Shown here: one piece after another, positions 1-43,969 of the stretch
Position numbering within the stretch: position 1 is the stretch's first letter
How the letters are laid out: every line of letters starts with the position of its first letter
Virus record (IMG/VR): IMGVR_UViG_3300044695_003744
Coordinates: 1-43,969 of that record
From: a virus
DNA: 43,969 bases
Reading direction: 5' to 3' (one strand)
Made by a program: the position numbers and the translations under genes
The notes under the pieces: generated by a model
The model's database searches: none
The model's input: only the letters and a program-made list of their open reading frames with translations
What the model was told of the DNA's origin: nothing

Positions 1-1537
1 TCTCCAAATCGAAGGCACGTTCAGACCTTCTTTCTGTTCTATCATCAGCAGTCATTTTACCTCTTCCATGATGAGGTCCACCTCTAAGAGATCTCCACAT
101 ATGCTTCTCAGCAGACTTCACTTTTTTAGTCTTTTCTCCTTTTTTAGAATACTCAGATGCAGGTTTATTAGTTCTCTTTCTAACTAGGGCGCTATATGCT
201 GCAGATGCCTTTGGAGTTTTACCATAGGAACCTTCTGCTTCAAGAATTGCTTCAATATCTTCAACATCTAGTTCATTTACCATTAACCATTCTGCTTCTT
301 CCAGAGTTTCTACATATCCTTCTGCACAAAGAAACTCAAGAACTGTATCAAAAATTTCATAATCTTCCTTAGAAAACTCACCCATTGCTTTTTGCTTACG
401 AAGTTTCTTAGGATTCTTGGTTACTGAACCACCATGCCCTTCACCATCATATCCAGTATGACCATATTCATCAGCACCTCTGGACCAATTTCTACGAGCT
501 TGATCCATTGGACCTCTCGAACCATGTCGATTATTGCCACTTGCTAGTCGGTCCTGTCTTCTTGTGTGCTTTTCTGCTGCCTTTAGTTTTTTGGTTTTCT
601 CACCCCTTTGTGAATACTCACTTGCGGGTTTACGCATTCTACTAATAGCCAGTTTGCCCATTGCGGTTCTTGCCTTTGGAGTTTGACCGTAGGAACCTTC
701 TGCTTCCAAAATTTCTCCAATATCTTCAGAATCTAGTTCATTTGCCATAATCCACTCTGCTTCCTCTAGAGTTTCTGCGTATCCTTCTGTTTGGAGAAAC
801 TCAAGAACTGTATCAAAGATATCTACTTCCTCTTTAGTGACTGCTGCTTTTAGTTTATCAAGTTTATTCATTTCATAAGGACGCTTACCAGTTTTTTTCT
901 TGATTTTTTCAGATGCTCTTTCTTCACCCTCTTCACGACCAAGAACTCTCATTTTTTCTCTATGAGTTGCAGTTCCTTTATCCCACTTTTTATTAAGGTC
1001 TGCTCTATTTTTTTCTGCTGCTTTTCCATAAGCAAGCATTTTATTAACAGAAAGTTCATCAAGTTGTTCTACTTCCTCATTTGCCATTCTTCTTCTTCTT
1101 ACTCCAGCAGCAAGTTTTTTTGCTCTTGCTTCTTTGTCTGCAGCAGCAACAGTGTCTCTTACATTTTGAGGGGTACGAGCTTTATTTTCCCTATCAGCAG
1201 CAACACCAGTTCTTTCAATTCTTGCATTAACAACTTTGCCAGCAAGACCGGCAGAGATTTCGTCAATCTGTTCTACTTCCTCATTCTGTTGCTCTGTTGA
1301 CTTTCTTTCTGCCTTTCTTTTTGCCAGTTCTGCTCCCTTTTTTCTCTTTTCTATGGTTTTCAATTGACCAATATCCTTATTCACGACACCTTTAGCAAAA
1401 GCACCAACCATAGACTTAACATTCTTTCCGGCATATTCCTTTGCCTTTTCTGGAGTGTCTAACACTTCATCAATCTGTTCTGGAGCATAAACTTCAGAAT
1501 ATGATTCCATCAAACCGCGTAGTTCTTTGCTATCCAT
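1..1537 (-). CDS. Unknown marine-phage protein with internal duplication (3' end outside window)
   Basis: The frame is open from the ATG at 1537 to the window edge (512 codons, no stop), so the C-terminus is missing. The protein starts MDSKELRGLMESYSEVY, a type of N-terminus I associate with uncharacterised marine T4-like phage proteins. It is rich in Lys, Arg and Glu and has no membrane segment. From about residue 235 a module of roughly 155 residues occurs twice. Each copy contains FDTVLEFL..EGY.ETLEEAEW.M.NELD.EDI, then EAEGSYG.TPKA, then KPASEYS..GEKTKK. The first part resembles a short helical module repeated in many cyanophage proteins. A TATAAATA late promoter lies 22 bases upstream, so it is probably a late, possibly virion-associated protein. 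Function unknown. Confidence 0.8.
   Translation of the reverse strand, partial: MDSKELRGLMESYSEVYAPEQIDEVLDTPEKAKEYAGKNVKSMVGAFAKGVVNKDIGQLKTIEKRKKGAELAKRKAERKSTEQQNEEVEQIDEISAGLAGKVVNARIERTGVAADRENKARTPQNVRDTVAAADKEARAKKLAAGVRRRRMANEEVEQLDELSVNKMLAYGKAAEKNRADLNKKWDKGTATHREKMRVLGREEGEERASEKIKKKTGKRPYEMNKLDKLKAAVTKEEVDIFDTVLEFLQTEGYAETLEEAEWIMANELDSEDIGEILEAEGSYGQTPKARTAMGKLAISRMRKPASEYSQRGEKTKKLKAAEKHTRRQDRLASGNNRHGSRGPMDQARRNWSRGADEYGHTGYDGEGHGGSVTKNPKKLRKQKAMGEFSKEDYEIFDTVLEFLCAEGYVETLEEAEWLMVNELDVEDIEAILEAEGSYGKTPKASAAYSALVRKRTNKPASEYSKKGEKTKKVKSAEKHMWRSLRGGPHHGRGKMTADDRTERRSERAFDLE
92..830 (-). repeat. Intragenic tandem duplication, about 465-base period
   Basis: Two related stretches of the partial gene, around 92-370 and 556-830, encode the same order of motifs (VLEFL..EGY, EEAEW, EAEGSYG, KPASEYS, GEKTKK). 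The DNA is also similar, for example the shared segment aggaaccttctgcttc near 225 and again near 690. The copies differ at many codons, so the duplication is old rather than an assembly artefact. Confidence 0.7.
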
Positions 1538-1558
1538 TTTTTACAAATACTTTTTAGT

Positions 1559-1566
1559 TATTTATA
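1559..1566 (-). promoter_or_regulatory. T4-type late promoter
   Basis: Read on the minus strand the site is TATAAATA, identical to the T4 late promoter consensus recognised by gp55-RNA polymerase. It sits 22 bases before the ATG at 1537 and abuts the U-tract of the preceding terminator. Confidence 0.65.
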
Positions 1567-1589
1567 AAAAAAGGAGGGTTTCCCCTCCT
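1565..1589 (-). terminator. Rho-independent terminator after the peptidase gene
   Basis: On the minus strand the sequence is AGGAGGG-GAAA-CCCTCCT followed by a run of seven T. It is a 7-bp GC-rich stem with a GAAA tetraloop, and it begins inside the TGA stop codon of the upstream gene. The next gene's late promoter starts within the U-tract. Confidence 0.9.
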
Positions 1590-3823
1590 CATGCAACAAG
1601 TTCAATGAATTCGCCAAGAACTTTCTTATTCATTTTTTTACTCTTTAGAGACTTTGCAAATGCAGATCGGATCTGAGTTTTACTTGCATCATCAGAAACT
1701 TCAAACTCTGCATCATTAGAAAGAGCCGAACCAGAAAGTCCGAAGTATGCATGATACCCAGATTTTTTAATCGCAAAAGATTTGTTTTTCTTCCAATCAT
1801 TCGTGATTTCAATATATTCTTTATTCTCCCGACAATAACCAGAAGAATAATCTAAAGTTTCATAATAACGACGAATGAAACTATTTGCATCCCTACTTTC
1901 AAGAACACGAATACCAATGAAGTTTACATCAGTAAATCGGTCACGAAGATTGCGAAGAAGAACATCAGTAAAACTAGAAAAATCTCCTTCCAACTTATAA
2001 GTAGAACCGATTTTACGATCACGAAGAATAGTGTTCAGTCCAATAGAATTCAAACCGATATAAACCTCTTCAGTATCATAATTAAGACGACCTTTAAACT
2101 CTTTATGAAACTTTAGAGGAGAAGCTTCACCATCAGTCAAAACAACGCATTGAACTTTTTGAAGTTTGTTTTCTCGTTGGAATTTAGGAAGAATATGGTG
2201 AAGGGCCACCAATGATTCATTCAAAGGAGTACCAGAAAGAGAAAGTCGATGTGGATGAGTATACTCGGGTGCATCATTATAATTGTACCTAAATTGTTTT
2301 GCCAACCTAAAGATATTAATCATCTGTTCTTCGAGAACACGATTGTTGACTTTACTGGTAAACAAATTCATGAGTGAGAAAGTTTCATCCACATAAATCA
2401 ATCCGTGTTTCTTTTTATAATGGGGTTCCATAGATTTTGGACGACAATTCTCATCGTAATCATAACGACGCCACTCATTAGTGAAAGCATAAACCTCAAA
2501 GGGAATCGTAACTTTCTTACAAAACCACATCAGATTGTAAAGTTGTTTAAGAGTATCAACCATCACATTCGACATAGAACCGGACCAGTCCAGAATAAAG
2601 ACTAGGCCATGATTCTTACCATTTGCAAGAGTGGTGACTTTCTTGAAAAGGTCTTCATTGTATTTGTAAGTATGAAGTTTGGAACAGTCTAGAACACCAG
2701 TACGAGCAGTAGTTGCACGAGCATAGGAATCTGCTGCCTTACGACATTCAAACTCTTTCACCAAATAGTTAACTTCCTTCTGTGCAGAACGTTTGAACTC
2801 CCTATAATCTTTGTCTACTTTACCGAAAAGATGTTCTTTAGGGTTATCATAACCGGAATATTTTGCAATAGTTTTATCCCACCAATCGTTAATTTCTTCA
2901 TGAACCTCAGAGTTTGATCCAATCACTGTATTAAGATTCAGTTTAGGAAGTTCCAAATAAATGTTTTCGGATCCATTCATGTTCACAAGATCACGAAGAG
3001 CTTCCTCCAAGTTATCTGCAGTTTTAACTTCAGGTTCAGAAGTTTCGCCACCAAGATTAGAACTCTTATCAGTAGGAAGATTTGATTTATCCTCCGATTG
3101 ACCATCAGAGGACGCCTGGCCACCTTCTCCAGAGGTTTCAAGATCATCCTCCCCAGATGGAGTTTGTTCCTCTTGAGGCGCACTTTCCGACCCACTACCG
3201 GGGGTAGATTCAAGACTATCAAAAGAATCAATCTTAGTCTGTTCTTGATCTTTCCTCTTACAATATTCGTAAAGTTTTACCGCAGCTGCAATAGCATCAT
3301 CAAAAGTTTCTGCATCTGCAACCATATTCAGGATCTCAGTTTCTTCACCCCTTTCAATAGGAATCTGAGTAAATCCACCAATCTTAAACCACAGATTTAC
3401 ACGGTCTGCAAGATTATAAGTGGAAACATCATCATCCTTGATTTGGAAAAAATCATCCTCATGAAGTTCTTTATAACCCGCAAAGAACGATTTGTTCAAT
3501 CCCGCATAACGACGCTTCATCATTTTTTCAATACGAGCGTCCTCAGTGACATTCACGAATTGTTGGGGAATAGTAAACTTCTTACTCCAATCCTCATTGG
3601 GAGTATATAGAGCATGACCAACTTCATGACCAACAAGCATGTCATACACTGCGTTGGAAGCTTTCTCCCACATCGGCAGAGTCAAGACACGGGTATCGAC
3701 ATTAAAACATGCCGTAGGAACCTGTTTATGTTCTACAACAAGATCTTCAGTTGCGAGTAGACGGGCAAGTTGACCCTTGACTTCGTGATTAACAGGCATG
3801 GACTTTGTTTCGTATGTAGTCAT
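1589..3823 (-). CDS. VWA-domain zinc metallopeptidase-like protein (CobT-like, 'peptidase' of cyanophages)
   Basis: A protein of 744 residues. Near residues 66-70 is HEVGH, an HExxH zinc-protease motif, followed by NVTEDARIE, which could supply a further Glu ligand. Residues about 190-280 are acidic and low-complexity (Ser, Glu, Gly, Pro). Near 410 begins a von Willebrand A domain with the MIDAS motif DWSGSMS. This architecture resembles the CobT half of cobaltochelatase-like pairs. In T4-like cyanophages a similar protein is encoded near CobS, a MoxR-type AAA ATPase, which would be its expected partner. Cobalt insertion itself is unproven; a chaperone-like role is equally possible. I chose the start at 3823 (MTTYETKS). 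An in-frame ATG at 3844 is also possible but lies in a hairpin (GAACCGC/GCGGTTT) and would overlap the upstream small ORF more. Confidence 0.88.
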   Translation of the reverse strand: MTTYETKSMPVNHEVKGQLARLLATEDLVVEHKQVPTACFNVDTRVLTLPMWEKASNAVYDMLVGHEVGHALYTPNEDWSKKFTIPQQFVNVTEDARIEKMMKRRYAGLNKSFFAGYKELHEDDFFQIKDDDVSTYNLADRVNLWFKIGGFTQIPIERGEETEILNMVADAETFDDAIAAAVKLYEYCKRKDQEQTKIDSFDSLESTPGSGSESAPQEEQTPSGEDDLETSGEGGQASSDGQSEDKSNLPTDKSSNLGGETSEPEVKTADNLEEALRDLVNMNGSENIYLELPKLNLNTVIGSNSEVHEEINDWWDKTIAKYSGYDNPKEHLFGKVDKDYREFKRSAQKEVNYLVKEFECRKAADSYARATTARTGVLDCSKLHTYKYNEDLFKKVTTLANGKNHGLVFILDWSGSMSNVMVDTLKQLYNLMWFCKKVTIPFEVYAFTNEWRRYDYDENCRPKSMEPHYKKKHGLIYVDETFSLMNLFTSKVNNRVLEEQMINIFRLAKQFRYNYNDAPEYTHPHRLSLSGTPLNESLVALHHILPKFQRENKLQKVQCVVLTDGEASPLKFHKEFKGRLNYDTEEVYIGLNSIGLNTILRDRKIGSTYKLEGDFSSFTDVLLRNLRDRFTDVNFIGIRVLESRDANSFIRRYYETLDYSSGYCRENKEYIEITNDWKKNKSFAIKKSGYHAYFGLSGSALSNDAEFEVSDDASKTQIRSAFAKSLKSKKMNKKVLGEFIELVA

Positions 3824-3968
3824 AATACGACGAAACCGCCCCATTGGAGCGGTTCATGTGACGCTTTTTGAACTGGGCCAGTCGTGCTTTTGCCTGGCGC
3901 AGTGCTTGCGGTTTGAGTTTTCGTTTCTGGGGTTTCCCAGAGTTGTGTTGCCAGTTTGGTGTGGTCAT
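3789..3968 (-). CDS. Small basic protein (59 aa), translationally coupled to gp46
   Basis: An ORF of 59 codons begins with an ATG at 3968 that overlaps the gp46 stop codon as ATGA, the usual coupling signal in this genome. It starts MTTPNWQHNSGK and continues with a strongly basic helical stretch (KPQKRKLKPQALRQAKARLAQ, then FKKRHM). It ends in the reading frame opposite the N-terminus of the peptidase gene, overlapping it by 35 bases. The basic composition would suit a nucleic-acid-binding accessory protein, but I recognise no family. Support is the tight coupling and gene-like composition; it is short enough that chance cannot be excluded. Confidence 0.6.
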   Translation of the reverse strand: MTTPNWQHNSGKPQKRKLKPQALRQAKARLAQFKKRHMNRSNGAVSSYYDYIRNKVHAC

Positions 3969-5683
3969 GACACTAGTTTACTGAATCCTTTTACTTTATC
4001 GAATTTCATCACCTTGTCAAATTTATCCATGAGATCGTCGGTCTTATGCGAGATTACGAACACATGAGCATCTTGAATTACATACCGAATAATATTTGTG
4101 AAGAAATCTGTTCCTGCACCATCCAAAGAACTATCAAAAATTTCGTCTAAGATGAGAAGATTTGTACTAGCCGAATTTCTGAGTTTGGCAATGTCCCGCC
4201 AGGTAAACAAAAGAGAAAGGTCAATACGCATCTTCTCACCTTCACTAAACGATTCATAACTAAAATCTTCGTGAACCGGTGACTTGATAACCTCCTTAAA
4301 CTCTTCATCCAGTGTGAAATTGATGTAAAAGTCCATCATCTGTAGATACTTGTTTATCTGCTGATTCATAAGAGGCAGATATTTTTTGATGATCTTTGAC
4401 TTTACTCCACCATCTTTCATCAATGAATGAGCGAACTCGTAATAATTAACCTGTTCCTTTTCTGCAGATCTTTCTTTTTCTAATGTTTCAAGATCTTTTA
4501 TTAAGTTTTCAAGGGCTTGACGCTCAGAATTTCGGTTTTGAATTTGTTCGGTAATTTCTTGAATTTCATGTCCAAGATTTCTGATTTGTTTGTTAAGCCC
4601 AGTAATTTTAACATTGTTGTGGGAAATGTCATTGTTGAGTCTATTAATCTCCGTAGAATAAGATAAAAATTGTTTGTCTTTTTCTTGTTCTACATTGATT
4701 GCATCCTCCAACTCTTGGTATCCGTCATTGAGTTCTTTGGATTTCTCCTCTATATCGGCAATCTTATTTAAGCGAAATTCATTTTCAATGCTTTGAGTGC
4801 ATGTAGGGCAAACCGAATTTTCTTGAAAAAACCTATGATCGGATACTAAAGTTTGAATCTTTTGTTCAAGTTTTGCTTTGATAGTACTAAGTTTCTTCAG
4901 AGTTGAGTTGGTATTGTTTAATTCTTCTAATTTTGGTTGAAGATCTTTTTGAATCTTTGCAATTAAAGTCTCATTTTCATCATTTAACTCAACGATTTCA
5001 TTATCTAAAGATTTGGCCTGATCTTCTTTCTTTTCAATTCTCTCTTTACCACTCTTGTCAAGATCTTTGATGAAGTTTTCCTGCATATCAATCTTATCTT
5101 CAATCATATCTTTCTTGATTGAATATTCACGAATGAGTTCATTTGTTTTACGCATTCTATCCTTCAAGAGATTATTCATCGTAGAAAAAATCTTGATGTC
5201 TAAAAGATCTTCGACAATCTCTCTACGATTGGAAGAAGTCAACTGCATAAATGGGACAAAAGTGGCAGATCCCAAAATTACTGTTTGAGTAAAAGATTTA
5301 TAATTGAGTTTTAAAATACCCTCTTCCAATTTCTTTTGTTGATCCTGAGCTGCGGAATCCTGATCCTGTACCTTTCCGTCAATCCAGATCTCAAATATAT
5401 TTGGTTTAATACCTCTGACAACTTTATATTCCTTATTTCCGATAGAGAACTCGATTTCAACAAGACAGTCTTTTTCATTGACTGCATTAATGAGTTGTGG
5501 TTTATTGATCTTTCGGAATGGTTTATTATACAACACAAAAGTAAGAGCATCCAAAATGGTACTCTTACCAGAACCATTGGTTCCTACAATCAAATTTGTT
5601 TGAGCGTCTTGAAAGTTTACTTCAGTAAACTGATTTCCAGTAGAAAGAAAATTACGCCACTTAATCGTTTTGAACAAAATCAT
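3965..5683 (-). CDS. 46: gp46-like recombination endonuclease subunit (SbcC/Rad50 family)
   Basis: A protein of 572 residues, about the size of T4 gp46 (560). Walker A is GTNGSGKST at residues 34-42. Long coiled-coil arms are separated by a CPTC zinc hook near residue 291. The C-terminal head carries ESFSEGEKMR (ABC signature) and the Walker B motif LLILDEIFD near 514. With gp47 it forms the ATP-dependent nuclease that resects DNA ends for recombination-dependent replication and for host DNA breakdown. Its ATG overlaps the end of the upstream DUF3110-like gene by 23 bases. gp47 lies one gene further upstream in the same operon. Confidence 0.96.
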   Translation of the reverse strand: MILFKTIKWRNFLSTGNQFTEVNFQDAQTNLIVGTNGSGKSTILDALTFVLYNKPFRKINKPQLINAVNEKDCLVEIEFSIGNKEYKVVRGIKPNIFEIWIDGKVQDQDSAAQDQQKKLEEGILKLNYKSFTQTVILGSATFVPFMQLTSSNRREIVEDLLDIKIFSTMNNLLKDRMRKTNELIREYSIKKDMIEDKIDMQENFIKDLDKSGKERIEKKEDQAKSLDNEIVELNDENETLIAKIQKDLQPKLEELNNTNSTLKKLSTIKAKLEQKIQTLVSDHRFFQENSVCPTCTQSIENEFRLNKIADIEEKSKELNDGYQELEDAINVEQEKDKQFLSYSTEINRLNNDISHNNVKITGLNKQIRNLGHEIQEITEQIQNRNSERQALENLIKDLETLEKERSAEKEQVNYYEFAHSLMKDGGVKSKIIKKYLPLMNQQINKYLQMMDFYINFTLDEEFKEVIKSPVHEDFSYESFSEGEKMRIDLSLLFTWRDIAKLRNSASTNLLILDEIFDSSLDGAGTDFFTNIIRYVIQDAHVFVISHKTDDLMDKFDKVMKFDKVKGFSKLVS

Positions 5684-5936
5684 ATTTTCTGGGAGGAATC
5701 ACAAAGTCATCGGGAGTTATAATAGCGTATTTGTAATTATACTGGTGACACGCTTTTATTGCAAGTTCTGGATCTATTTCAACAACTTCCATTTCAGGAT
5801 GATCATCGGCTTCTAAAAGACCTGCAAATCTTTCTGCGTCATCTTCATCTTGAAAAAAGTACAAGGTCCTTTCGCCATGATCGTCCGCTACCGCATAAGC
5901 GCCGTCTTCGTCTCCATATGGCGTAATCATGTACAT
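5661..5936 (-). CDS. DUF3110-like small acidic protein
   Basis: A protein of 91 residues starting MYMITPYGDEDGAY. I used the ATG at 5936, two bases after the gp47 stop; the frame extends to a TTG at 5954 but that adds only six residues inside gp47. The sequence has YFFQDEDDAERFAGLLEAD, then VVEIDPELAIKACHQ and DDFVIPP. This pattern resembles the DUF3110 family of cyanobacteria, plants and cyanophages. The biochemical role of that family is unknown to me. Its position between the two subunits of the gp46/47 nuclease is typical of marine T4-like phages and suggests co-expression in early or middle infection. Confidence 0.75.
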   Translation of the reverse strand: MYMITPYGDEDGAYAVADDHGERTLYFFQDEDDAERFAGLLEADDHPEMEVVEIDPELAIKACHQYNYKYAIITPDDFVIPPRKYDFVQND

Positions 5937-5938
5937 AC

Positions 5939-6985
5939 TTATTCTATTTCGCAAGCTTCTTGATAGACTTCTCGCAAAAGTTTTTTGACCTTTTCTTTAT
6001 CTAGATCAAAATCAGAGTCTTCAACATATTTATTTAAAATAGTGATTGTGTCCTCTATTTTTTCTTGGTCAAAATCTACATCATCGTCATTAACTTCAAA
6101 GTTTTCAACAATTTTAATATCTACAACTCCGGTCTTATAGATCTTATCTACAAACTTTTCGAAAAGAAGTTGGTCGGATTTTTTACGAACAATGATTTTT
6201 ACAATTTTATCTTTACAAGAAGTTGTGTTGAATAAATTTGGATTTTGATCTTCATAATAAATCCTCTCAAACATGTTATGAGGATTTTGAACAAACTCTA
6301 ACTCAAAACTTTCTGTGTCAAAAAAGTTAAATCCTCTTTTATCATCAACGTCATTCCAATAAAGTTGATAAGGATTGCCAAGGTAAAAAATCTTTCCATT
6401 GTTTGAACGGGTGTGATAATGTCCAGAACATACCATTCTAAACTTATCAAAAACATTCACTTCCATTCCATGTTGTTGGATATTACCAGGATAAACACTA
6501 AATCCCTGGAGTTCAAGATGACCAAAAACCGTTTTTGATTTAGTTTTGGAAAGTTTCTCTAAAGTCTCTTCACGATTCTCAGGAGAGATCCAGGGAATCA
6601 TAAATGTTTTTAATCCAGCAACTTCATATTCACCTGGGCTGGAAATGGGGACAATGTTATCATACTCTCTTAACAGGGACTCAATAGAGTTGACTTCATT
6701 GGTATTTTTATAGTATGCATCATGATTACCTACAATTTGGTATACGGTGATACCAAGATCTCGAAATTTATCATAAACATTTTCTTTTGCCCAGTTCAGA
6801 CACCAGAAATCAATAGATTTACGACTATCAAATGCATCACCTAAGTGAATACAATGTTTGATATTTCTCTTTTCCAATTCAGGAAAAAAGACATCTTCGT
6901 AAAACTTTTTAAAATAATCATGAAAGGTTTTACTACCTTTTCTAGCACCATAATGGGTATCAGTTATACAAGCAACTAAAGTCAT
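5939..6985 (-). CDS. 47: gp47-like recombination endonuclease subunit (SbcD/Mre11 family)
   Basis: A protein of 348 residues (T4 gp47 is 339). It carries the calcineurin-like phosphoesterase motifs in order: DTH at 9-11, GDAFD at 49-53, GNHD at 86-89, then GHLE and GHYHTR. These residues bind two metal ions in Mre11-type nucleases. It acts with gp46 in DNA end processing for recombination and replication. The ATG overlaps the gp55 stop codon by four bases, so the two are coupled. The C-terminal third is acidic and less conserved. Confidence 0.96.
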   Translation of the reverse strand: MTLVACITDTHYGARKGSKTFHDYFKKFYEDVFFPELEKRNIKHCIHLGDAFDSRKSIDFWCLNWAKENVYDKFRDLGITVYQIVGNHDAYYKNTNEVNSIESLLREYDNIVPISSPGEYEVAGLKTFMIPWISPENREETLEKLSKTKSKTVFGHLELQGFSVYPGNIQQHGMEVNVFDKFRMVCSGHYHTRSNNGKIFYLGNPYQLYWNDVDDKRGFNFFDTESFELEFVQNPHNMFERIYYEDQNPNLFNTTSCKDKIVKIIVRKKSDQLLFEKFVDKIYKTGVVDIKIVENFEVNDDDVDFDQEKIEDTITILNKYVEDSDFDLDKEKVKKLLREVYQEACEIE

Positions 6986-7461
6986 TGATACATCTTTGTT
7001 TGAATTGCATCTTTAATACTATTATACTCTGCGGCATCAATTCCGTCACCATCAACAGTAAACACTTCATCATATCCTGACCGTTCAATGATTTTGGAAC
7101 GAATCTCCATTTGTTTCTTTTCTTTTTGAATTCTTCTCAGAAATGCATAGTGAATAATCTGAGTAAAATAAGCAAAAGGATTTGAAGATTTTTCTGGATT
7201 AAAATTGTGAATATACTGCACACAATTCTCAATACCGTCACAGATCATGTCCTCACGGAACATGTAGTTGACAAAGTTTGGTTTGTAAGATAGGTGTGTA
7301 GCAATCTTAAGGAAACATTCTCCCAGATAGTTGGTAATACGAGGTTTAGGATCACCCTTTTCTGCAGCTACCTTCACCTTCATTTTATACTCACATATCG
7401 CTTCAAGGAATTCTTTATTGTTTACATAATGTTCGGATCTTTTTCTTTTTGGTGCCAGCAT
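6982..7461 (-). CDS. 55: gp55-like late sigma factor
   Basis: A protein of 159 residues starting MLAPKRKRSEHYVNN. The segment FREDMICDGIENCVQYIHNF followed by NPFAYFTQIIHYAFLRRIQKEKKQ matches sigma region 2 as seen in T4 gp55 and other small phage sigma factors. It directs host RNA polymerase to the TATAAATA-type late promoters found throughout this window. I chose the ATG at 7461. The frame reaches back to a TTG at 7521, but that TTG is the -35 box of the promoter upstream, so the longer version cannot be made from that transcript. Confidence 0.93.
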   Translation of the reverse strand: MLAPKRKRSEHYVNNKEFLEAICEYKMKVKVAAEKGDPKPRITNYLGECFLKIATHLSYKPNFVNYMFREDMICDGIENCVQYIHNFNPEKSSNPFAYFTQIIHYAFLRRIQKEKKQMEIRSKIIERSGYDEVFTVDGDGIDAAEYNSIKDAIQTKMYQ

Positions 7462-7492
7462 TTCATGAGTCCTGCTATTATTAGATGTTCTT

Positions 7493-7521
7493 ATTATAAC
7501 AGAATATTCGGCTATTGACAA
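7493..7521 (-). promoter_or_regulatory. Sigma70-type promoter for the gp55-gp47-gp46 operon
   Basis: On the minus strand TTGTCA (fwd 7516-7521) and TATAAT (fwd 7493-7498) are separated by exactly 17 bases. The -10 box is perfect and the -35 differs at one base. It would start transcription about 25 bases before the gp55 ATG at 7461, consistent with early or middle expression by unmodified host polymerase. Confidence 0.8.
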
Positions 7522-7565
7522 TACCCCATAAAAGTTGGTACAATTACTCTGTGGAGTTTCAAAGA

Positions 7566-7976
7566 TTAGCTTTCTTTAATATCTGATTGGCCTCTATAAA
7601 GTTTCTCAAGTCTTTTCCTTGCTTCAGATACTGATGAGAGATATCCCATCTCTTCTGTTAATGGATTTTTTGAGTTTTTATTCTGTTGTTGTTTTATAAA
7701 TTTGTGATACATTTCAATAGTTTCTACATCACGAACTTCACTGATGGTGAGAACTTTATCCATATCCAGTAAAAATGTATCATCATCTGCAAATTTAAGC
7801 CAAGGATCTATCTTATATCCTTGCATACCAATTTGTTTCATAACAATAACTTCTATAGTAACTGGGTTATTCAATATTAACATTGTCTTTTCATCCTCTT
7901 CAGATGGACAAACAATTGAAAATATCTCTTCTCCAGAAATTAATTTAATAACTGCATAGAAATCTTCTTCCATCAT
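7566..7976 (-). CDS. Conserved small phage protein, possibly Sm-like
   Basis: A protein of 136 residues. It begins MMEEDFYAVIKLISGEEIFS and continues with alternating beta-strand-like segments (TMLILNNPVTIEVI, then the DDTFLLDMDKVLTIS region), followed by a charged helical tail. The first 90 residues have the spacing of the short beta-barrel proteins annotated as Sm-like in T4-like cyanophages, but this is resemblance only. It overlaps the uvsW stop by four bases and ends just before the gp55 promoter, so it is the last gene of the uvsY-uvsW transcript. Function unknown. Confidence 0.75.
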   Translation of the reverse strand: MMEEDFYAVIKLISGEEIFSIVCPSEEDEKTMLILNNPVTIEVIVMKQIGMQGYKIDPWLKFADDDTFLLDMDKVLTISEVRDVETIEMYHKFIKQQQNKNSKNPLTEEMGYLSSVSEARKRLEKLYRGQSDIKES

Positions 7977-9436
7977 TCTTTTAAATTTACCTGTATAAAT
8001 TCGTAATTGAAATTCTCTTCATTATAAATTTTTACTCTCTCTATTAGATGGTTGAGGGTATAATTTTTTCTTGAATTTTTAGTACAATCATCAGCGATAT
8101 CGTATAAAACTGCTTGAGTTTTATTATCACCTTTTCTTAGAACTCTTCCAATTGATTGGAGATTACGGATTCTAGACTTCGAAGGTGAAGCAAAAATAAC
8201 ATTATGTAAATTCTTAATGTTAATTCCTGTACTAAACGTACCATATGAAGCCACAATGATCGCATCTTTTTCTCTCTCAGTAATCTCCCTAACCAATTCC
8301 CTCTCTTCTGCGTCTATTCCGCCGTGAACATAAAAAACTTTACGACCATCCTTAGCAGAATTATTTATTGATTCGTAAAGAGGTTGACCATGAGATTCAA
8401 CTCTGGAAAAAAGAATAAGAGTATTACCTTTGAGATCTAGTGCAAGATTCTTAATAAAGTTATTTCGTTTCGGGTGGCCAATAATAAATTGAACTTCATC
8501 TTCAAAGTTTTCAAATTGTTGTGGATTATGTTTGAGAATAATGATTTTGATCTGAAGTTTAGATAGATGTCCCTTATCAATTAATTCTTTAGTTTGAGTC
8601 ACTTTATAAGAAGGTCCAAATAAACCTTCTAATACCCATTTATGCGTTTGAGTACCATCAAGTGTACCCGTAAAACCGAACCTATATTTTGTATTATCCA
8701 TTTTGGTCATGATTCCAACCAAAGATTTGGATTTAAATTGGTGAGCTTCGTCTCCAATAACTACATCAAATGAATCATAAAAAGATCTAGGAAGTTTATA
8801 AATGGACTGCCAAGTAGTAATGACTACAGGAGATTCATTCGTCTTCTCACGACCGCTGTATATGCGGTGGCAGTAGTCCTCTGCGTTCCATCCGTAGTCC
8901 TGGAAGTCTTTGAACATCTGTTCAACCAAGGAGGTTGTAGGGACCACTAGGAGTATCTTTTGATTTCTCTCTGCAAAGTACCTGACAATAGAATAAATCA
9001 TCAATGACTTACCAGAAGCCGTTGGTGAAATTAAAAGTTTACGATTATATTTGAGTGCATCATAAACTGCATCTACTTGATAATCTCGTGGTTTGTGTCT
9101 AGAAATCCGAGTCATATAATCTTTGACTCCTTCATAAGAGATCATTTCATTCTCTTCTAAAGGAGTTCCGTAGAATTTATTATTTTTAAATTCTACTTGA
9201 TAGTCCCATTTTTTAGCCCACGAAACTACCTTATCAAGAAGACCAACATAGATCTCTCCAGTGTGTGTTGAAAAGAGACGAATCTTTCCATCCCAATACT
9301 TACTTCTATACTGGGGCATAAATTTTGCTCCAGGTACATCGAAAGTAAAGTGTTCCGAAAGTTCCTGATAGATATGTGGTTCCGCTTCTATCTTCAGGAA
9401 TACTTCATTCTTTTTTGCAATTACGATATCAGTCAT
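7973..9436 (-). CDS. uvsW: UvsW-like superfamily 2 helicase
   Basis: A protein of 487 residues from the ATG at 9436 (MTDIVIAKKNE). T4 UvsW is 503 residues and aligns well from its N-terminus, including PRFRYGNWDGRIRL against PQYRSKYWDGKIRL here. Helicase motifs appear in order: PTASGKS (139-145), DEAH (229-232), GFTGTLD, VASYGTFSTG and QSIGRVLRKG. UvsW unwinds branched recombination intermediates and R-loops and helps switch T4 from origin- to recombination-dependent replication. The frame extends 11 codons further up inside uvsY, but homology favours the start given. Confidence 0.95.
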   Translation of the reverse strand: MTDIVIAKKNEVFLKIEAEPHIYQELSEHFTFDVPGAKFMPQYRSKYWDGKIRLFSTHTGEIYVGLLDKVVSWAKKWDYQVEFKNNKFYGTPLEENEMISYEGVKDYMTRISRHKPRDYQVDAVYDALKYNRKLLISPTASGKSLMIYSIVRYFAERNQKILLVVPTTSLVEQMFKDFQDYGWNAEDYCHRIYSGREKTNESPVVITTWQSIYKLPRSFYDSFDVVIGDEAHQFKSKSLVGIMTKMDNTKYRFGFTGTLDGTQTHKWVLEGLFGPSYKVTQTKELIDKGHLSKLQIKIIILKHNPQQFENFEDEVQFIIGHPKRNNFIKNLALDLKGNTLILFSRVESHGQPLYESINNSAKDGRKVFYVHGGIDAEERELVREITEREKDAIIVASYGTFSTGINIKNLHNVIFASPSKSRIRNLQSIGRVLRKGDNKTQAVLYDIADDCTKNSRKNYTLNHLIERVKIYNEENFNYEFIQVNLKE

Positions 9437-9857
9437 ATCCTCTAATAAATTTCTGCCACTCAATTGCATTTTTGAGCTGATATGTTCTATTTAATATAGT
9501 TTTAAGAATGCTCTCCAGATAATTTAACATCATCTGATAGTACTCAATCTTAGTCTGACATTTAATTAAATCTTCATCAGCATCAAGATACTTATCCAAA
9601 TCTGGTTTAAGTACCTTATGGTCAAATGGTTTTTCTATATAAACTTCTGGTTCGGCTTTACCAGTGTAATACTGCCACTTTTCTTTTTTTAAGATCTTAT
9701 ATTTATTCTCTTGAGCTTTCTTAAGAGTGAGAATATTATTAAAAATCTTATAGTATTTTGCGTGAAGACTTGGAATCTTTACGGATTCCACATGAAGATT
9801 ATCTTGATCAATTTTGGAGTCTTCGTCCCAAAGATTTTGAATTTCATCCAGGTTCAT
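9429..9857 (-). CDS. uvsY: UvsY-like recombination mediator
   Basis: A protein of 142 residues starting MNLDEIQNLWDED (T4 UvsY: 137 residues, MRLEDLQEEL). Shared features are the central basic segment with YYTGKAEPEVY (T4 has YYSGRGDGDEF), then LDADEDLIK and the aromatic helix KIEYYQMMLNYLESILKTI. UvsY loads the UvsX recombinase on ssDNA covered by gp32. An upstream in-frame ATG at 9881 exists, but it would lie wholly in the preceding gene. It overlaps uvsW by eight bases. Confidence 0.92.
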   Translation of the reverse strand: MNLDEIQNLWDEDSKIDQDNLHVESVKIPSLHAKYYKIFNNILTLKKAQENKYKILKKEKWQYYTGKAEPEVYIEKPFDHKVLKPDLDKYLDADEDLIKCQTKIEYYQMMLNYLESILKTILNRTYQLKNAIEWQKFIRGYD

Positions 9858-10383
9858 AAGTGAAGATTTTATAAAGAGCATACTTAAATGTTACTGTAGC
9901 CACTGCATATTGAATATCAGTTTGAGTGGCATCGAAGTCAATATCAGAAAGAGATGTTGGGAACATTCCCTGAAACTTTACAAGTGTTGATGGTTGAAAA
10001 TTACTATTGTATATTAATAATGTACCATCAGATACATTTGGATCTTGAGTTGGATTTATTGGATCACTTAATCTCCACTCAGTATATTCGTAAATACTTT
10101 CTGGATAACCTAGTCCACGCATCCAATTTTGAATAGTATTGTAATTTTCTAAATTTTCATCAATGTTAAAAGTTAATCGAAAATCATCAAAAACAAGTTT
10201 ATCTCCTGGAACGGGAATATCTTTTAGATAAGTTGGTTGAATAGCAACTCCTAGGGTTATTCCGGGAACATTTGCCGATTTCGAAAAGAAATCCACTTTT
10301 GGTGTCCTAGCAAGATTAAACTTAAATCCTAGAGGACTGAGAAAATTTCTATTTGTAATTTGATTTTCAAAAACACCAGACAT
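9844..10383 (-). CDS. Tail-tube-fold virion protein (gp19 paralogue; often annotated gp3 at this position)
   Basis: A protein of 179 residues. It shows the same order of motifs as gp19 in this window: F.KSANVPG near residue 35, P..GR/GD.L.FD.F near 60, NY..I..WM near 85, then F.G.FPTSLSDIDFD and a closing beta strand (YAVATVTFKY). The tail tube, gp54/gp48 tube initiators and tail terminators share this fold. In marine T4-like phages the gene after gp23 is usually called gp3 (tail completion and sheath stabiliser). I cannot tell from sequence alone whether this is the terminator or a second tube protein. It has its own late promoter directly after the gp23 terminator. Confidence 0.85.
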   Translation of the reverse strand: MSGVFENQITNRNFLSPLGFKFNLARTPKVDFFSKSANVPGITLGVAIQPTYLKDIPVPGDKLVFDDFRLTFNIDENLENYNTIQNWMRGLGYPESIYEYTEWRLSDPINPTQDPNVSDGTLLIYNSNFQPSTLVKFQGMFPTSLSDIDFDATQTDIQYAVATVTFKYALYKIFTYEPG

Positions 10384-10395
10384 TGTTTTTATTTT

Positions 10396-10403
10396 TATTT
10401 ATC
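10396..10403 (-). promoter_or_regulatory. T4-type late promoter
   Basis: GATAAATA on the minus strand, 12 bases before the ATG at 10383 and directly after the U-tract of the gp23 terminator. The very short leader is typical of compact late units here. Confidence 0.55.
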
Positions 10404-10407
10404 CCCA

Positions 10408-10434
10408 TAAAAAAAGAGGGTCCGAAGACCCTCT
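10408..10434 (-). terminator. Rho-independent terminator after gp23
   Basis: On the minus strand AGAGGGTC-TTCG-GACCCTCT followed by seven T. An 8-bp perfect stem closed by a TTCG tetraloop, one of the most stable hairpin types, 20 bases after the gp23 stop codon. It would separate abundant capsid mRNA from the downstream tail and recombination genes. Confidence 0.93.
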
Positions 10435-10454
10435 CGATTGAGTTGTGAAATGAA

Positions 10455-11849
10455 TCACATGAGGTTAGCAACCTTAACTCTTCTGTAGTAACGGTTTGCA
10501 TTGAGGCGTAGTCTTCCGAGTCCCTGATCGGTTCCTTCTGCAAATGGGTTGGCAACAATACCATAACGGGTCTTGAAGCCAATTTTTGGTTGGAAGGTGT
10601 CCTGACCGACGGCACGAACCATCTGGAGAGGAACATATGGGCAGTAGAAGATACCAGCATCATATGCGCTAGAACCCTTATAACCTACAACGTAGTACTG
10701 ATCAGCAGCAACGTTAGCAGCATATGGGTCAATATAAACGCGATACTTACCTTGGAGAACACCAGCGAAGGTGTTACCAGTGTCATCAACGTTGAGGTTA
10801 GCGTTGAGTGCAGGGGTGTAATCAAGTACACCAGCCATGGTTAGAGCGGAAGCAACGTCTGCAGAACAGATGATAGTGTTGCCCTTTCCTCTACGAGTTC
10901 TTTGTGCAATTGCGTTTGCATCACGCTCGATTTGGAACAGAAGACCCTTGAACTTCTCAACTGACCAACGACCGTTGGAGTCAACGTCTAGGTCAAATAC
11001 ACCAGCGGTAGCAGTGTTAACAGCAGCACCTTGCTCAGCAACCTTATAGATGGTTCTGATAACTTCTCTGTTGATTTCAGCGAGGATCTCAGTGGAGAGA
11101 ATGTTAGCAAGTTCTGCTTCTGCGTTTAGACCGTGGATAGCCTTGAGGTCTTGAGCGAGTTCTAGTGAATACTCGGCCTTGAGTGCTCTAGACTTAGCGG
11201 TTACGGTAACCTTCTCAATGCTGAATGCCATCTGGTTGAAGGCATTAGCTGCAGCATCTCCAAGAGCTTCCGAATCACCAGTGGTCATACCCTGACCAAC
11301 GTTATATGGTGAGGGGTTGGTTGTAGCAGTTCCAACTGGGTTGAGAACGTTAGGATTGGTTCCATCCTGGTTAGTTGTACCGAAACCAACGAGACCATCG
11401 GAGAATCCGTTGGCAAGGTTACGGCTATTGTTCTGACCAGAGAAGGTGGTATCTACTTCATCGAAGAAGGTCTCAGTACCAGACTGGTTATCGTAGCGGG
11501 AACGCATTGCGAAGATGAGTCCAGTAGGACCGCTCATTGGTTGAACGCCACAGATGTCATAAGCAATGAGGTTAGGCATTGCACGACGAATGAGGCTGAT
11601 TAGAACTGGATCGAAACCAGCAACTGGACCACCAGCGTTAGAAAGTCCACCAAAACCGCCAGTACCGGCAGAGTTGGTTGGGGAAGCTTCACCAAGGAAC
11701 TCTGCAGACTCGCGGAGTTCTCTTTCTTGGTTCTCTAGCATTTGAGCTGTTACAGCTCTTCTGTGGGAATCTTTGATGTCGCCTAGACCGTCGAAGTCTA
11801 GAACTGGAGCCCACTTCTCCATTAGCATTTGTGAATTAATTCCGTCCAT
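10455..11849 (-). CDS. 23: gp23-like major capsid protein precursor
   Basis: A protein of 464 residues (T4 gp23: 521). Typical features are LLMEKWAP-like MLMEKWAPVLDF near the start, FDPVLISLIRRAMPNLIAYDICGVQPMSGPTGLIFAMRSRY, and the C-terminal VGQDTFQPKIGFKTRYGIVANPF. A prohead-protease site of the (I/L)xE type, LGE at residues 52-54, precedes the mature N-terminus ASPTN, so about 54 residues should be removed by gp21. It forms the hexamers of the head. The gene lies between gp22 and a strong terminator. No clear TATAAATA precedes it; the nearest candidate is AGATAATA about 60 bases upstream. Confidence 0.97.
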   Translation of the reverse strand: MDGINSQMLMEKWAPVLDFDGLGDIKDSHRRAVTAQMLENQERELRESAEFLGEASPTNSAGTGGFGGLSNAGGPVAGFDPVLISLIRRAMPNLIAYDICGVQPMSGPTGLIFAMRSRYDNQSGTETFFDEVDTTFSGQNNSRNLANGFSDGLVGFGTTNQDGTNPNVLNPVGTATTNPSPYNVGQGMTTGDSEALGDAAANAFNQMAFSIEKVTVTAKSRALKAEYSLELAQDLKAIHGLNAEAELANILSTEILAEINREVIRTIYKVAEQGAAVNTATAGVFDLDVDSNGRWSVEKFKGLLFQIERDANAIAQRTRRGKGNTIICSADVASALTMAGVLDYTPALNANLNVDDTGNTFAGVLQGKYRVYIDPYAANVAADQYYVVGYKGSSAYDAGIFYCPYVPLQMVRAVGQDTFQPKIGFKTRYGIVANPFAEGTDQGLGRLRLNANRYYRRVKVANLM

Positions 11850-11909
11850 TTGGTTTTAATACCTCTGTTAAAAGTGTTGTTGAACTGTGGTTTGAGTATT
11901 ATCTAAAAA

Positions 11910-13094
11910 TCACTTTTTAGCAACGTTGGAAAGCGCACGTAGATAAGCATCCATAGAAGGTGAGTGATTAACTTCTTGGAAATTAGCTTCTTCAGTTAGA
12001 CTTTCTGTTTCGTTTGCTGGAATACCAGCGTTTCTTGGGAAGTATGACTCCCTAAGAGTTACCAGTTTCTGGTAATAGTCAGCTTCACTCTCAAACTCAA
12101 CACTTTCTACGAGGTTTGCAAGCTTATCCTTTTGGGAAAGTGCGAGACCCTCTGAAACTTGACCGAAGATTCTGTCAGCGGCAGATTCTGCAAGTTTAGC
12201 GTTTAGAACAACATTCTTTTGAATTTGTTCGTTGAGTTTTGTCTCCATTTCATCAAGTTTTTCTACCATGCTCTCTAGAACATCATATTTTTCTTCAGGC
12301 ATTGATACATAATGTGCTTCAAAAAGTCCCTTCATACCATCGATGAAGGACTCAGTGATCTCAGTCTTGAGACCACCTTCAACTGCTAGAGCATTCTCTT
12401 CTAACCATTCGGAAGAAACATACTCAAGGTATGAGTCAACTCTTTCGGTTAGTTCTAGTTTAATTTCTTCAATCTCTTCTGCAAGAGCAATAGCATAGTG
12501 CTCTTCCATGACAGATTGAATTTCTTTTGTCTTAGCGTGAAGAGCGGATTCAAATACCAACTTTGCCTTTTCTCTGAATTCCTCAGAGAGCTCTTCTTCG
12601 CCAGAGAGGAGAGCATTTACGTCCTCATCAATGATGGAATCTACGTCTTCTTCTACAACCTCTTCCTCTTCCTCTTCAGCATCAACCTCTTCGTCTTCGA
12701 CTTCTACTAACTCTTCATCTTCTTCCACTTCTTCCTTCATTCCACCACCTTGTCCAGGTGTTGAAACTGGAGTTGCGGAAGTAGCAGGAGCATCAGCTGC
12801 AGAAGCTTTAGCGTTTACAACATCCTTAACTTGCTTAAGGGTTGCACCTGGGGTTTTAAACGCATTAGAATTGTCGTCTGGACGACTATTTTCTGGAGTT
12901 GGGCCTCCTAGATCTTCCCATGCACCAGTTTGACCTGGAGTTGCAACTGGAGTTGCACTTTTTTCTGGGGAAGCCGGTGCAGATGCATTAGCATTTACAG
13001 CGGTTTTGGATTGTGAAGTGCCGCTTCCTGCGCCACCACCCTGACCGGGGGTAGCAACAGATTCCATTTCTTGTAAATTCTTACCACGGGACAT
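11910..13094 (-). CDS. 22: gp22-like prohead core scaffold protein, with N-terminal repeat extension
   Basis: A protein of 394 residues, longer than T4 gp22 (269). Residues 1-125 are low-complexity with three copies of an ATPV.TPGQ.G-type motif. Residues about 125-170 are almost entirely Glu, Asp and Val. The remaining part is helical and coiled-coil rich (LNEQIQKNVVLNAKLAESAADRIFG), as expected of the scaffolding core. During maturation gp21 cuts such scaffolds to small peptides. A good Shine-Dalgarno (GGAGAG) precedes the ATG, and a TATAAATA promoter lies upstream. Identity rests on position between gp21 and gp23 and on the helical acidic core. Confidence 0.9.
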   Translation of the reverse strand: MSRGKNLQEMESVATPGQGGGAGSGTSQSKTAVNANASAPASPEKSATPVATPGQTGAWEDLGGPTPENSRPDDNSNAFKTPGATLKQVKDVVNAKASAADAPATSATPVSTPGQGGGMKEEVEEDEELVEVEDEEVDAEEEEEEVVEEDVDSIIDEDVNALLSGEEELSEEFREKAKLVFESALHAKTKEIQSVMEEHYAIALAEEIEEIKLELTERVDSYLEYVSSEWLEENALAVEGGLKTEITESFIDGMKGLFEAHYVSMPEEKYDVLESMVEKLDEMETKLNEQIQKNVVLNAKLAESAADRIFGQVSEGLALSQKDKLANLVESVEFESEADYYQKLVTLRESYFPRNAGIPANETESLTEEANFQEVNHSPSMDAYLRALSNVAKK

Positions 13095-13129
13095 TTGTAC
13101 TCTCCGATTACCTTAGTATAATCTGTATT

Positions 13130-13137
13130 TATTTATA
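13130..13137 (-). promoter_or_regulatory. T4-type late promoter for gp22-gp23
   Basis: TATAAATA on the minus strand, an exact match to the T4 late consensus, 36 bases before the gp22 ATG and touching the end of gp21. It would drive scaffold and major capsid protein together. Confidence 0.68.
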
Positions 13138-13139
13138 AA

Positions 13140-13790
13140 TTAAAGATTTGATAAAAACTCATTGAATAGATTTAACTTCTGTTCATCTAGTTTTCTTTGA
13201 TCAATAAGTGTATTAATTCTTCTTTGAGTCTTAGAAGCAAGTTGTTCACGAAGAATACCTCCTTCCCAAACCCACTCCTTACCTTCCATGATTCCCGAAA
13301 CAAATGCATCAGGAGCAGAAGGATCGGCAACGATGTCAGCAGCAGTTGCCAACATAAAATCTTCACCAACAATTTTGTGACCTTCATTGGTCATTTTCAA
13401 TGAACCAACACCACGAGAAGAAACGCCAAGCATTACACCTTCATCTAAGAGTGAAGATGCAATTTTTCCCATTGGAGTATTGAGAATTTGGGCTTTACCA
13501 ATAAAATTGTTACCTTCTTGAGCCAAAGAAGTAATTTTATGTGAAACCCGATCAAGGTTTACTGTTGGTCCATCAGGATGACCGAGTTCACCTAAAGCGC
13601 GTCCCTTGGATACAAATTGTTCATTGTATCTGCTTACTTCACGAGAAAGAGTAGTAATGGGATACATTCTACCATTTCTATTTTTAATTTCACCTTGAAG
13701 GAATACGCCTTCAATATAAAGTTTCTTATCAGCGCCTTTTCCTTCGCTGATAATTTTTACATTCGTTACTTCTTCGGTAATTAGTTTCAT
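13140..13790 (-). CDS. 21: gp21-like prohead protease
   Basis: A protein of 216 residues (T4 gp21: 212). It contains NRNGRMYP (39-44), ELGHPDGPTVNLDRVSH with the probable catalytic His at 71, and LGVSSRGVGS with the probable catalytic Ser at 124-125. These are the motifs of the herpes-type/T4 prohead serine proteases. It matures the prohead by cutting gp22, gp67 and gp23 after (I/L)xE sites such as the LGE seen in gp23. It ends three bases before the late promoter of gp22. Confidence 0.95.
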   Translation of the reverse strand: MKLITEEVTNVKIISEGKGADKKLYIEGVFLQGEIKNRNGRMYPITTLSREVSRYNEQFVSKGRALGELGHPDGPTVNLDRVSHKITSLAQEGNNFIGKAQILNTPMGKIASSLLDEGVMLGVSSRGVGSLKMTNEGHKIVGEDFMLATAADIVADPSAPDAFVSGIMEGKEWVWEGGILREQLASKTQRRINTLIDQRKLDEQKLNLFNEFLSNL

Positions 13791-13795
13791 CGTTC

Positions 13796-14065
13796 TTAGT
13801 TGGTAAGTCCTACTTTAGCCGCTTTCACAGATGCAGAAGATGCAAAAATTACATCCGTTGATGATTTCTGGAGAAATTCAACAGTGCCATCGGGCATTGT
13901 AAATGTACTAGTAGTTGCAGCTCCAACAGAAGTTGAAATACTAACTGTTGCTGCAGCTCCAGAACCATTGTATAATCTTACGCAAGTTGCTTCACTAATA
14001 CTTGAAGCTGCACCTGCAGTTGTTGGCATTGCAACTTCTGTTGCAATTATTTTTGTTCTTTGCAT
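13796..14065 (-). CDS. Small beta-rich protein in the gp68 position
   Basis: A protein of 89 residues, rich in Ala, Ser and Thr with alternating hydrophobic residues (CVRLYNGSGAAATVSIST, then FTMPDGTVEFLQK and KAAKVGLTN). It looks like a small all-beta virion protein rather than the helical gp68 core protein that T4 has between gp67 and gp21. Its composition recalls the 105-residue protein at 35454-35771, though I see no convincing alignment. Candidate roles are head decoration or fibre cap; no family recognised. It lies between a late promoter and gp21, five bases from the gp21 start. Confidence 0.75.
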   Translation of the reverse strand: MQRTKIIATEVAMPTTAGAASSISEATCVRLYNGSGAAATVSISTSVGAATTSTFTMPDGTVEFLQKSSTDVIFASSASVKAAKVGLTN

Positions 14066-14090
14066 CGTTATAATAAAGTTCTATAATAGT

Positions 14091-14098
14091 TATTTATT
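14091..14098 (-). promoter_or_regulatory. T4-type late promoter
   Basis: AATAAATA on the minus strand, overlapping the gp67 stop codon and 26 bases before the ATG at 14065. Confidence 0.5.
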
Positions 14099-14303
14099 AT
14101 TCTGCATCTTCTTCAGACTCTTCCTCGTAGTTTTCTACTCCTACTTCCGATTCGACTTCTTCTCCACCAAATAGTGAAGCAGCTACAACTGGTCGAATAA
14201 TGTCAATATTTTCTGCAGATTTCTGCATCAAAATTTCTTTGATTTTGTCGCTTATATCTGCTGGCGATTGATTAGTCACCATCATATCAATGAGGTCATC
14301 CAT
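14097..14303 (-). CDS. 67: gp67-like prohead core protein
   Basis: A protein of 68 residues (T4 gp67: 80). It has a short helical N-terminus (MDDLIDMMV, ISDKIKEILMQKSAENI) and a very acidic tail (EESEEDAE). Size, acidity and position directly after gp20 match gp67, a core component that helps set head shape and is cut by gp21. Its short length makes the assignment mainly positional. Confidence 0.85.
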   Translation of the reverse strand: MDDLIDMMVTNQSPADISDKIKEILMQKSAENIDIIRPVVAASLFGGEEVESEVGVENYEEESEEDAE

Positions 14304-14332
14304 AGCTTTAAATTCAGTGTTTACTTAAAAAT

Positions 14333-14340
14333 TATTTATC
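14333..14340 (-). promoter_or_regulatory. T4-type late promoter
   Basis: GATAAATA on the minus strand, overlapping the TGA stop of gp20 and 30 bases before the gp67 ATG. Confidence 0.5.
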
Positions 14341-16051
14341 AGATTCTGCCACCCTTTGGCATTGTGGCTTTTGGAGCTTCTTCAGTTGGCGGCATTTCAA
14401 TAGATCCAGTTGAAGCTTCTGGATTCATTGGAACTTCTCCCATTGCAGATTGATCAACAGGGGGTTCTTGTCCAACTGGTAGTCCGGTATTTGGATCCAT
14501 TGGTGGTGGAATGATTCCAGCTGCTTGTTCCGATCCAATCTGTTCATCGATGTCTACAATTTCCCTATCAGTTTGTTTGAGAATATTTCTCCTCACATAG
14601 TCAACTGAGAAATACTTACCAATATAAGGTTCAGCAGCAACAAGAACGTTTAATCTATTTTGAATAAGTTCCGCTTCTTTAAGTTCAGCAAAATGATTAT
14701 CATAAACAAAATCAAACTGAATGTGATCTGAAAGAATCTTCCAGTCTTCTGGTGTTACTATATTTTTTAAAATAAGTTGAGTTTTCAACATATCCATAAA
14801 AAGATGAGAAAATCTTTTTCTCATTCTGCCGACAAACTTTGTAAATTTAATTTCATCTCTTAAAATTTCTGAAGATCTTCCGAGATTAAATCCACCACCT
14901 CCACCCAAACGTGACTCTGGAACTCCAAGTGCTCTATAGAGTTTTTTCTGGAAATATTCAATGTCAGCAAGTTCTCCAAGATTTTGCCCGCCTGGGAGTG
15001 TAGTGATCTCAGTTCCCCTACCACCTTCACGACGAGGCAACCAGAAGTCCTCAAGCATTGACATCATTCTTTTATCATCACGAATCTCCCCAGTATTTGC
15101 ATCATAAACTAACTTATTACGATACCGAGTCATTACATCTCGTAAGTATTGTTCAGCTTTAATCTTTGGGAGGTTGCCTACATCAATGTAGAAAATTCTT
15201 CTTTCTGGGGCACGAGATAAACGATAGATAACCAGGGAATCCTCAATCATTCGTAGTTGATTGAGGGCTTTGATTGCTTTGTGTAGATATGAAAGTACAA
15301 CCTGTTTATTTCGGTCTACTAAACCAGAGTGTACATATGTAATTGAATCTTTAGAAATTCTTGCAGTTCCACCAATTGCGTTCTTAAAGTTGCTAGTTGA
15401 TTGACCTGCACCAGTTCCTCTGATATTTGGGTCATACTCATAAAACTCTTCAACTTCTGGAGTTGCCATATTTCCATTTGCAGCCCTTCCATCAGTGACT
15501 GAAAAGGATGGATTCAATACATGTTTACCATTTTTCTTAATTTTCCTCACCAGTTTAATTTTCATGGGATCAATATATCTTATTTCTTTGATCCCTTCTT
15601 CTGGTTTCTGTAAATCAATGACTTTATGATAATACACTCTACCATCAACATACCAATTCCTTAAAATTTCATGACATCTTTTATCGAAGTCTAAAATTTC
15701 TTTGATATACTTAAACTCATCTCTGATAATTGATTTCAACTTATCTGAAGCCGGAACATTTTGCAAATCAATTTGAACAGGAGAATCATTTTGATCAGAT
15801 ACGATTGCTTCATTGATAATATCTTCGATGGCTCCATCAACCTCTGGGTGAATAGCCATCTCACGATATCTTTTAATTAGATCATATTCGGATTTATATA
15901 CACCTTCAATATCAACATATTGTCCATAAAATCCACTAGACACATAAAAGTCCGAAGAATCTTCTTGATTCTCCGGAACAGGAGAGACGATAGATTTTTT
16001 TGATCTATCGTCCTCCGAATCTTGGATTTTAAAACCAAATAATTTAGGCAT
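14339..16051 (-). CDS. 20: gp20-like portal protein
   Basis: A protein of 570 residues (T4 gp20: 524). Recognisable segments are YREMAIHPEVDGAIEDIINEAI near residue 70, DKRCHEILRNWYVDGRVYYHKVID, YIDPMKIKLVRKI, and LEDFWLPRREGGRGTEITTLPGGQNLGELADIEYFQKKLY. It forms the dodecameric portal through which gp16/gp17 pump DNA and on which the head assembles. The C-terminal 60 residues are Pro- and Gly-rich. Near the 5' end the mRNA contains a long hairpin (listed separately). A TATAAATA promoter lies 27 bases upstream of the ATG. Confidence 0.96.
   Translation of the reverse strand: MPKLFGFKIQDSEDDRSKKSIVSPVPENQEDSSDFYVSSGFYGQYVDIEGVYKSEYDLIKRYREMAIHPEVDGAIEDIINEAIVSDQNDSPVQIDLQNVPASDKLKSIIRDEFKYIKEILDFDKRCHEILRNWYVDGRVYYHKVIDLQKPEEGIKEIRYIDPMKIKLVRKIKKNGKHVLNPSFSVTDGRAANGNMATPEVEEFYEYDPNIRGTGAGQSTSNFKNAIGGTARISKDSITYVHSGLVDRNKQVVLSYLHKAIKALNQLRMIEDSLVIYRLSRAPERRIFYIDVGNLPKIKAEQYLRDVMTRYRNKLVYDANTGEIRDDKRMMSMLEDFWLPRREGGRGTEITTLPGGQNLGELADIEYFQKKLYRALGVPESRLGGGGGFNLGRSSEILRDEIKFTKFVGRMRKRFSHLFMDMLKTQLILKNIVTPEDWKILSDHIQFDFVYDNHFAELKEAELIQNRLNVLVAAEPYIGKYFSVDYVRRNILKQTDREIVDIDEQIGSEQAAGIIPPPMDPNTGLPVGQEPPVDQSAMGEVPMNPEASTGSIEMPPTEEAPKATMPKGGRI
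15981..16016 (-). other. Long RNA hairpin inside the 5' coding region of gp20
   Basis: GACGATAGAT (15986-15995) is the perfect reverse complement of ATCTATCGTC (16003-16012). Outside these, GGAG (15981-15984) pairs with CTCC (16013-16016), with one bulged base at 15985. The result is a 14-bp stem with a 7-base A-rich loop in the mRNA, about 35 bases after the gp20 start codon. No U-tract follows, so it is not a terminator. Confidence 0.7.
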
Positions 16052-16077
16052 TATTCAAATATTAACTCTATTTGTAC

Positions 16078-16085
16078 TATTTATA
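16078..16085 (-). promoter_or_regulatory. T4-type late promoter for gp20
   Basis: TATAAATA on the minus strand, an exact consensus, 26 bases before the gp20 ATG and overlapping the gp19 stop codon. Confidence 0.65.
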
Positions 16086-16773
16086 GAGGGTTCAGAACTT
16101 GGGGATCAGTACCCAATTGTGTTGTACCAGTAGAATCCAGTGCATCCCACCACTGTACCTGTAGATCTACGGTAAATTCTTCAATGGAATCTGAAGAATC
16201 ATAGGATAGATCAATAGCACTAACCGCAGTTGGGAATATTCCATAAAACTTATATGCTTTTAAAACTGGAATTGCATCCCCAGCTCTAGCGGTAACAGGA
16301 GAAATAACATTAGATTGAGCGGATGAAACTGAAGTTCTACCAAATTGTTTTACAATAGCGTCTCTCTGATATTGAGCTGGATTAATCAATCCAGTGTTAT
16401 CATCGTGTTTGTTAATCGCATTCATCCACTTTTCAAAAGCTGTTCTGATTGAAAAATCAACATCGTTAATGATTGTGATTGTCCAAACATCGAAAGTTCT
16501 ATCTCCTGCAATTTTTAAAGTTCTTCCTCTAAAAGGAACTTCAATAACACCAACATTTGATGCAGGTAGATTTGCGGATTTAATCATAAATCTAGAAAGC
16601 TCACTTACAGTTCTAGTTTGATCTGTATTTGCATTTGTATTTGCTTCAGTTGCAAATGATGGGAAATTTAACTCAACTTCGAAAAGATTTGGACGAGCTG
16701 CTCCACCAATTAACCTTGCTTTAAAGTCTTCTAAAGTTCTGGAGCCGAAACTTGGGGTATTTGAAAATGCCAT
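16081..16773 (-). CDS. 19: gp19-like tail tube protein
   Basis: A protein of 230 residues (T4 gp19: 163). It has the T4 tail-tube pattern: RPNLFEVELNFPS near residue 28, SRFMIKSANLPASNVGVIEVPFRGRTLKIAGDRTFDVWTITIINDVDF, FEKWMNAIN, and the closing YKFYGIFPTAVSAIDLSYDSSD plus a beta strand. Hexamers of it form the inner tail tube. It lies directly downstream of the sheath gene, with an AGAGG ribosome site eight bases before the ATG. It shares its fold and several motifs with the gene at 9844-10383. Confidence 0.95.
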   Translation of the reverse strand: MAFSNTPSFGSRTLEDFKARLIGGAARPNLFEVELNFPSFATEANTNANTDQTRTVSELSRFMIKSANLPASNVGVIEVPFRGRTLKIAGDRTFDVWTITIINDVDFSIRTAFEKWMNAINKHDDNTGLINPAQYQRDAIVKQFGRTSVSSAQSNVISPVTARAGDAIPVLKAYKFYGIFPTAVSAIDLSYDSSDSIEEFTVDLQVQWWDALDSTGTTQLGTDPQVLNPL

Positions 16774-16808
16774 TTTTTTACCTCTGTAGGGATTGATGTT
16801 TTAAAAAA

Positions 16809-19208
16809 TTAAACGGTTCCAACAACCTCTTCAAAACTAATACCAGTTCTGTTAGCGACAAAAGTAAGACCAATAAAGTTAATTGATCTTGCAGGTTTGA
16901 TGAAAATGTCAGCCCTAAATTGATTTGCGTCAATTACATCTGGAGTATTGTTTGATTCATCACAAACAACTAGGAAGTCTGTAATTCCTCTCTTTGACTT
17001 AACATCACGAAGATATGGTTCAACAATGTTTACAAAATTTGTTCTGGTGATAACATCATTGAACTCAAAGAGTTGAGCTCTTGCAGCTCTAGAGATCGTA
17101 TCCTCAACCGTCAAGAACAAACGACGAACATTGATTCTATCAAAAGCACTAGCGTTAGATAGTCCAGTCTTATCACCGAAAAGAATTATTCCAGCGCCTG
17201 GTGAGAATACTACAGGGTTGATTCTCTTAGGATATAGTAAATCTCTTTGTGCTTGGGATGGATTGAAAGCGAGTTTAATCGCGTTATTAATAACACCTCT
17301 TGAAGATCCAGCAGGGGAGAACCAAGGGTAGTTATTAATAGATGTTCTTGCCATTAATCCAGCCACATCACCATTCAATGGAACGTATCTAAACTCATTA
17401 TTAAATCTATCATACATGTACTTGTATCCAGTATCAAATACTGCATATGATGAAGAACTTATAGCATCAAAGAATTTAATGACGTTATCTGTTTGTAAAT
17501 CACTATTTGTTACATTGACAACTCCAGACTTTCTTGCAGAAATACATGCAATGCAGTCTTTTCTATTTTCAGCAATATCAATCAATCTATTTGCTTTTGC
17601 TTGGGCATCGAATAAACTATCTCCACTATCAGGACCTGCAATTAGGAAATTAATATCATATTCTACGGGATTTCTGAAGACTTCATATGAAGTTAGAATA
17701 TCACCCAACGTGGCTGCCATTCCTCCACTAGCGGAAGAATAATCGTATCCATTTGATAATGAATATGATTTATTTCCATAACATCCAAAATTAACTCCAG
17801 AAGCTTGTTGGCCAGAAGCTATTGTTCCACCACTAGCTTGGAGATAACCATTAATTGTAGTAAACTTAACTCCAGTAACTGAATCGCTAGAACCAGCAAA
17901 AACGTATGAAGATACATTAGAGAGGTAATTCTTTATGTAAATATTTTCAGAAGGAGAAATCTTCCCGTCAGTAGCTTTTGATAGATTAGTATATTTTTCT
18001 AGAATATTACCAGATGTACCAGTTATTGAACCACTTTCATCTACAACAACAACGTGAATTTCATCGTTTTTTCCACCTCTTTCCTTAGAATATTGAGATG
18101 TTCCTGGTTTTGGTGCAATAGATTTCCAGTAAACGGTAGAATTTGATAATCCTAAAGTCTGTTGATCATACCAATCAACAGAAACATTAGTGGAATTGAG
18201 GAATAATCCTTCACCATATCCCAATGTCCCATCAGTAACATTTCTTGTATATCTTACTACCAAAGTAGTTGATGCATATGATACTGGAGATGCAGAGTCA
18301 ATTAAAATTGTGCCTGTACTAATAGCGACAACTCTCGCGGATAAAGCTCCATTTTCACTTTGAATTAAATCCCCAACATTAACCAATCCTTCAGGAATGA
18401 GAGTTGGTGGATATGTAATTGTTGTGGATCCAATCCCAATAGTTGTATTACCTGGGAATCTAAACTTTTCTATTGAAGTAGCAGTTCCAACATTATTAAA
18501 AATTTGATAATAGTTTCCAGGACCATCTGGGAATCTGTTTAGTCCGGATGCTGTATAAGAAATTTCTGTAGCAAGTCCAGTAAAGTTATTGTGAAGACTT
18601 ACGACCTTAACATCAATGCTACCTACGTTTACTCTAGTAATAATTCCTTTGACATAACCATCAAAAGTTTCAACAGTTCCAGCAGAAGTAGCATAACTGG
18701 TTCCGATTGAACAAGTAATAGCAAATCCTGCAGAAACACCAAAAGTTCCAATAGCTATTCTCTGATCCGCTAAAGCATCAATAACACAAACTTTTAGTCC
18801 ATTAGCCCAAGATCCTGGATTTTTAGCTGCGAAAATCCAATCACTATCTGTGGCATGATTATTAATAAAATCTTCTTGACTGGCAATCTTTAGATTAACA
18901 GAAGTGGATACAGGATAATTTGCATTCAGTAAATTATCAGAATCCGTTCTAACTACCCGTAAAGTTCCTCCATATGAAAGATACGATGAAGCAGTTAACC
19001 AGTATTCAAACTGACTATCTGAATTTGATGGCTTACCGAAGGTGTTTAATAAATCTTGTTCGGTATCAATGAGAACTGGTTCGCCTACTGGACCCTTCAC
19101 AAAAGGACCAGCAAAAGCACCTACTTGATCGTTTACTGCATCAATTCTACCTACAGTAAGATCAATTTCTCGAACTTTTATGCCAGGTGATACTAAGTTT
19201 AGCGACAT
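16809..19208 (-). CDS. 18: gp18-like contractile tail sheath protein
   Basis: A protein of 799 residues (T4 gp18: 659). It starts MSLNLVSPGIKVREIDLT, as sheath proteins do, and contains VGAFAGPFVKGPVGEPVLI near residue 35. The conserved C-terminal part includes WFSPAGSSRG, NPVVFSPGAGIILFGDKT, FDRINVRRLFLTVEDTISRAA and RADIFIKPARSINFIGLTFVA. It forms the sheath whose contraction drives the tube into the host. The central, surface-exposed region is larger than in T4 and beta-rich. The frame extends eight codons to a TTG at 19232, but the ATG at 19208 has a GAGGG ribosome site at good spacing and matches family N-termini. Confidence 0.96.
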   Translation of the reverse strand: MSLNLVSPGIKVREIDLTVGRIDAVNDQVGAFAGPFVKGPVGEPVLIDTEQDLLNTFGKPSNSDSQFEYWLTASSYLSYGGTLRVVRTDSDNLLNANYPVSTSVNLKIASQEDFINNHATDSDWIFAAKNPGSWANGLKVCVIDALADQRIAIGTFGVSAGFAITCSIGTSYATSAGTVETFDGYVKGIITRVNVGSIDVKVVSLHNNFTGLATEISYTASGLNRFPDGPGNYYQIFNNVGTATSIEKFRFPGNTTIGIGSTTITYPPTLIPEGLVNVGDLIQSENGALSARVVAISTGTILIDSASPVSYASTTLVVRYTRNVTDGTLGYGEGLFLNSTNVSVDWYDQQTLGLSNSTVYWKSIAPKPGTSQYSKERGGKNDEIHVVVVDESGSITGTSGNILEKYTNLSKATDGKISPSENIYIKNYLSNVSSYVFAGSSDSVTGVKFTTINGYLQASGGTIASGQQASGVNFGCYGNKSYSLSNGYDYSSASGGMAATLGDILTSYEVFRNPVEYDINFLIAGPDSGDSLFDAQAKANRLIDIAENRKDCIACISARKSGVVNVTNSDLQTDNVIKFFDAISSSSYAVFDTGYKYMYDRFNNEFRYVPLNGDVAGLMARTSINNYPWFSPAGSSRGVINNAIKLAFNPSQAQRDLLYPKRINPVVFSPGAGIILFGDKTGLSNASAFDRINVRRLFLTVEDTISRAARAQLFEFNDVITRTNFVNIVEPYLRDVKSKRGITDFLVVCDESNNTPDVIDANQFRADIFIKPARSINFIGLTFVANRTGISFEEVVGTV

Positions 19209-19244
19209 GTCTTTCCCTCTGAAGAAGTTCAACTTAACTACAAA

Positions 19245-19252
19245 TATTTATT
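19245..19252 (-). promoter_or_regulatory. T4-type late promoter for gp18
   Basis: AATAAATA on the minus strand, 36 bases before the gp18 ATG at 19208, in the gap after the small zinc-binding protein gene. Confidence 0.55.
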
Positions 19253-19290
19253 ATTTGCTAACTTTATATTGGGGAAATCGCCAATGAACA

Positions 19291-19524
19291 CTACCAATCG
19301 GGATATTGCCAGTATAAATTGGTTGACTTTTGTTTTCTATTACTAATAATTCTATGTTTAGTACACTCTTTGCATTCATATGAATACGCAGAAGGCAAGT
19401 GACCTCTATCACTACGAGTCAAATAAAATCCATCTATAAGATCTTTAATTTCCCCACAAACTCTACATTTCCTTTCAGTTAAAAATAAATGTTCTAATTC
19501 AAATTGATCATCAATATCCATCAT
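19291..19524 (-). CDS. Small CxxC/CxxC zinc-binding protein between gp17 and gp18
   Basis: A protein of 77 residues starting MMDIDDQFELEHLFLTE. It has C-R-V-C-G near residue 21 and C-K-E-C near residue 51, spaced as a zinc-binding beta hairpin, with FYLTRSDRGH and YSYECKECTK. The pattern resembles the zinc-finger half of small phage HNH-type proteins, but no clear HNH catalytic set (second His/Asn) is present. It is therefore more likely a zinc-binding accessory or remnant than an active nuclease. HNH nucleases next to terminase aid packaging in some phages, which makes the position notable. The ATG overlaps the gp17 stop as ATGA. Confidence 0.75.
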   Translation of the reverse strand: MMDIDDQFELEHLFLTERKCRVCGEIKDLIDGFYLTRSDRGHLPSAYSYECKECTKHRIISNRKQKSTNLYWQYPDW

Positions 19525-21176
19525 TGGTAATCCCACATAAAGGATCTATCGCCATACTCATCAATATGCCAACGATCTCCATCCCCGTCTACAAAACTTT
19601 CTCCACCATCCAATCCATCAGAAATAAAACCAAAAGGAGCCATATCTTGTTCAATTTGATTTTTCTGTTCATCATATAATCTTTTACGAACATCATTGTC
19701 CGTCATTTCTTTAAAGTATGGTTGAGCAATTAACCATGCAAAAATTACCAGACACATTGCAAGGTCATCATTACAACCATCTTCAGCTTCGAAGGAATTT
19801 GACTTTTGAATAAATGTTGTGAGTTCACTGATAGTATCGTAATCCTTAATAATAAGTTTGTCACCTTCAATCAATGTCTTGAGATTCATGCATCCAATCT
19901 TTTTGACATTTTTAGACATCTTAACTCCCATCTGAGATTTCTTTCCAGAAAATCCCTGACCAACTAGTTGTCCTGCACGACCTCTCATGGTACACATGAG
20001 AACATTGTCATATTCCAAGTCCATGTGGAGAATCTGACCCACTTGTTCACCGATATCATTAACTTCTACAAGAATGTATGCTTTGTTATATGCAACTGCA
20101 AGATCTTTAATGATGCTGGGAAACAACATTGGTTTGATTTGGTTGTCCCTATATTTTGCTACAAGACGATATGGAAATGCTGTTGTATCACAAATGGTGA
20201 ATGCAGAGTAATCTTTTTCCACACCACGAGCTACATCCACTGTTAGAACATAATTGTGATCTTTCTGTGGTTCTTCAAAAATGTCCAAACCTGCGTTGGA
20301 TTTAATTGGATCATCATATACTAAGGATCTGAGTTTTGATGCAGATACAAGAGTATCAACAGATCCTAGGAATTCACATTCAAACTCAACCTTAAACTGT
20401 TGTTCGGATGTGTTTGCAATAGTCTGGGCTTTCCACTTATCGTCCCTGCCAGGGACTTCTGACCAATGAACGTCCGTGGGTATATATTCATTCTTACCCC
20501 GTTCGGCGTCATGCCAAATGCGGTAGAAGTGGTTCATACCCTTTGGGGTGGAAACAATCAGGACTTTTGTACTTTGACCTGACGAAATAGTAGGATAAAC
20601 AGAGGCAAAGAATTCATCAGCAATGTGATTTGGGATGAACGCGAATTCATCCAAAAAGATGACATTATATGATCCGCCTCGGACAGCAGATGCAGAAGTA
20701 GACGCTGCGATAATTTTGGAACCATTTTCTAGTTCTAACGATCTTTTATTCCATGATACAATACCTTGTTGCATCCACTTTGGTAGTTTCTCATATGCAA
20801 ATTGTAATCTACTGAGTAGATCTTGTGCAGTAGATGCTTTGTTGGCTAGAATAGCTATGTTGACATTATCATTAAAGACCGCATAATGTAACAAATATGA
20901 AACACAAGTTGTAGATTTGCCTGTCTGTCGAGGCATTCTACAAATATTGAATCTATTCTCATGGAAATTAGTGATTAATTTCTCTTGGAAAGGATACATT
21001 TTAAAGGGTATCTCACCATAATCAAGAGAAACAATCTTGATATAATTTTTAGCAAAATATACAGGATCATTCTTGCATTTAACAAATTCAAGAACTTGTT
21101 CCTGTGTAAATTCTACGGCTACATTAGCCTTCTTGAGGTTTGGGTTCCCCAAATAAACTTGATCAGACATAATCAT
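19521..21176 (-). CDS. 17: gp17-like terminase large subunit
   Basis: A protein of 551 residues (T4 gp17: 610). The ATPase domain has Walker A RQTGKST at 83-89 and Walker B VIFLDE ending at D176-E177, followed by the coupling motif ST near 210. The nuclease domain starts with the metal-binding Asp in LTVDVARG (D314) and D322, with EVNDIG and a late acidic motif (CNDDLAMCL). It packages DNA into the prohead through the gp20 portal and cuts the concatemer. Two in-frame ATGs (21176 and 21170) are possible. It follows a 58-codon gene by four bases. Confidence 0.97.
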   Translation of the reverse strand: MIMSDQVYLGNPNLKKANVAVEFTQEQVLEFVKCKNDPVYFAKNYIKIVSLDYGEIPFKMYPFQEKLITNFHENRFNICRMPRQTGKSTTCVSYLLHYAVFNDNVNIAILANKASTAQDLLSRLQFAYEKLPKWMQQGIVSWNKRSLELENGSKIIAASTSASAVRGGSYNVIFLDEFAFIPNHIADEFFASVYPTISSGQSTKVLIVSTPKGMNHFYRIWHDAERGKNEYIPTDVHWSEVPGRDDKWKAQTIANTSEQQFKVEFECEFLGSVDTLVSASKLRSLVYDDPIKSNAGLDIFEEPQKDHNYVLTVDVARGVEKDYSAFTICDTTAFPYRLVAKYRDNQIKPMLFPSIIKDLAVAYNKAYILVEVNDIGEQVGQILHMDLEYDNVLMCTMRGRAGQLVGQGFSGKKSQMGVKMSKNVKKIGCMNLKTLIEGDKLIIKDYDTISELTTFIQKSNSFEAEDGCNDDLAMCLVIFAWLIAQPYFKEMTDNDVRKRLYDEQKNQIEQDMAPFGFISDGLDGGESFVDGDGDRWHIDEYGDRSFMWDYQ

Positions 21177-21180
21177 AAAA

Positions 21181-21357
21181 TTATAATTTCGCTAAACTTG
21201 ATACGATCTCTTGTTGTTTGAGATAAAGTTTAAAATAAGCTTTTGCAAACTCTATTGCTTCTTCTCTATCCAATTTATCTATAACCCTTGACTGTTGTTC
21301 ATAAACTAACATCTTATTAATATCCGAAAGTTCAATATCAGAAGGGTCAATGTTCAT
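21181..21357 (-). CDS. Small helical protein upstream of gp17 (58 aa)
   Basis: An ORF of 58 codons starts with an ATG one base after the stop of the preceding gene and ends four bases before gp17, so it fits the operon exactly. The product starts MNIDPSDIELSDINKML and is a predicted helical, amphipathic protein with EEAIEFAKAYFKLYLKQQEIV. I recognise no family. Its position next to the terminase suggests a packaging accessory, but this is inference. gp16, the small terminase, is a separate gene at 23032-23463. Confidence 0.72.
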   Translation of the reverse strand: MNIDPSDIELSDINKMLVYEQQSRVIDKLDREEAIEFAKAYFKLYLKQQEIVSSLAKL

Positions 21358-21358
21358 T

Positions 21359-23008
21359 TTACTTACCTTGAATAACTACAATTGGTTTAGATGGATCGGT
21401 AGGACTTGGATACCACTGCAGTATAACTGCGCCTGGGTAAAACTTTTCAATTTCCGTTTTTACTTCATCTTTAGAGGGTCTCTTCATATTTGGGAAGAAG
21501 AGTTGAAGATTCATCATTGGTCTACCTCTCCAAGAGAAAAGTATAGTATAAACATTACCAGTAGATTGTATCCGTTGATAATCCTCGTTTGTCAATTGTC
21601 CAGGTTGGATGACTGAATCTGCAAGAGGAAGTGAGGGTCCACTCAGTTTCCTGAGGGCAGCAGACTTTTCATTAGGATTATTAGTTCCTGTTGCAAGATT
21701 TCTAATCTTTGCTTGTTTCTGCGCCTGTTTATGTCCAGAACCAATTTCAAAACTCATTCCTTCATTCGCAGGATGAACTTTTGCAATACTATATGGTTGT
21801 TCTGGTGATAATGATGCAGGAAGTGAGAACATTTTCCAATATCCCTCACCATATCTACACTCCTTCATCGTCTCATTCTTTTTGCACTTAGGACAATATC
21901 TTTGAACTTCGCCCATTTCTTGAAGTTCAAAAGATTCTTTTTTAGTTTTATTACCCCAGTTCTTTGCGCCAACTTTACGACATTTAACCAGAGCACCCGA
22001 TGCATATGCAGAAGGCCAAACCTTGTAACGGGATTTTACCTTTGAATAACATGCATCTTTTTCTTCAGTCGCAACCATTTTAGCCTTACCCTTTCTGTCA
22101 GGATTTGGATCTTCTTGGTTCTTACGACGGAATGCACTTTCCTCTTCCTTATCGGAGAGGTCTGCCTTCATTTTACTTGAACCACACTTTGGTTTGGTTG
22201 TTTGTCCAGGTTGTTTTGCACAGGGTTTTCCTGCGTATTTACCACCCAATTGAACCCAACCAGGGGTGCCATCAGAAGAGCGACTCTTAGTAAACCAGTC
22301 ACGCAAAGAATCATCACCACTCTTGTTCCCTTCATCAATAGAATCCTCCTTCACGCAATTGGGAACTATCTTTTCACCCTTCTTTTTCATTCCAACTCGT
22401 TTGTACCCATCCCAACACTTTTCTGATACTGGTTGAGTAAAACTCTTAAACTTATAATCACTACCTTTAATAATATCAACAACATGTGCAAAAGTATTGC
22501 CATTTGCATCATGAATTTCTGTCCATTCTTCCTTCACTTTCTCCATCTTTTTGAGTTTAGAGTAGTAATTAGGAATCTCATCTAAATGTTGCAATGCAAT
22601 ATCCATTGCTTCATCATTATCTGTAGTATGTTCATGTTCAACTTTCATCCCCATCTCAAGTTGTTTTTGGATAGTTGATGGAGACACATTATGCTTTTTT
22701 GCGATTTCTTCTATCGACTTATGACCTTTGAATCCTTCTCTAACTTCTTTCTTTCTTTCCGTGTCATCTTCTCCATGAGAAAGATGATCAGATACAGTAT
22801 CAAGATACTCTGCAGCTTTTGTGATCTTTGACTGTACCCATGCCTCAAGATCTCCTTCACCTTTGAGTTTGGTCATTAATCTGGTGATAGCTGCTTGTGC
22901 AGTTTTAAGTTCTCCACGAGCCATGGAAAACTCAAAATCTTCACCAAGAGGTGCGATTGATTCTAGGTCTGCAAGAATAGACCATTCCTTAAAGGTAAGT
23001 TTATCCAT
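21359..23008 (-). CDS. Mosaic multi-domain protein inserted between gp16 and gp17
   Basis: A protein of 549 residues and unknown function, built of short modules. Residues about 90-155 combine an HTH-like segment (SIEEIAKKHNVSPSTIQKQL) with a DUF5661-like part (KVEHEHTTDNDEAMDIALQH, then LDEIPNYYSKLKKM). CWDGYKRVGMKKKGEKIVPNC follows near 205-225. Next come a Lys/Gly-rich GWVQLGGKYAGKPCA..KCGSSK module and the motif KVKSRYKVWPSAYASGALVKCRK near 340-362, common in marine phages and giant viruses. A CPKC/C zinc-ribbon-like segment lies near 395. The C-terminal 90 residues look like a separate beta domain. It has a late-promoter-like site upstream. It may be virion- or DNA-associated. Confidence 0.85.
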   Translation of the reverse strand: MDKLTFKEWSILADLESIAPLGEDFEFSMARGELKTAQAAITRLMTKLKGEGDLEAWVQSKITKAAEYLDTVSDHLSHGEDDTERKKEVREGFKGHKSIEEIAKKHNVSPSTIQKQLEMGMKVEHEHTTDNDEAMDIALQHLDEIPNYYSKLKKMEKVKEEWTEIHDANGNTFAHVVDIIKGSDYKFKSFTQPVSEKCWDGYKRVGMKKKGEKIVPNCVKEDSIDEGNKSGDDSLRDWFTKSRSSDGTPGWVQLGGKYAGKPCAKQPGQTTKPKCGSSKMKADLSDKEEESAFRRKNQEDPNPDRKGKAKMVATEEKDACYSKVKSRYKVWPSAYASGALVKCRKVGAKNWGNKTKKESFELQEMGEVQRYCPKCKKNETMKECRYGEGYWKMFSLPASLSPEQPYSIAKVHPANEGMSFEIGSGHKQAQKQAKIRNLATGTNNPNEKSAALRKLSGPSLPLADSVIQPGQLTNEDYQRIQSTGNVYTILFSWRGRPMMNLQLFFPNMKRPSKDEVKTEIEKFYPGAVILQWYPSPTDPSKPIVVIQGK

Positions 23009-23031
23009 TTATCTTTATAAGTTTCCTATTT

Positions 23032-23463
23032 TTATTTAGATGTATCTGGATTCATGGAACTCTTCAAGAACTTTTGGAGTTCTGCAGTGGATCCTAAGAA
23101 TACTGCATTATTAGTGACATTAGTTGGTACAGATCCCTTTTGTTCTTGATTGATATCTTTCATCTTCTTTTGGAGATCAAGAAGTTTGTCGGTAACATCT
23201 CCAACGTTTTTGATAAGTTGACCAGCAACCTCATATGCTCTTGGGGAATCGGATTCTTGTGCAAGTTCTAAAATACCATTAATTGCTTCTTGGCCCTTTT
23301 CAATAATAGAATAGAGTTGTCCCCTAGAATACTCATAATCTTTTTGAAGTTGATCTGCAGATCCTTCAATTTTTTTTATTTCTAAAGATGATGTCTTAAC
23401 AATCTCTGATTTAATTTCTGTCGGTTCAATATCTAAAGCTTTATCAATATCTTCAAAGTTCAT
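23032..23463 (-). CDS. 16: gp16-like terminase small subunit
   Basis: A protein of 143 residues (T4 gp16: 164). The conserved core aligns with T4: QKDYEYSRGQLYSIIEKGQEA, DSPRAYEVAGQLIKNVGDV (T4 DSPRHMEVFATLMGQM), LLDLQKKMKDINQEQKG (T4 ILKLHKDMKDITSEQVG), and the C-terminal NAVFLGSTAELQKFL (T4 NATVFMGSPTELMDEI). It recognises or presents DNA to gp17 and stimulates its ATPase. Its ATG overlaps the gp15 stop by four bases. Unusually, it is separated from gp17 by about 1.8 kb carrying two other genes. Confidence 0.95.
   Translation of the reverse strand: MNFEDIDKALDIEPTEIKSEIVKTSSLEIKKIEGSADQLQKDYEYSRGQLYSIIEKGQEAINGILELAQESDSPRAYEVAGQLIKNVGDVTDKLLDLQKKMKDINQEQKGSVPTNVTNNAVFLGSTAELQKFLKSSMNPDTSK
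23034..23041 (-). promoter_or_regulatory. Possible late promoter (CTAAATA type)
   Basis: TCTAAATA on the minus strand, 25 bases before the ATG at 23008 and overlapping the gp16 stop. It matches the CTAAATA variant reported for marine T4-like phages less strictly than the TATAAATA sites. Confidence 0.4.
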
Positions 23464-24509
23464 ACATCAATTCCTTTCGTAGTGCTATAGACTTTACCAT
23501 CTGCAAAATTGTAACGAGATTCACTAAATCCAAAATCATCATCCAGATCAATTAACTCATCATCTGCACTATTAATAACATTAACTGCAGTTCCAGATGC
23601 ATGAGTCATAACAGGAGTATTATCTTCGCCTCTATTCACTAATAACGTATTTCCTGTAATCTTACGAATGAACATCGACTCTTCACCGAGCATAATATAA
23701 GATTTTTCAATTAACACAGATGCATCTACAACATTAAATTGTGTAACCTCTTCAGAAATATCTTCAGAAATTTGAGTTATCTCATCATTATTATAATCTT
23801 GTAAGGCTCTAGGTTCTGCTACATATCTTAATTGTCTAGATGCATTTACTTTATTGGTGTTGGTATGATAATCAACTTGAACTTGTTTAATTATGGCTTC
23901 ATTAGGAGTACCAAGAGGTCCGAATAGATATGTCTTTGCAACAAAATCTAAAGTATAAACTAAAACTCTTCTCGTAGTAAAATCACCTTCATACTGATCA
24001 TCCATTGCAATTCTTTCAAGAATCATTGGAATATCTCTTTTTTCTCCAATACTAGAAACTAAATCTACTGTAAGATTAAAATGAGGTTGAAAATATGGTA
24101 ATATCTGTTCTACTACTTGCAATGCATCTTCATTCAATTTAGACATTATTGAGAGTCTAAAGTTTACATTATATGGAACTGGCATAAAAACTTTTGTCAC
24201 TTCATTATTTGTCTTATCTAAAGCTTTAAAAGTTTGCATCGTAGAAGATTTTCTACTAGCATCATATGATATTCCTGTCATTTCAAATGACATTCTTGGG
24301 AGAGTAATTGCAACTCTTTTCTTTAGATCAGGTACTTGTTCAATTCTCGCTAAAAACTTTTGAACAGGACCGTAAGCAATAGGTACAGTTAAGATACTGA
24401 AATCATCTCCAGCATTATCTTTATGTTTGATTTGAATATCATTGAAAAGAGTACCGAAAGCCACAATGGTCTTTCTCAATATTTCGTGATAAAAATAATT
24501 TGAGATCAT
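23460..24509 (-). CDS. 15: gp15-like proximal tail sheath stabiliser / tail completion protein
   Basis: A protein of 349 residues (T4 gp15: 272). The N-terminal 250 residues follow T4: YFYHEILRKTIVAFGTLFNDIQIKH, ILTVPIAYGPVQKFLARI, ITLPRMSFEMTGISYDA, MSKLNEDALQVVEQILPYFQPHFN, and YHTNTNKV. It caps the tail and joins it to the neck proteins gp13/gp14. Residues about 255-320 are an extra module with EESMFIRKITGNTLLVNRG and HASGTAV, a beta motif found in many phage tail proteins and absent from T4 gp15. The end is acidic. Confidence 0.95.
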   Translation of the reverse strand: MISNYFYHEILRKTIVAFGTLFNDIQIKHKDNAGDDFSILTVPIAYGPVQKFLARIEQVPDLKKRVAITLPRMSFEMTGISYDASRKSSTMQTFKALDKTNNEVTKVFMPVPYNVNFRLSIMSKLNEDALQVVEQILPYFQPHFNLTVDLVSSIGEKRDIPMILERIAMDDQYEGDFTTRRVLVYTLDFVAKTYLFGPLGTPNEAIIKQVQVDYHTNTNKVNASRQLRYVAEPRALQDYNNDEITQISEDISEEVTQFNVVDASVLIEKSYIMLGEESMFIRKITGNTLLVNRGEDNTPVMTHASGTAVNVINSADDELIDLDDDFGFSESRYNFADGKVYSTTKGIDV

Positions 24510-24533
24510 TACAAGTAATTATGGAGTAATAAT

Positions 24534-24541
24534 TATTTAGT
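24534..24541 (-). promoter_or_regulatory. Possible late promoter (CTAAATA type)
   Basis: ACTAAATA on the minus strand, overlapping the gp14 stop and 24 bases before the gp15 ATG. Confidence 0.4.
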
Positions 24542-25967
24542 ATTCACCAAACGGGTTCTTTTGACTGAAATCTACAATTTGATCTGCAGCTAATTCAATT
24601 TCAATATTTTCTGCATATGCATCTAAGAATTCATTAGTTTGTACAGTTGATACTTTATAACTTGCAGCTACACCAACTATAGATTCTCCTCTTGCAAAAG
24701 TTCCGTCAACAACAGAAAGTTTGAGAACTCTATTTACATAATCCCAACTCTTAACATATCCAGTAGTGCCTGTTCTAGAGCCAGTGACCACTTCATTGTA
24801 GTCATAATCTCCAAATGTAGTTGCAGTAGGATCTGTGAAAGATATTGTTGGCGTAAATGTGTATCCAGCTCCAGCATTTGAGTACCGAACCGCAACAACT
24901 TCACCATTAGAATTTACCACAGCCTCGGCTTGTGCATTTCTGATATTAGAAGAAATACCTGTACTGGTAGGAATAAAGATTCTTTGAATTATCGCTTGAG
25001 GAGTTGTACTATATCCAACACCTCCAGAAGAAATTCCGATAACTCCAAGAACTCTTGTATTGATTACAGCAGTAGCAATTCCACCGCTTCCACCACCTCC
25101 AGAAATGGTTACGATTGGGGGTTCTATGTAACCAAAACCAGGATTCGTGATAAGGATTCTGTCAATTGCAAGTTTTTGATTTGGGGACCTACTTGTCATA
25201 ATTGCAACCGCAGTTGCTGTTAGACCACCAGATGGTGCAGTAGATATAGAAACTGTAGGAGGTAAAGAATATCCAAATCCATCATTAATAAGATCAATAT
25301 ACTGGACTGACTTGGAATTTGGATTAGTTGTTGCAAATCCAACAGTTGCTACAGCCGTAGTTGCTCCAGATCCAACCATTTGAATGGTGTATACGTTTCC
25401 AAGATCCTTAATGGATTCATTGATTTCTATTCCAGTAGGATCAACTTCAGGAACATCAATAATCTCATCTTCATATTCAAATCTTTCACATCTTAGTTCA
25501 TAGACATATAGATTATTAAGTTGATAGAAAGGTTTTTTGCCCTCAACATACTTAATTTCAAATAAAGATTCATCCAAAGGAAACCAAATCAAATCTCCTT
25601 CTTGTGGTCTATATGCAACTTTTCTTTCATCTTCTGGCCATAATTTTAATAATGGTGATATAAAATCATCATATCTTTCCTTTGAAATTACTAGATTGAT
25701 TTCATCATTACTTCTGACTCCAAATTTACTTAGTAAATCCCCATTTCCACTAAATCCTTCAAAATTCATTAAGTAGGCTTCAATACGAAAACTATCATCA
25801 AATTTTGACGCAGTAACTTCTTTAATAACTGTATTTTCCCCAATAATTCTTCTGGGCATGTATAGAACGTCTTGTCCATACATTTTAAGTTGTTCGTTAA
25901 TTAGATCTTGAATGAGTCTTTGTTCACTCGGAGATCCCTGAAGAAAATAAGAATTTAGTGGTGACAT
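24537..25967 (-). CDS. 14: gp14-like neck protein with large beta-repeat insertion
   Basis: A protein of 476 residues, nearly twice T4 gp14 (256). Residues 1-190 match the family: MYGQDVLYMPRRI, EAYLMNFEGFSGNGDLLSKFG, EGDLIWFPLDESLFEIKYVE, and KKPFYQLNNLYVYELRCERF. The T4-like C-terminus resumes at about 440 (NIEIELAADQIVDFSQKNPFG). Between them lie about 240 residues of Gly/Ser/Thr-rich beta repeats with the motif NPGFGY..PP.V.ISGG, occurring about four times. gp14 forms the head-tail connector with gp13. The repeats probably project outward as neck decoration or whisker-like structures. Confidence 0.93.
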   Translation of the reverse strand: MSPLNSYFLQGSPSEQRLIQDLINEQLKMYGQDVLYMPRRIIGENTVIKEVTASKFDDSFRIEAYLMNFEGFSGNGDLLSKFGVRSNDEINLVISKERYDDFISPLLKLWPEDERKVAYRPQEGDLIWFPLDESLFEIKYVEGKKPFYQLNNLYVYELRCERFEYEDEIIDVPEVDPTGIEINESIKDLGNVYTIQMVGSGATTAVATVGFATTNPNSKSVQYIDLINDGFGYSLPPTVSISTAPSGGLTATAVAIMTSRSPNQKLAIDRILITNPGFGYIEPPIVTISGGGGSGGIATAVINTRVLGVIGISSGGVGYSTTPQAIIQRIFIPTSTGISSNIRNAQAEAVVNSNGEVVAVRYSNAGAGYTFTPTISFTDPTATTFGDYDYNEVVTGSRTGTTGYVKSWDYVNRVLKLSVVDGTFARGESIVGVAASYKVSTVQTNEFLDAYAENIEIELAADQIVDFSQKNPFGEY

Positions 25968-25968
25968 A

Positions 25969-26802
25969 TCAACCTATGAGATCAAGTGGTGGTAATTCGT
26001 ATTCATCCTTAAGTTGTTGTTCCAACTTTTCTATTTCTGCAACTCCATCATCATAGATTTGTCTTCCATTCAATTGAACTCCACCTGGAAGTAAAACTCC
26101 ATTGAATTTAATCATATTCTGTCCCCACTGCTTTTTGATGAGAGCAGTAAGGTATTTTTTTAACCACCAATCATTATAAAGTTTTGGAGTATCTGATGGG
26201 TCTACAATTCGATAACAATCAATAATTACATATTCATTTTCACCAACTTGCTGCCAGTCTATATCTAAGTATAATTTATGATTTAATTTGTTAAAACGAA
26301 TTTGTGCATTAGGATTTAAAAGAAAATCCAAATCTTCAAGATATCTTTTAACCATCGCATAATTAAGGAGGTCTAATGCACCATAATAATAAACATCATT
26401 TAAAAATATCTGATATTTAATATTGAAAAGTCCATCAGAGATGGTACTAGAATTTATTTTTAAGATATTATTTACACCAATAATTGAATCCGGTAATGGA
26501 AGATAGTTAACTCCCTCTACATAATTGAGAGAAGTTAAACCAACTCCAACAACATCTGAAGAAGATGTTGTTGCGGAACCTACTGGTCCTGGTTGAGCTA
26601 ATGTTGCTTTAGTTGCAGGAGTAAGTTTGTGTTTTAAAAATACACGATCAATACCATCATAATGTCTTTCATGAAAATATTGAATAGCATCATCTACTAA
26701 ATTATCGATTTGATCATCATCAACATTTATCTCTAATACAGGTTTACCCAATTGACGAAGACAATATTCGATTAATTCCTTTCTGTTATTAGGTGATGCC
26801 AT
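25969..26802 (-). CDS. 13: gp13-like neck protein
   Basis: A protein of 277 residues (T4 gp13: 309). It begins MASPNNRKELIEYCLRQLGKP and has the family core VDDDQIDNLVDDAIQYFHERHYDG, FNIKYQIFLNDVYYYGALDLLNYAM, and PSDTPKLYNDWWLKKYLTALIKKQWGQNMIKF. It sits between portal and gp14 in the finished head-tail junction. It ends immediately before the gp14 start and is preceded by a late promoter in the divergent control region shared with hldD. Confidence 0.94.
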   Translation of the reverse strand: MASPNNRKELIEYCLRQLGKPVLEINVDDDQIDNLVDDAIQYFHERHYDGIDRVFLKHKLTPATKATLAQPGPVGSATTSSSDVVGVGLTSLNYVEGVNYLPLPDSIIGVNNILKINSSTISDGLFNIKYQIFLNDVYYYGALDLLNYAMVKRYLEDLDFLLNPNAQIRFNKLNHKLYLDIDWQQVGENEYVIIDCYRIVDPSDTPKLYNDWWLKKYLTALIKKQWGQNMIKFNGVLLPGGVQLNGRQIYDDGVAEIEKLEQQLKDEYELPPLDLIG

Positions 26803-26829
26803 ACATATTAAATGATTTTATAATGGTAA

Positions 26830-26837
26830 TATAAAAA
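26830..26837 (+). promoter_or_regulatory. Possible plus-strand late promoter for hldD
   Basis: TATAAAAA on the plus strand, one mismatch from TATAAATA, ending 36 bases before the hldD ATG. It directly abuts the minus-strand gp13 promoter, giving a back-to-back arrangement. AT-rich context makes this weak on its own. Confidence 0.35.
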
Positions 26838-26845
26838 TATTTATC
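26838..26845 (-). promoter_or_regulatory. T4-type late promoter for gp13
   Basis: GATAAATA on the minus strand, 35 bases before the gp13 ATG at 26802. Confidence 0.5.
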
Positions 26846-26873
26846 TCTACAATTTTTTCTTTTTTTATTTAAC

Positions 26874-27668
26874 ATGATTATATTAACAGGATCACAAGGT
26901 TTCATTGGAAAAAACTTTCTTTCCACGATTAAAGAGCCTATAATAGAAGTGGAAAAGGGTAATGCTTTTCGTTTTATATCTGGGTTTAATAAATGGGATC
27001 AAGTATCCTTAATTTTGCATCAAGGAGCAATATCTTCAACGACTGAGAGAAACATTCAAACGTTACATCACAATAATGTTGTCTTTTCTTTGTTTCTTTT
27101 TGAAAAAGCAATAGAGCATGGAATATCAGTAAAATATGCTTCATCAGCATCAGTATATGGAAATCAAACAAAAAAATCAAAAGTCATAAATCCACTAAAT
27201 TATTATGCAATAACTAAACTTCAAATTGATTATTTTGTCCAAGATAATATAGAAAAATTTTCGAGTATTCAGGGATTTAGGTACTTTAATGTTTATGGGC
27301 AAGGTGAAGATCATAAAGGTGATCAAGCAAGTCCAATCTCTAAATTCACAAAACAAATTCGTGAATCAGGAAAATTGAACCTCTTCAGAGGATCAGACAA
27401 ATTTTTAAGAGACTTCATCTGTGTTGAAGATGTTGTTGATGTTGTTTTAAATAATAGCCATCCATCAGGAATCTATGATTTGGGAACAGGAAACCCTATT
27501 AGTTTTCAAGAAGTTGCAGAATTAGTCTCAGAAAAAGAAAAAGGGGAAGTCGAATATATCGACTTCCCCGAACATCTTAAAGGTAAATATCAAGATTATA
27601 CTTGTGCTGACATGAAATGGATTGGTGACTATAAGTTTAAAACAGTTAGAGAGTATCTCCTTCAATAA
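26874..27668 (+). CDS. hldD: ADP-L-glycero-D-manno-heptose 6-epimerase-like protein (HldD)
   Basis: A short-chain dehydrogenase/epimerase of 264 residues (E. coli HldD: 310). The NAD(P)-binding motif is GSQGFIG at 6-12; the catalytic set is S91 and Y111-x3-K115. HldD-specific segments are unmistakable: HQGAISSTTERN, YASSASVYGN, GFRYFNVYGQGEDHKGDQAS, LFRGSDKFLRDF, and FPEHLKGKYQDYTCADM. It would convert ADP-D-glycero- to ADP-L-glycero-manno-heptose. It is the only plus-strand gene in the window and converges on the minus-strand glycan genes, overlapping the cupin gene tail-to-tail by 23 bases. There is no obvious Shine-Dalgarno sequence. Confidence 0.93.
   Translation: MIILTGSQGFIGKNFLSTIKEPIIEVEKGNAFRFISGFNKWDQVSLILHQGAISSTTERNIQTLHHNNVVFSLFLFEKAIEHGISVKYASSASVYGNQTKKSKVINPLNYYAITKLQIDYFVQDNIEKFSSIQGFRYFNVYGQGEDHKGDQASPISKFTKQIRESGKLNLFRGSDKFLRDFICVEDVVDVVLNNSHPSGIYDLGTGNPISFQEVAELVSEKEKGEVEYIDFPEHLKGKYQDYTCADMKWIGDYKFKTVREYLLQ
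27531..27569 (-). terminator. Strong minus-strand terminator located inside hldD
   Basis: GGGGAAGTCGA (27543-27553) and TCGACTTCCCC (27559-27569) form a perfect 11-bp stem with a 5-base loop. On the minus strand it is followed by TTTTTCTTTTTC. It lies 77 bases beyond the cupin stop codon and would end the glycan-gene transcript. There is no U-tract on the plus-strand side, so hldD mRNA should read through. Confidence 0.88.
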
Positions 27669-28011
27669 TACGAATACTATCACTATCGAAATGTTGAGTT
27701 GAGAATTCAAACAACTCAGTATCTTCTAAGGCATACATTCTATGTCTTAATCCAACAGGAACATGAAAGTTTTGACCCTTTTTAAGGGTCCTTTTTTGTG
27801 CCAAATTAATGTCATCATCATACCCATAAAAAAGAATCAACATTCCAGACTGCACATAGAATGTCTCATCTTTTATGTTGTGATAATGCCAAGAACACTT
27901 TTTCCCTTTTACAAAATATAAAAGTTTTCCACAATATTGTTCATTGTTTACAATCCATTTTTCAAATCCCCATCCTTTGGGGACAAATTTAATTGAAGAA
28001 GTCATCTGCAT
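27646..28011 (-). CDS. Single-domain cupin protein of the glycan cassette
   Basis: A protein of 121 residues with cupin metal-binding signature WHYHNIKDETFYV (two His, Glu) followed by GQNFHVPVGLRHRM with a further His. Such small cupins act as sugar-phosphate isomerases or epimerases, or have structural metal sites. Similar proteins occur in phage and capsule sugar clusters. No GmhA-type sedoheptulose-7-phosphate isomerase is visible here, so an isomerase role is tempting but unproven. It overlaps the HAD gene by 23 bases. The plus-strand terminator of hldD is encoded within it (RTLKKGQ region). Confidence 0.8.
   Translation of the reverse strand: MQMTSSIKFVPKGWGFEKWIVNNEQYCGKLLYFVKGKKCSWHYHNIKDETFYVQSGMLILFYGYDDDINLAQKRTLKKGQNFHVPVGLRHRMYALEDTELFEFSTQHFDSDSIRIIEGDTL
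27774..27797 (+). terminator. Plus-strand terminator for hldD, located inside the cupin gene
   Basis: GACCCTT-TTT-AAGGGTC followed by CTTTTTTG on the plus strand. A perfect 7-bp stem plus U-tract, 106 bases after the hldD stop codon, and within the antisense coding sequence of the cupin. Confidence 0.85.
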
Positions 28012-28318
28012 TCACCGCTTTGTCATCAATGTACATATCCCCACTTGGTTTGCCCATGATTAATTCATGATACTTGCATCCCCAATCATCCAATTGTGTT
28101 TTTGTTAGATTATAAAAATCCGCATAAGCTAGATTTGAATTATCAAGATGTCTTCCCATACCACGAGCAGTAAAGTACTTGATAATATGTCCTTCCTCGT
28201 AAAGACGATTGATGGTATCAATACGGTCTAACTTTGGAATACTATTATGATAGTAACCATCTTCTCTGCAAATGGGTTTATCACAAATTGTTCCGTCGAT
28301 ATCAATTACATAATTCAT
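27989..28318 (-). CDS. Small HAD-superfamily phosphatase
   Basis: A protein of 109 residues. Motif I is DIDGTIC (D6, D8), motif II the Thr in YFTARG, and motifs III/IV are GKPSGDMYIDDKAVN. The compact fold and sequence resemble small phosphatases in capsule and LPS loci. In an ADP-heptose pathway a GmhB-type phosphatase must remove the 7-phosphate from heptose-1,7-bisphosphate. This protein could fill that step, though it is shorter than GmhB and not clearly of that family. Start overlaps the kinase stop by 17 bases. Confidence 0.85.
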   Translation of the reverse strand: MNYVIDIDGTICDKPICREDGYYHNSIPKLDRIDTINRLYEEGHIIKYFTARGMGRHLDNSNLAYADFYNLTKTQLDDWGCKYHELIMGKPSGDMYIDDKAVNADDFFN

Positions 28319-29057
28319 TCACATCTTCCTTTGATAATACGTAAGTTCCTGGATATGATACAGCAATTGCGGCCGCCCTATTAGCAATGGGTATTGCTTC
28401 CTCTATTCTACCACAATTCAAATATCCGAACACAAGGGCAGATAAGAAAGTGTCCCCAGCTCCAACAACATCATAAACATTTACTTTTTCTCCCGGATAT
28501 ACTACTCCATTGTATTCAGCACCTTTTGATCCATGAGTGATAATGACATTGGAGTTTTTTTCTTCTAACTTTTCATATTCATGTTCATTGATCTTGACAT
28601 AACAATTGTATGAAGGAAGAATCTTCTTTTTACTGTCAATAAATGTGGGACATTTCATGTTATAAACAATCTCAAATAATTTTGAACTCGTTATAAATCC
28701 CTTGTCATAATCACTAATTACGACCGCATCATATGGTTCATTTGGAATTTCATATTCCATTGGTTTACAAACAACTTCTTCGTCAACTCTAAGAATTTGT
28801 TGATTTGTCCTTTCATCAATATAACGTGTCTTAATAATTTTTTCTTGATTTGTCATCATATAAACTTCAAGACCTAATGCTTTAAGATTGTTATAGACAT
28901 TCCATGCCATCCCTTGTCTTGTTTCGGTTTTCTTGTAGTTTAAGATTGGAACAGGTGCTTCTGGATTCAATCGTTTAACTTCTCCATAAACATATTTGTC
29001 TATGCAACTATCTCCGATCAATAATACTTTGAATGATTTTTGTTGAGGAGTATTCAT
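28302..29057 (-). CDS. PfkB-family heptose-7-phosphate kinase-like protein (HldE kinase half)
   Basis: A compact ribokinase-fold protein of 251 residues, about 60 shorter than the kinase domain of HldE. The N-terminal GDSCIDKYVYGEVKRLNPEAPVPIL closely follows HldE/RfaE. RYIDERTNQQILRVDEE and VVISDYDKGF are also typical, and DVVGAGDTF carries the catalytic Asp (D202). The usual Gly-Gly-Ala-x-Asn motif is changed to RQGMAWN, and part of the lid seems deleted. It would phosphorylate D-glycero-D-manno-heptose-7-phosphate at C1. It overlaps the nucleotidyltransferase gene by 50 bases in another frame. Confidence 0.9.
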   Translation of the reverse strand: MNTPQQKSFKVLLIGDSCIDKYVYGEVKRLNPEAPVPILNYKKTETRQGMAWNVYNNLKALGLEVYMMTNQEKIIKTRYIDERTNQQILRVDEEVVCKPMEYEIPNEPYDAVVISDYDKGFITSSKLFEIVYNMKCPTFIDSKKKILPSYNCYVKINEHEYEKLEEKNSNVIITHGSKGAEYNGVVYPGEKVNVYDVVGAGDTFLSALVFGYLNCGRIEEAIPIANRAAAIAVSYPGTYVLSKEDVNELCN

Positions 29058-29409
29058 CTATTCTATCAAAAAAAATTAATCTTTTTGCAAACTGAGATCC
29101 AATTACTGGTTTATTTTTCCAATCAGAACCTACTATCATTATATCTGGATTGAACCCTTTTATCAATTCTTCCAACTCTTTATCATTAGAAAAAGTCTCA
29201 ACCTGATCTACAGGTTTTAACATATTCAAGAAAAATCTTCTTTCATCTTGATTGTGTATTGGTCTAGATGTTCCTTTCTTTTCCTTTACCCGTTCGTCGT
29301 CATCAATAGCAACTATTAAATAATCACCATAAGATTTTGCAAAATTCAAAAGTTGTAAGTGGCCTACATGAAGGACATCAAAGGTTCCATTAACAAATAT
29401 TTTTTTCAT
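29008..29409 (-). CDS. HldE-type cytidylyltransferase-fold nucleotidyltransferase (ADP-heptose synthesis)
   Basis: A protein of 133 residues with the nucleotidyltransferase motif GTFDVLHVGHLQLL (HxGH at 14-17), DDDERVKEKKGTSRP, and the C-terminal YSSTKII. This matches the C-terminal half of HldE, which transfers AMP to heptose-1-phosphate; glycerol-3-phosphate cytidylyltransferases are a related alternative. In E. coli kinase and transferase are fused in the order kinase-transferase. Here they are separate genes in the reverse order with overlapping ends. Its ATG overlaps the carbamoyltransferase stop by four bases. Confidence 0.9.
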   Translation of the reverse strand: MKKIFVNGTFDVLHVGHLQLLNFAKSYGDYLIVAIDDDERVKEKKGTSRPIHNQDERRFFLNMLKPVDQVETFSNDKELEELIKGFNPDIMIVGSDWKNKPVIGSQFAKRLIFFDRIDEYSSTKIIQSIIDRR

Positions 29410-31100
29410 TCGTTAGGAACTTTAACCAATTTTTGAATTTCGGGAAGATACATATATTCAATATCACTATTCTGAAGGGTATCAATTGCATCAACAATAG
29501 TTTCTACAAGAGGATCTCCGCCAAGATTGAATGAAGTATTGAAGAGGATGGGAACATCACTCAATTTTTCAAAAGCATCAATAAGTCTATAATAATGATC
29601 ATTCTGATCTTTTGTAACCGTTTGAATTCTACAAGTTCCATCAACGTGAATTACTGAGGGAATTTTTTCTTCAACGCCAGGTAGACAATCTACAGCATAC
29701 ATCATATGAGGAGATTCTTCTCTTCCAGCAATATCAAACCATTCATTCACTTTCTCTTTGAGAATTGTACAAGCAAATGGACGGAAGAACTCACGACGCT
29801 TAACTTGGTTTACGAGATCCTTGCCATTTTGAATGGTGGGATCAAAGAGAATTGAACGATTTCCTAGTGCTCTAGGTCCACCCTCTGAACGACCTTGGAA
29901 GATAGTAACAATATTACCATCACGAATAAGTTTTGCTACCTCGTTATAAGTTGTGGGTTGAACATCCAGTCCTTCTAAATACTCTTCATAAGTTTCTGGA
30001 TCATACTGAGGGCCATAATAAATTGAAGACTGTCTTTCAAATGGAGTTTCCATTTCAGTTATTTGTGCATGAGTATATTTTGCACCACCAATAGATGTTC
30101 CTCCATCATGGGAGATTGGTTCGCAGTAAATATTGAGATCTGGGAATTCTTTCCAATACTTGTAGTTGGCAACACAATTTAGACCATAACCACCGCAGAC
30201 AACGATATTAGTTTCACCAGTTTCTTCGTGAGCTTTACGAATGAGATCAATCATTCGGGTTTCAGTTTCCTTTTGTACTAAGAACGCTAAATCTTTTTGA
30301 ATTTGAGTGTATTCACCTTTAGAATGATTTTTTACATCTTCGGAAAGAATATCATATCTTTGGTGATTTATTTTAGACCCATTTGGATAATTGGGTACAA
30401 ATACTTCACGATTTGCCCACCCATTCCTAAAAAGTTCAGGAAGATCTTGATTTTCTTTTCCATATGGAGACAATCCCATTGTTTTTCCAGCATCTATGGA
30501 AGAAAATCCACAATACTCAGTTACCGCTTCATATGTTTTTGTTAGTCCTGGATATTCTGTGAGAATATATTTCCCATCCTCATCCAATTTAATAATACCG
30601 ATACTTTCTTTGGATCCAAAATGTTTGTAAACAGAATCGAACTCTAATGGATATTTTGCTTTAAATATAGATTCAAATTCGTAAATGACTCCTGGACAAG
30701 CATCAGTCTGTAAGAAACTTCCAGCACCATCAGCAATCACACACGCTGCAGTTTCAAATCCAGAATTTAAAAATGCACAAGCAGCGTGCATTTCATGATG
30801 TTTTGTGTCAATAAAATGAGTTTGATATTCAAATTTCTTTCTAGAAAGTTTTCTTATCCAACCATGATACAGATCTTCCCCAGTCCAATCTAGTTCAGGT
30901 CCGTTTCTATGAGTATGACATATTACTAAATGGTCAATATGGTCTACATATTCAAATACTTTTAGTAGTCCTAGAAGTGGACTTCCATCGTGTTTCCAAC
31001 GAGAAAGTCTTTCCTCTTCAACATAAAAAATTACTTCACCATCAATCATCAGAGTTGTGCTTGCATTGTGTCCGCGAGCACAGGAAACAATAATACTCAT
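29406..31100 (-). CDS. Carbamoyltransferase (NodU/CmcH/TobZ family)
   Basis: A full-length protein of 564 residues. The N-terminal Kae1-like domain has the early motif HNASTTLMIDGE, then FIDTKHHEMHAACAFLNSG (metal-binding His residues) and CVIADGAGS. The C-terminal YrdC-like domain contains IVTIFQGRSEGGPRALGNRSIL and LFNTSFNLGGDPLVE. The family transfers carbamoyl from carbamoyl phosphate, via carbamoyl-AMP, to hydroxyls on sugars or antibiotics. In this setting the acceptor is probably a sugar made by, or transferred with, the neighbouring genes. A GAGGT ribosome site lies before the ATG. Confidence 0.95.
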   Translation of the reverse strand: MSIIVSCARGHNASTTLMIDGEVIFYVEEERLSRWKHDGSPLLGLLKVFEYVDHIDHLVICHTHRNGPELDWTGEDLYHGWIRKLSRKKFEYQTHFIDTKHHEMHAACAFLNSGFETAACVIADGAGSFLQTDACPGVIYEFESIFKAKYPLEFDSVYKHFGSKESIGIIKLDEDGKYILTEYPGLTKTYEAVTEYCGFSSIDAGKTMGLSPYGKENQDLPELFRNGWANREVFVPNYPNGSKINHQRYDILSEDVKNHSKGEYTQIQKDLAFLVQKETETRMIDLIRKAHEETGETNIVVCGGYGLNCVANYKYWKEFPDLNIYCEPISHDGGTSIGGAKYTHAQITEMETPFERQSSIYYGPQYDPETYEEYLEGLDVQPTTYNEVAKLIRDGNIVTIFQGRSEGGPRALGNRSILFDPTIQNGKDLVNQVKRREFFRPFACTILKEKVNEWFDIAGREESPHMMYAVDCLPGVEEKIPSVIHVDGTCRIQTVTKDQNDHYYRLIDAFEKLSDVPILFNTSFNLGGDPLVETIVDAIDTLQNSDIEYMYLPEIQKLVKVPNE

Positions 31101-31109
31101 AATTTTACC

Positions 31110-32192
31110 TCAATTTTTAATGTCGTTTAATTCCAGAATTTGATCAATTGTTTTTTTCTTGGTTGGTTTTGGTTTTTGGAATCCAGGCATTACACTTGGA
31201 TTTATCGGAAGATTATTTTGACTTGTTCCATTTTTTGATACACCTGATAAATTCAATGTATCATTATTGACCTTACTTACGCCAATTTTATCTTTAATTG
31301 ATTTGGAAATTTCTTTTATTCTTTCATTACTTAAAATCATCAAATCTTCATTATTTCTATCATATTGATCTTCAAAACTTATTCTTATTGGGCTATATTT
31401 CCTTCTATTTTTTCCATTATCTACGATATGGAAATTTTTATTATTTGGATAGGAAATATTTTCAGGATAAGTTGAACCTATAACTACAGTACTTGGTTTG
31501 TTCAATGCATATGCAATGTGTTGACCCATGCTGTCACATCCCAGAAAATAGTCGGCAGCATTAATTATACCACCCCATTGTGTAATTGGTACATTCTGAG
31601 GACAAGCGACTCCAAGTTTATCCCAATCTGGAATTGGAATTTGTGTCATTAAGATGACGCCATAATTTTTCTTCAATTCATCAATAACTTTGTATATATC
31701 CGAAAGTTCAAAACTTCTACCTGTGACATCATAAGTAAATTTTCCTTCAACTTTTGCAGAACTGCCAAAAGGTTGAAAAACTACAATTTTATCTTTTTTT
31801 AGAACTTCTCTTACTTCTTCTACTAGATTATATCCGAATATTTGTTCTTGTTTGTTTAATTCTAAATTAATTTTTTTAGTATCTGGTATATGATTCAGTT
31901 CATTGATTAATATATCAAATGCTTGAATCAAATTACACTCTTGAGTGAAATATGCATTGAGTCTATAGGGTTCTGGACTTACAATTTCCTTATCAAGTAA
32001 AAGCGACTCAAATAAATTTTTATGATTAATAGGATAAACTTTATCCCTTAGTACTTTACTACAGGAATAAAATTCTCCCCATGATTCGGCAACGACTATA
32101 AAATCGTCATGTCTTTTGGCATATTCTTCCAAAGCGGGTATGGAACAAAGGACCCTACCCGCACCACCATTGATGAAAAATGCTTTATTCAT
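31110..32192 (-). CDS. GT9-like (heptosyltransferase-type) glycosyltransferase
   Basis: A protein of 360 residues with the two-domain GT-B pattern of family 9. It begins MNKAFFINGGAGRVLCSIPALEEY. The C-terminal donor domain contains QWGGIINAADYFLGCDSMGQHIAYALNKPSTVVIGSTYPE, the D-[ST]-x-x-x-H-x-A-x-[AS] type signature of ADP-heptose users. Residues after about 300 form a low-complexity Asn/Ser/Pro/Lys tail not typical of LPS heptosyltransferases. Together with HldD and the split HldE it makes ADP-heptose the best-supported donor. The acceptor is unknown: LPS, fibre protein or other. It starts 43 bases after a late promoter and has an AGGTGG ribosome site. Confidence 0.88.
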   Translation of the reverse strand: MNKAFFINGGAGRVLCSIPALEEYAKRHDDFIVVAESWGEFYSCSKVLRDKVYPINHKNLFESLLLDKEIVSPEPYRLNAYFTQECNLIQAFDILINELNHIPDTKKINLELNKQEQIFGYNLVEEVREVLKKDKIVVFQPFGSSAKVEGKFTYDVTGRSFELSDIYKVIDELKKNYGVILMTQIPIPDWDKLGVACPQNVPITQWGGIINAADYFLGCDSMGQHIAYALNKPSTVVIGSTYPENISYPNNKNFHIVDNGKNRRKYSPIRISFEDQYDRNNEDLMILSNERIKEISKSIKDKIGVSKVNNDTLNLSGVSKNGTSQNNLPINPSVMPGFQKPKPTKKKTIDQILELNDIKN

Positions 32193-32234
32193 TAATATTG
32201 TCCACCTTTAATAATTAAACTCGTTATACTCAGT

Positions 32235-32242
32235 TATTTATT
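32235..32242 (-). promoter_or_regulatory. T4-type late promoter for the glycan operon
   Basis: AATAAATA on the minus strand in the 79-base gap after the Cys-rich gene, 43 bases before the glycosyltransferase ATG. It would place the whole minus-strand glycan operon under gp55 control. Confidence 0.5.
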
Positions 32243-32271
32243 TTACTACTTTTGGAGTGTTTTATCAAATG

Positions 32272-33336
32272 TTATTTAAAGCAAATACAAACCAATCCCA
32301 TTTTACCAGAACAATCCCCATACATACCAACCGCACCACCAAAAGCACTTGAAGGCCAACCACCCGCACTAGGAACTCTTAATCTGCCACAACATGCTTG
32401 GTTAGCCGAACCGCAACAGATACCATCATAGAAAACTGTACACTGAGACTCGGAAAGGAATCCAAAAACTGGTGGGTGACAGTAACAAGCCGCATTATTA
32501 TTACCGCAACTGCATAGAGATGAGAACATTCCTTTTATTCCATATATCGAGCCAACAGGAGATGATCCATAATAATTTGCTCCAGGGGTGAATGGATGAA
32601 TGCAGCATACGCCAACACCAGTTGCTGACCAACATCCAAAACTACCTCCCCCACAAACAGCGTATCCACATCCTTGACTACATTTTGATCCAAAATAACA
32701 AGCAGATACAGCATATCTACCATTACATACCATCCACTTACCCAGTTCCCCAATACCACCATCTACACAGAAATTGCATAATCCCGGTCCTTGAACGAAG
32801 GATTTATCTCCGTCTGGTCTATGGCAACCATATGTACAGTATGCACAAATTCTTGGAGCACATCCACTATGGATTGTATAAGTTGCTCCAGCTGTTACAG
32901 GAATAATAAGTGATGCATATGCACCAGTTCCACCAAAAGGAGATATAGAACAACACATTCCTCCACTACCAGAACCAGATCCAGCACCCCAAATCTGGAA
33001 TCTTGCACAAGTTACTCCACTAGGAACAGTCCAAGTACAATCCTTACCCTGAGAGAAATATTGATTAACAACACCATCATCCCCACAAACAGTAAATCCA
33101 CCAGTCCATCCGGAACCAGCTGCTACACAAGACCAAAGACTTGTTTGAGCTGGATTTGCTAGTAATGAAGGTTCTATGCACCGAACCCAACAACTATATT
33201 CAGGAGTAAACAAACTTGCAGAAACCGCAAGAGCAGTAGTTTGGGGTCCTTTTACAGCTATGCAAGCGCTCTTTTCGGAAACTTGAGTAGTTAAATAGTC
33301 TTTTGCATTTTCTGCACTGTATCTTAATACATCCAT
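32272..33336 (-). CDS. Cys/Gly-rich probable tail adhesin, paralogue 1
   Basis: A protein of 354 residues with about 35 Cys (10 percent) and very high Gly and Ser. After a distinct N-terminus of about 70 residues comes a module shared with the gene at 34044-35159: GSGWT.GF.VC, CTWTVP.G.TCARFQIWGAG, SPFGG.GAYAS.I.PVTAG. A Cys/Gly-rich body follows, and both end in the same type of tail (GKMGLVCICFK). Glycine-rich bodies of this kind recall polyglycine-helix adhesins at the tips of T-even-like fibres, and similar proteins occur in cyanophages. A virion receptor-binding role is inferred; disulphides or metal sites are possible. Confidence 0.8.
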   Translation of the reverse strand: MDVLRYSAENAKDYLTTQVSEKSACIAVKGPQTTALAVSASLFTPEYSCWVRCIEPSLLANPAQTSLWSCVAAGSGWTGGFTVCGDDGVVNQYFSQGKDCTWTVPSGVTCARFQIWGAGSGSGSGGMCCSISPFGGTGAYASLIIPVTAGATYTIHSGCAPRICAYCTYGCHRPDGDKSFVQGPGLCNFCVDGGIGELGKWMVCNGRYAVSACYFGSKCSQGCGYAVCGGGSFGCWSATGVGVCCIHPFTPGANYYGSSPVGSIYGIKGMFSSLCSCGNNNAACYCHPPVFGFLSESQCTVFYDGICCGSANQACCGRLRVPSAGGWPSSAFGGAVGMYGDCSGKMGLVCICFK

Positions 33337-33342
33337 GGAATT

Positions 33343-34002
33343 TTACTGGTAATTTTTTAGAAGGTCTTGTATTTTTTCAGGAATCGGAAAAACTGATTCA
33401 AGAACATTATCAAAATTTGTATATTTCCAACTCATAAAATATGGATTTTCTTCTATATACTTATCTATATCTTTTACGACTTCTGAAATTTGATCTAATA
33501 AGTCTAAAGAAACATCTTGGTCTTCACCTTTTTCTTTTTTTCCTTCTTCATTACTTAAAATAAAACCCAATCTATTACGAATAGCAGTTAAATTCAAAGT
33601 CACATAATTATCAAGATTATTTTTTGCAATCACATTTAATTTAATTGATTTTAATTCTGAGTCATAAACAGCGTCATAACAATCCAGTAAAGTTGGATTT
33701 TTTATTTTTTGATAAATATCTCCATTTTCCATAATCTCCTCTTCATATTCATATTCATGATTTTCTAAAAGATTTGTCAAATAATAACAAATTTCTGGTT
33801 GTTGTTCAGCATTAATTTTGATTAAACTGCAAGAATCAACATCGTAATGTTCTGGATTAATGCCATTAATAATGCCAGTAGGGGTGTGAACCAATACATT
33901 TATGTATTTTGGTCCATCATAAGTTAAAGAAATTTCTTTCCCTTCATCAAAAGAATTGATATAAAGTTCATCTGGCATTGGATAGGAAAATGTTTTTATC
34001 AT
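33343..34002 (-). CDS. Unknown protein between the two Cys-rich paralogues
   Basis: A protein of 219 residues that I do not recognise. It begins MIKTFSYPMPDELYINSFDEGKEISLTYDG and is rich in Tyr, Asn and Glu. It has a mixed alpha/beta look, a charged loop (EEGKKEKGEDQ) near residue 155 and the C-terminal segment YFMSWKYTNFDNVLESVF. Its position between two fibre-like paralogues would suit a fibre assembly chaperone or a connecting virion protein; neither can be shown from sequence. It has its own late promoter and ends six bases before the downstream Cys-rich gene. Confidence 0.75.
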   Translation of the reverse strand: MIKTFSYPMPDELYINSFDEGKEISLTYDGPKYINVLVHTPTGIINGINPEHYDVDSCSLIKINAEQQPEICYYLTNLLENHEYEYEEEIMENGDIYQKIKNPTLLDCYDAVYDSELKSIKLNVIAKNNLDNYVTLNLTAIRNRLGFILSNEEGKKEKGEDQDVSLDLLDQISEVVKDIDKYIEENPYFMSWKYTNFDNVLESVFPIPEKIQDLLKNYQ

Positions 34003-34023
34003 GACTCAATAAAAATTTTTAGT

Positions 34024-34031
34024 TATTTATT
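34024..34031 (-). promoter_or_regulatory. T4-type late promoter
   Basis: AATAAATA on the minus strand, 21 bases before the ATG at 34002. Confidence 0.5.
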
Positions 34032-34043
34032 AAAAGAAACCGA

Positions 34044-35159
34044 TTATTTAAAGCAAACACAAACCATTCCCATTCTACCGGCATCACCACAAATCGATAA
34101 ACAACCACCAGCAACTTGCATCGCAAAACCACCAGAACCAGGAAGTAAAAGAGATGCAAGTACTGCACCAAAAGTAGCGCTAGCCGAACAGTAGTTTCCA
34201 CCACAACTGGTGGAACTACTGAGAGAAAATACGCACTGTGAAGATGATTCGAATCCATAAATTGGTGGATTTTTGTGATACCCACATTTACAGTAGTGGG
34301 CCATACAACTCTCTCCATATGCACCAGCAATACCATAAACAGTTCCACCTGTAGCTGAACCATAAGATAATGCTGAAGAATGGTACGCAGGAAGCATCAT
34401 GTGGGGATTACTTGAAAATCCACTTCCACAACACTGGATAGTAGGAACTGCTTCATTGAATGGAGTACTAATCGTTGTAGAACAGAAACTAGATCCAGTA
34501 CCACAAATGCAATATCCAAGAAATGACTGACAAGTATATGCAGGTCTAGCGTCTATAATACCAGTTTTATAATAATAAACATCTCTATCAATCATTTGTT
34601 GACAAAGATTTCCTATTCCACCCATGGCACAGAAGTTTGTTAGTCCAGGCCCAGTGATATAAGAAGCACAACCATTTCCATTACTTATACAGTTCCAACA
34701 TCCATAACAACATAGAGCGCAACCAGCACAAAGAATATATTGACATCCAGCAGTTACAGGCATAATAACTGATGCATAAGCTCCACTTCCACCAAAAGGT
34801 GATCCTCCACAACAACCAGCAGCACCAGAAGAACCACCAGCACCCCAAATCTGGAATCTTGCACAAGTTGCCCCACCAGGCACTGTCCATGTACAAGTAG
34901 CTCCACATCTAAAAAATCCAGAAGTATCGCAAACTTTAAATCCAGAAGTCCATCCAGAACCAGTCTCTACACAAGCCCACAGTTCTGGTCTAGGAATTTT
35001 ACCATTAATAATACTAGGAGCATTAGTATTAACAGTGGACAAATAAGTGCTACAATTACTATTTAAAGTAGAAATACATGATGTTAAGGTATTATTGCAA
35101 GTCCTTAAAGGTTGATTTTGTTTATTTAAGGAGTTGTATGCTAAAACGTCTATTGTCAT
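34044..35159 (-). CDS. Cys/Gly-rich probable tail adhesin, paralogue 2
   Basis: A protein of 371 residues with about 36 Cys. It shares the central module and the terminal tail (GRMGMVCVCFK) with the gene at 32272-33336, with long runs of near-identical DNA over the TCARFQIWGAG part. The N-terminal 60 residues are different (polar, Asn/Thr/Ser-rich with spaced Cys), perhaps an attachment region. The middle is divergent, as expected for host-range variation. It follows the small YD-repeat-like protein by five bases and belongs to the transcript starting at the late promoter at 35799-35806. Confidence 0.8.
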   Translation of the reverse strand: MTIDVLAYNSLNKQNQPLRTCNNTLTSCISTLNSNCSTYLSTVNTNAPSIINGKIPRPELWACVETGSGWTSGFKVCDTSGFFRCGATCTWTVPGGATCARFQIWGAGGSSGAAGCCGGSPFGGSGAYASVIMPVTAGCQYILCAGCALCCYGCWNCISNGNGCASYITGPGLTNFCAMGGIGNLCQQMIDRDVYYYKTGIIDARPAYTCQSFLGYCICGTGSSFCSTTISTPFNEAVPTIQCCGSGFSSNPHMMLPAYHSSALSYGSATGGTVYGIAGAYGESCMAHYCKCGYHKNPPIYGFESSSQCVFSLSSSTSCGGNYCSASATFGAVLASLLLPGSGGFAMQVAGGCLSICGDAGRMGMVCVCFK

Positions 35160-35164
35160 TTTTA

Positions 35165-35440
35165 TTATGCCCTCGTTATAGAAGTTACATTTCCGGTGCC
35201 GGAGTCATAAGTTATAGTAACTGTATAACTAGATGATCCTATAGTTTCGATGTATCCCGTAATTTTATTTTCAGAATCATAAGTAATACTACTCAACCTC
35301 TTATCACCATAAGTTACAGAAGTCACTCTTCCTAGGCCATCTTCAACTAAGTCAGAACTCCTAGTAAAAGGTCTTGTTCTAAAATTATAAGCCTCTTCAT
35401 CAGGATTTCTAGATGGAATGTTTCCAATATACCTAGCCAT
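35165..35440 (-). CDS. Small beta-rich protein with YD-repeat-like motifs
   Basis: A protein of 91 residues. The N-terminus, MARYIGNIPSRNPDEEAYNFRTRPF, resembles the starts of phage virion proteins. The rest holds short repeats, GRVTSVTYGD, LSSITYDSENKITGY and VTITYDSGTGNVTSIT, similar in pattern to YD/RHS beta repeats. A strong GGAGG ribosome site lies nine bases before the ATG, suggesting high expression. It is likely a structural or fibre-associated protein; the exact role is unknown. Confidence 0.8.
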   Translation of the reverse strand: MARYIGNIPSRNPDEEAYNFRTRPFTRSSDLVEDGLGRVTSVTYGDKRLSSITYDSENKITGYIETIGSSSYTVTITYDSGTGNVTSITRA

Positions 35441-35453
35441 TTAATTAGCCTCC

Positions 35454-35771
35454 TTACACAGCTTGAACAATGCCATAAACAGAAACCGAAACATTAGCAT
35501 TGTTTGAATAAACAACAATGTTCTTGGTTGCAGTTAAAGTAACACCCGTTCTTTCCAAAACTCCATTGCCGGGAATAGTTGTATCATATTCAATCCACTC
35601 GGCATTAGTTGGGGTTCCTGAAGCTGATGCGGCAACTCTAACTACAGCAGCAGTTGTTCCTCTGTTTGCAATACTAATGTTCACTACTGCATAGTTACTT
35701 GCAGGAACTGTATAAACTGTAGTATTAGTTGTTGCGCTTGGTGCAGATTGAGATAAAATTGCAGAGGCCAT
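35454..35771 (-). CDS. Small Ala/Thr/Val-rich probable virion protein
   Basis: A protein of 105 residues, MASAILSQSAPSATTNTTVY onward, consisting of regular beta strands (NYAVVNISIANRG, AVVRVAASAS, NIVVYSNNANVSVSVYGIV). Proteins like this occur among fibre genes of marine T4-like phages and are probably virion components. I see no catalytic motif. It is the first gene after an exact TATAAATA late promoter and begins the unit that continues through the YD-repeat-like protein to Cys-rich paralogue 2. Confidence 0.78.
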   Translation of the reverse strand: MASAILSQSAPSATTNTTVYTVPASNYAVVNISIANRGTTAAVVRVAASASGTPTNAEWIEYDTTIPGNGVLERTGVTLTATKNIVVYSNNANVSVSVYGIVQAV

Positions 35772-35798
35772 TTCTAATCAGATAATTTTCCTTTAAAG

Positions 35799-35806
35799 TA
35801 TTTATA
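35799..35806 (-). promoter_or_regulatory. T4-type late promoter
   Basis: TATAAATA on the minus strand, exact consensus, 28 bases before the ATG at 35771. Confidence 0.65.
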
Positions 35807-35823
35807 AACTTAATGAAAATAGT

Positions 35824-38800
35824 TTATGAAACTCCAATAAAATATGCAAATGCTTTAGCATCTTCTATAGCACCTTCCACATCAGCTCTACTTGTTCCAC
35901 CTAAGAAATTAGCATTCAAATTAGTACATACTGTAGAAGAAGCAACAGAAACTGGTGCAGTTCCCTGAGCAACGTTAGATACAAATCTTGTTGCAGTTAC
36001 GATGCCACTGATTGCAATACCATTATTGAATACAACGTTTCCAGTAAATGTTGGGTTAACCGTTTGGTTAAATGCAGTTCCGTTACCAAGAAGAATTGCG
36101 CCACTTGCTGGGAGTCCAGTTAAACCAGTTCCACCCTTAGTAATTGGAACAGCAGCAGATAAGTTTGCTGGATCAATATAATAAGAAGGCGATTGACTAC
36201 CTAAAGTAGCAGCATCAATATCACCAGTAGTGGAATTCTTGATACTTACTTGACCGTCAACACCAACAGTAAATGTGGATGTCTTAAATCTAGCGACTCC
36301 AAGTGTAGAAAATGTATCTAAAGAAGAAGCGACACGATTTAGGGAGATATTAATATTTCCATAGTAAGTATTGACTCCTACACCACCTGGGGCAGAATCA
36401 AAACTTGTTGCAGTAACCTGGATTGGTTGGGTGGTTCCAATTCCAACACTCTTAACTACTTTTTGGTAAGCTGAATTTCCTGCCAAGAATGTATCTTGAG
36501 TTGCAGATCCTGAACCAAGTCTTGTTGGAGAAACAGTTCCAGAAATAATATTAGAAGCATCAATATCAGACTTAGCGAGTAAAGACCAGTTACTATCTAA
36601 AGCAGAAGAAGTATTTACCGTCGCAGAGTATCTTACATTTTGTTTTGTTACAGTAAGTGTAGTTCCAACTCCAACTGTAGATATTCCTACAGCATTTAAA
36701 GTTACTCCATTAGCCGACTGAGTTGCATCAGATTGAGTTGTATGGAATGTAAATGCGTTGGTAGTTACTGATCCAACATAATAGAATCCACCTGTCGTAA
36801 TTCCTGTTGGAGTTGCCCCAGTAACTTTAATTGCATCACCAGATGCTAATCCATGATTAACAAATACTAAAGTATTTTTGTTTTCATCTATAGTATTTCT
36901 TATGAGGGAATGAGTTCCAGTTCCACTCGAAGTAAGTGATATTGGTGAGGCAATTGCGTAAGTATTAAAAACTTGTACAGAACCAATACCAACTTTCTTA
37001 ATGTAATAAGTATTTCCATTAATTAGACCACCAATTGAATTACCACCATTATTTCTGTAAATAACTGGATCACCATCACCTAAGTTTGTATTGTCTATAA
37101 TAATTCTATTATTAAAGAAGTCTACATTACCACCCGTATTATAATCTGTTGGATCGAATGTTTTAGTTACGACAGTACTGAGATTAGTAGAAATAGCGAC
37201 AGCGTTTCTATCTTGAATATAATCTGGAAGAGCCGTTGATCCTGGGAATTTTTGGTTATTTGTGAGTTTTAAATATAGTCTAGTCTCTACATTCCCTATA
37301 GTAATCTGGAAATTAGATCCTCCAGTTCTACCACCAATTAGAGCTGGATTATTTAAAGTTAAAACATTCCCAGTAGCATAATATCTACCACCAGTACTGA
37401 TAGCAACGTTTGAAACAGTTCCAGCTGCACTAACAGTAACGGTAGCTGTAATACTTGTACCAATACCAGTTACTGAGTTTAGAGAAACACCTGTATAAAT
37501 GCCTGGACTTGTATATCCCGATCCACCGCTAAGTGAAGTGAGATTGAGAGGGACACCCTTAACTAAACCTGTAGTTCCATATGCTACTGATGTTGGAGCA
37601 GTAACGATACCAATAGCGTTTCCAGCGGATAAAGCACTCGTAACAGTATCTCCATTCAAGAAATTATAATTTGTTGTTGGGGAATCTAAAATTAAATATT
37701 CTTGGATAGTATCTTGAACAAGGACATAAGAATTTTCTGGTTCAGCAGCAGTATCACCTTGTCTAATGTTTGCAGCAGGAATGTAGTTTACGAGAGAAGT
37801 TTTTCCACCAATTGTAGTAACAGTAATGAAATTAACCACTTTTGGTGGAATTAAATCTGCATTAATTTGTCCAGATGCATTCAGTTGAACAATATTATTT
37901 GGAATAGCACTGGTACTTACTCTCTTATCAATAAAATCGCCTAAGCGATTATTCATGAATGTTCTTACTGCAAGTTGAGTGGATACTCTCTTATTCAGTG
38001 GTCCACCAATTTCAGTTTCACCTAAATTAACATCTGAGGAGAATTCTTCAATAACTGTACCACCAGAAAGACTCAATCTAAGTGAATCCAACTGACCAAT
38101 TGTAACTTTATTATTGAAGATAATATTACCAGTTCTGTTATATGCGGTAATAAAATCACCAATCTTAAAGTCACCTAGTTCATTAGTACCTGAGGAATAT
38201 ACTCTACCACCTTGTTCCGATACTTGTTCTGAAGAAGGAATTGTTTTACCGCCATTTTGTGGTAAAGCATTATAGTCAATACCAGATCCAGAATATTCCC
38301 AAGTATGCGAAGAGGAGTTGATTATAGATGGTCTATGGAAGTGGAGTTTATATGTTTCTGGAAGATCTCCAATGTCTGGAATTACATTACCAGGTATAGT
38401 AGAGTCTACTTTTGTTTCTACAGTAAAATAAGTTGTAATTCCAGCAACTGCAGTCACTCCTATCGATATTGGTGACGCAGTATGATCGGCAATTGGATTT
38501 GGTGAGGATGCAGAAAATAGATTTTTTATACCACCTACAGATTCTACAGAAACAATAAGACTTCTAGTAGATGACAAATAAGTTAATGCAATACCTACAG
38601 CAGTTCCACCACCAGCAAGAACTTGCGTTACTTCTCTACCAGAAACAAACTTTAATGTAGAACTTGTAGATGCAAGACTTACTCTTTGATAGACATTATG
38701 TGCATCTATGATTTCATAAGCAAAGAAATCCTGATTGTTCTTAAGGAAAGTATTGATGCCTACAAATGTAGATCCTAATGATACAAGTCTTGTTAAACTA

Positions 38801-41667
38801 TCATCTTCATAAAGTCTAAAACTACTTGCATCAATATATCCAATATAATATTGGTTTTTACTAACAAGTCCACCAATTACTTGTTGGGGAATGCTTTGTT
38901 CATTTCCAATATAAACGACACTTTCTCCATTAATAAATGGGTGTGCAGGTATTGTAATTACGCTAGTTGCAGTATTTACTGAACTACCTACATTAAACTG
39001 TTGTTGTACTAAGAGTGGTTTAAAGTTTGATGTTACATCATTATCATTGTCATCGAAGAATCTTAGTACATATAGATCTTGTTCAGATCTCCCAAGTCCA
39101 ACAGTTTTAAGAGTCTGAAGTCCTCCAGAAACTCCCGTTGCAGCAACTCTACCTCTATCAAATGTAAATGAATTTGGACTGAATCCGGTAGATCTAAGAG
39201 CATAATAACCAAAGTTAGTTGCTGAGTTGGTAATTGATAGATAGCCGCCAGACTGTGTTAATGAACCATATCGACAGAAGATCTGGAAACAAGAAACAAC
39301 CTGAGCATAACCATCATTAATTGTTCTCCAACCAATACCACCAAACGAAACCATGGTAAAGGTTGCTGCGACCATGGACTTACCGAATTTAGGTAAATCG
39401 CCAACTGGTGGTTTTTCTGCTTCTTCAGGTATTGCAGGAATATTGTTATCCTGAACTTTAGATCCATCTACTAAAATACCATTTCCACCAAGGAATGAAA
39501 GAATGGAACAGTTCTGGATATATGGAGATTGGGTAATTTTTAATTTACCTAATTGAGCAGTTCCCCCTCCATCATAATAATGTTGTATTGTTGTAATTCC
39601 TGCTTTGATCGTAAATTCTACAGGAGATCCAGTAGAAATAATATCAAAATCACGTTGACCATTTGCATTCGATTCTGGGTAGAAAACTGTTGTAACTCCA
39701 GCATCATAATTGCAAGTAAATCCTAATCCGGAAAGTCTTACTACTTGTCCTTTAATCAATTGGTGAGGAATATCAGTAGTTATTGTTGTAATTCCAGTCG
39801 CATTATTATAATAAGCATCAACTACGTTAACAATGGTTCCACCATATCCAACTCTATTAACAGATGAATCAAATGGATCATCAAAAGCAACAGTATAATC
39901 AAATGTATGTTGTGGAACTCCATCAATAACATAATCTTTCATTGAAATGTTTGTTATATAACAACCATTTCTTACTCTGAATAAATCTTGTCCTGCATGT
40001 AAAGGTCTTACAATGGTATTTCTGAGTGAATCACCTGAAACAGAAATGCCATCTGCAACAATAAGAGGGTTGTTTTCTACATAATCTCCACCTTGAACAA
40101 ATACGGTAACCGCATCTAGAGTTTCTGGTTGTGGATAAGTTTTTGTTGGTGCAAAGCCAATTCCACCAGAAATAATAGCTGTTGTAATTCCAACATATGA
40201 ACCTATTGCAGACCAAACATTAGCGCAAGATGCAATACTATAACTATCTTTATCAACTGTTTGATCATACGCAATAGTAAGATCATATTGTTGAGTAAGA
40301 ACTAACTGATATGTTGTTGGTACTGCAGTATTGTTTATGATATATCTAGAAATAGTAGTAATATATTGGAAGGCAGCTACGGTTTCTGTAAGTCTATCAT
40401 CAAATGAAGCCTTTACAAGTTGATAGTATTTAATTGTTGCATCAACAGTTTTTGAATTTCCTCCATAAGCTAAGTCATGGATAAATCCATCTAAAATGTA
40501 TCCAATATAAAGTTTAGCGTTATTTGAATTGTATCCTGGATCTCCAACTATGGATGGATATTGATTTTGAATATATGCAACAACTTCTGCCTTAATAAAT
40601 TCTTTGTTTAATTTTACTAGATTGGAACCATCTATAAATCTAGAATCGACAGTATTTTTTAGCCTTTGTGAGGCAAGTTGCAATCCTCTCCGTATAGTTT
40701 GTACTGGTAAAATTCTACCATCGTTACTATCATCACCGTCAAGAGCCGATACTACAATTCTAGTTTGTGCAGATGAACCAGCCGAACCAAAGGTAACATT
40801 TCCAGCTCCATCAGTTATTAGAGCTTGGCCGGGTCTACCATCTACAGTTGGGAAACTTAATCCACTAATAATTGCAGATTCTAATGTTGAAATTCCTATA
40901 ACATTTATAGCACTTAGGATACCTGCCTTACCTGTTATTGTACCATCTAGTACTAAATCGGATCCAAAACCTACAAAACCATCTACATAAAGACTTTGGC
41001 CAATACCAACACTTCTATCAACATTTAGGTTGTCATTAAGTTGTACAGAACCATCTACCTCTAGAGTGCCACCTATTTCAGTAAAAGAAGATACACTTAA
41101 GGTATTGCCTATACTAACAGAACCAGTTAAAGAAGATTTACCACCTACACTAAGACTTGCTCCTACACCTAAGTTATAACCAATTTGACCAGCACCACCA
41201 GCGGTTAAATTGGAACCTATTCCTACGGATGTTCCTACAGAAAGGCTACTTCCTATAGAAACAGCAGCTCCAACTACTAAACTAGACCCAATGGAAACAC
41301 CATTGACGACGGATAAATCGGAACCAAATCCAGCTAAGCCACCAACACTTAGGTCTCTAGTTACTGTTATATTTTTTTGAGCAAGTAGATTTGATGAAAA
41401 TCCAACTGCTCCTGCAACATCTAATCCATCTTGCAAAAAGGTAGATCTATTAACAGTAAGATTATCCTCAACAATAACAGATCCAGCAATTGTTCCACCA
41501 ACCGAATTGGTAAAATCTGTTCTTAACAACTCAAATCCATTTGGTTGCGAACCATCGTGAACATGAACTGATTTGTTGGTAGTATTTACAGTAAGTTCAC
41601 CGGACGCGCCAGTAAAAGCTACGTGTTCTTCCTTTGTACCTCTTCTGAGTTGTACCTGTTTAGTCAT
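35824..41667 (-). CDS. Giant tail fibre / virion protein with beta-helix repeats (1947 aa)
   Basis: A protein of 1947 residues. Residues 1-45 (VQLRRGTKEEHVAFTGASGEL...VHVHDG) match the N-terminal domain seen in the major tropism determinant and other phage fibres. Residues about 60-270 are short tandem repeats of the type .VGIGSSL.V.GSV, expected to form a triangular beta helix. Near 300 starts a pectate-lyase-like region with VVSALDGDDSNDGRILPVQTI, FVQGGDYVENNPL and IVRPLHAGQDLF. Later parts contain repeated beta modules. The C-terminus (FLGGTSRADVEGAI) resembles fibre ends. It is probably a long tail fibre or baseplate-attached spike; no enzymatic activity can be claimed. Confidence 0.88.
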   Translation of the reverse strand: MTKQVQLRRGTKEEHVAFTGASGELTVNTTNKSVHVHDGSQPNGFELLRTDFTNSVGGTIAGSVIVEDNLTVNRSTFLQDGLDVAGAVGFSSNLLAQKNITVTRDLSVGGLAGFGSDLSVVNGVSIGSSLVVGAAVSIGSSLSVGTSVGIGSNLTAGGAGQIGYNLGVGASLSVGGKSSLTGSVSIGNTLSVSSFTEIGGTLEVDGSVQLNDNLNVDRSVGIGQSLYVDGFVGFGSDLVLDGTITGKAGILSAINVIGISTLESAIISGLSFPTVDGRPGQALITDGAGNVTFGSAGSSAQTRIVVSALDGDDSNDGRILPVQTIRRGLQLASQRLKNTVDSRFIDGSNLVKLNKEFIKAEVVAYIQNQYPSIVGDPGYNSNNAKLYIGYILDGFIHDLAYGGNSKTVDATIKYYQLVKASFDDRLTETVAAFQYITTISRYIINNTAVPTTYQLVLTQQYDLTIAYDQTVDKDSYSIASCANVWSAIGSYVGITTAIISGGIGFAPTKTYPQPETLDAVTVFVQGGDYVENNPLIVADGISVSGDSLRNTIVRPLHAGQDLFRVRNGCYITNISMKDYVIDGVPQHTFDYTVAFDDPFDSSVNRVGYGGTIVNVVDAYYNNATGITTITTDIPHQLIKGQVVRLSGLGFTCNYDAGVTTVFYPESNANGQRDFDIISTGSPVEFTIKAGITTIQHYYDGGGTAQLGKLKITQSPYIQNCSILSFLGGNGILVDGSKVQDNNIPAIPEEAEKPPVGDLPKFGKSMVAATFTMVSFGGIGWRTINDGYAQVVSCFQIFCRYGSLTQSGGYLSITNSATNFGYYALRSTGFSPNSFTFDRGRVAATGVSGGLQTLKTVGLGRSEQDLYVLRFFDDNDNDVTSNFKPLLVQQQFNVGSSVNTATSVITIPAHPFINGESVVYIGNEQSIPQQVIGGLVSKNQYYIGYIDASSFRLYEDDSLTRLVSLGSTFVGINTFLKNNQDFFAYEIIDAHNVYQRVSLASTSSTLKFVSGREVTQVLAGGGTAVGIALTYLSSTRSLIVSVESVGGIKNLFSASSPNPIADHTASPISIGVTAVAGITTYFTVETKVDSTIPGNVIPDIGDLPETYKLHFHRPSIINSSSHTWEYSGSGIDYNALPQNGGKTIPSSEQVSEQGGRVYSSGTNELGDFKIGDFITAYNRTGNIIFNNKVTIGQLDSLRLSLSGGTVIEEFSSDVNLGETEIGGPLNKRVSTQLAVRTFMNNRLGDFIDKRVSTSAIPNNIVQLNASGQINADLIPPKVVNFITVTTIGGKTSLVNYIPAANIRQGDTAAEPENSYVLVQDTIQEYLILDSPTTNYNFLNGDTVTSALSAGNAIGIVTAPTSVAYGTTGLVKGVPLNLTSLSGGSGYTSPGIYTGVSLNSVTGIGTSITATVTVSAAGTVSNVAISTGGRYYATGNVLTLNNPALIGGRTGGSNFQITIGNVETRLYLKLTNNQKFPGSTALPDYIQDRNAVAISTNLSTVVTKTFDPTDYNTGGNVDFFNNRIIIDNTNLGDGDPVIYRNNGGNSIGGLINGNTYYIKKVGIGSVQVFNTYAIASPISLTSSGTGTHSLIRNTIDENKNTLVFVNHGLASGDAIKVTGATPTGITTGGFYYVGSVTTNAFTFHTTQSDATQSANGVTLNAVGISTVGVGTTLTVTKQNVRYSATVNTSSALDSNWSLLAKSDIDASNIISGTVSPTRLGSGSATQDTFLAGNSAYQKVVKSVGIGTTQPIQVTATSFDSAPGGVGVNTYYGNINISLNRVASSLDTFSTLGVARFKTSTFTVGVDGQVSIKNSTTGDIDAATLGSQSPSYYIDPANLSAAVPITKGGTGLTGLPASGAILLGNGTAFNQTVNPTFTGNVVFNNGIAISGIVTATRFVSNVAQGTAPVSVASSTVCTNLNANFLGGTSRADVEGAIEDAKAFAYFIGVS

Positions 41668-41702
41668 AGTACCACGGGTAAACGCAAATCTTTCTTCTGT
41701 TT

Positions 41703-41710
41703 TATTTATG
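41703..41710 (-). promoter_or_regulatory. T4-type late promoter
   Basis: CATAAATA on the minus strand, 36 bases before the ATG at 41667, in the short gap after the preceding fibre gene. Confidence 0.45.
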
Positions 41711-41720
41711 GAGGTTTTAA

Positions 41721-43969
41721 TTAGATGATGATAACATAAGATCTTGGAATCTGATACGGATTATTAATACTAATTGAAGATGAATTCAATTGATCGATAA
41801 ATACTGTTCCCATTCCAATATAAGTGGATCTACCAAAAGATTCAAATCCACTTGAGATGGTAAATATACTTCTATTTCCGACAAGAGTTTCATGATATGT
41901 AGCACTTTCATTACCGATTCCATAAACATTAATGGATCCAGAAGTTCTTGGTGATGGTATAAATCTGATATTTGGATGGACGAGTTCTCCAGAAATAGAA
42001 ATAGAACCAATTCCAGAATATATGCTGGATTTTTTGATCCTAGATTCTGCATTACCATAAAGATTAGTGGTGGTAATTCCAAAATATGGATATTCTTTGT
42101 TGAATGCAACCTTCGAAGATCCAGAAACAACAAATAGAACACTATTATTAATACTGGTACTGGAGTATAATTTAGATTCAGTAGATCCAGAAAGTGCAAA
42201 TAAAGTTCCCTTACCTACATACGAATCGACATCATATACTTGACTTGCAGATAATTCGAATATAGTTCCTACACCAACATAGGAGTTTATTTTTCTTATT
42301 CTTCCAATAGATTCCGAAATTTGAATATTACCGAGACCAATATACTCATTAGTGTGTATTTGATTGGTGTTTGCAAATCCAAAGACATTGAATAGTTGTG
42401 TAGATTCTGGTGGATTAGCTACAAATCTTATAGAAGCACTATTTTCATAATCACAAGTAATATCTTCGGAATCACAAGTATCATAAGTATTATCAACCAG
42501 ATGAGTTTTGAATCTGATTGTTCCTTGGCCAGAAATACTGGATGTAAATGTAACAACTGAGGAGGATTCTGCAAAGAGTATTTGACCAAATCCAGCATAA
42601 GCAAATCCCTTTCTTAGAACAGAATTTCCACTAAATTCATAAAGTACCTCTGTTTCAGGTGTTTGTGCAATAAATCTTTCTCTTGCAGTTCCAGATGTAT
42701 TAAAGAGAATTGTTTGTTCTGGAGTTTGAGAGGAAAGTGATTCTTGAGCACTTGAAGTTAGTTTGACTGAACCATTACCAGAATAACTAAAGGCTCTCCT
42801 ATTAACTCTTTGATCTGATAAAGTAATTGTTCCAGAGCCCGAATATGATTCGGTGTTCTTTTCAATTATTGGTTGAGTTTGAGTGGAAATCTGAATAAAT
42901 CCAGATCCAATATTTGCATATACTGCAATTTCTCTATTAAAAGATCTTCCGGAGAAGGTTATTAATCCGGAACCTGTATAATTCGTTCTTATAAAGCTTT
43001 CATTACCAAAACCAGATACAAATATAGATCCCTTAGCTTTGTATGGTAGAGTTGCCCTGTAAATTGATCCTGCATCAACAATCTGGATAATTCCCTTTCC
43101 AGCATTAGGATCTCCAGAATTTATTGGATAAACTGGGGAGTAATTTCTAGAATCTCCACTAAGAGAAATTATACCAGATCCAATATAAGTAGTTCTGGTG
43201 AAACTTTCAAACTTGGAACCAGAGATATTAATTGATCCAAAACCACCATATCTCTGTACAAAACTTTCTAGTCCAGAAGAGAACCCAAAGAGTGATCCAG
43301 TAGCAACATAAGAATCTACATCCTTCGTTATAGCTTGTCCATATATCTGGAAGATCTGAGTAGTGTCAGAAGAGAATGTAAGTTTAATATCAGAAGCAGA
43401 TCCAGAAATTTGAAATAGTTGAACTGACTTCAGATAATTTGAAGTAAATTTCTCTACAGCAGATCCAGAAATACTTAATGAACCATATGGAACTAATGGT
43501 TCGCTGTATCTGTAGCTTCTACTCTCTACTTTCTCCCCAAAGCTAAAGAGTGATCCAGAAGTTACATAAGTATCTGAATCTTTCTCTATAGCTTGTCCAT
43601 ATATCTGGAAGAGTTGGGTATTCTCTGTATAATATGTTCTAGTGTCAGAAGCAGATCCAGAAATTTCAAACAGTTGAGTTGATCCCGAATAGTCTGAAGT
43701 AGATCTTTCTACAGCAGATCCAGAAATACTTAATGAACCATATGGGTACTGATTACTAAGGATACTTTCAATAATGGAACCATGATCAATTGTAGATGTT
43801 GGATCATTAATGATAAATTCATAATCCTGGAGTCCAGTAAGATCATCGTCTACAACAGATCCATAGTCGTCTGTGGGATCGTCTACGGAGTCTTCGCTGT
43901 ATCTATAGGTCCTACTCTCTACTTTCTCGCCAAAGGTGAATAGAGAACCTTGGCCAATATAGGTATCCG
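41721..43969 (-). CDS. Giant repetitive fibre-like protein (C-terminal 749 residues; start outside window)
   Basis: One frame is open from the window edge to a TAA at 41721-41723. It codes for a highly repetitive protein. The basic unit, about 25-40 residues, is of the type YSGSGSISISG.A.ES, with variants YIGSGIISLSG, YVGKGTLFALSG and TTQLFQISGSAS. Dozens of copies follow each other, each two short beta strands separated by Gly/Ser, down to the end NPYQIPRSYVIII. This suggests a long fibrous beta solenoid or chain of small domains on the virion. Similar giant repeat proteins are known in cyanophages. Nothing enzymatic is visible. Confidence 0.88.
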   Translation of the reverse strand, partial: DTYIGQGSLFTFGEKVESRTYRYSEDSVDDPTDDYGSVVDDDLTGLQDYEFIINDPTSTIDHGSIIESILSNQYPYGSLSISGSAVERSTSDYSGSTQLFEISGSASDTRTYYTENTQLFQIYGQAIEKDSDTYVTSGSLFSFGEKVESRSYRYSEPLVPYGSLSISGSAVEKFTSNYLKSVQLFQISGSASDIKLTFSSDTTQIFQIYGQAITKDVDSYVATGSLFGFSSGLESFVQRYGGFGSINISGSKFESFTRTTYIGSGIISLSGDSRNYSPVYPINSGDPNAGKGIIQIVDAGSIYRATLPYKAKGSIFVSGFGNESFIRTNYTGSGLITFSGRSFNREIAVYANIGSGFIQISTQTQPIIEKNTESYSGSGTITLSDQRVNRRAFSYSGNGSVKLTSSAQESLSSQTPEQTILFNTSGTARERFIAQTPETEVLYEFSGNSVLRKGFAYAGFGQILFAESSSVVTFTSSISGQGTIRFKTHLVDNTYDTCDSEDITCDYENSASIRFVANPPESTQLFNVFGFANTNQIHTNEYIGLGNIQISESIGRIRKINSYVGVGTIFELSASQVYDVDSYVGKGTLFALSGSTESKLYSSTSINNSVLFVVSGSSKVAFNKEYPYFGITTTNLYGNAESRIKKSSIYSGIGSISISGELVHPNIRFIPSPRTSGSINVYGIGNESATYHETLVGNRSIFTISSGFESFGRSTYIGMGTVFIDQLNSSSISINNPYQIPRSYVIII
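43452..43969 (-). repeat. Recent DNA-level direct repeats within the giant fibre gene
   Basis: Near-identical DNA segments recur in register. The segment acagcagatccagaaatact starts at 43456 and 43711 (255 apart). The segment tagcttgtccatatatctgg starts at 43331 and 43589 (258 apart). Segment actctctactttctc starts at 43521 and 43914 (393 apart). All offsets are multiples of three, so the reading frame is kept. This points to recent expansion of fibre units by recombination. Confidence 0.8.

Follow-up and report, generated by a model that had tools for sequence, protein, structure and literature searches.

An ADP-heptose-type gene cassette with a GT9-fold protein and a carbamoyltransferase beside Cys-rich fibre genes in a T4-like cyanophage fragment

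The cassette and its setting

The window, by which we mean the whole 43,969-base virus record analysed here, is a phage fragment with a GC content of 35.9%. Its T4-like cyanophage genes, all outside the cassette, encode the portal, sheath, scaffold, protease, and neck proteins gp13 and gp14, and it also contains helicase, recombination nuclease, and long tail fibre genes. By its head genes, the closest isolate is Synechococcus phage S-SCSM2R (78% nucleotide identity across 46% of the first 24 kb), and the cassette is closest, at about 68%, to those of P-SSM2 and of viruses from single cells. A 76.7-kb contig carries the same cassette, with an HldD 99% identical to that of the window. Given these T4-like cyanophage genes and the P-SSM2 and S-SCSM2R relatives, the host is probably Synechococcus or Prochlorococcus.

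Each of the cassette genes named by a prior sequence-only reading of this DNA is an intact ORF inside 26874-32192 and has family support. The single block that it described comprises six genes on the minus strand, which are transcribed in the order GT9, carbamoyltransferase, nucleotidyltransferase, kinase, HAD, and cupin and overlap or nearly touch one another, but HldD stands alone on the plus strand, convergent to the rest. The features of the region, including the upstream fibre genes, are the following:

26874..27668, plus strand: HldD-like ADP-heptose 6-epimerase, 264 aa (TIGR02197 E 3.4e-64; PDB 1eq2 E 5.4e-44)
27646..28011, minus strand: cupin with intact HxHxxxxE motif; proposed manno-type aldose-ketose isomerase replacing GmhA
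27989..28318, minus strand: HAD phosphatase, EcbF/BcbF-like (TIGR01689 E 3e-7); candidate for the 7-phosphatase (GmhB) step
28302..29057, minus strand: PfkB sugar kinase, HldE-N/HldA-like, shortened, 251 aa (TIGR02198 E 2e-41; PDB 4e84 E 5e-16)
29008..29409, minus strand: nucleotidyltransferase, HldE-C-like (TIGR02199 109 bits vs 77 for glycerol-3-phosphate cytidylyltransferase)
29406..31100, minus strand: O-carbamoyltransferase, NodU/TobZ family (PF16861 E 9e-59; PF02543 E 6e-22)
31110..32192, minus strand: predicted GT9-fold glycosyltransferase with Arg at the catalytic-Asp position (model pLDDT 89.5)
32235..32241, minus strand: ATAAATA resembling a late promoter, 43 bases ahead of the GT9 start
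32272..33336, minus strand: Cys-rich (9.9%), Gly-rich (15.8%) fibre protein, the proposed acceptor (model pLDDT 81)
33343..34002, minus strand: spacer gene (about 220 aa; phrog_9740) separating the two Cys-rich genes, its position recurrent in synteny
34044..35159, minus strand: second Cys-rich, Gly-rich fibre protein, a paralogue 36% identical to the first
35824..41667, minus strand: long tail fibre protein, 1947 aa (phrog_5342 E 1e-160)

The retention of catalytic motifs in dozens of homologues and the synteny in many phages place the cassette far beyond chance. It is not new, being already present in P-SSM2 (PSSM2_307-313), S-CAM1, S-CAM3, S-SSM7/S-SSM6a, Sf-FS3, and three single-cell viruses; what is new is the coupling of the GT9 and carbamoyltransferase genes to Cys-rich fibre genes, a link for which we found no paper in the open-licence literature searched. 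In S-SM2 and P-TIM68, the sugar genes occur in a different context, that of glycan-type clusters with several other glycosyltransferases and no GT9; the sugar pathway is therefore a mobile sub-module that may serve more than one end.

Sugar-nucleotide genes, cupin, and carbamoyltransferase

Aligned with 1eq2, HldD retained its motifs across 64 homologues (Rossmann motif in 62/64, Tyr and Lys of YxxxK in 64/64, and the Lys of the HKG motif in 63/64), the YxxxK residues and the HKG lysine being those known in E. coli HldD. The protein has about 45 residues fewer, and its score lies below the equivalog threshold (217 vs 274.6 bits). A split HldE had been proposed; the kinase and the nucleotidyltransferase are indeed both there, but as separate proteins in reversed order, and each falls below its NCBIfam equivalog cut-off (142 vs 345 bits and 109 vs 181.5 bits, respectively). 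GAGD was found in 52/52 kinase homologues, in which RxxPEAPVP was also kept, and both His residues of HxGH in 51/51 nucleotidyltransferase homologues; the best solved relatives of the nucleotidyltransferase are cytidylyltransferases. The HAD phosphatase is present as claimed, with its DxDGT, T, and K-DD motifs kept in homologues, but it is EcbF/BcbF-like (30 bits against a 162-bit cut-off) and not of the GmhB type. PHROGs and GenBank contain a 'phosphoheptose isomerase' label, which belongs to this HAD protein and not to a GmhA. Among 86 loci with both kinase and HldD, the cupin was present in 84, the nucleotidyltransferase in 68, and the HAD gene in 56.

The sequence-only reading had also noted that the GmhA isomerase is lacking, and our searches, which included positive controls, agreed: neither the window nor any of six complete relative phage genomes has a SIS-type GmhA (PF13580). 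In a sample of 201 host-family genomes, 45 had GmhA-model matches, one of them above the cut-off, and about 27 had clear HldE-type kinases. The manno-type ketose-aldose reaction that GmhA performs on C7 sugars is carried out by PMI on C6 sugars, and this likeness of chemistry makes replacement of GmhA by the cupin plausible. HxHxxxxE and a later His are kept in the 42-row cupin family, the closest PDB match of whose profile is D-lyxose ketol-isomerase (1e-6); the Lyx_isomer model matched 40/42 members weakly (best 2e-4), and PMI models matched 16/42 and 29/42, also weakly (best 1.7e-6 and 4e-5), but WbuC matched 42/42 as well. Judged by its profile matches, the cupin is nearest to manno-type sugar isomerases, and it may substitute for GmhA.

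The carbamoyltransferase scored above cut-off for both PF02543 and PF16861, matched the TobZ and GdmN structures, and kept its motifs in about 105 homologues. In 86/87 loci it lay downstream of GT9 at a distance of no more than two genes, and the ADP-heptose-type pathway without GmhA, the GT9-fold protein, and the carbamoyltransferase do form the unit that had been proposed.

The GT9-fold protein and its link to Cys-rich fibres

The GT9 call stood on structure but less well on sequence, where the protein falls below the Pfam gathering score (PF01075, 19.5 vs 22 bits). A sequence search against the PDB gave no match, so the fold is a predicted one; the model clearly has the GT9 fold, with best Foldseek matches to 2h1h, 3tov, 2gt1, and 1psw (E about 2e-9 to 3e-9). 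Among the best PDB matches are WaaC, WaaF, and a Veillonella GT9, and also TibC; all are ADP-heptose-type GT9 enzymes or TibC. The catalytic Asp of WaaC, D13, lies in an N-terminal G-D motif; in the motif alignment, all 56 non-redundant phage homologues instead had a GGxGR motif with Arg (R13) in that column. In TibC, the catalytic base is Asp-110 and D110A is inactive (PMC4358343). Because the catalytic Asp is replaced by Arg, transferase activity is not to be presumed: either another residue acts as the base, or the acceptor needs no base, or the protein is no transferase. The donor-side residues D220, H225, and a Lys/Arg near 159 are invariant, and so are E22 and E74; of these invariant positions, E22, E74, and H225 are candidates for an alternative base. 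GT9 was not found in the 201 host-family genomes, in a search run without a positive control.

Both fibre paralogues are about 10% Cys, with about ten cysteines conserved, and the model of the Cys-rich fibre matches the cyanophage Pam3 fibre and a Bxb1 tail-tip protein, with a weaker match to the ALK Gly-rich domain. The co-occurrence of GT9 with Cys-rich genes, which the sequence-only reading had suggested as a check, proved almost one-to-one. In the GT9 locus set (80 loci retrieved from IMG/VR with GT9, together with annotated phages), a Cys/Gly-rich ORF lay no more than five genes upstream of GT9 in 80/82 testable loci, and after collapsing GT9 at 85% identity the coupling held in 48/49. 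The converse search from the Cys-rich fibre found GT9 adjoining in 67/72 loci, the other five stopping at a contig end, which leaves 67/67 of those not cut; many contigs are common to both sets, and the two tests are therefore not independent. Of the gp13 loci that lack GT9, 47 extend 3 kb or more upstream, and none of these has a Cys-rich fibre; one apparent exception in the gp13 sample was no fibre but a fragment of 152 aa next to the terminase region. Fisher's test gave P about 3e-33 for the association, a value that overstates the evidence because the loci are related. At the same site, S-SCSM2R has two giant adhesin-like genes and lacks both the cassette and any Cys-rich protein. Across 31 common loci, the distance correlation with GT9 was 0.60 for the fibre, 0.34 for the cupin, and 0.24 for HldD, a pattern of which adjacency alone could be a partial cause. 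Of the 51 GT9 loci that extend 7 kb or more downstream, only 32 have both HldD and the kinase, so that GT9 and the carbamoyltransferase may not depend on an ADP-heptose pathway encoded nearby; since the local flanks span 8 to 10 kb, sugar genes missing at a locus need not be missing from the phage.

The motif ATAAATA is the late-promoter motif of cyanophages. Its total in the window is at the chance level (18 vs 18.7), but its placement before gene starts is not: 13 of the 16 minus-strand copies precede a gene start by 5-50 bases (P about 2e-16), and most of these genes are structural. Across loci, the motif preceded GT9 in 29/78 (5.2 expected) and gp13 in 44/98 (5.9 expected), and it preceded the carbamoyltransferase, nucleotidyltransferase, kinase, HAD, cupin, and HldD genes in 2/291 cases together. 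Its occurrence before GT9 but almost never before the other cassette genes makes GT9 look like the head of a late operon.

Function and comparison with known systems

The sequence-only reading had offered decoration of either the phage fibres or a host-surface glycan. The near one-to-one co-occurrence of GT9 with Cys-rich genes favours the first branch and weakens the second, and we regard a late-expressed virion-glycosylation module that decorates the fibres as the best-supported reading, with a probability of roughly 45%. Under this reading, the kinase, HAD phosphatase, nucleotidyltransferase, and HldD would convert a heptose phosphate into ADP-L-glycero-D-manno-heptose, while the preceding GmhA step, from sedoheptulose 7-phosphate to D-glycero-D-manno-heptose 7-phosphate, would be performed by the cupin or by a host having GmhA. 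The GT9-fold protein would then move the heptose onto the adjoining Cys-rich, Gly-rich fibre proteins, and the carbamoyltransferase would cap the fibre-borne heptose. This reading draws support from the GT9-fibre coupling, the late-promoter-like motif, the matches to heptosyltransferases and TibC, the HldD residues kept, the carbamoylation of heptose by WapO, and a host-group LPS without heptose. It is weakened by the Arg in place of Asp, by the presence of HldD and kinase in only 32/51 loci, by the S-SM2 and P-TIM68 clusters without GT9, by the absence of GmhA from the six complete phage genomes, and by the scarcity of clear HldE kinases in the sampled host-family genomes (about 27/201).

Remodelling of the host surface would mean that the enzymes make or decorate an LPS or capsule glycan on the infected cell, for instance as a guard against superinfection. 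Cyanophage LPS genes have been interpreted in this way in print (PMC3037559, PMC7824862), and the glycan-type clusters of S-SM2 and P-TIM68 would suit it. We consider it unlikely here, since GT9 is the sole glycosyltransferase in this window type and is locked to the fibre gene, a late-promoter-like motif stands before GT9, the block showed no flippase, polymerase, or ligase, and there would be no heptose core to extend; as the sequence-only reading had noted, heptose is absent from the LPS of the host group (WH8102 and CC9311; reviewed in PMC4515613). A fibre modification that uses a nucleotide-activated sugar other than ADP-L,D-heptose would accord with the sub-equivalog scores of the kinase, nucleotidyltransferase, and HldD, with the cytidylyltransferase relatives, and with the missing GmhA, but it sits poorly with the HldD-specific residues, the 32-bit advantage of the HldE-C model over the cytidylyltransferase model, and the restriction of the best GT9 fold matches to heptosyl-type enzymes and TibC, and we rate it as distinctly unlikely.

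The GT9-like protein could instead be a non-catalytic or differently catalytic partner, such as a fibre chaperone, with the linkage arising from fibre assembly. The Asp-to-Arg change in 56/56 homologues points this way, as does the location of GT9 at a site where T4-like phages often keep fibre-assembly genes, and a relative in Vibrio phage D505 sits between two giant tail genes; against the invariant donor-side residues and the constant carbamoyltransferase partner, however, this explanation appears improbable. There is a slimmer chance that the GT9-like enzyme heptosylates Cys thiols of the fibre, with the Arg stabilising the thiolate and the carbamoyltransferase capping the S-linked heptose, which if true would be a phage-made S-glycosylated receptor-binding tip; the Arg also occurs in the Vibrio phage relative, whose adjoining tail proteins are not Cys-rich. 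Biosynthesis of a carbamoylated, hydroxylated, or halogenated secondary metabolite, cf. Iyer et al. on S-SSM6a, is very improbable, for although the carbamoyltransferase is related to antibiotic enzymes and some relatives carry a halogenase and 2OG oxygenases, there is no scaffold-forming enzyme and the coupling to the fibre gene is strict.

Sullivan 2010 noted that cyanophage LPS genes co-occur and raised the choice between a function and stuffer DNA (PMC3037559), which the literature has left open since; Iyer 2021 read the S-SSM6a cluster as capsule decoration or a secondary metabolite (PMC7824862). The one-to-one fibre coupling and the late-promoter-like motif make fibre decoration directly testable on cultured phages, as the predicted mark on the named fibre proteins is +192 Da for heptose or +235 Da for carbamoyl-heptose. 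If fibre decoration is true, this would be a phage that carries a sugar-nucleotide pathway of its own, perhaps including a non-orthologous isomerase, and uses it to glycosylate the structures with which it binds its receptor.

Compared with the bacterial ADP-L,D-heptose pathway (GmhA, HldE, GmhB, and HldD, followed by WaaC/WaaF), the phage shares homologues of the kinase, nucleotidyltransferase, and HldD, as well as the predicted GT9 fold, whereas it has no GmhA, a HAD protein not of the GmhB type, and an extra cupin; the counterparts of the two domains of bacterial HldE are separate phage proteins, with the nucleotidyltransferase upstream. The closest likeness in gene content is to the P-SSM2 group, which has the same genes in the same order around GT9 and the carbamoyltransferase, with Cys-rich fibre genes beside GT9, and whose P-SSM2 GT9 is 62% identical to that of the window; relatives in this group also encode 2OG-Fe(II) oxygenases, extra carbamoyltransferases, or a tryptophan halogenase, and the published accounts class such genes as LPS genes without an assigned function or as secondary-metabolite genes. 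The TibC/BAHT iron-finger motif has CxxC-type cysteines, and CxxC is absent from the 360-aa phage GT9 sequence, which thus differs from TibC/BAHT in lacking this element of the iron site as well as in having Arg for the base Asp. With these systems (TibC-TibA and AAH-AIDA-I), the phage shares the GT9-like fold match and a gene position beside the adhesin that is modified or, in the phage, the fibre proposed to be modified, although a fibre takes the place of the autotransporter and a carbamoyltransferase is the partner; TibC itself is a protein heptosyltransferase of its adjacent adhesin, with ADP-heptose as the donor (PMC4358343). WapO of Pseudomonas is described as the enzyme that carbamoylates the core heptose (heptose II) of LPS (PMC8005017), a reaction like the one proposed for the phage carbamoyltransferase, with LPS core in place of a fibre.

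Public labels on the HAD and cupin genes

Two proteins of the cassette carry public labels that look like propagated misannotations, and the same labels recur on the same genes in five compared loci (L002, L003, L004, L006 and L007):

27989-28318, minus strand, HAD phosphatase, labelled 'phosphoheptose isomerase' (phrog_1238)
27646-28011, minus strand, cupin, labelled 'cysteine dioxygenase' (phrog_7851)

Sugar and fibre-side genes in other phages

The set of kinase, HldD, nucleotidyltransferase, HAD and cupin genes was also found in S-SM2 and P-TIM68 (L176:10533-18820; L177:11252-13870), in glycan-type clusters that lack a GT9 gene but also encode transketolase and a zinc alcohol dehydrogenase. 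Vibrio phage D505 carries a small GT9-like gene (L008:7983-8720), flanked by two giant tail genes, that shares the GGxGR motif with the GT9 family of the window. In S-SSM7 and its relatives (L006:15040-22030; L114; L117), the fibre-side cluster includes a tryptophan halogenase gene. It also encodes several 2OG-Fe(II) oxygenases, which are annotated as prolyl-4-hydroxylase-like in Sf-FS3. The presence of these enzymes suggests that the fibres of these phages are modified further; neither enzyme type occurs in the window's block.

Neck-region genes

The gp14-like neck protein of the window (24537-25967) has an insertion at about residues 164-329 that resembles domains found in virion proteins, those of the baseplate among them. 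Synechococcus phage S-SCSM2R carries, amid its neck and terminase genes, a gene annotated as NblA (L338:29659-29826); nblA was unseen in marine cyanophages according to the survey of Sullivan et al. 2010 (PMC3037559).

Follow-up and report, generated by a model that had tools for sequence, protein, structure and literature searches.

The gene hldD and the sugar operon that faces it in a T4-like cyanophage genome appear to end at two intrinsic terminators, each of which lies inside the opposing gene. Judging from the DNA sequence, we estimate a probability of about 80% that these elements terminate transcription in vivo and insulate the two transcription units from each other. Convergent terminators are already known, and the embedding of each one inside the opposing gene would be a new variant. 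Because the same gene is convergent with its neighbor in some phages and co-directional with it in others, this junction offers a natural experiment.

Results

Organization of the hldD-cupin junction

The DNA analyzed here, referred to as the window, comprises positions 1-43,969 of virus record IMGVR_UViG_3300044695_003744 (43,969 bases). Its gene order and its relatives are those of T4-like cyanophages. The window DNA has 65-70% matches to Prochlorococcus phage P-SSM2, Synechococcus phages S-CAM1 and S-CAM3, and others, and shares with these cyanophages a cluster of hldD, cupin, kinase and carbamoyltransferase genes. From these relatives, the host is expected to be a cyanobacterium. Nearly all of the window's genes are on the minus strand, and the sole clear plus-strand gene is hldD, which encodes an HldD-like nucleotide-sugar epimerase (26874-27668; PHROG 540, Pfam Epimerase, PDB 1eq2). 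It converges on a cupin gene (27646-28011, minus strand; Pfam Cupin_2, PHROG 7851), the final gene of the sugar operon. The open reading frames agree with an earlier note on this DNA that the two coding sequences overlap by 23 nt (27646-27668). Elsewhere in this region, the PHROG name phosphoheptose isomerase for the minus-strand gene at 27989-28318 is doubtful; its protein starts with MNYVIDIDGTICDKP, a DxDGT motif of the kind seen in HAD-type phosphatases. The minus-strand gene at 32272-33336, which adjoins the sugar operon, encodes a 354-aa protein with unusually abundant Cys and Gly.

The predicted terminator of the sugar operon is inside hldD. Its stem-loop (27569-27543, minus strand) has 11 perfect pairs, 7 of them GC, and a loop of 5, and is followed by the U-tract TTTTTCTTTT (27533-27542, minus strand), which corresponds to Lys/Glu codons of hldD. 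With a dG of -20.2, it is the most stable hairpin-plus-U-tract in the whole 44-kb window (folding z = -6.1; none of 200 shuffles was equally good). In the near-identical locus L001, 100 codon shuffles of hldD never produced its equal. The predicted terminator of hldD is inside the cupin gene. Its stem-loop (27774-27790, plus strand) has 7 pairs, 4 of them GC, and a loop of 3, followed by C and then TTTTTT (27792-27797, plus strand). Taken alone this hairpin is modest (dG -8.3, z = -1.8; 10 of 200 shuffles equally good; codon-shuffle p = 0.03), and its credibility as a terminator comes mainly from analogous elements in relatives.

Both elements thus have a G+C-rich stem-loop on the transcribed strand and a U-tract directly after the stem on that strand, with none on the other strand. 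The earlier note had described these hairpins, their one-sided U-tracts and the residues encoded opposite them (EKGEVEYIDFPE and KRTLKKGQ); sequence, open reading frames and a terminator scan concur with that description and its coordinates. The note's estimate that the transcripts would overlap by about 250 bases is also close, as the predicted ends give about 255-260 nt. A single bidirectional hairpin shared by both units is ruled out in the window: the hairpins are distinct, lie about 205 nt from each other and have U-tracts on one side only. In four other loci (L040, L120, L131 and L139), a cupin hairpin (AGATGAGACC...GGTCTCATCT) is flanked by T-rich stretches on each strand and could act both ways.

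Candidate promoters around hldD

A candidate sigma70-like promoter lies upstream of hldD (26796-26824, plus strand), with 10 of 12 consensus bases, a weak -35 and TATAAT at 26819-26824. On the minus strand, the motif ATAAATA at 26838-26844 is the candidate core of a T4-type late promoter for the head-tail adaptor gene (25969-26802), and another copy (32235-32241) precedes the sugar operon, 43 nt upstream of the gene at 31110-32192. In the window overall, ATAAATA is no more common than chance (18 occurrences compared to 18.7 expected). A copy lies 13-43 nt upstream of each of ten genes, among them the head-tail adaptor gene and the gene that opens the sugar operon; this placement fits T4-type late promoters. 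These minus-strand copies are at 1559, 10396, 13126, 16078, 19245, 26838, 32235, 34024, 35799 and 41703.

Similar arrangements recur in relatives with a convergent hldD. Sigma70-like promoters were found upstream of hldD in 57 of 112 such loci (13.3 expected), and minus-strand ATAAATA motifs upstream of hldD in 71 of the 112 (4.8 expected). Upstream of co-directional hldD there was no such enrichment (4/27 for sigma70-like promoters and 1/27 for ATAAATA). Because both the promoter on the hldD side and the motif of its neighbor are enriched, hldD appears to be a separate unit that has a host-type sigma70-like promoter and sits between units that are putatively late.

Predicted terminators in convergent and co-directional relatives

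We collected loci from phage records and by querying IMG/VR with HldD and cupin. This gave 198 loci that differ in the last 330 nt of hldD, and 153 once those more than 95% alike were removed: 117 convergent, 29 co-directional and 7 undecided. We scored minus-strand terminators in the last 330 nt of hldD (dG <= -10 kcal/mol and at least 6 T in 8) and took the null expectation from codon shuffles that hold the protein fixed.

Such a terminator was present in 82 of the 117 convergent loci, compared to 8.4 expected, and at dG <= -14 in 67 loci, compared to 1.4 expected. The other strand of the same DNA, used as a control, had 4 (1.4 expected) at dG <= -10 and 0 (0.15 expected) at dG <= -14. None of the 29 co-directional loci had a minus-strand terminator in the last 330 nt of hldD at dG <= -10 (Fisher p = 4e-13 for the contrast with convergent loci, ignoring shared ancestry). 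The element is not universal at convergent junctions, and a rule that every convergent locus has it is ruled out: at the threshold used, 35 of 117 (about 30%, P-SSM2 among them) have no hldD element, and no clear substitute was found nearby. In the P-SSM2 clade (L026, L027, L082, L083 and L088), hldD and cupin converge, and neither hldD nor the DNA past it has a canonical minus-strand terminator.

Absence of compensatory changes that preserve the stems had been named in the earlier note as grounds for abandoning the idea, and such changes were found. Within the window's clade, a C-G pair is T-A in L005; in the largest group, one stem pair has C-G, T-A and A-T variants; and elsewhere paired columns switch from G-C to C-G. 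Together with the excess over codon shuffles, these changes argue for selection on the stem of the minus-strand element. Across clades, the center of the hairpin moves by several nucleotides, and its downstream edge stays at the same T-tract.

The T-tract encodes K-K-E or E-K-E-K in hldD, and the residue after the lysine varies with gene orientation. It is Glu in 67 of 114 convergent HldD proteins, whereas the 27 co-directional proteins have Tyr (24) or Leu (3) and never Glu (Fisher p = 2e-9, ignoring shared ancestry). Glu in place of Tyr or Leu gives a longer U-tract. The constraint imposed by the terminator has apparently changed an amino acid of the HldD enzyme. Some clades with the terminator retain Tyr or Phe and build the T-tract otherwise, for example as ATA AAA AAA TAT, so Glu is one solution among several.

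Plus-strand terminators were found inside the opposing gene, which is the cupin gene or an oxygenase gene inserted between, in 23 of 64 convergent loci (0.9 expected). The window's own stem is not conserved in place; the analogous elements are elsewhere in the opposing gene, starting about 26, 51, 67-73, 80, 106, 116-122 or 160-171 nt past the hldD stop codon, depending on the clade. A single conserved place is thus ruled out, and the varied positions indicate turnover of the plus-strand element. Within cupin genes, antisense terminators were seen 20 times among 79 convergent cases and 7 times among 84 co-directional ones. These 7 are only apparent exceptions, since in each the operon meets a facing hldD after another 0.6-1.2 kb. 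Taken together, codon shuffles and co-directional controls tie both elements to a particular strand and gene orientation, and the data from relatives strongly favor the view that each kind of element is a terminator subject to selection.

Ancestry of the loci

Relatedness among the loci inflates these counts. On trees of HldD built without the terminator columns, we counted 6 to 9 changes of gene layout and 11 to 13 changes of terminator state. Well-supported branches hold only 2-3 independent contrasts; the terminator differences there run in the expected direction, and with so few contrasts an independent-pairs sign test has no power. In one tree, three co-directional loci that have no terminator (L109, L021 and L115) are nested in the terminator-bearing clade of the window, and in a second tree they are just outside it; the nesting therefore depends on model and sampling. 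A home-made model of correlated evolution beats the independent model, with a likelihood ratio of 26.1 (nominal p = 3e-5) for the terminator and 21.2 for the Glu residue, both obtained with a rough optimizer and with some rates at their bounds.

Discussion

Proposed two-way insulation at a convergent junction

We propose that the two terminators insulate hldD and the sugar operon in both directions. hldD, a plus-strand unit with its own sigma70-like promoter, would sit between two late minus-strand units, and it would collide head-on with the sugar operon, with zero intergenic space between them. RNA polymerase that continues past the cupin gene would transcribe about 125-135 nt of antisense hldD before halting, and RNA polymerase that continues past hldD would halt about 125 nt beyond its stop codon, inside antisense cupin. 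Antisense transcription would then be limited to the final ~130 nt of each gene, and the late operon would be kept from crossing hldD and its promoter. Rho is absent from cyanobacteria (PMC13289151). In the expected cyanobacterial hosts, therefore, an intrinsic hairpin would be the remaining canonical stop for antisense transcription that is not translated. In Synechococcus elongatus, canonical terminators account for a minority of transcript ends and operons (PMC13289151).

The earlier note had suggested that the complementary 3' ends could form duplex RNA and adjust the ratio of the two arms. Because the place of the plus-strand terminator varies by clade, no fixed overlap is conserved, and the shifting terminator lends this idea no support. 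Insulation alone most likely accounts for the pattern, with no need for regulation by duplex RNA. We think it quite unlikely that the locus is a noncontiguous operon or excludon. In such an arrangement, minus-strand transcripts would cross hldD and enter the neck genes, and the overlapping RNAs would be under mutual regulation, perhaps by way of RNase III. An hldD inverted amid minus-strand genes does have the geometry of noncontiguous operons (PMC7154746), and some clades have no terminator. However, the length of the overlap is not conserved, the minus-strand terminator is the strongest in the window, and a candidate late promoter of its own precedes the neck gene.

The hairpins might also arise from the protein sequence itself, if a K-G...F-P-E motif at low G+C makes a hairpin beside a lysine-rich A-tract. 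The motif is old, as the corresponding stretch of E. coli HldD reads KKGQIEYIPFP, and the amino acids by themselves lift the expectation to 8.4 of 117 loci. We nonetheless regard such a coincidence as highly improbable: 82 loci have the element, against an expectation that already fixes the protein sequence; co-directional relatives whose residues are almost the same have no such element; and the stems have compensatory changes. Codon shuffles and the co-directional control rule out chance or coding constraint as the source. Alternatively, the elements could act mainly as 3'-end stabilizers or RNA-processing sites. Stable 3' hairpins shield mRNA against exonucleases, and sequence cannot tell this role from termination. 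A constant U-tract that abuts the stem, on the useful strand only, is a hallmark of intrinsic termination and would be needless for protection, and we consider a primary role in stabilization or processing unlikely.

Comparison with known terminators and overlapping transcripts

The arrangement at the hldD junction resembles several known systems. Like the convergent-pair and bidirectional intrinsic terminators described with TransTermHP (PMC1852404) and in Bacillus cereus (PMC5381666), it has hairpins with U-tracts at a tail-to-tail junction, compensatory stem changes and a stronger need for terminators where genes converge. Those terminators are treated as lying between genes, often with one hairpin serving both strands, whereas here there are two one-sided elements, each wholly within the opposing coding sequence. 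Excludons, noncontiguous operons and overlapping 3' ends (PMC7154746) similarly involve overlapping convergent transcripts and a gene inverted within an opposite run. In those systems, transcripts overlap when terminators are absent or read through, and a regulatory role has been proposed for the overlap, whereas here defined terminators would limit the predicted overlap. In Rickettsia prowazekii, convergent transcripts can likewise extend into the gene that faces them, which yields antisense RNA (PMC3027695). In that organism, which has Rho, the ends are mostly read-through or non-specific, in contrast to the specific embedded hairpins here.

A survey of T4-like cyanophages, the same phage group, predicted hairpin terminators around genes and accepted only those located between genes or no more than 10 bp from the end of an open reading frame (PMC3037559). 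Embedded terminators were excluded by this placement rule, which may explain why they went unreported. Broad searches of the open-access literature did not find this arrangement described, which is weak evidence of novelty.

Embedded terminators might occur at other junctions as well. At 16 other tight convergent junctions in seven complete cyanophages we found 5 embedded terminators compared to 1.0 expected, using home-made gene calls that include doubtful small open reading frames; this is weakly suggestive of a genome-wide pattern. Among them, the convergent junction between the genes for single-strand-binding protein and baseplate wedge has terminators inside the opposing gene in S-CAM3 (1-1601, L478), S-SM2 (1168-2763) and S-SSM7 (712-2421).

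Implications

Annotation of terminators usually searches between genes, and compact phage genomes can therefore appear to have no stops at tail-to-tail junctions. The hldD junction lets selection on a coding-embedded terminator be read, down to an amino-acid change, and suggests how a phage of hosts without Rho insulates opposing transcription units. More tentatively, and at somewhat less than even odds, we speculate that in such hosts the need to stop a neighbor's transcription selects on enzyme sequence. Embedded terminators might then be gained, re-registered and lost with gene order, partly through non-synonymous changes such as Tyr to Glu at the U-tract, and might be general at tight convergent junctions. 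Protein differences among relatives should be interpreted with caution, as they can reflect signals on the opposite strand.

Follow-up and report, generated by a model that had tools for sequence, protein, structure and literature searches.

A GT9-fold glycosyltransferase paired with cysteine-rich tail proteins: a predicted adhesin-glycosylation module in phages

Introduction

The glycocin S-glycosyltransferases SunS and ThuS attach S-linked sugars to cysteine residues of a dedicated substrate whose gene adjoins their own. These enzymes represent a different glycosyltransferase family from that described here, and they modify one or two Cys residues of a bacteriocin, compared with the dozens present on the adhesins analyzed below. 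Protein S-glycosylation is regarded as rare (PMC11242366), and the literature searched for viral S-glycosylation and for Cys-rich cyanophage fibres yielded nothing on point.

In the autotransporter heptosyltransferase systems TibC and Aah, a gene for a GT9-fold enzyme adjoins an adhesin gene, and dense modification of the adhesin is known (PMC4358343). The same fold occurs in the heptosyltransferases of the LPS core (WaaC, WaaF and WaaQ), which are linked to LPS genes. Phage glycosyltransferases are likewise thought to modify virion proteins in mycobacteriophages, where virion glycosylation has been inferred from two glycosyltransferase genes (PMC11256854); the substrate proposed there is the capsid, and neither Cys-rich adhesins nor ADP-heptose genes are part of that proposal. 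Genes of the kind considered in this study were read in 2010 as LPS clusters or stuffer DNA (PMC3037559).

Organization of the locus

The window, i.e. the whole stretch of DNA analyzed, comprises 43,969 nt of the IMG/VR record IMGVR_UViG_3300044695_003744 (positions 1 to 43,969). Its minus strand encodes, in order of transcription, adhesin A (34044..35159; 371 aa, 36 Cys), a 219-aa protein (33343..34002), adhesin B (32272..33336; 354 aa, 35 Cys) and a 360-aa GT9-fold glycosyltransferase (31110..32192), which we predict to be a heptosyltransferase acting on the two adhesins. Downstream of the GT9 gene lie a carbamoyltransferase gene and then the predicted ADP-heptose pathway genes. The original prediction placed the GT9 gene 79 bases from an adhesin gene and described two paralogues with about 10 percent Cys. 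The gap is exactly 79 bases and all coordinates are correct; both proteins belong to PHROG 35878 (40% identity), and their Cys shares are 9.9% (B) and 9.7% (A), against 0-2.8% in all other proteins of the region.

Comparison of an AF2 model of adhesin A (pLDDT 78.5) with known structures revealed a Gly-rich receptor-binding fold: residues 68-371 match the fibre gp24 of cyanophage Pam3 (Z 13.4; PMC9608196), and the tail tip of Bxb1 is also similar (Z 11.9). This is the fold of PF21722 (Gly_rich_2), a profile that gave no match in the window adhesins, while their relatives in loci L057 (24.9 bits against a cut-off of 24.3) and L102 (44 bits) pass it. The adhesin profile, searched against the sequences of solved structures, found no match. 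The 219-aa protein, which shows a weak match to phrog_9740 and has recognisable relatives in 24 of 84 GT9 clusters, is by its position a possible fibre-assembly chaperone; no similarity to the Pam3 chaperone gp25 was detectable.

The GT9 gene had also been credited with its own late promoter, which is plausible. The promoter-like motif AATAAATAACT is located on the minus strand 39 bp before the GT9 start (32232..32242), and a second copy (34021-34031) lies 18 bp before the 219-aa gene. The window contains three exact copies against 0.09 expected, a lenient expectation because the motif was derived from the same region; when one mismatch is allowed, the count is at chance level.

The GT9-fold enzyme

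The assignment of the enzyme to GT9 falls short of the Pfam threshold (PF01075, 19.5 bits; curated cut-off 22), and PF01075 matches 10 of 13 relatives at E<=0.1. Despite this score, the assignment is settled by the predicted fold. The AF2 model (pLDDT 90) is most similar to 3tov (Z 22.4), WaaF (20.4), TibC (19.3) and WaaC (18.9), and the next non-GT9 fold reaches 11.8. The nucleotide-side motif D-S/T-x-x-x-H is shared with WaaC, WaaF and WaaQ, and identity with WaaC and WaaF in structural alignments is 14-15%.

The phage enzyme differs from these proteins at the catalytic base. The Asp of the N-terminal GD loop of WaaC and TibC is replaced by Arg (Arg13 of the window enzyme) in all phage enzymes: the alignment shows GGxGR in 178 of 178 distinct sequences, and GD at the same place in WaaC, WaaF, WaaQ and WaaU of Escherichia coli. 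This change might suit a thiol acceptor. In the Se-glycosyltransferase SenB a catalytic base is apparently not needed (PMC10891094), and in the phage enzyme another residue, e.g. the invariant Glu74, could act as the base. Only two Cys residues, C86 and C219, are conserved within the family of the phage enzyme. Residue 1 of the model pairs with residue 97 of TibC, and the phage enzyme therefore lacks the N-terminal beta-barrel; the four-Cys iron finger of TibC and Aah is also absent. Thus, of the analogy originally drawn with autotransporter heptosyltransferases, the GT9 fold and the adjacency to an adhesin gene stand, but the barrel, the iron finger and the catalytic Asp do not carry over.

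A search for Asp-type phage GT9 proteins with E. coli WaaF as the query returned mostly host DNA inside phage records. The schitovirus and Aeromonas GT9 proteins, used as queries against viral contigs, found no relatives.

Pairing with cysteine-rich proteins across viruses

The pairing of GT9 and Cys-rich genes is nearly obligatory. Among 100 non-redundant GT9 members (clusters at 80% identity) from viral loci selected for GT9, 98 have a Cys-rich protein in the flank examined, and in 95 of these it lies on the same strand within 5 kb of GT9. Conversely, GT9 is present in all 83 of the Cys-selected loci that are long enough. The background rate of Cys-rich ORFs, taken from a sample of neck-gene loci, is 1/478; this sample informs the background only, because it contains just two GT9 loci, each truncated on the side where the adhesins would lie. 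These figures rule out chance or local coincidence as the source of the pairing. Frequent occurrence of either gene alone, named beforehand as evidence against a functional pair, was thus not seen in either direction.

Five clusters were first scored as misses by rule: three have convergent Cys-rich genes on the opposite strand, and the remaining two belong to L096, which carries two GT9 genes and is the sole locus without any Cys-rich gene (in its 12.9 kb). GT9-Cys-rich pairs are kept on opposite strands in L253, L291 and L292. Locus L123 was considered as an exception and rejected, its Cys-rich domain being fused to the fibre.

The Cys-rich partners form 12 sequence-similarity groups, several of them plainly unrelated. 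GT9 also accompanies Cys-rich tail proteins in phages with no other sugar gene seen beside it. The module is present in Sf-FS3, a phage of Synechococcus WH8102, and also in the isolates P-SSM2, S-CAM1, S-SSM7 and the Vibrio schitovirus SBP1.

Cysteine enrichment of the partner proteins

Cys makes up 9.2% of the Cys-rich partners and 0.6% of the remaining Gly-containing proteins encoded in these loci, an approximately 15-fold enrichment, while neither Ser (8.3 and 8.7, respectively) nor Thr (7.5 and 11.0) is enriched. The adhesin bodies, originally described as rich in Ser and Gly, are Gly-rich (14-16%) but show no enrichment in Ser or Thr, and they differ in this from the substrates of TibC and Aah. 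Both O- and S-glycosylation sites had been proposed; since the compositional signal is Cys and not Ser, S-linkage is the better supported of the two.

Relatives without GT9 lack the Cys residues. Schitovirus tail proteins contain 39-41 Cys where GT9 is present and 4-7 where it is absent; at 14 aligned Cys positions of D505, the GT9-positive SBP1 has Cys at 11 and the two GT9-negative relatives at none. The Pam3 fibre (280 aa), unlike the window adhesins, contains a single Cys, and a search of the Pam3 genome revealed no GT9. A tblastn search from L102 for Gly-rich, low-Cys homologues gave S-CAM1, which is GT9-positive, as its sole match. No acceptor motif was found around the Cys residues, save for an avoidance of Pro.

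The enzyme might instead modify Ser and Thr of the adhesins, as autotransporter heptosyltransferases do, with the Cys residues separately forming disulfides that stabilise the exposed tips. TibC, whose fold is shared, heptosylates adhesin Ser (PMC4358343), and Cys is the most conserved residue of the partners (91%), as expected of disulfides; such conservation also fits metal binding or structure. We nevertheless consider O-linkage unlikely. It leaves unexplained why Cys-richness follows the enzyme across unrelated folds while Ser and Thr are not enriched, and Arg replaces the Asp that serves hydroxyl acceptors. Moreover, even and odd Cys totals are equally frequent (182 each) and Cys residues are often gained or lost one at a time, with mostly polar replacements, counts that are descriptive because the proteins are related.

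Sugar-supply and carbamoylation genes

The gene following GT9 (29406..31100, minus strand) encodes a 564-aa NodU/CmcH-type O-carbamoyltransferase (PF16861, 9e-59; PF02543, 5e-22), found in 81 of 84 GT9 clusters and predicted to act on the sugar. The genes beyond it look, from their sequences, like a nearly complete set for ADP-heptose synthesis, and the original guess of heptose gains support from them. They encode (i) an HldE C-terminal-like heptose-1-phosphate adenylyltransferase (29008..29409, minus; TIGR02199, rfaE_dom_II, 109 bits), (ii) a short HldE N-terminal-like heptose-7-phosphate kinase (28302..29057, minus; TIGR02198, rfaE_dom_I, 142 bits), (iii) a small HAD-type phosphatase (27989..28318, minus; phrog_1238; TIGR01689 capsule phosphatase, 3e-7), a candidate for the GmhB step, (iv) a cupin (27646..28011, minus; PF07883, 3e-7) and (v) an HldD-like ADP-heptose 6-epimerase (26874..27668, plus; TIGR02197, heptose_epim, best by far with 217 bits against a cut-off of 274.6). 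The TIGR profiles of the adenylyltransferase, kinase and epimerase are their best matches, all under the curated cut-offs. Databases label the phage family of the HAD-type phosphatase 'phosphoheptose isomerase'. No cassette protein matches the isomerase GmhA; the cupin, with weak matches to D-lyxose isomerase (0.019) and to WbuC, is a candidate sugar-phosphate isomerase that may stand in for it. Neither such sugar genes nor a carbamoyltransferase belong to the bacterial TibC and Aah systems, whereas here all are phage-encoded.

Approximately half of the GT9 clusters have no HldE/HldD-like genes in the flank examined, and the sugar may therefore vary. That the Cys residues receive another modification, or a sugar other than heptose, would agree with this and with a likeness to WaaC and WaaF that is confined to the fold; given the nearly complete ADP-heptose set of the window's own cluster, we regard it as improbable.

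It seems equally improbable that the cassette alters the host envelope, adding heptose and carbamoyl groups to the LPS core so as to exclude superinfecting phages or mask receptors, with the tail module nearby by coincidence. Every enzyme resembles LPS-core enzymes, and such genes have been named LPS genes (PMC3037559), but GT9 and Cys-rich tail proteins occur together in 98% of clusters, some with no other sugar gene seen, and marine Synechococcus, including WH8102, makes its LPS without heptose (PMC4515613). The 2010 reading as LPS genes or stuffer DNA thus fits poorly.

Discussion

Dedicated virion glycosylation, originally proposed from proximity, is supported by the pairing in both directions. 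On these genomic grounds, the GT9-fold enzyme probably glycosylates the adhesins it adjoins, and the fuller proposal of a dedicated module that places S-linked heptose on their Cys residues is, in our view, somewhat favoured. We infer the transfer to adhesins, the identity of the sugar and the acceptor residue as follows. The phage kinase, adenylyltransferase, phosphatase and epimerase would make ADP-heptose, which the GT9-fold enzyme would use to modify the Cys-rich receptor-binding proteins whose genes lie immediately upstream, with cysteine thiols as the most likely attachment sites for the heptose. The carbamoyltransferase would act on the sugar after transfer or before, often giving carbamoylated heptose, and the adhesins would be released from the cell as tips densely covered with sugar, a counterpart of the dense modification in TibC and Aah.

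That the two genes merely travel as one mobile host-range cassette without acting on each other is very improbable: the cassette does occupy a variable stretch flanked by tail fibre and neck genes, and its occurrence in T4-like phages is sporadic (77 of 80 neck-gene loci have neither gene in the flank examined), but this leaves unexplained the association of one enzyme family with unrelated Cys-rich proteins, the gain of Cys in otherwise homologous schitovirus tail proteins and the opposite-strand pairs.

There is perhaps an even chance that S-glycosylation is widespread in viruses, with GT9-derived enzymes lacking the catalytic Asp heptosylating dozens of Cys residues on unrelated receptor-binding proteins that have evolved Cys-rich surfaces; a cellular version may be encoded on L158, a contig of an archaeal MAG. 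The replacement of Asp by Arg and the existence of a Cys-rich partner render the module directly testable. If it operates as proposed, the module would represent a form of protein decoration so far undescribed in viruses, and its enzymes would be new tools for dense thiol glycosylation. It would also account for the clusters termed 'LPS genes or stuffer DNA' and give a function to the unnamed PHROG families 8954, 35878 and 4205. A common aquatic phage group would then form its host-binding tips from Cys-rich proteins with a coat of carbamoylated heptose, which would alter the modelling of phage-host recognition in the ocean.

Gene organization of the glycosyltransferase-adhesin locus

The window is a 43,969-base virus record from IMG/VR and contains a cluster of minus-strand genes located 3′ of a gene for a 1947-aa tail fibre. 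The cluster comprises, in order, genes for two small proteins, the Cys-rich adhesin A (34044-35159; 36 Cys), a 219-aa protein, the Cys-rich adhesin B (32272-33336; 35 Cys) and, 79 bp beyond adhesin B, a 360-aa glycosyltransferase (31110-32192), which confirms that, as observed in the original prediction, a glycosyltransferase gene adjoins Cys-rich adhesins. Next on the same strand are a carbamoyltransferase gene and a tightly packed run of genes for an adenylyltransferase, a PfkB kinase, a small phosphatase of the HAD type and a cupin. Facing these genes on the plus strand is an epimerase gene, and T4-type neck genes come next. The Cys content of all proteins of this region other than A and B is at most 2.8%. 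Since its closest isolates, P-SSM2 and P-SSM5, are phages of Prochlorococcus, the host of the virus is likely a cyanobacterium.

Two other features of the window were noted. A 91-aa protein encoded upstream of adhesin A (35165-35440, minus strand) shows a weak, below cut-off match to the RHS repeat (Pfam PF05593). A third exact copy of a late-promoter-like motif (14088-14098, minus strand) precedes the gene for a small, 89-aa Ser/Ala-rich protein (13796-14065).

Conservation of the GT9/Cys-rich pair

Relatives of the GT9 enzyme were collected from public viral contigs (a retrieval blind to Cys content), as well as from genomes and named phages. The set was clustered at 80% identity, and 100 members with at least 3 kb of upstream sequence were counted. 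A protein was considered Cys-rich with 10 or more Cys in 150 aa, and paired if encoded on the same strand, up to 5 kb upstream or directly downstream of GT9. Pairing was found in 95 of the 100 members. In 3 further members the Cys-rich protein is convergent, on the opposite strand; the last 2, both of locus L096, have no such partner. The median gap between the two genes is 823 bp. As background, loci taken around the T4 neck gene yielded only 1 Cys-rich protein among 478 ORFs of at least 150 aa. Conversely, GT9 was present in all 83 judgeable loci selected by Cys (16 other contigs end too early). The association thus persists across genomes, with a Cys-rich partner in 98/100 GT9 members and GT9 in 83/83 Cys-selected loci; kinship among some of these loci is lessened but not abolished by clustering. 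Among named phages, the records matched by cyanophage Cys-rich proteins are those of the same phages that carry GT9; record MH319732 is an assembly fragment, with GT9 on another contig of the same assembly.

The phages of loci L025-L033 contain two GT9 genes on either side of a carbamoyltransferase gene and genes for three Cys-rich proteins. A Candidatus Woesearchaeota MAG includes a contig (JAHFPP010000006.1, 4040-8672), also carrying enolase-like and endonuclease-III-like genes, that encodes a 593-aa Gly-rich protein (52 Cys, possible signal-like N-terminus), followed by GT9 and a carbamoyltransferase; this may be a cellular counterpart of the phage pair.

Fold and Cys content of the putative acceptor proteins

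In the model of adhesin A (pLDDT 78.5), the N-terminal part is a helix, and the distal domain matches the Pam3 cyanophage fibre that binds the receptor (Z 13.4) as well as the tail tip of Bxb1 (Z 11.9). Because of these matches, and because relatives score above the cut-off for the Pfam Gly_rich_2 domain, "adhesin" is a fair name. The Cys-rich ORFs sort into 12 sequence groups, some being single or spurious ORFs, which include the Gly-rich family, a low-Gly family of 572-911 aa (e.g. in locus L061) and families of 289-310 aa and 228-300 aa.

In Vibrio schitoviruses D505, K479 and SBP1, GT9 lies 8-9 bp upstream of the gene for a coiled tail protein containing 39-41 Cys; neither carbamoyltransferase nor heptose genes were seen in the flank examined around it. 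Schitoviruses 1.224.A and PG11 are absent from the GT9 search matches, and their homologues of this tail protein contain 7 and 4 Cys, respectively. The D505 protein has 14 Cys in its aligned N-terminal part, of which 11 are present in SBP1 (52% identity overall) and none in 1.224.A or PG11. The Pam3 fibre has a single Cys in 280 residues; no GT9 was found in the 49 kb examined of the 54.5 kb of Pam3, and this phage is absent among the GT9 tblastn matches. Cys content goes with the enzyme and not with the fold, which is the strongest argument of the analysis.

Cys constitutes 9.2% of residues in the Cys-rich proteins vs 0.6% in the remaining Gly-containing proteins of these loci, but the former were selected by Cys, so the informative part of this comparison is the missing Ser/Thr signal (Ser 8.3 vs 8.7, Thr 7.5 vs 11.0). 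Cys is more conserved than any other residue (91%; 129 non-overlapping pairs), which by itself would also suit a role in disulfides or metal sites. Cys changes are frequently single, with mostly polar replacements (N, T, Y, A and Q among them), and Cys totals are even in 182 cases and odd in 182. CC and CCC are 1.7 and 3.8 times commoner than expected, and no clear motif surrounds Cys in these proteins, apart from Pro avoidance. This pattern suits numerous exposed thiols that are used one by one better than it suits fixed pairs.

The GT9 enzyme

The Pfam GT9 match of the window glycosyltransferase is slightly below the cut-off. Its model (AlphaFold2, 50-sequence alignment; pLDDT 90) matches Veillonella GT9 (Z 22.4), WaaF (20.4), TibC (19.3) and WaaC (18.9) far above the next fold (11.8), so at fold level the original assignment to GT9 is correct. 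In the alignment, the catalytic-Asp loop GD of E. coli WaaC, WaaF, WaaQ and WaaU is replaced by GR, and GGxGR occurs in all 178 distinct phage enzymes compared. A thiol acceptor needs less help with activation. The corresponding Asp of TibC is proposed to act as the base that activates the acceptor Ser, and without it activity is abolished or strongly reduced (PMC4358343); for a selenium glycosyltransferase, spontaneous deprotonation has been proposed as the working mode (PMC10891094). The Asp to Arg change is consistent with a Cys acceptor, and falls short of proving it because another base could have evolved.

Autotransporter heptosyltransferases, invoked in the original prediction, are the closest working analogue, having the same fold and a gene adjoining that of their adhesin, and the phage enzyme may work like them. 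This parallel does not extend to membership, as barrel, iron finger and catalytic Asp are all missing from the phage GT9.

Some GT9 enzymes (L123, L102 and L062) end with a Cys pair (NTCCNQ, NPCCK and SCCSK), which might be self-modified or substrate-binding. In the phage collection, the waaF sequences in MG065686.1 and MG065691.1 (Campylobacter phages A18a and A11a) are 100% and about 85% identical to that of E. coli K-12, suggesting contamination with host DNA or mis-assembly.

Sugar supply and predicted modification

Of the three sugar genes of the window, two best match the kinase and the adenylyltransferase of HldE and one the HldD epimerase (all below curated cut-offs), and therefore an ADP-heptose route is likely encoded. 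No GmhA was found among the cassette genes; the cupin (27646-28011) could be the isomerase and may replace it. In databases, the family of the phage HAD (27989-28318) is called "phosphoheptose isomerase" and that of the cupin "cysteine dioxygenase"; both names look like misannotations.

HldE/HldD-like genes are present in about half of the GT9 clusters and carbamoyltransferase in 81/84. The hosts of phages that have only the GT9 enzyme are Vibrio and Aeromonas, Gram-negative bacteria that can be expected to produce ADP-heptose for LPS. Heptose is generally absent from cyanobacterial LPS, as reported for WH8102 (PMC4515613), the host of the module-bearing phage Sf-FS3. A phage needing ADP-heptose in a host whose LPS lacks heptose must carry its own pathway, and the module-bearing ones do, which also counts against simple supplementation of host LPS by the cassette. 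A comparison of cyanophages from 2010 referred to these genes as LPS clusters, functional or "stuffer DNA", and noted that seven co-occur in three phages (PMC3037559).

Between adhesins and neck genes, the cassettes of S-SSM7 and Sf-FS3 additionally contain several 2OG-Fe(II) oxygenase genes, one directly between the adhesins and GT9, and a second carbamoyltransferase gene; that of S-SSM7 also includes a tryptophan halogenase. These enzymes perhaps modify the same adhesins further.

We found no description of Cys-rich cyanophage fibres or of viral S-glycosylation in the open-access literature. Dedicated glycosylation of the virion, as originally proposed, withstands the genomic test set with that proposal, and every step of its chemistry is a prediction. 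The GT9 enzyme probably glycosylates the window adhesins, and linkage of heptose to the sulfur of their Cys residues is somewhat more likely than not.
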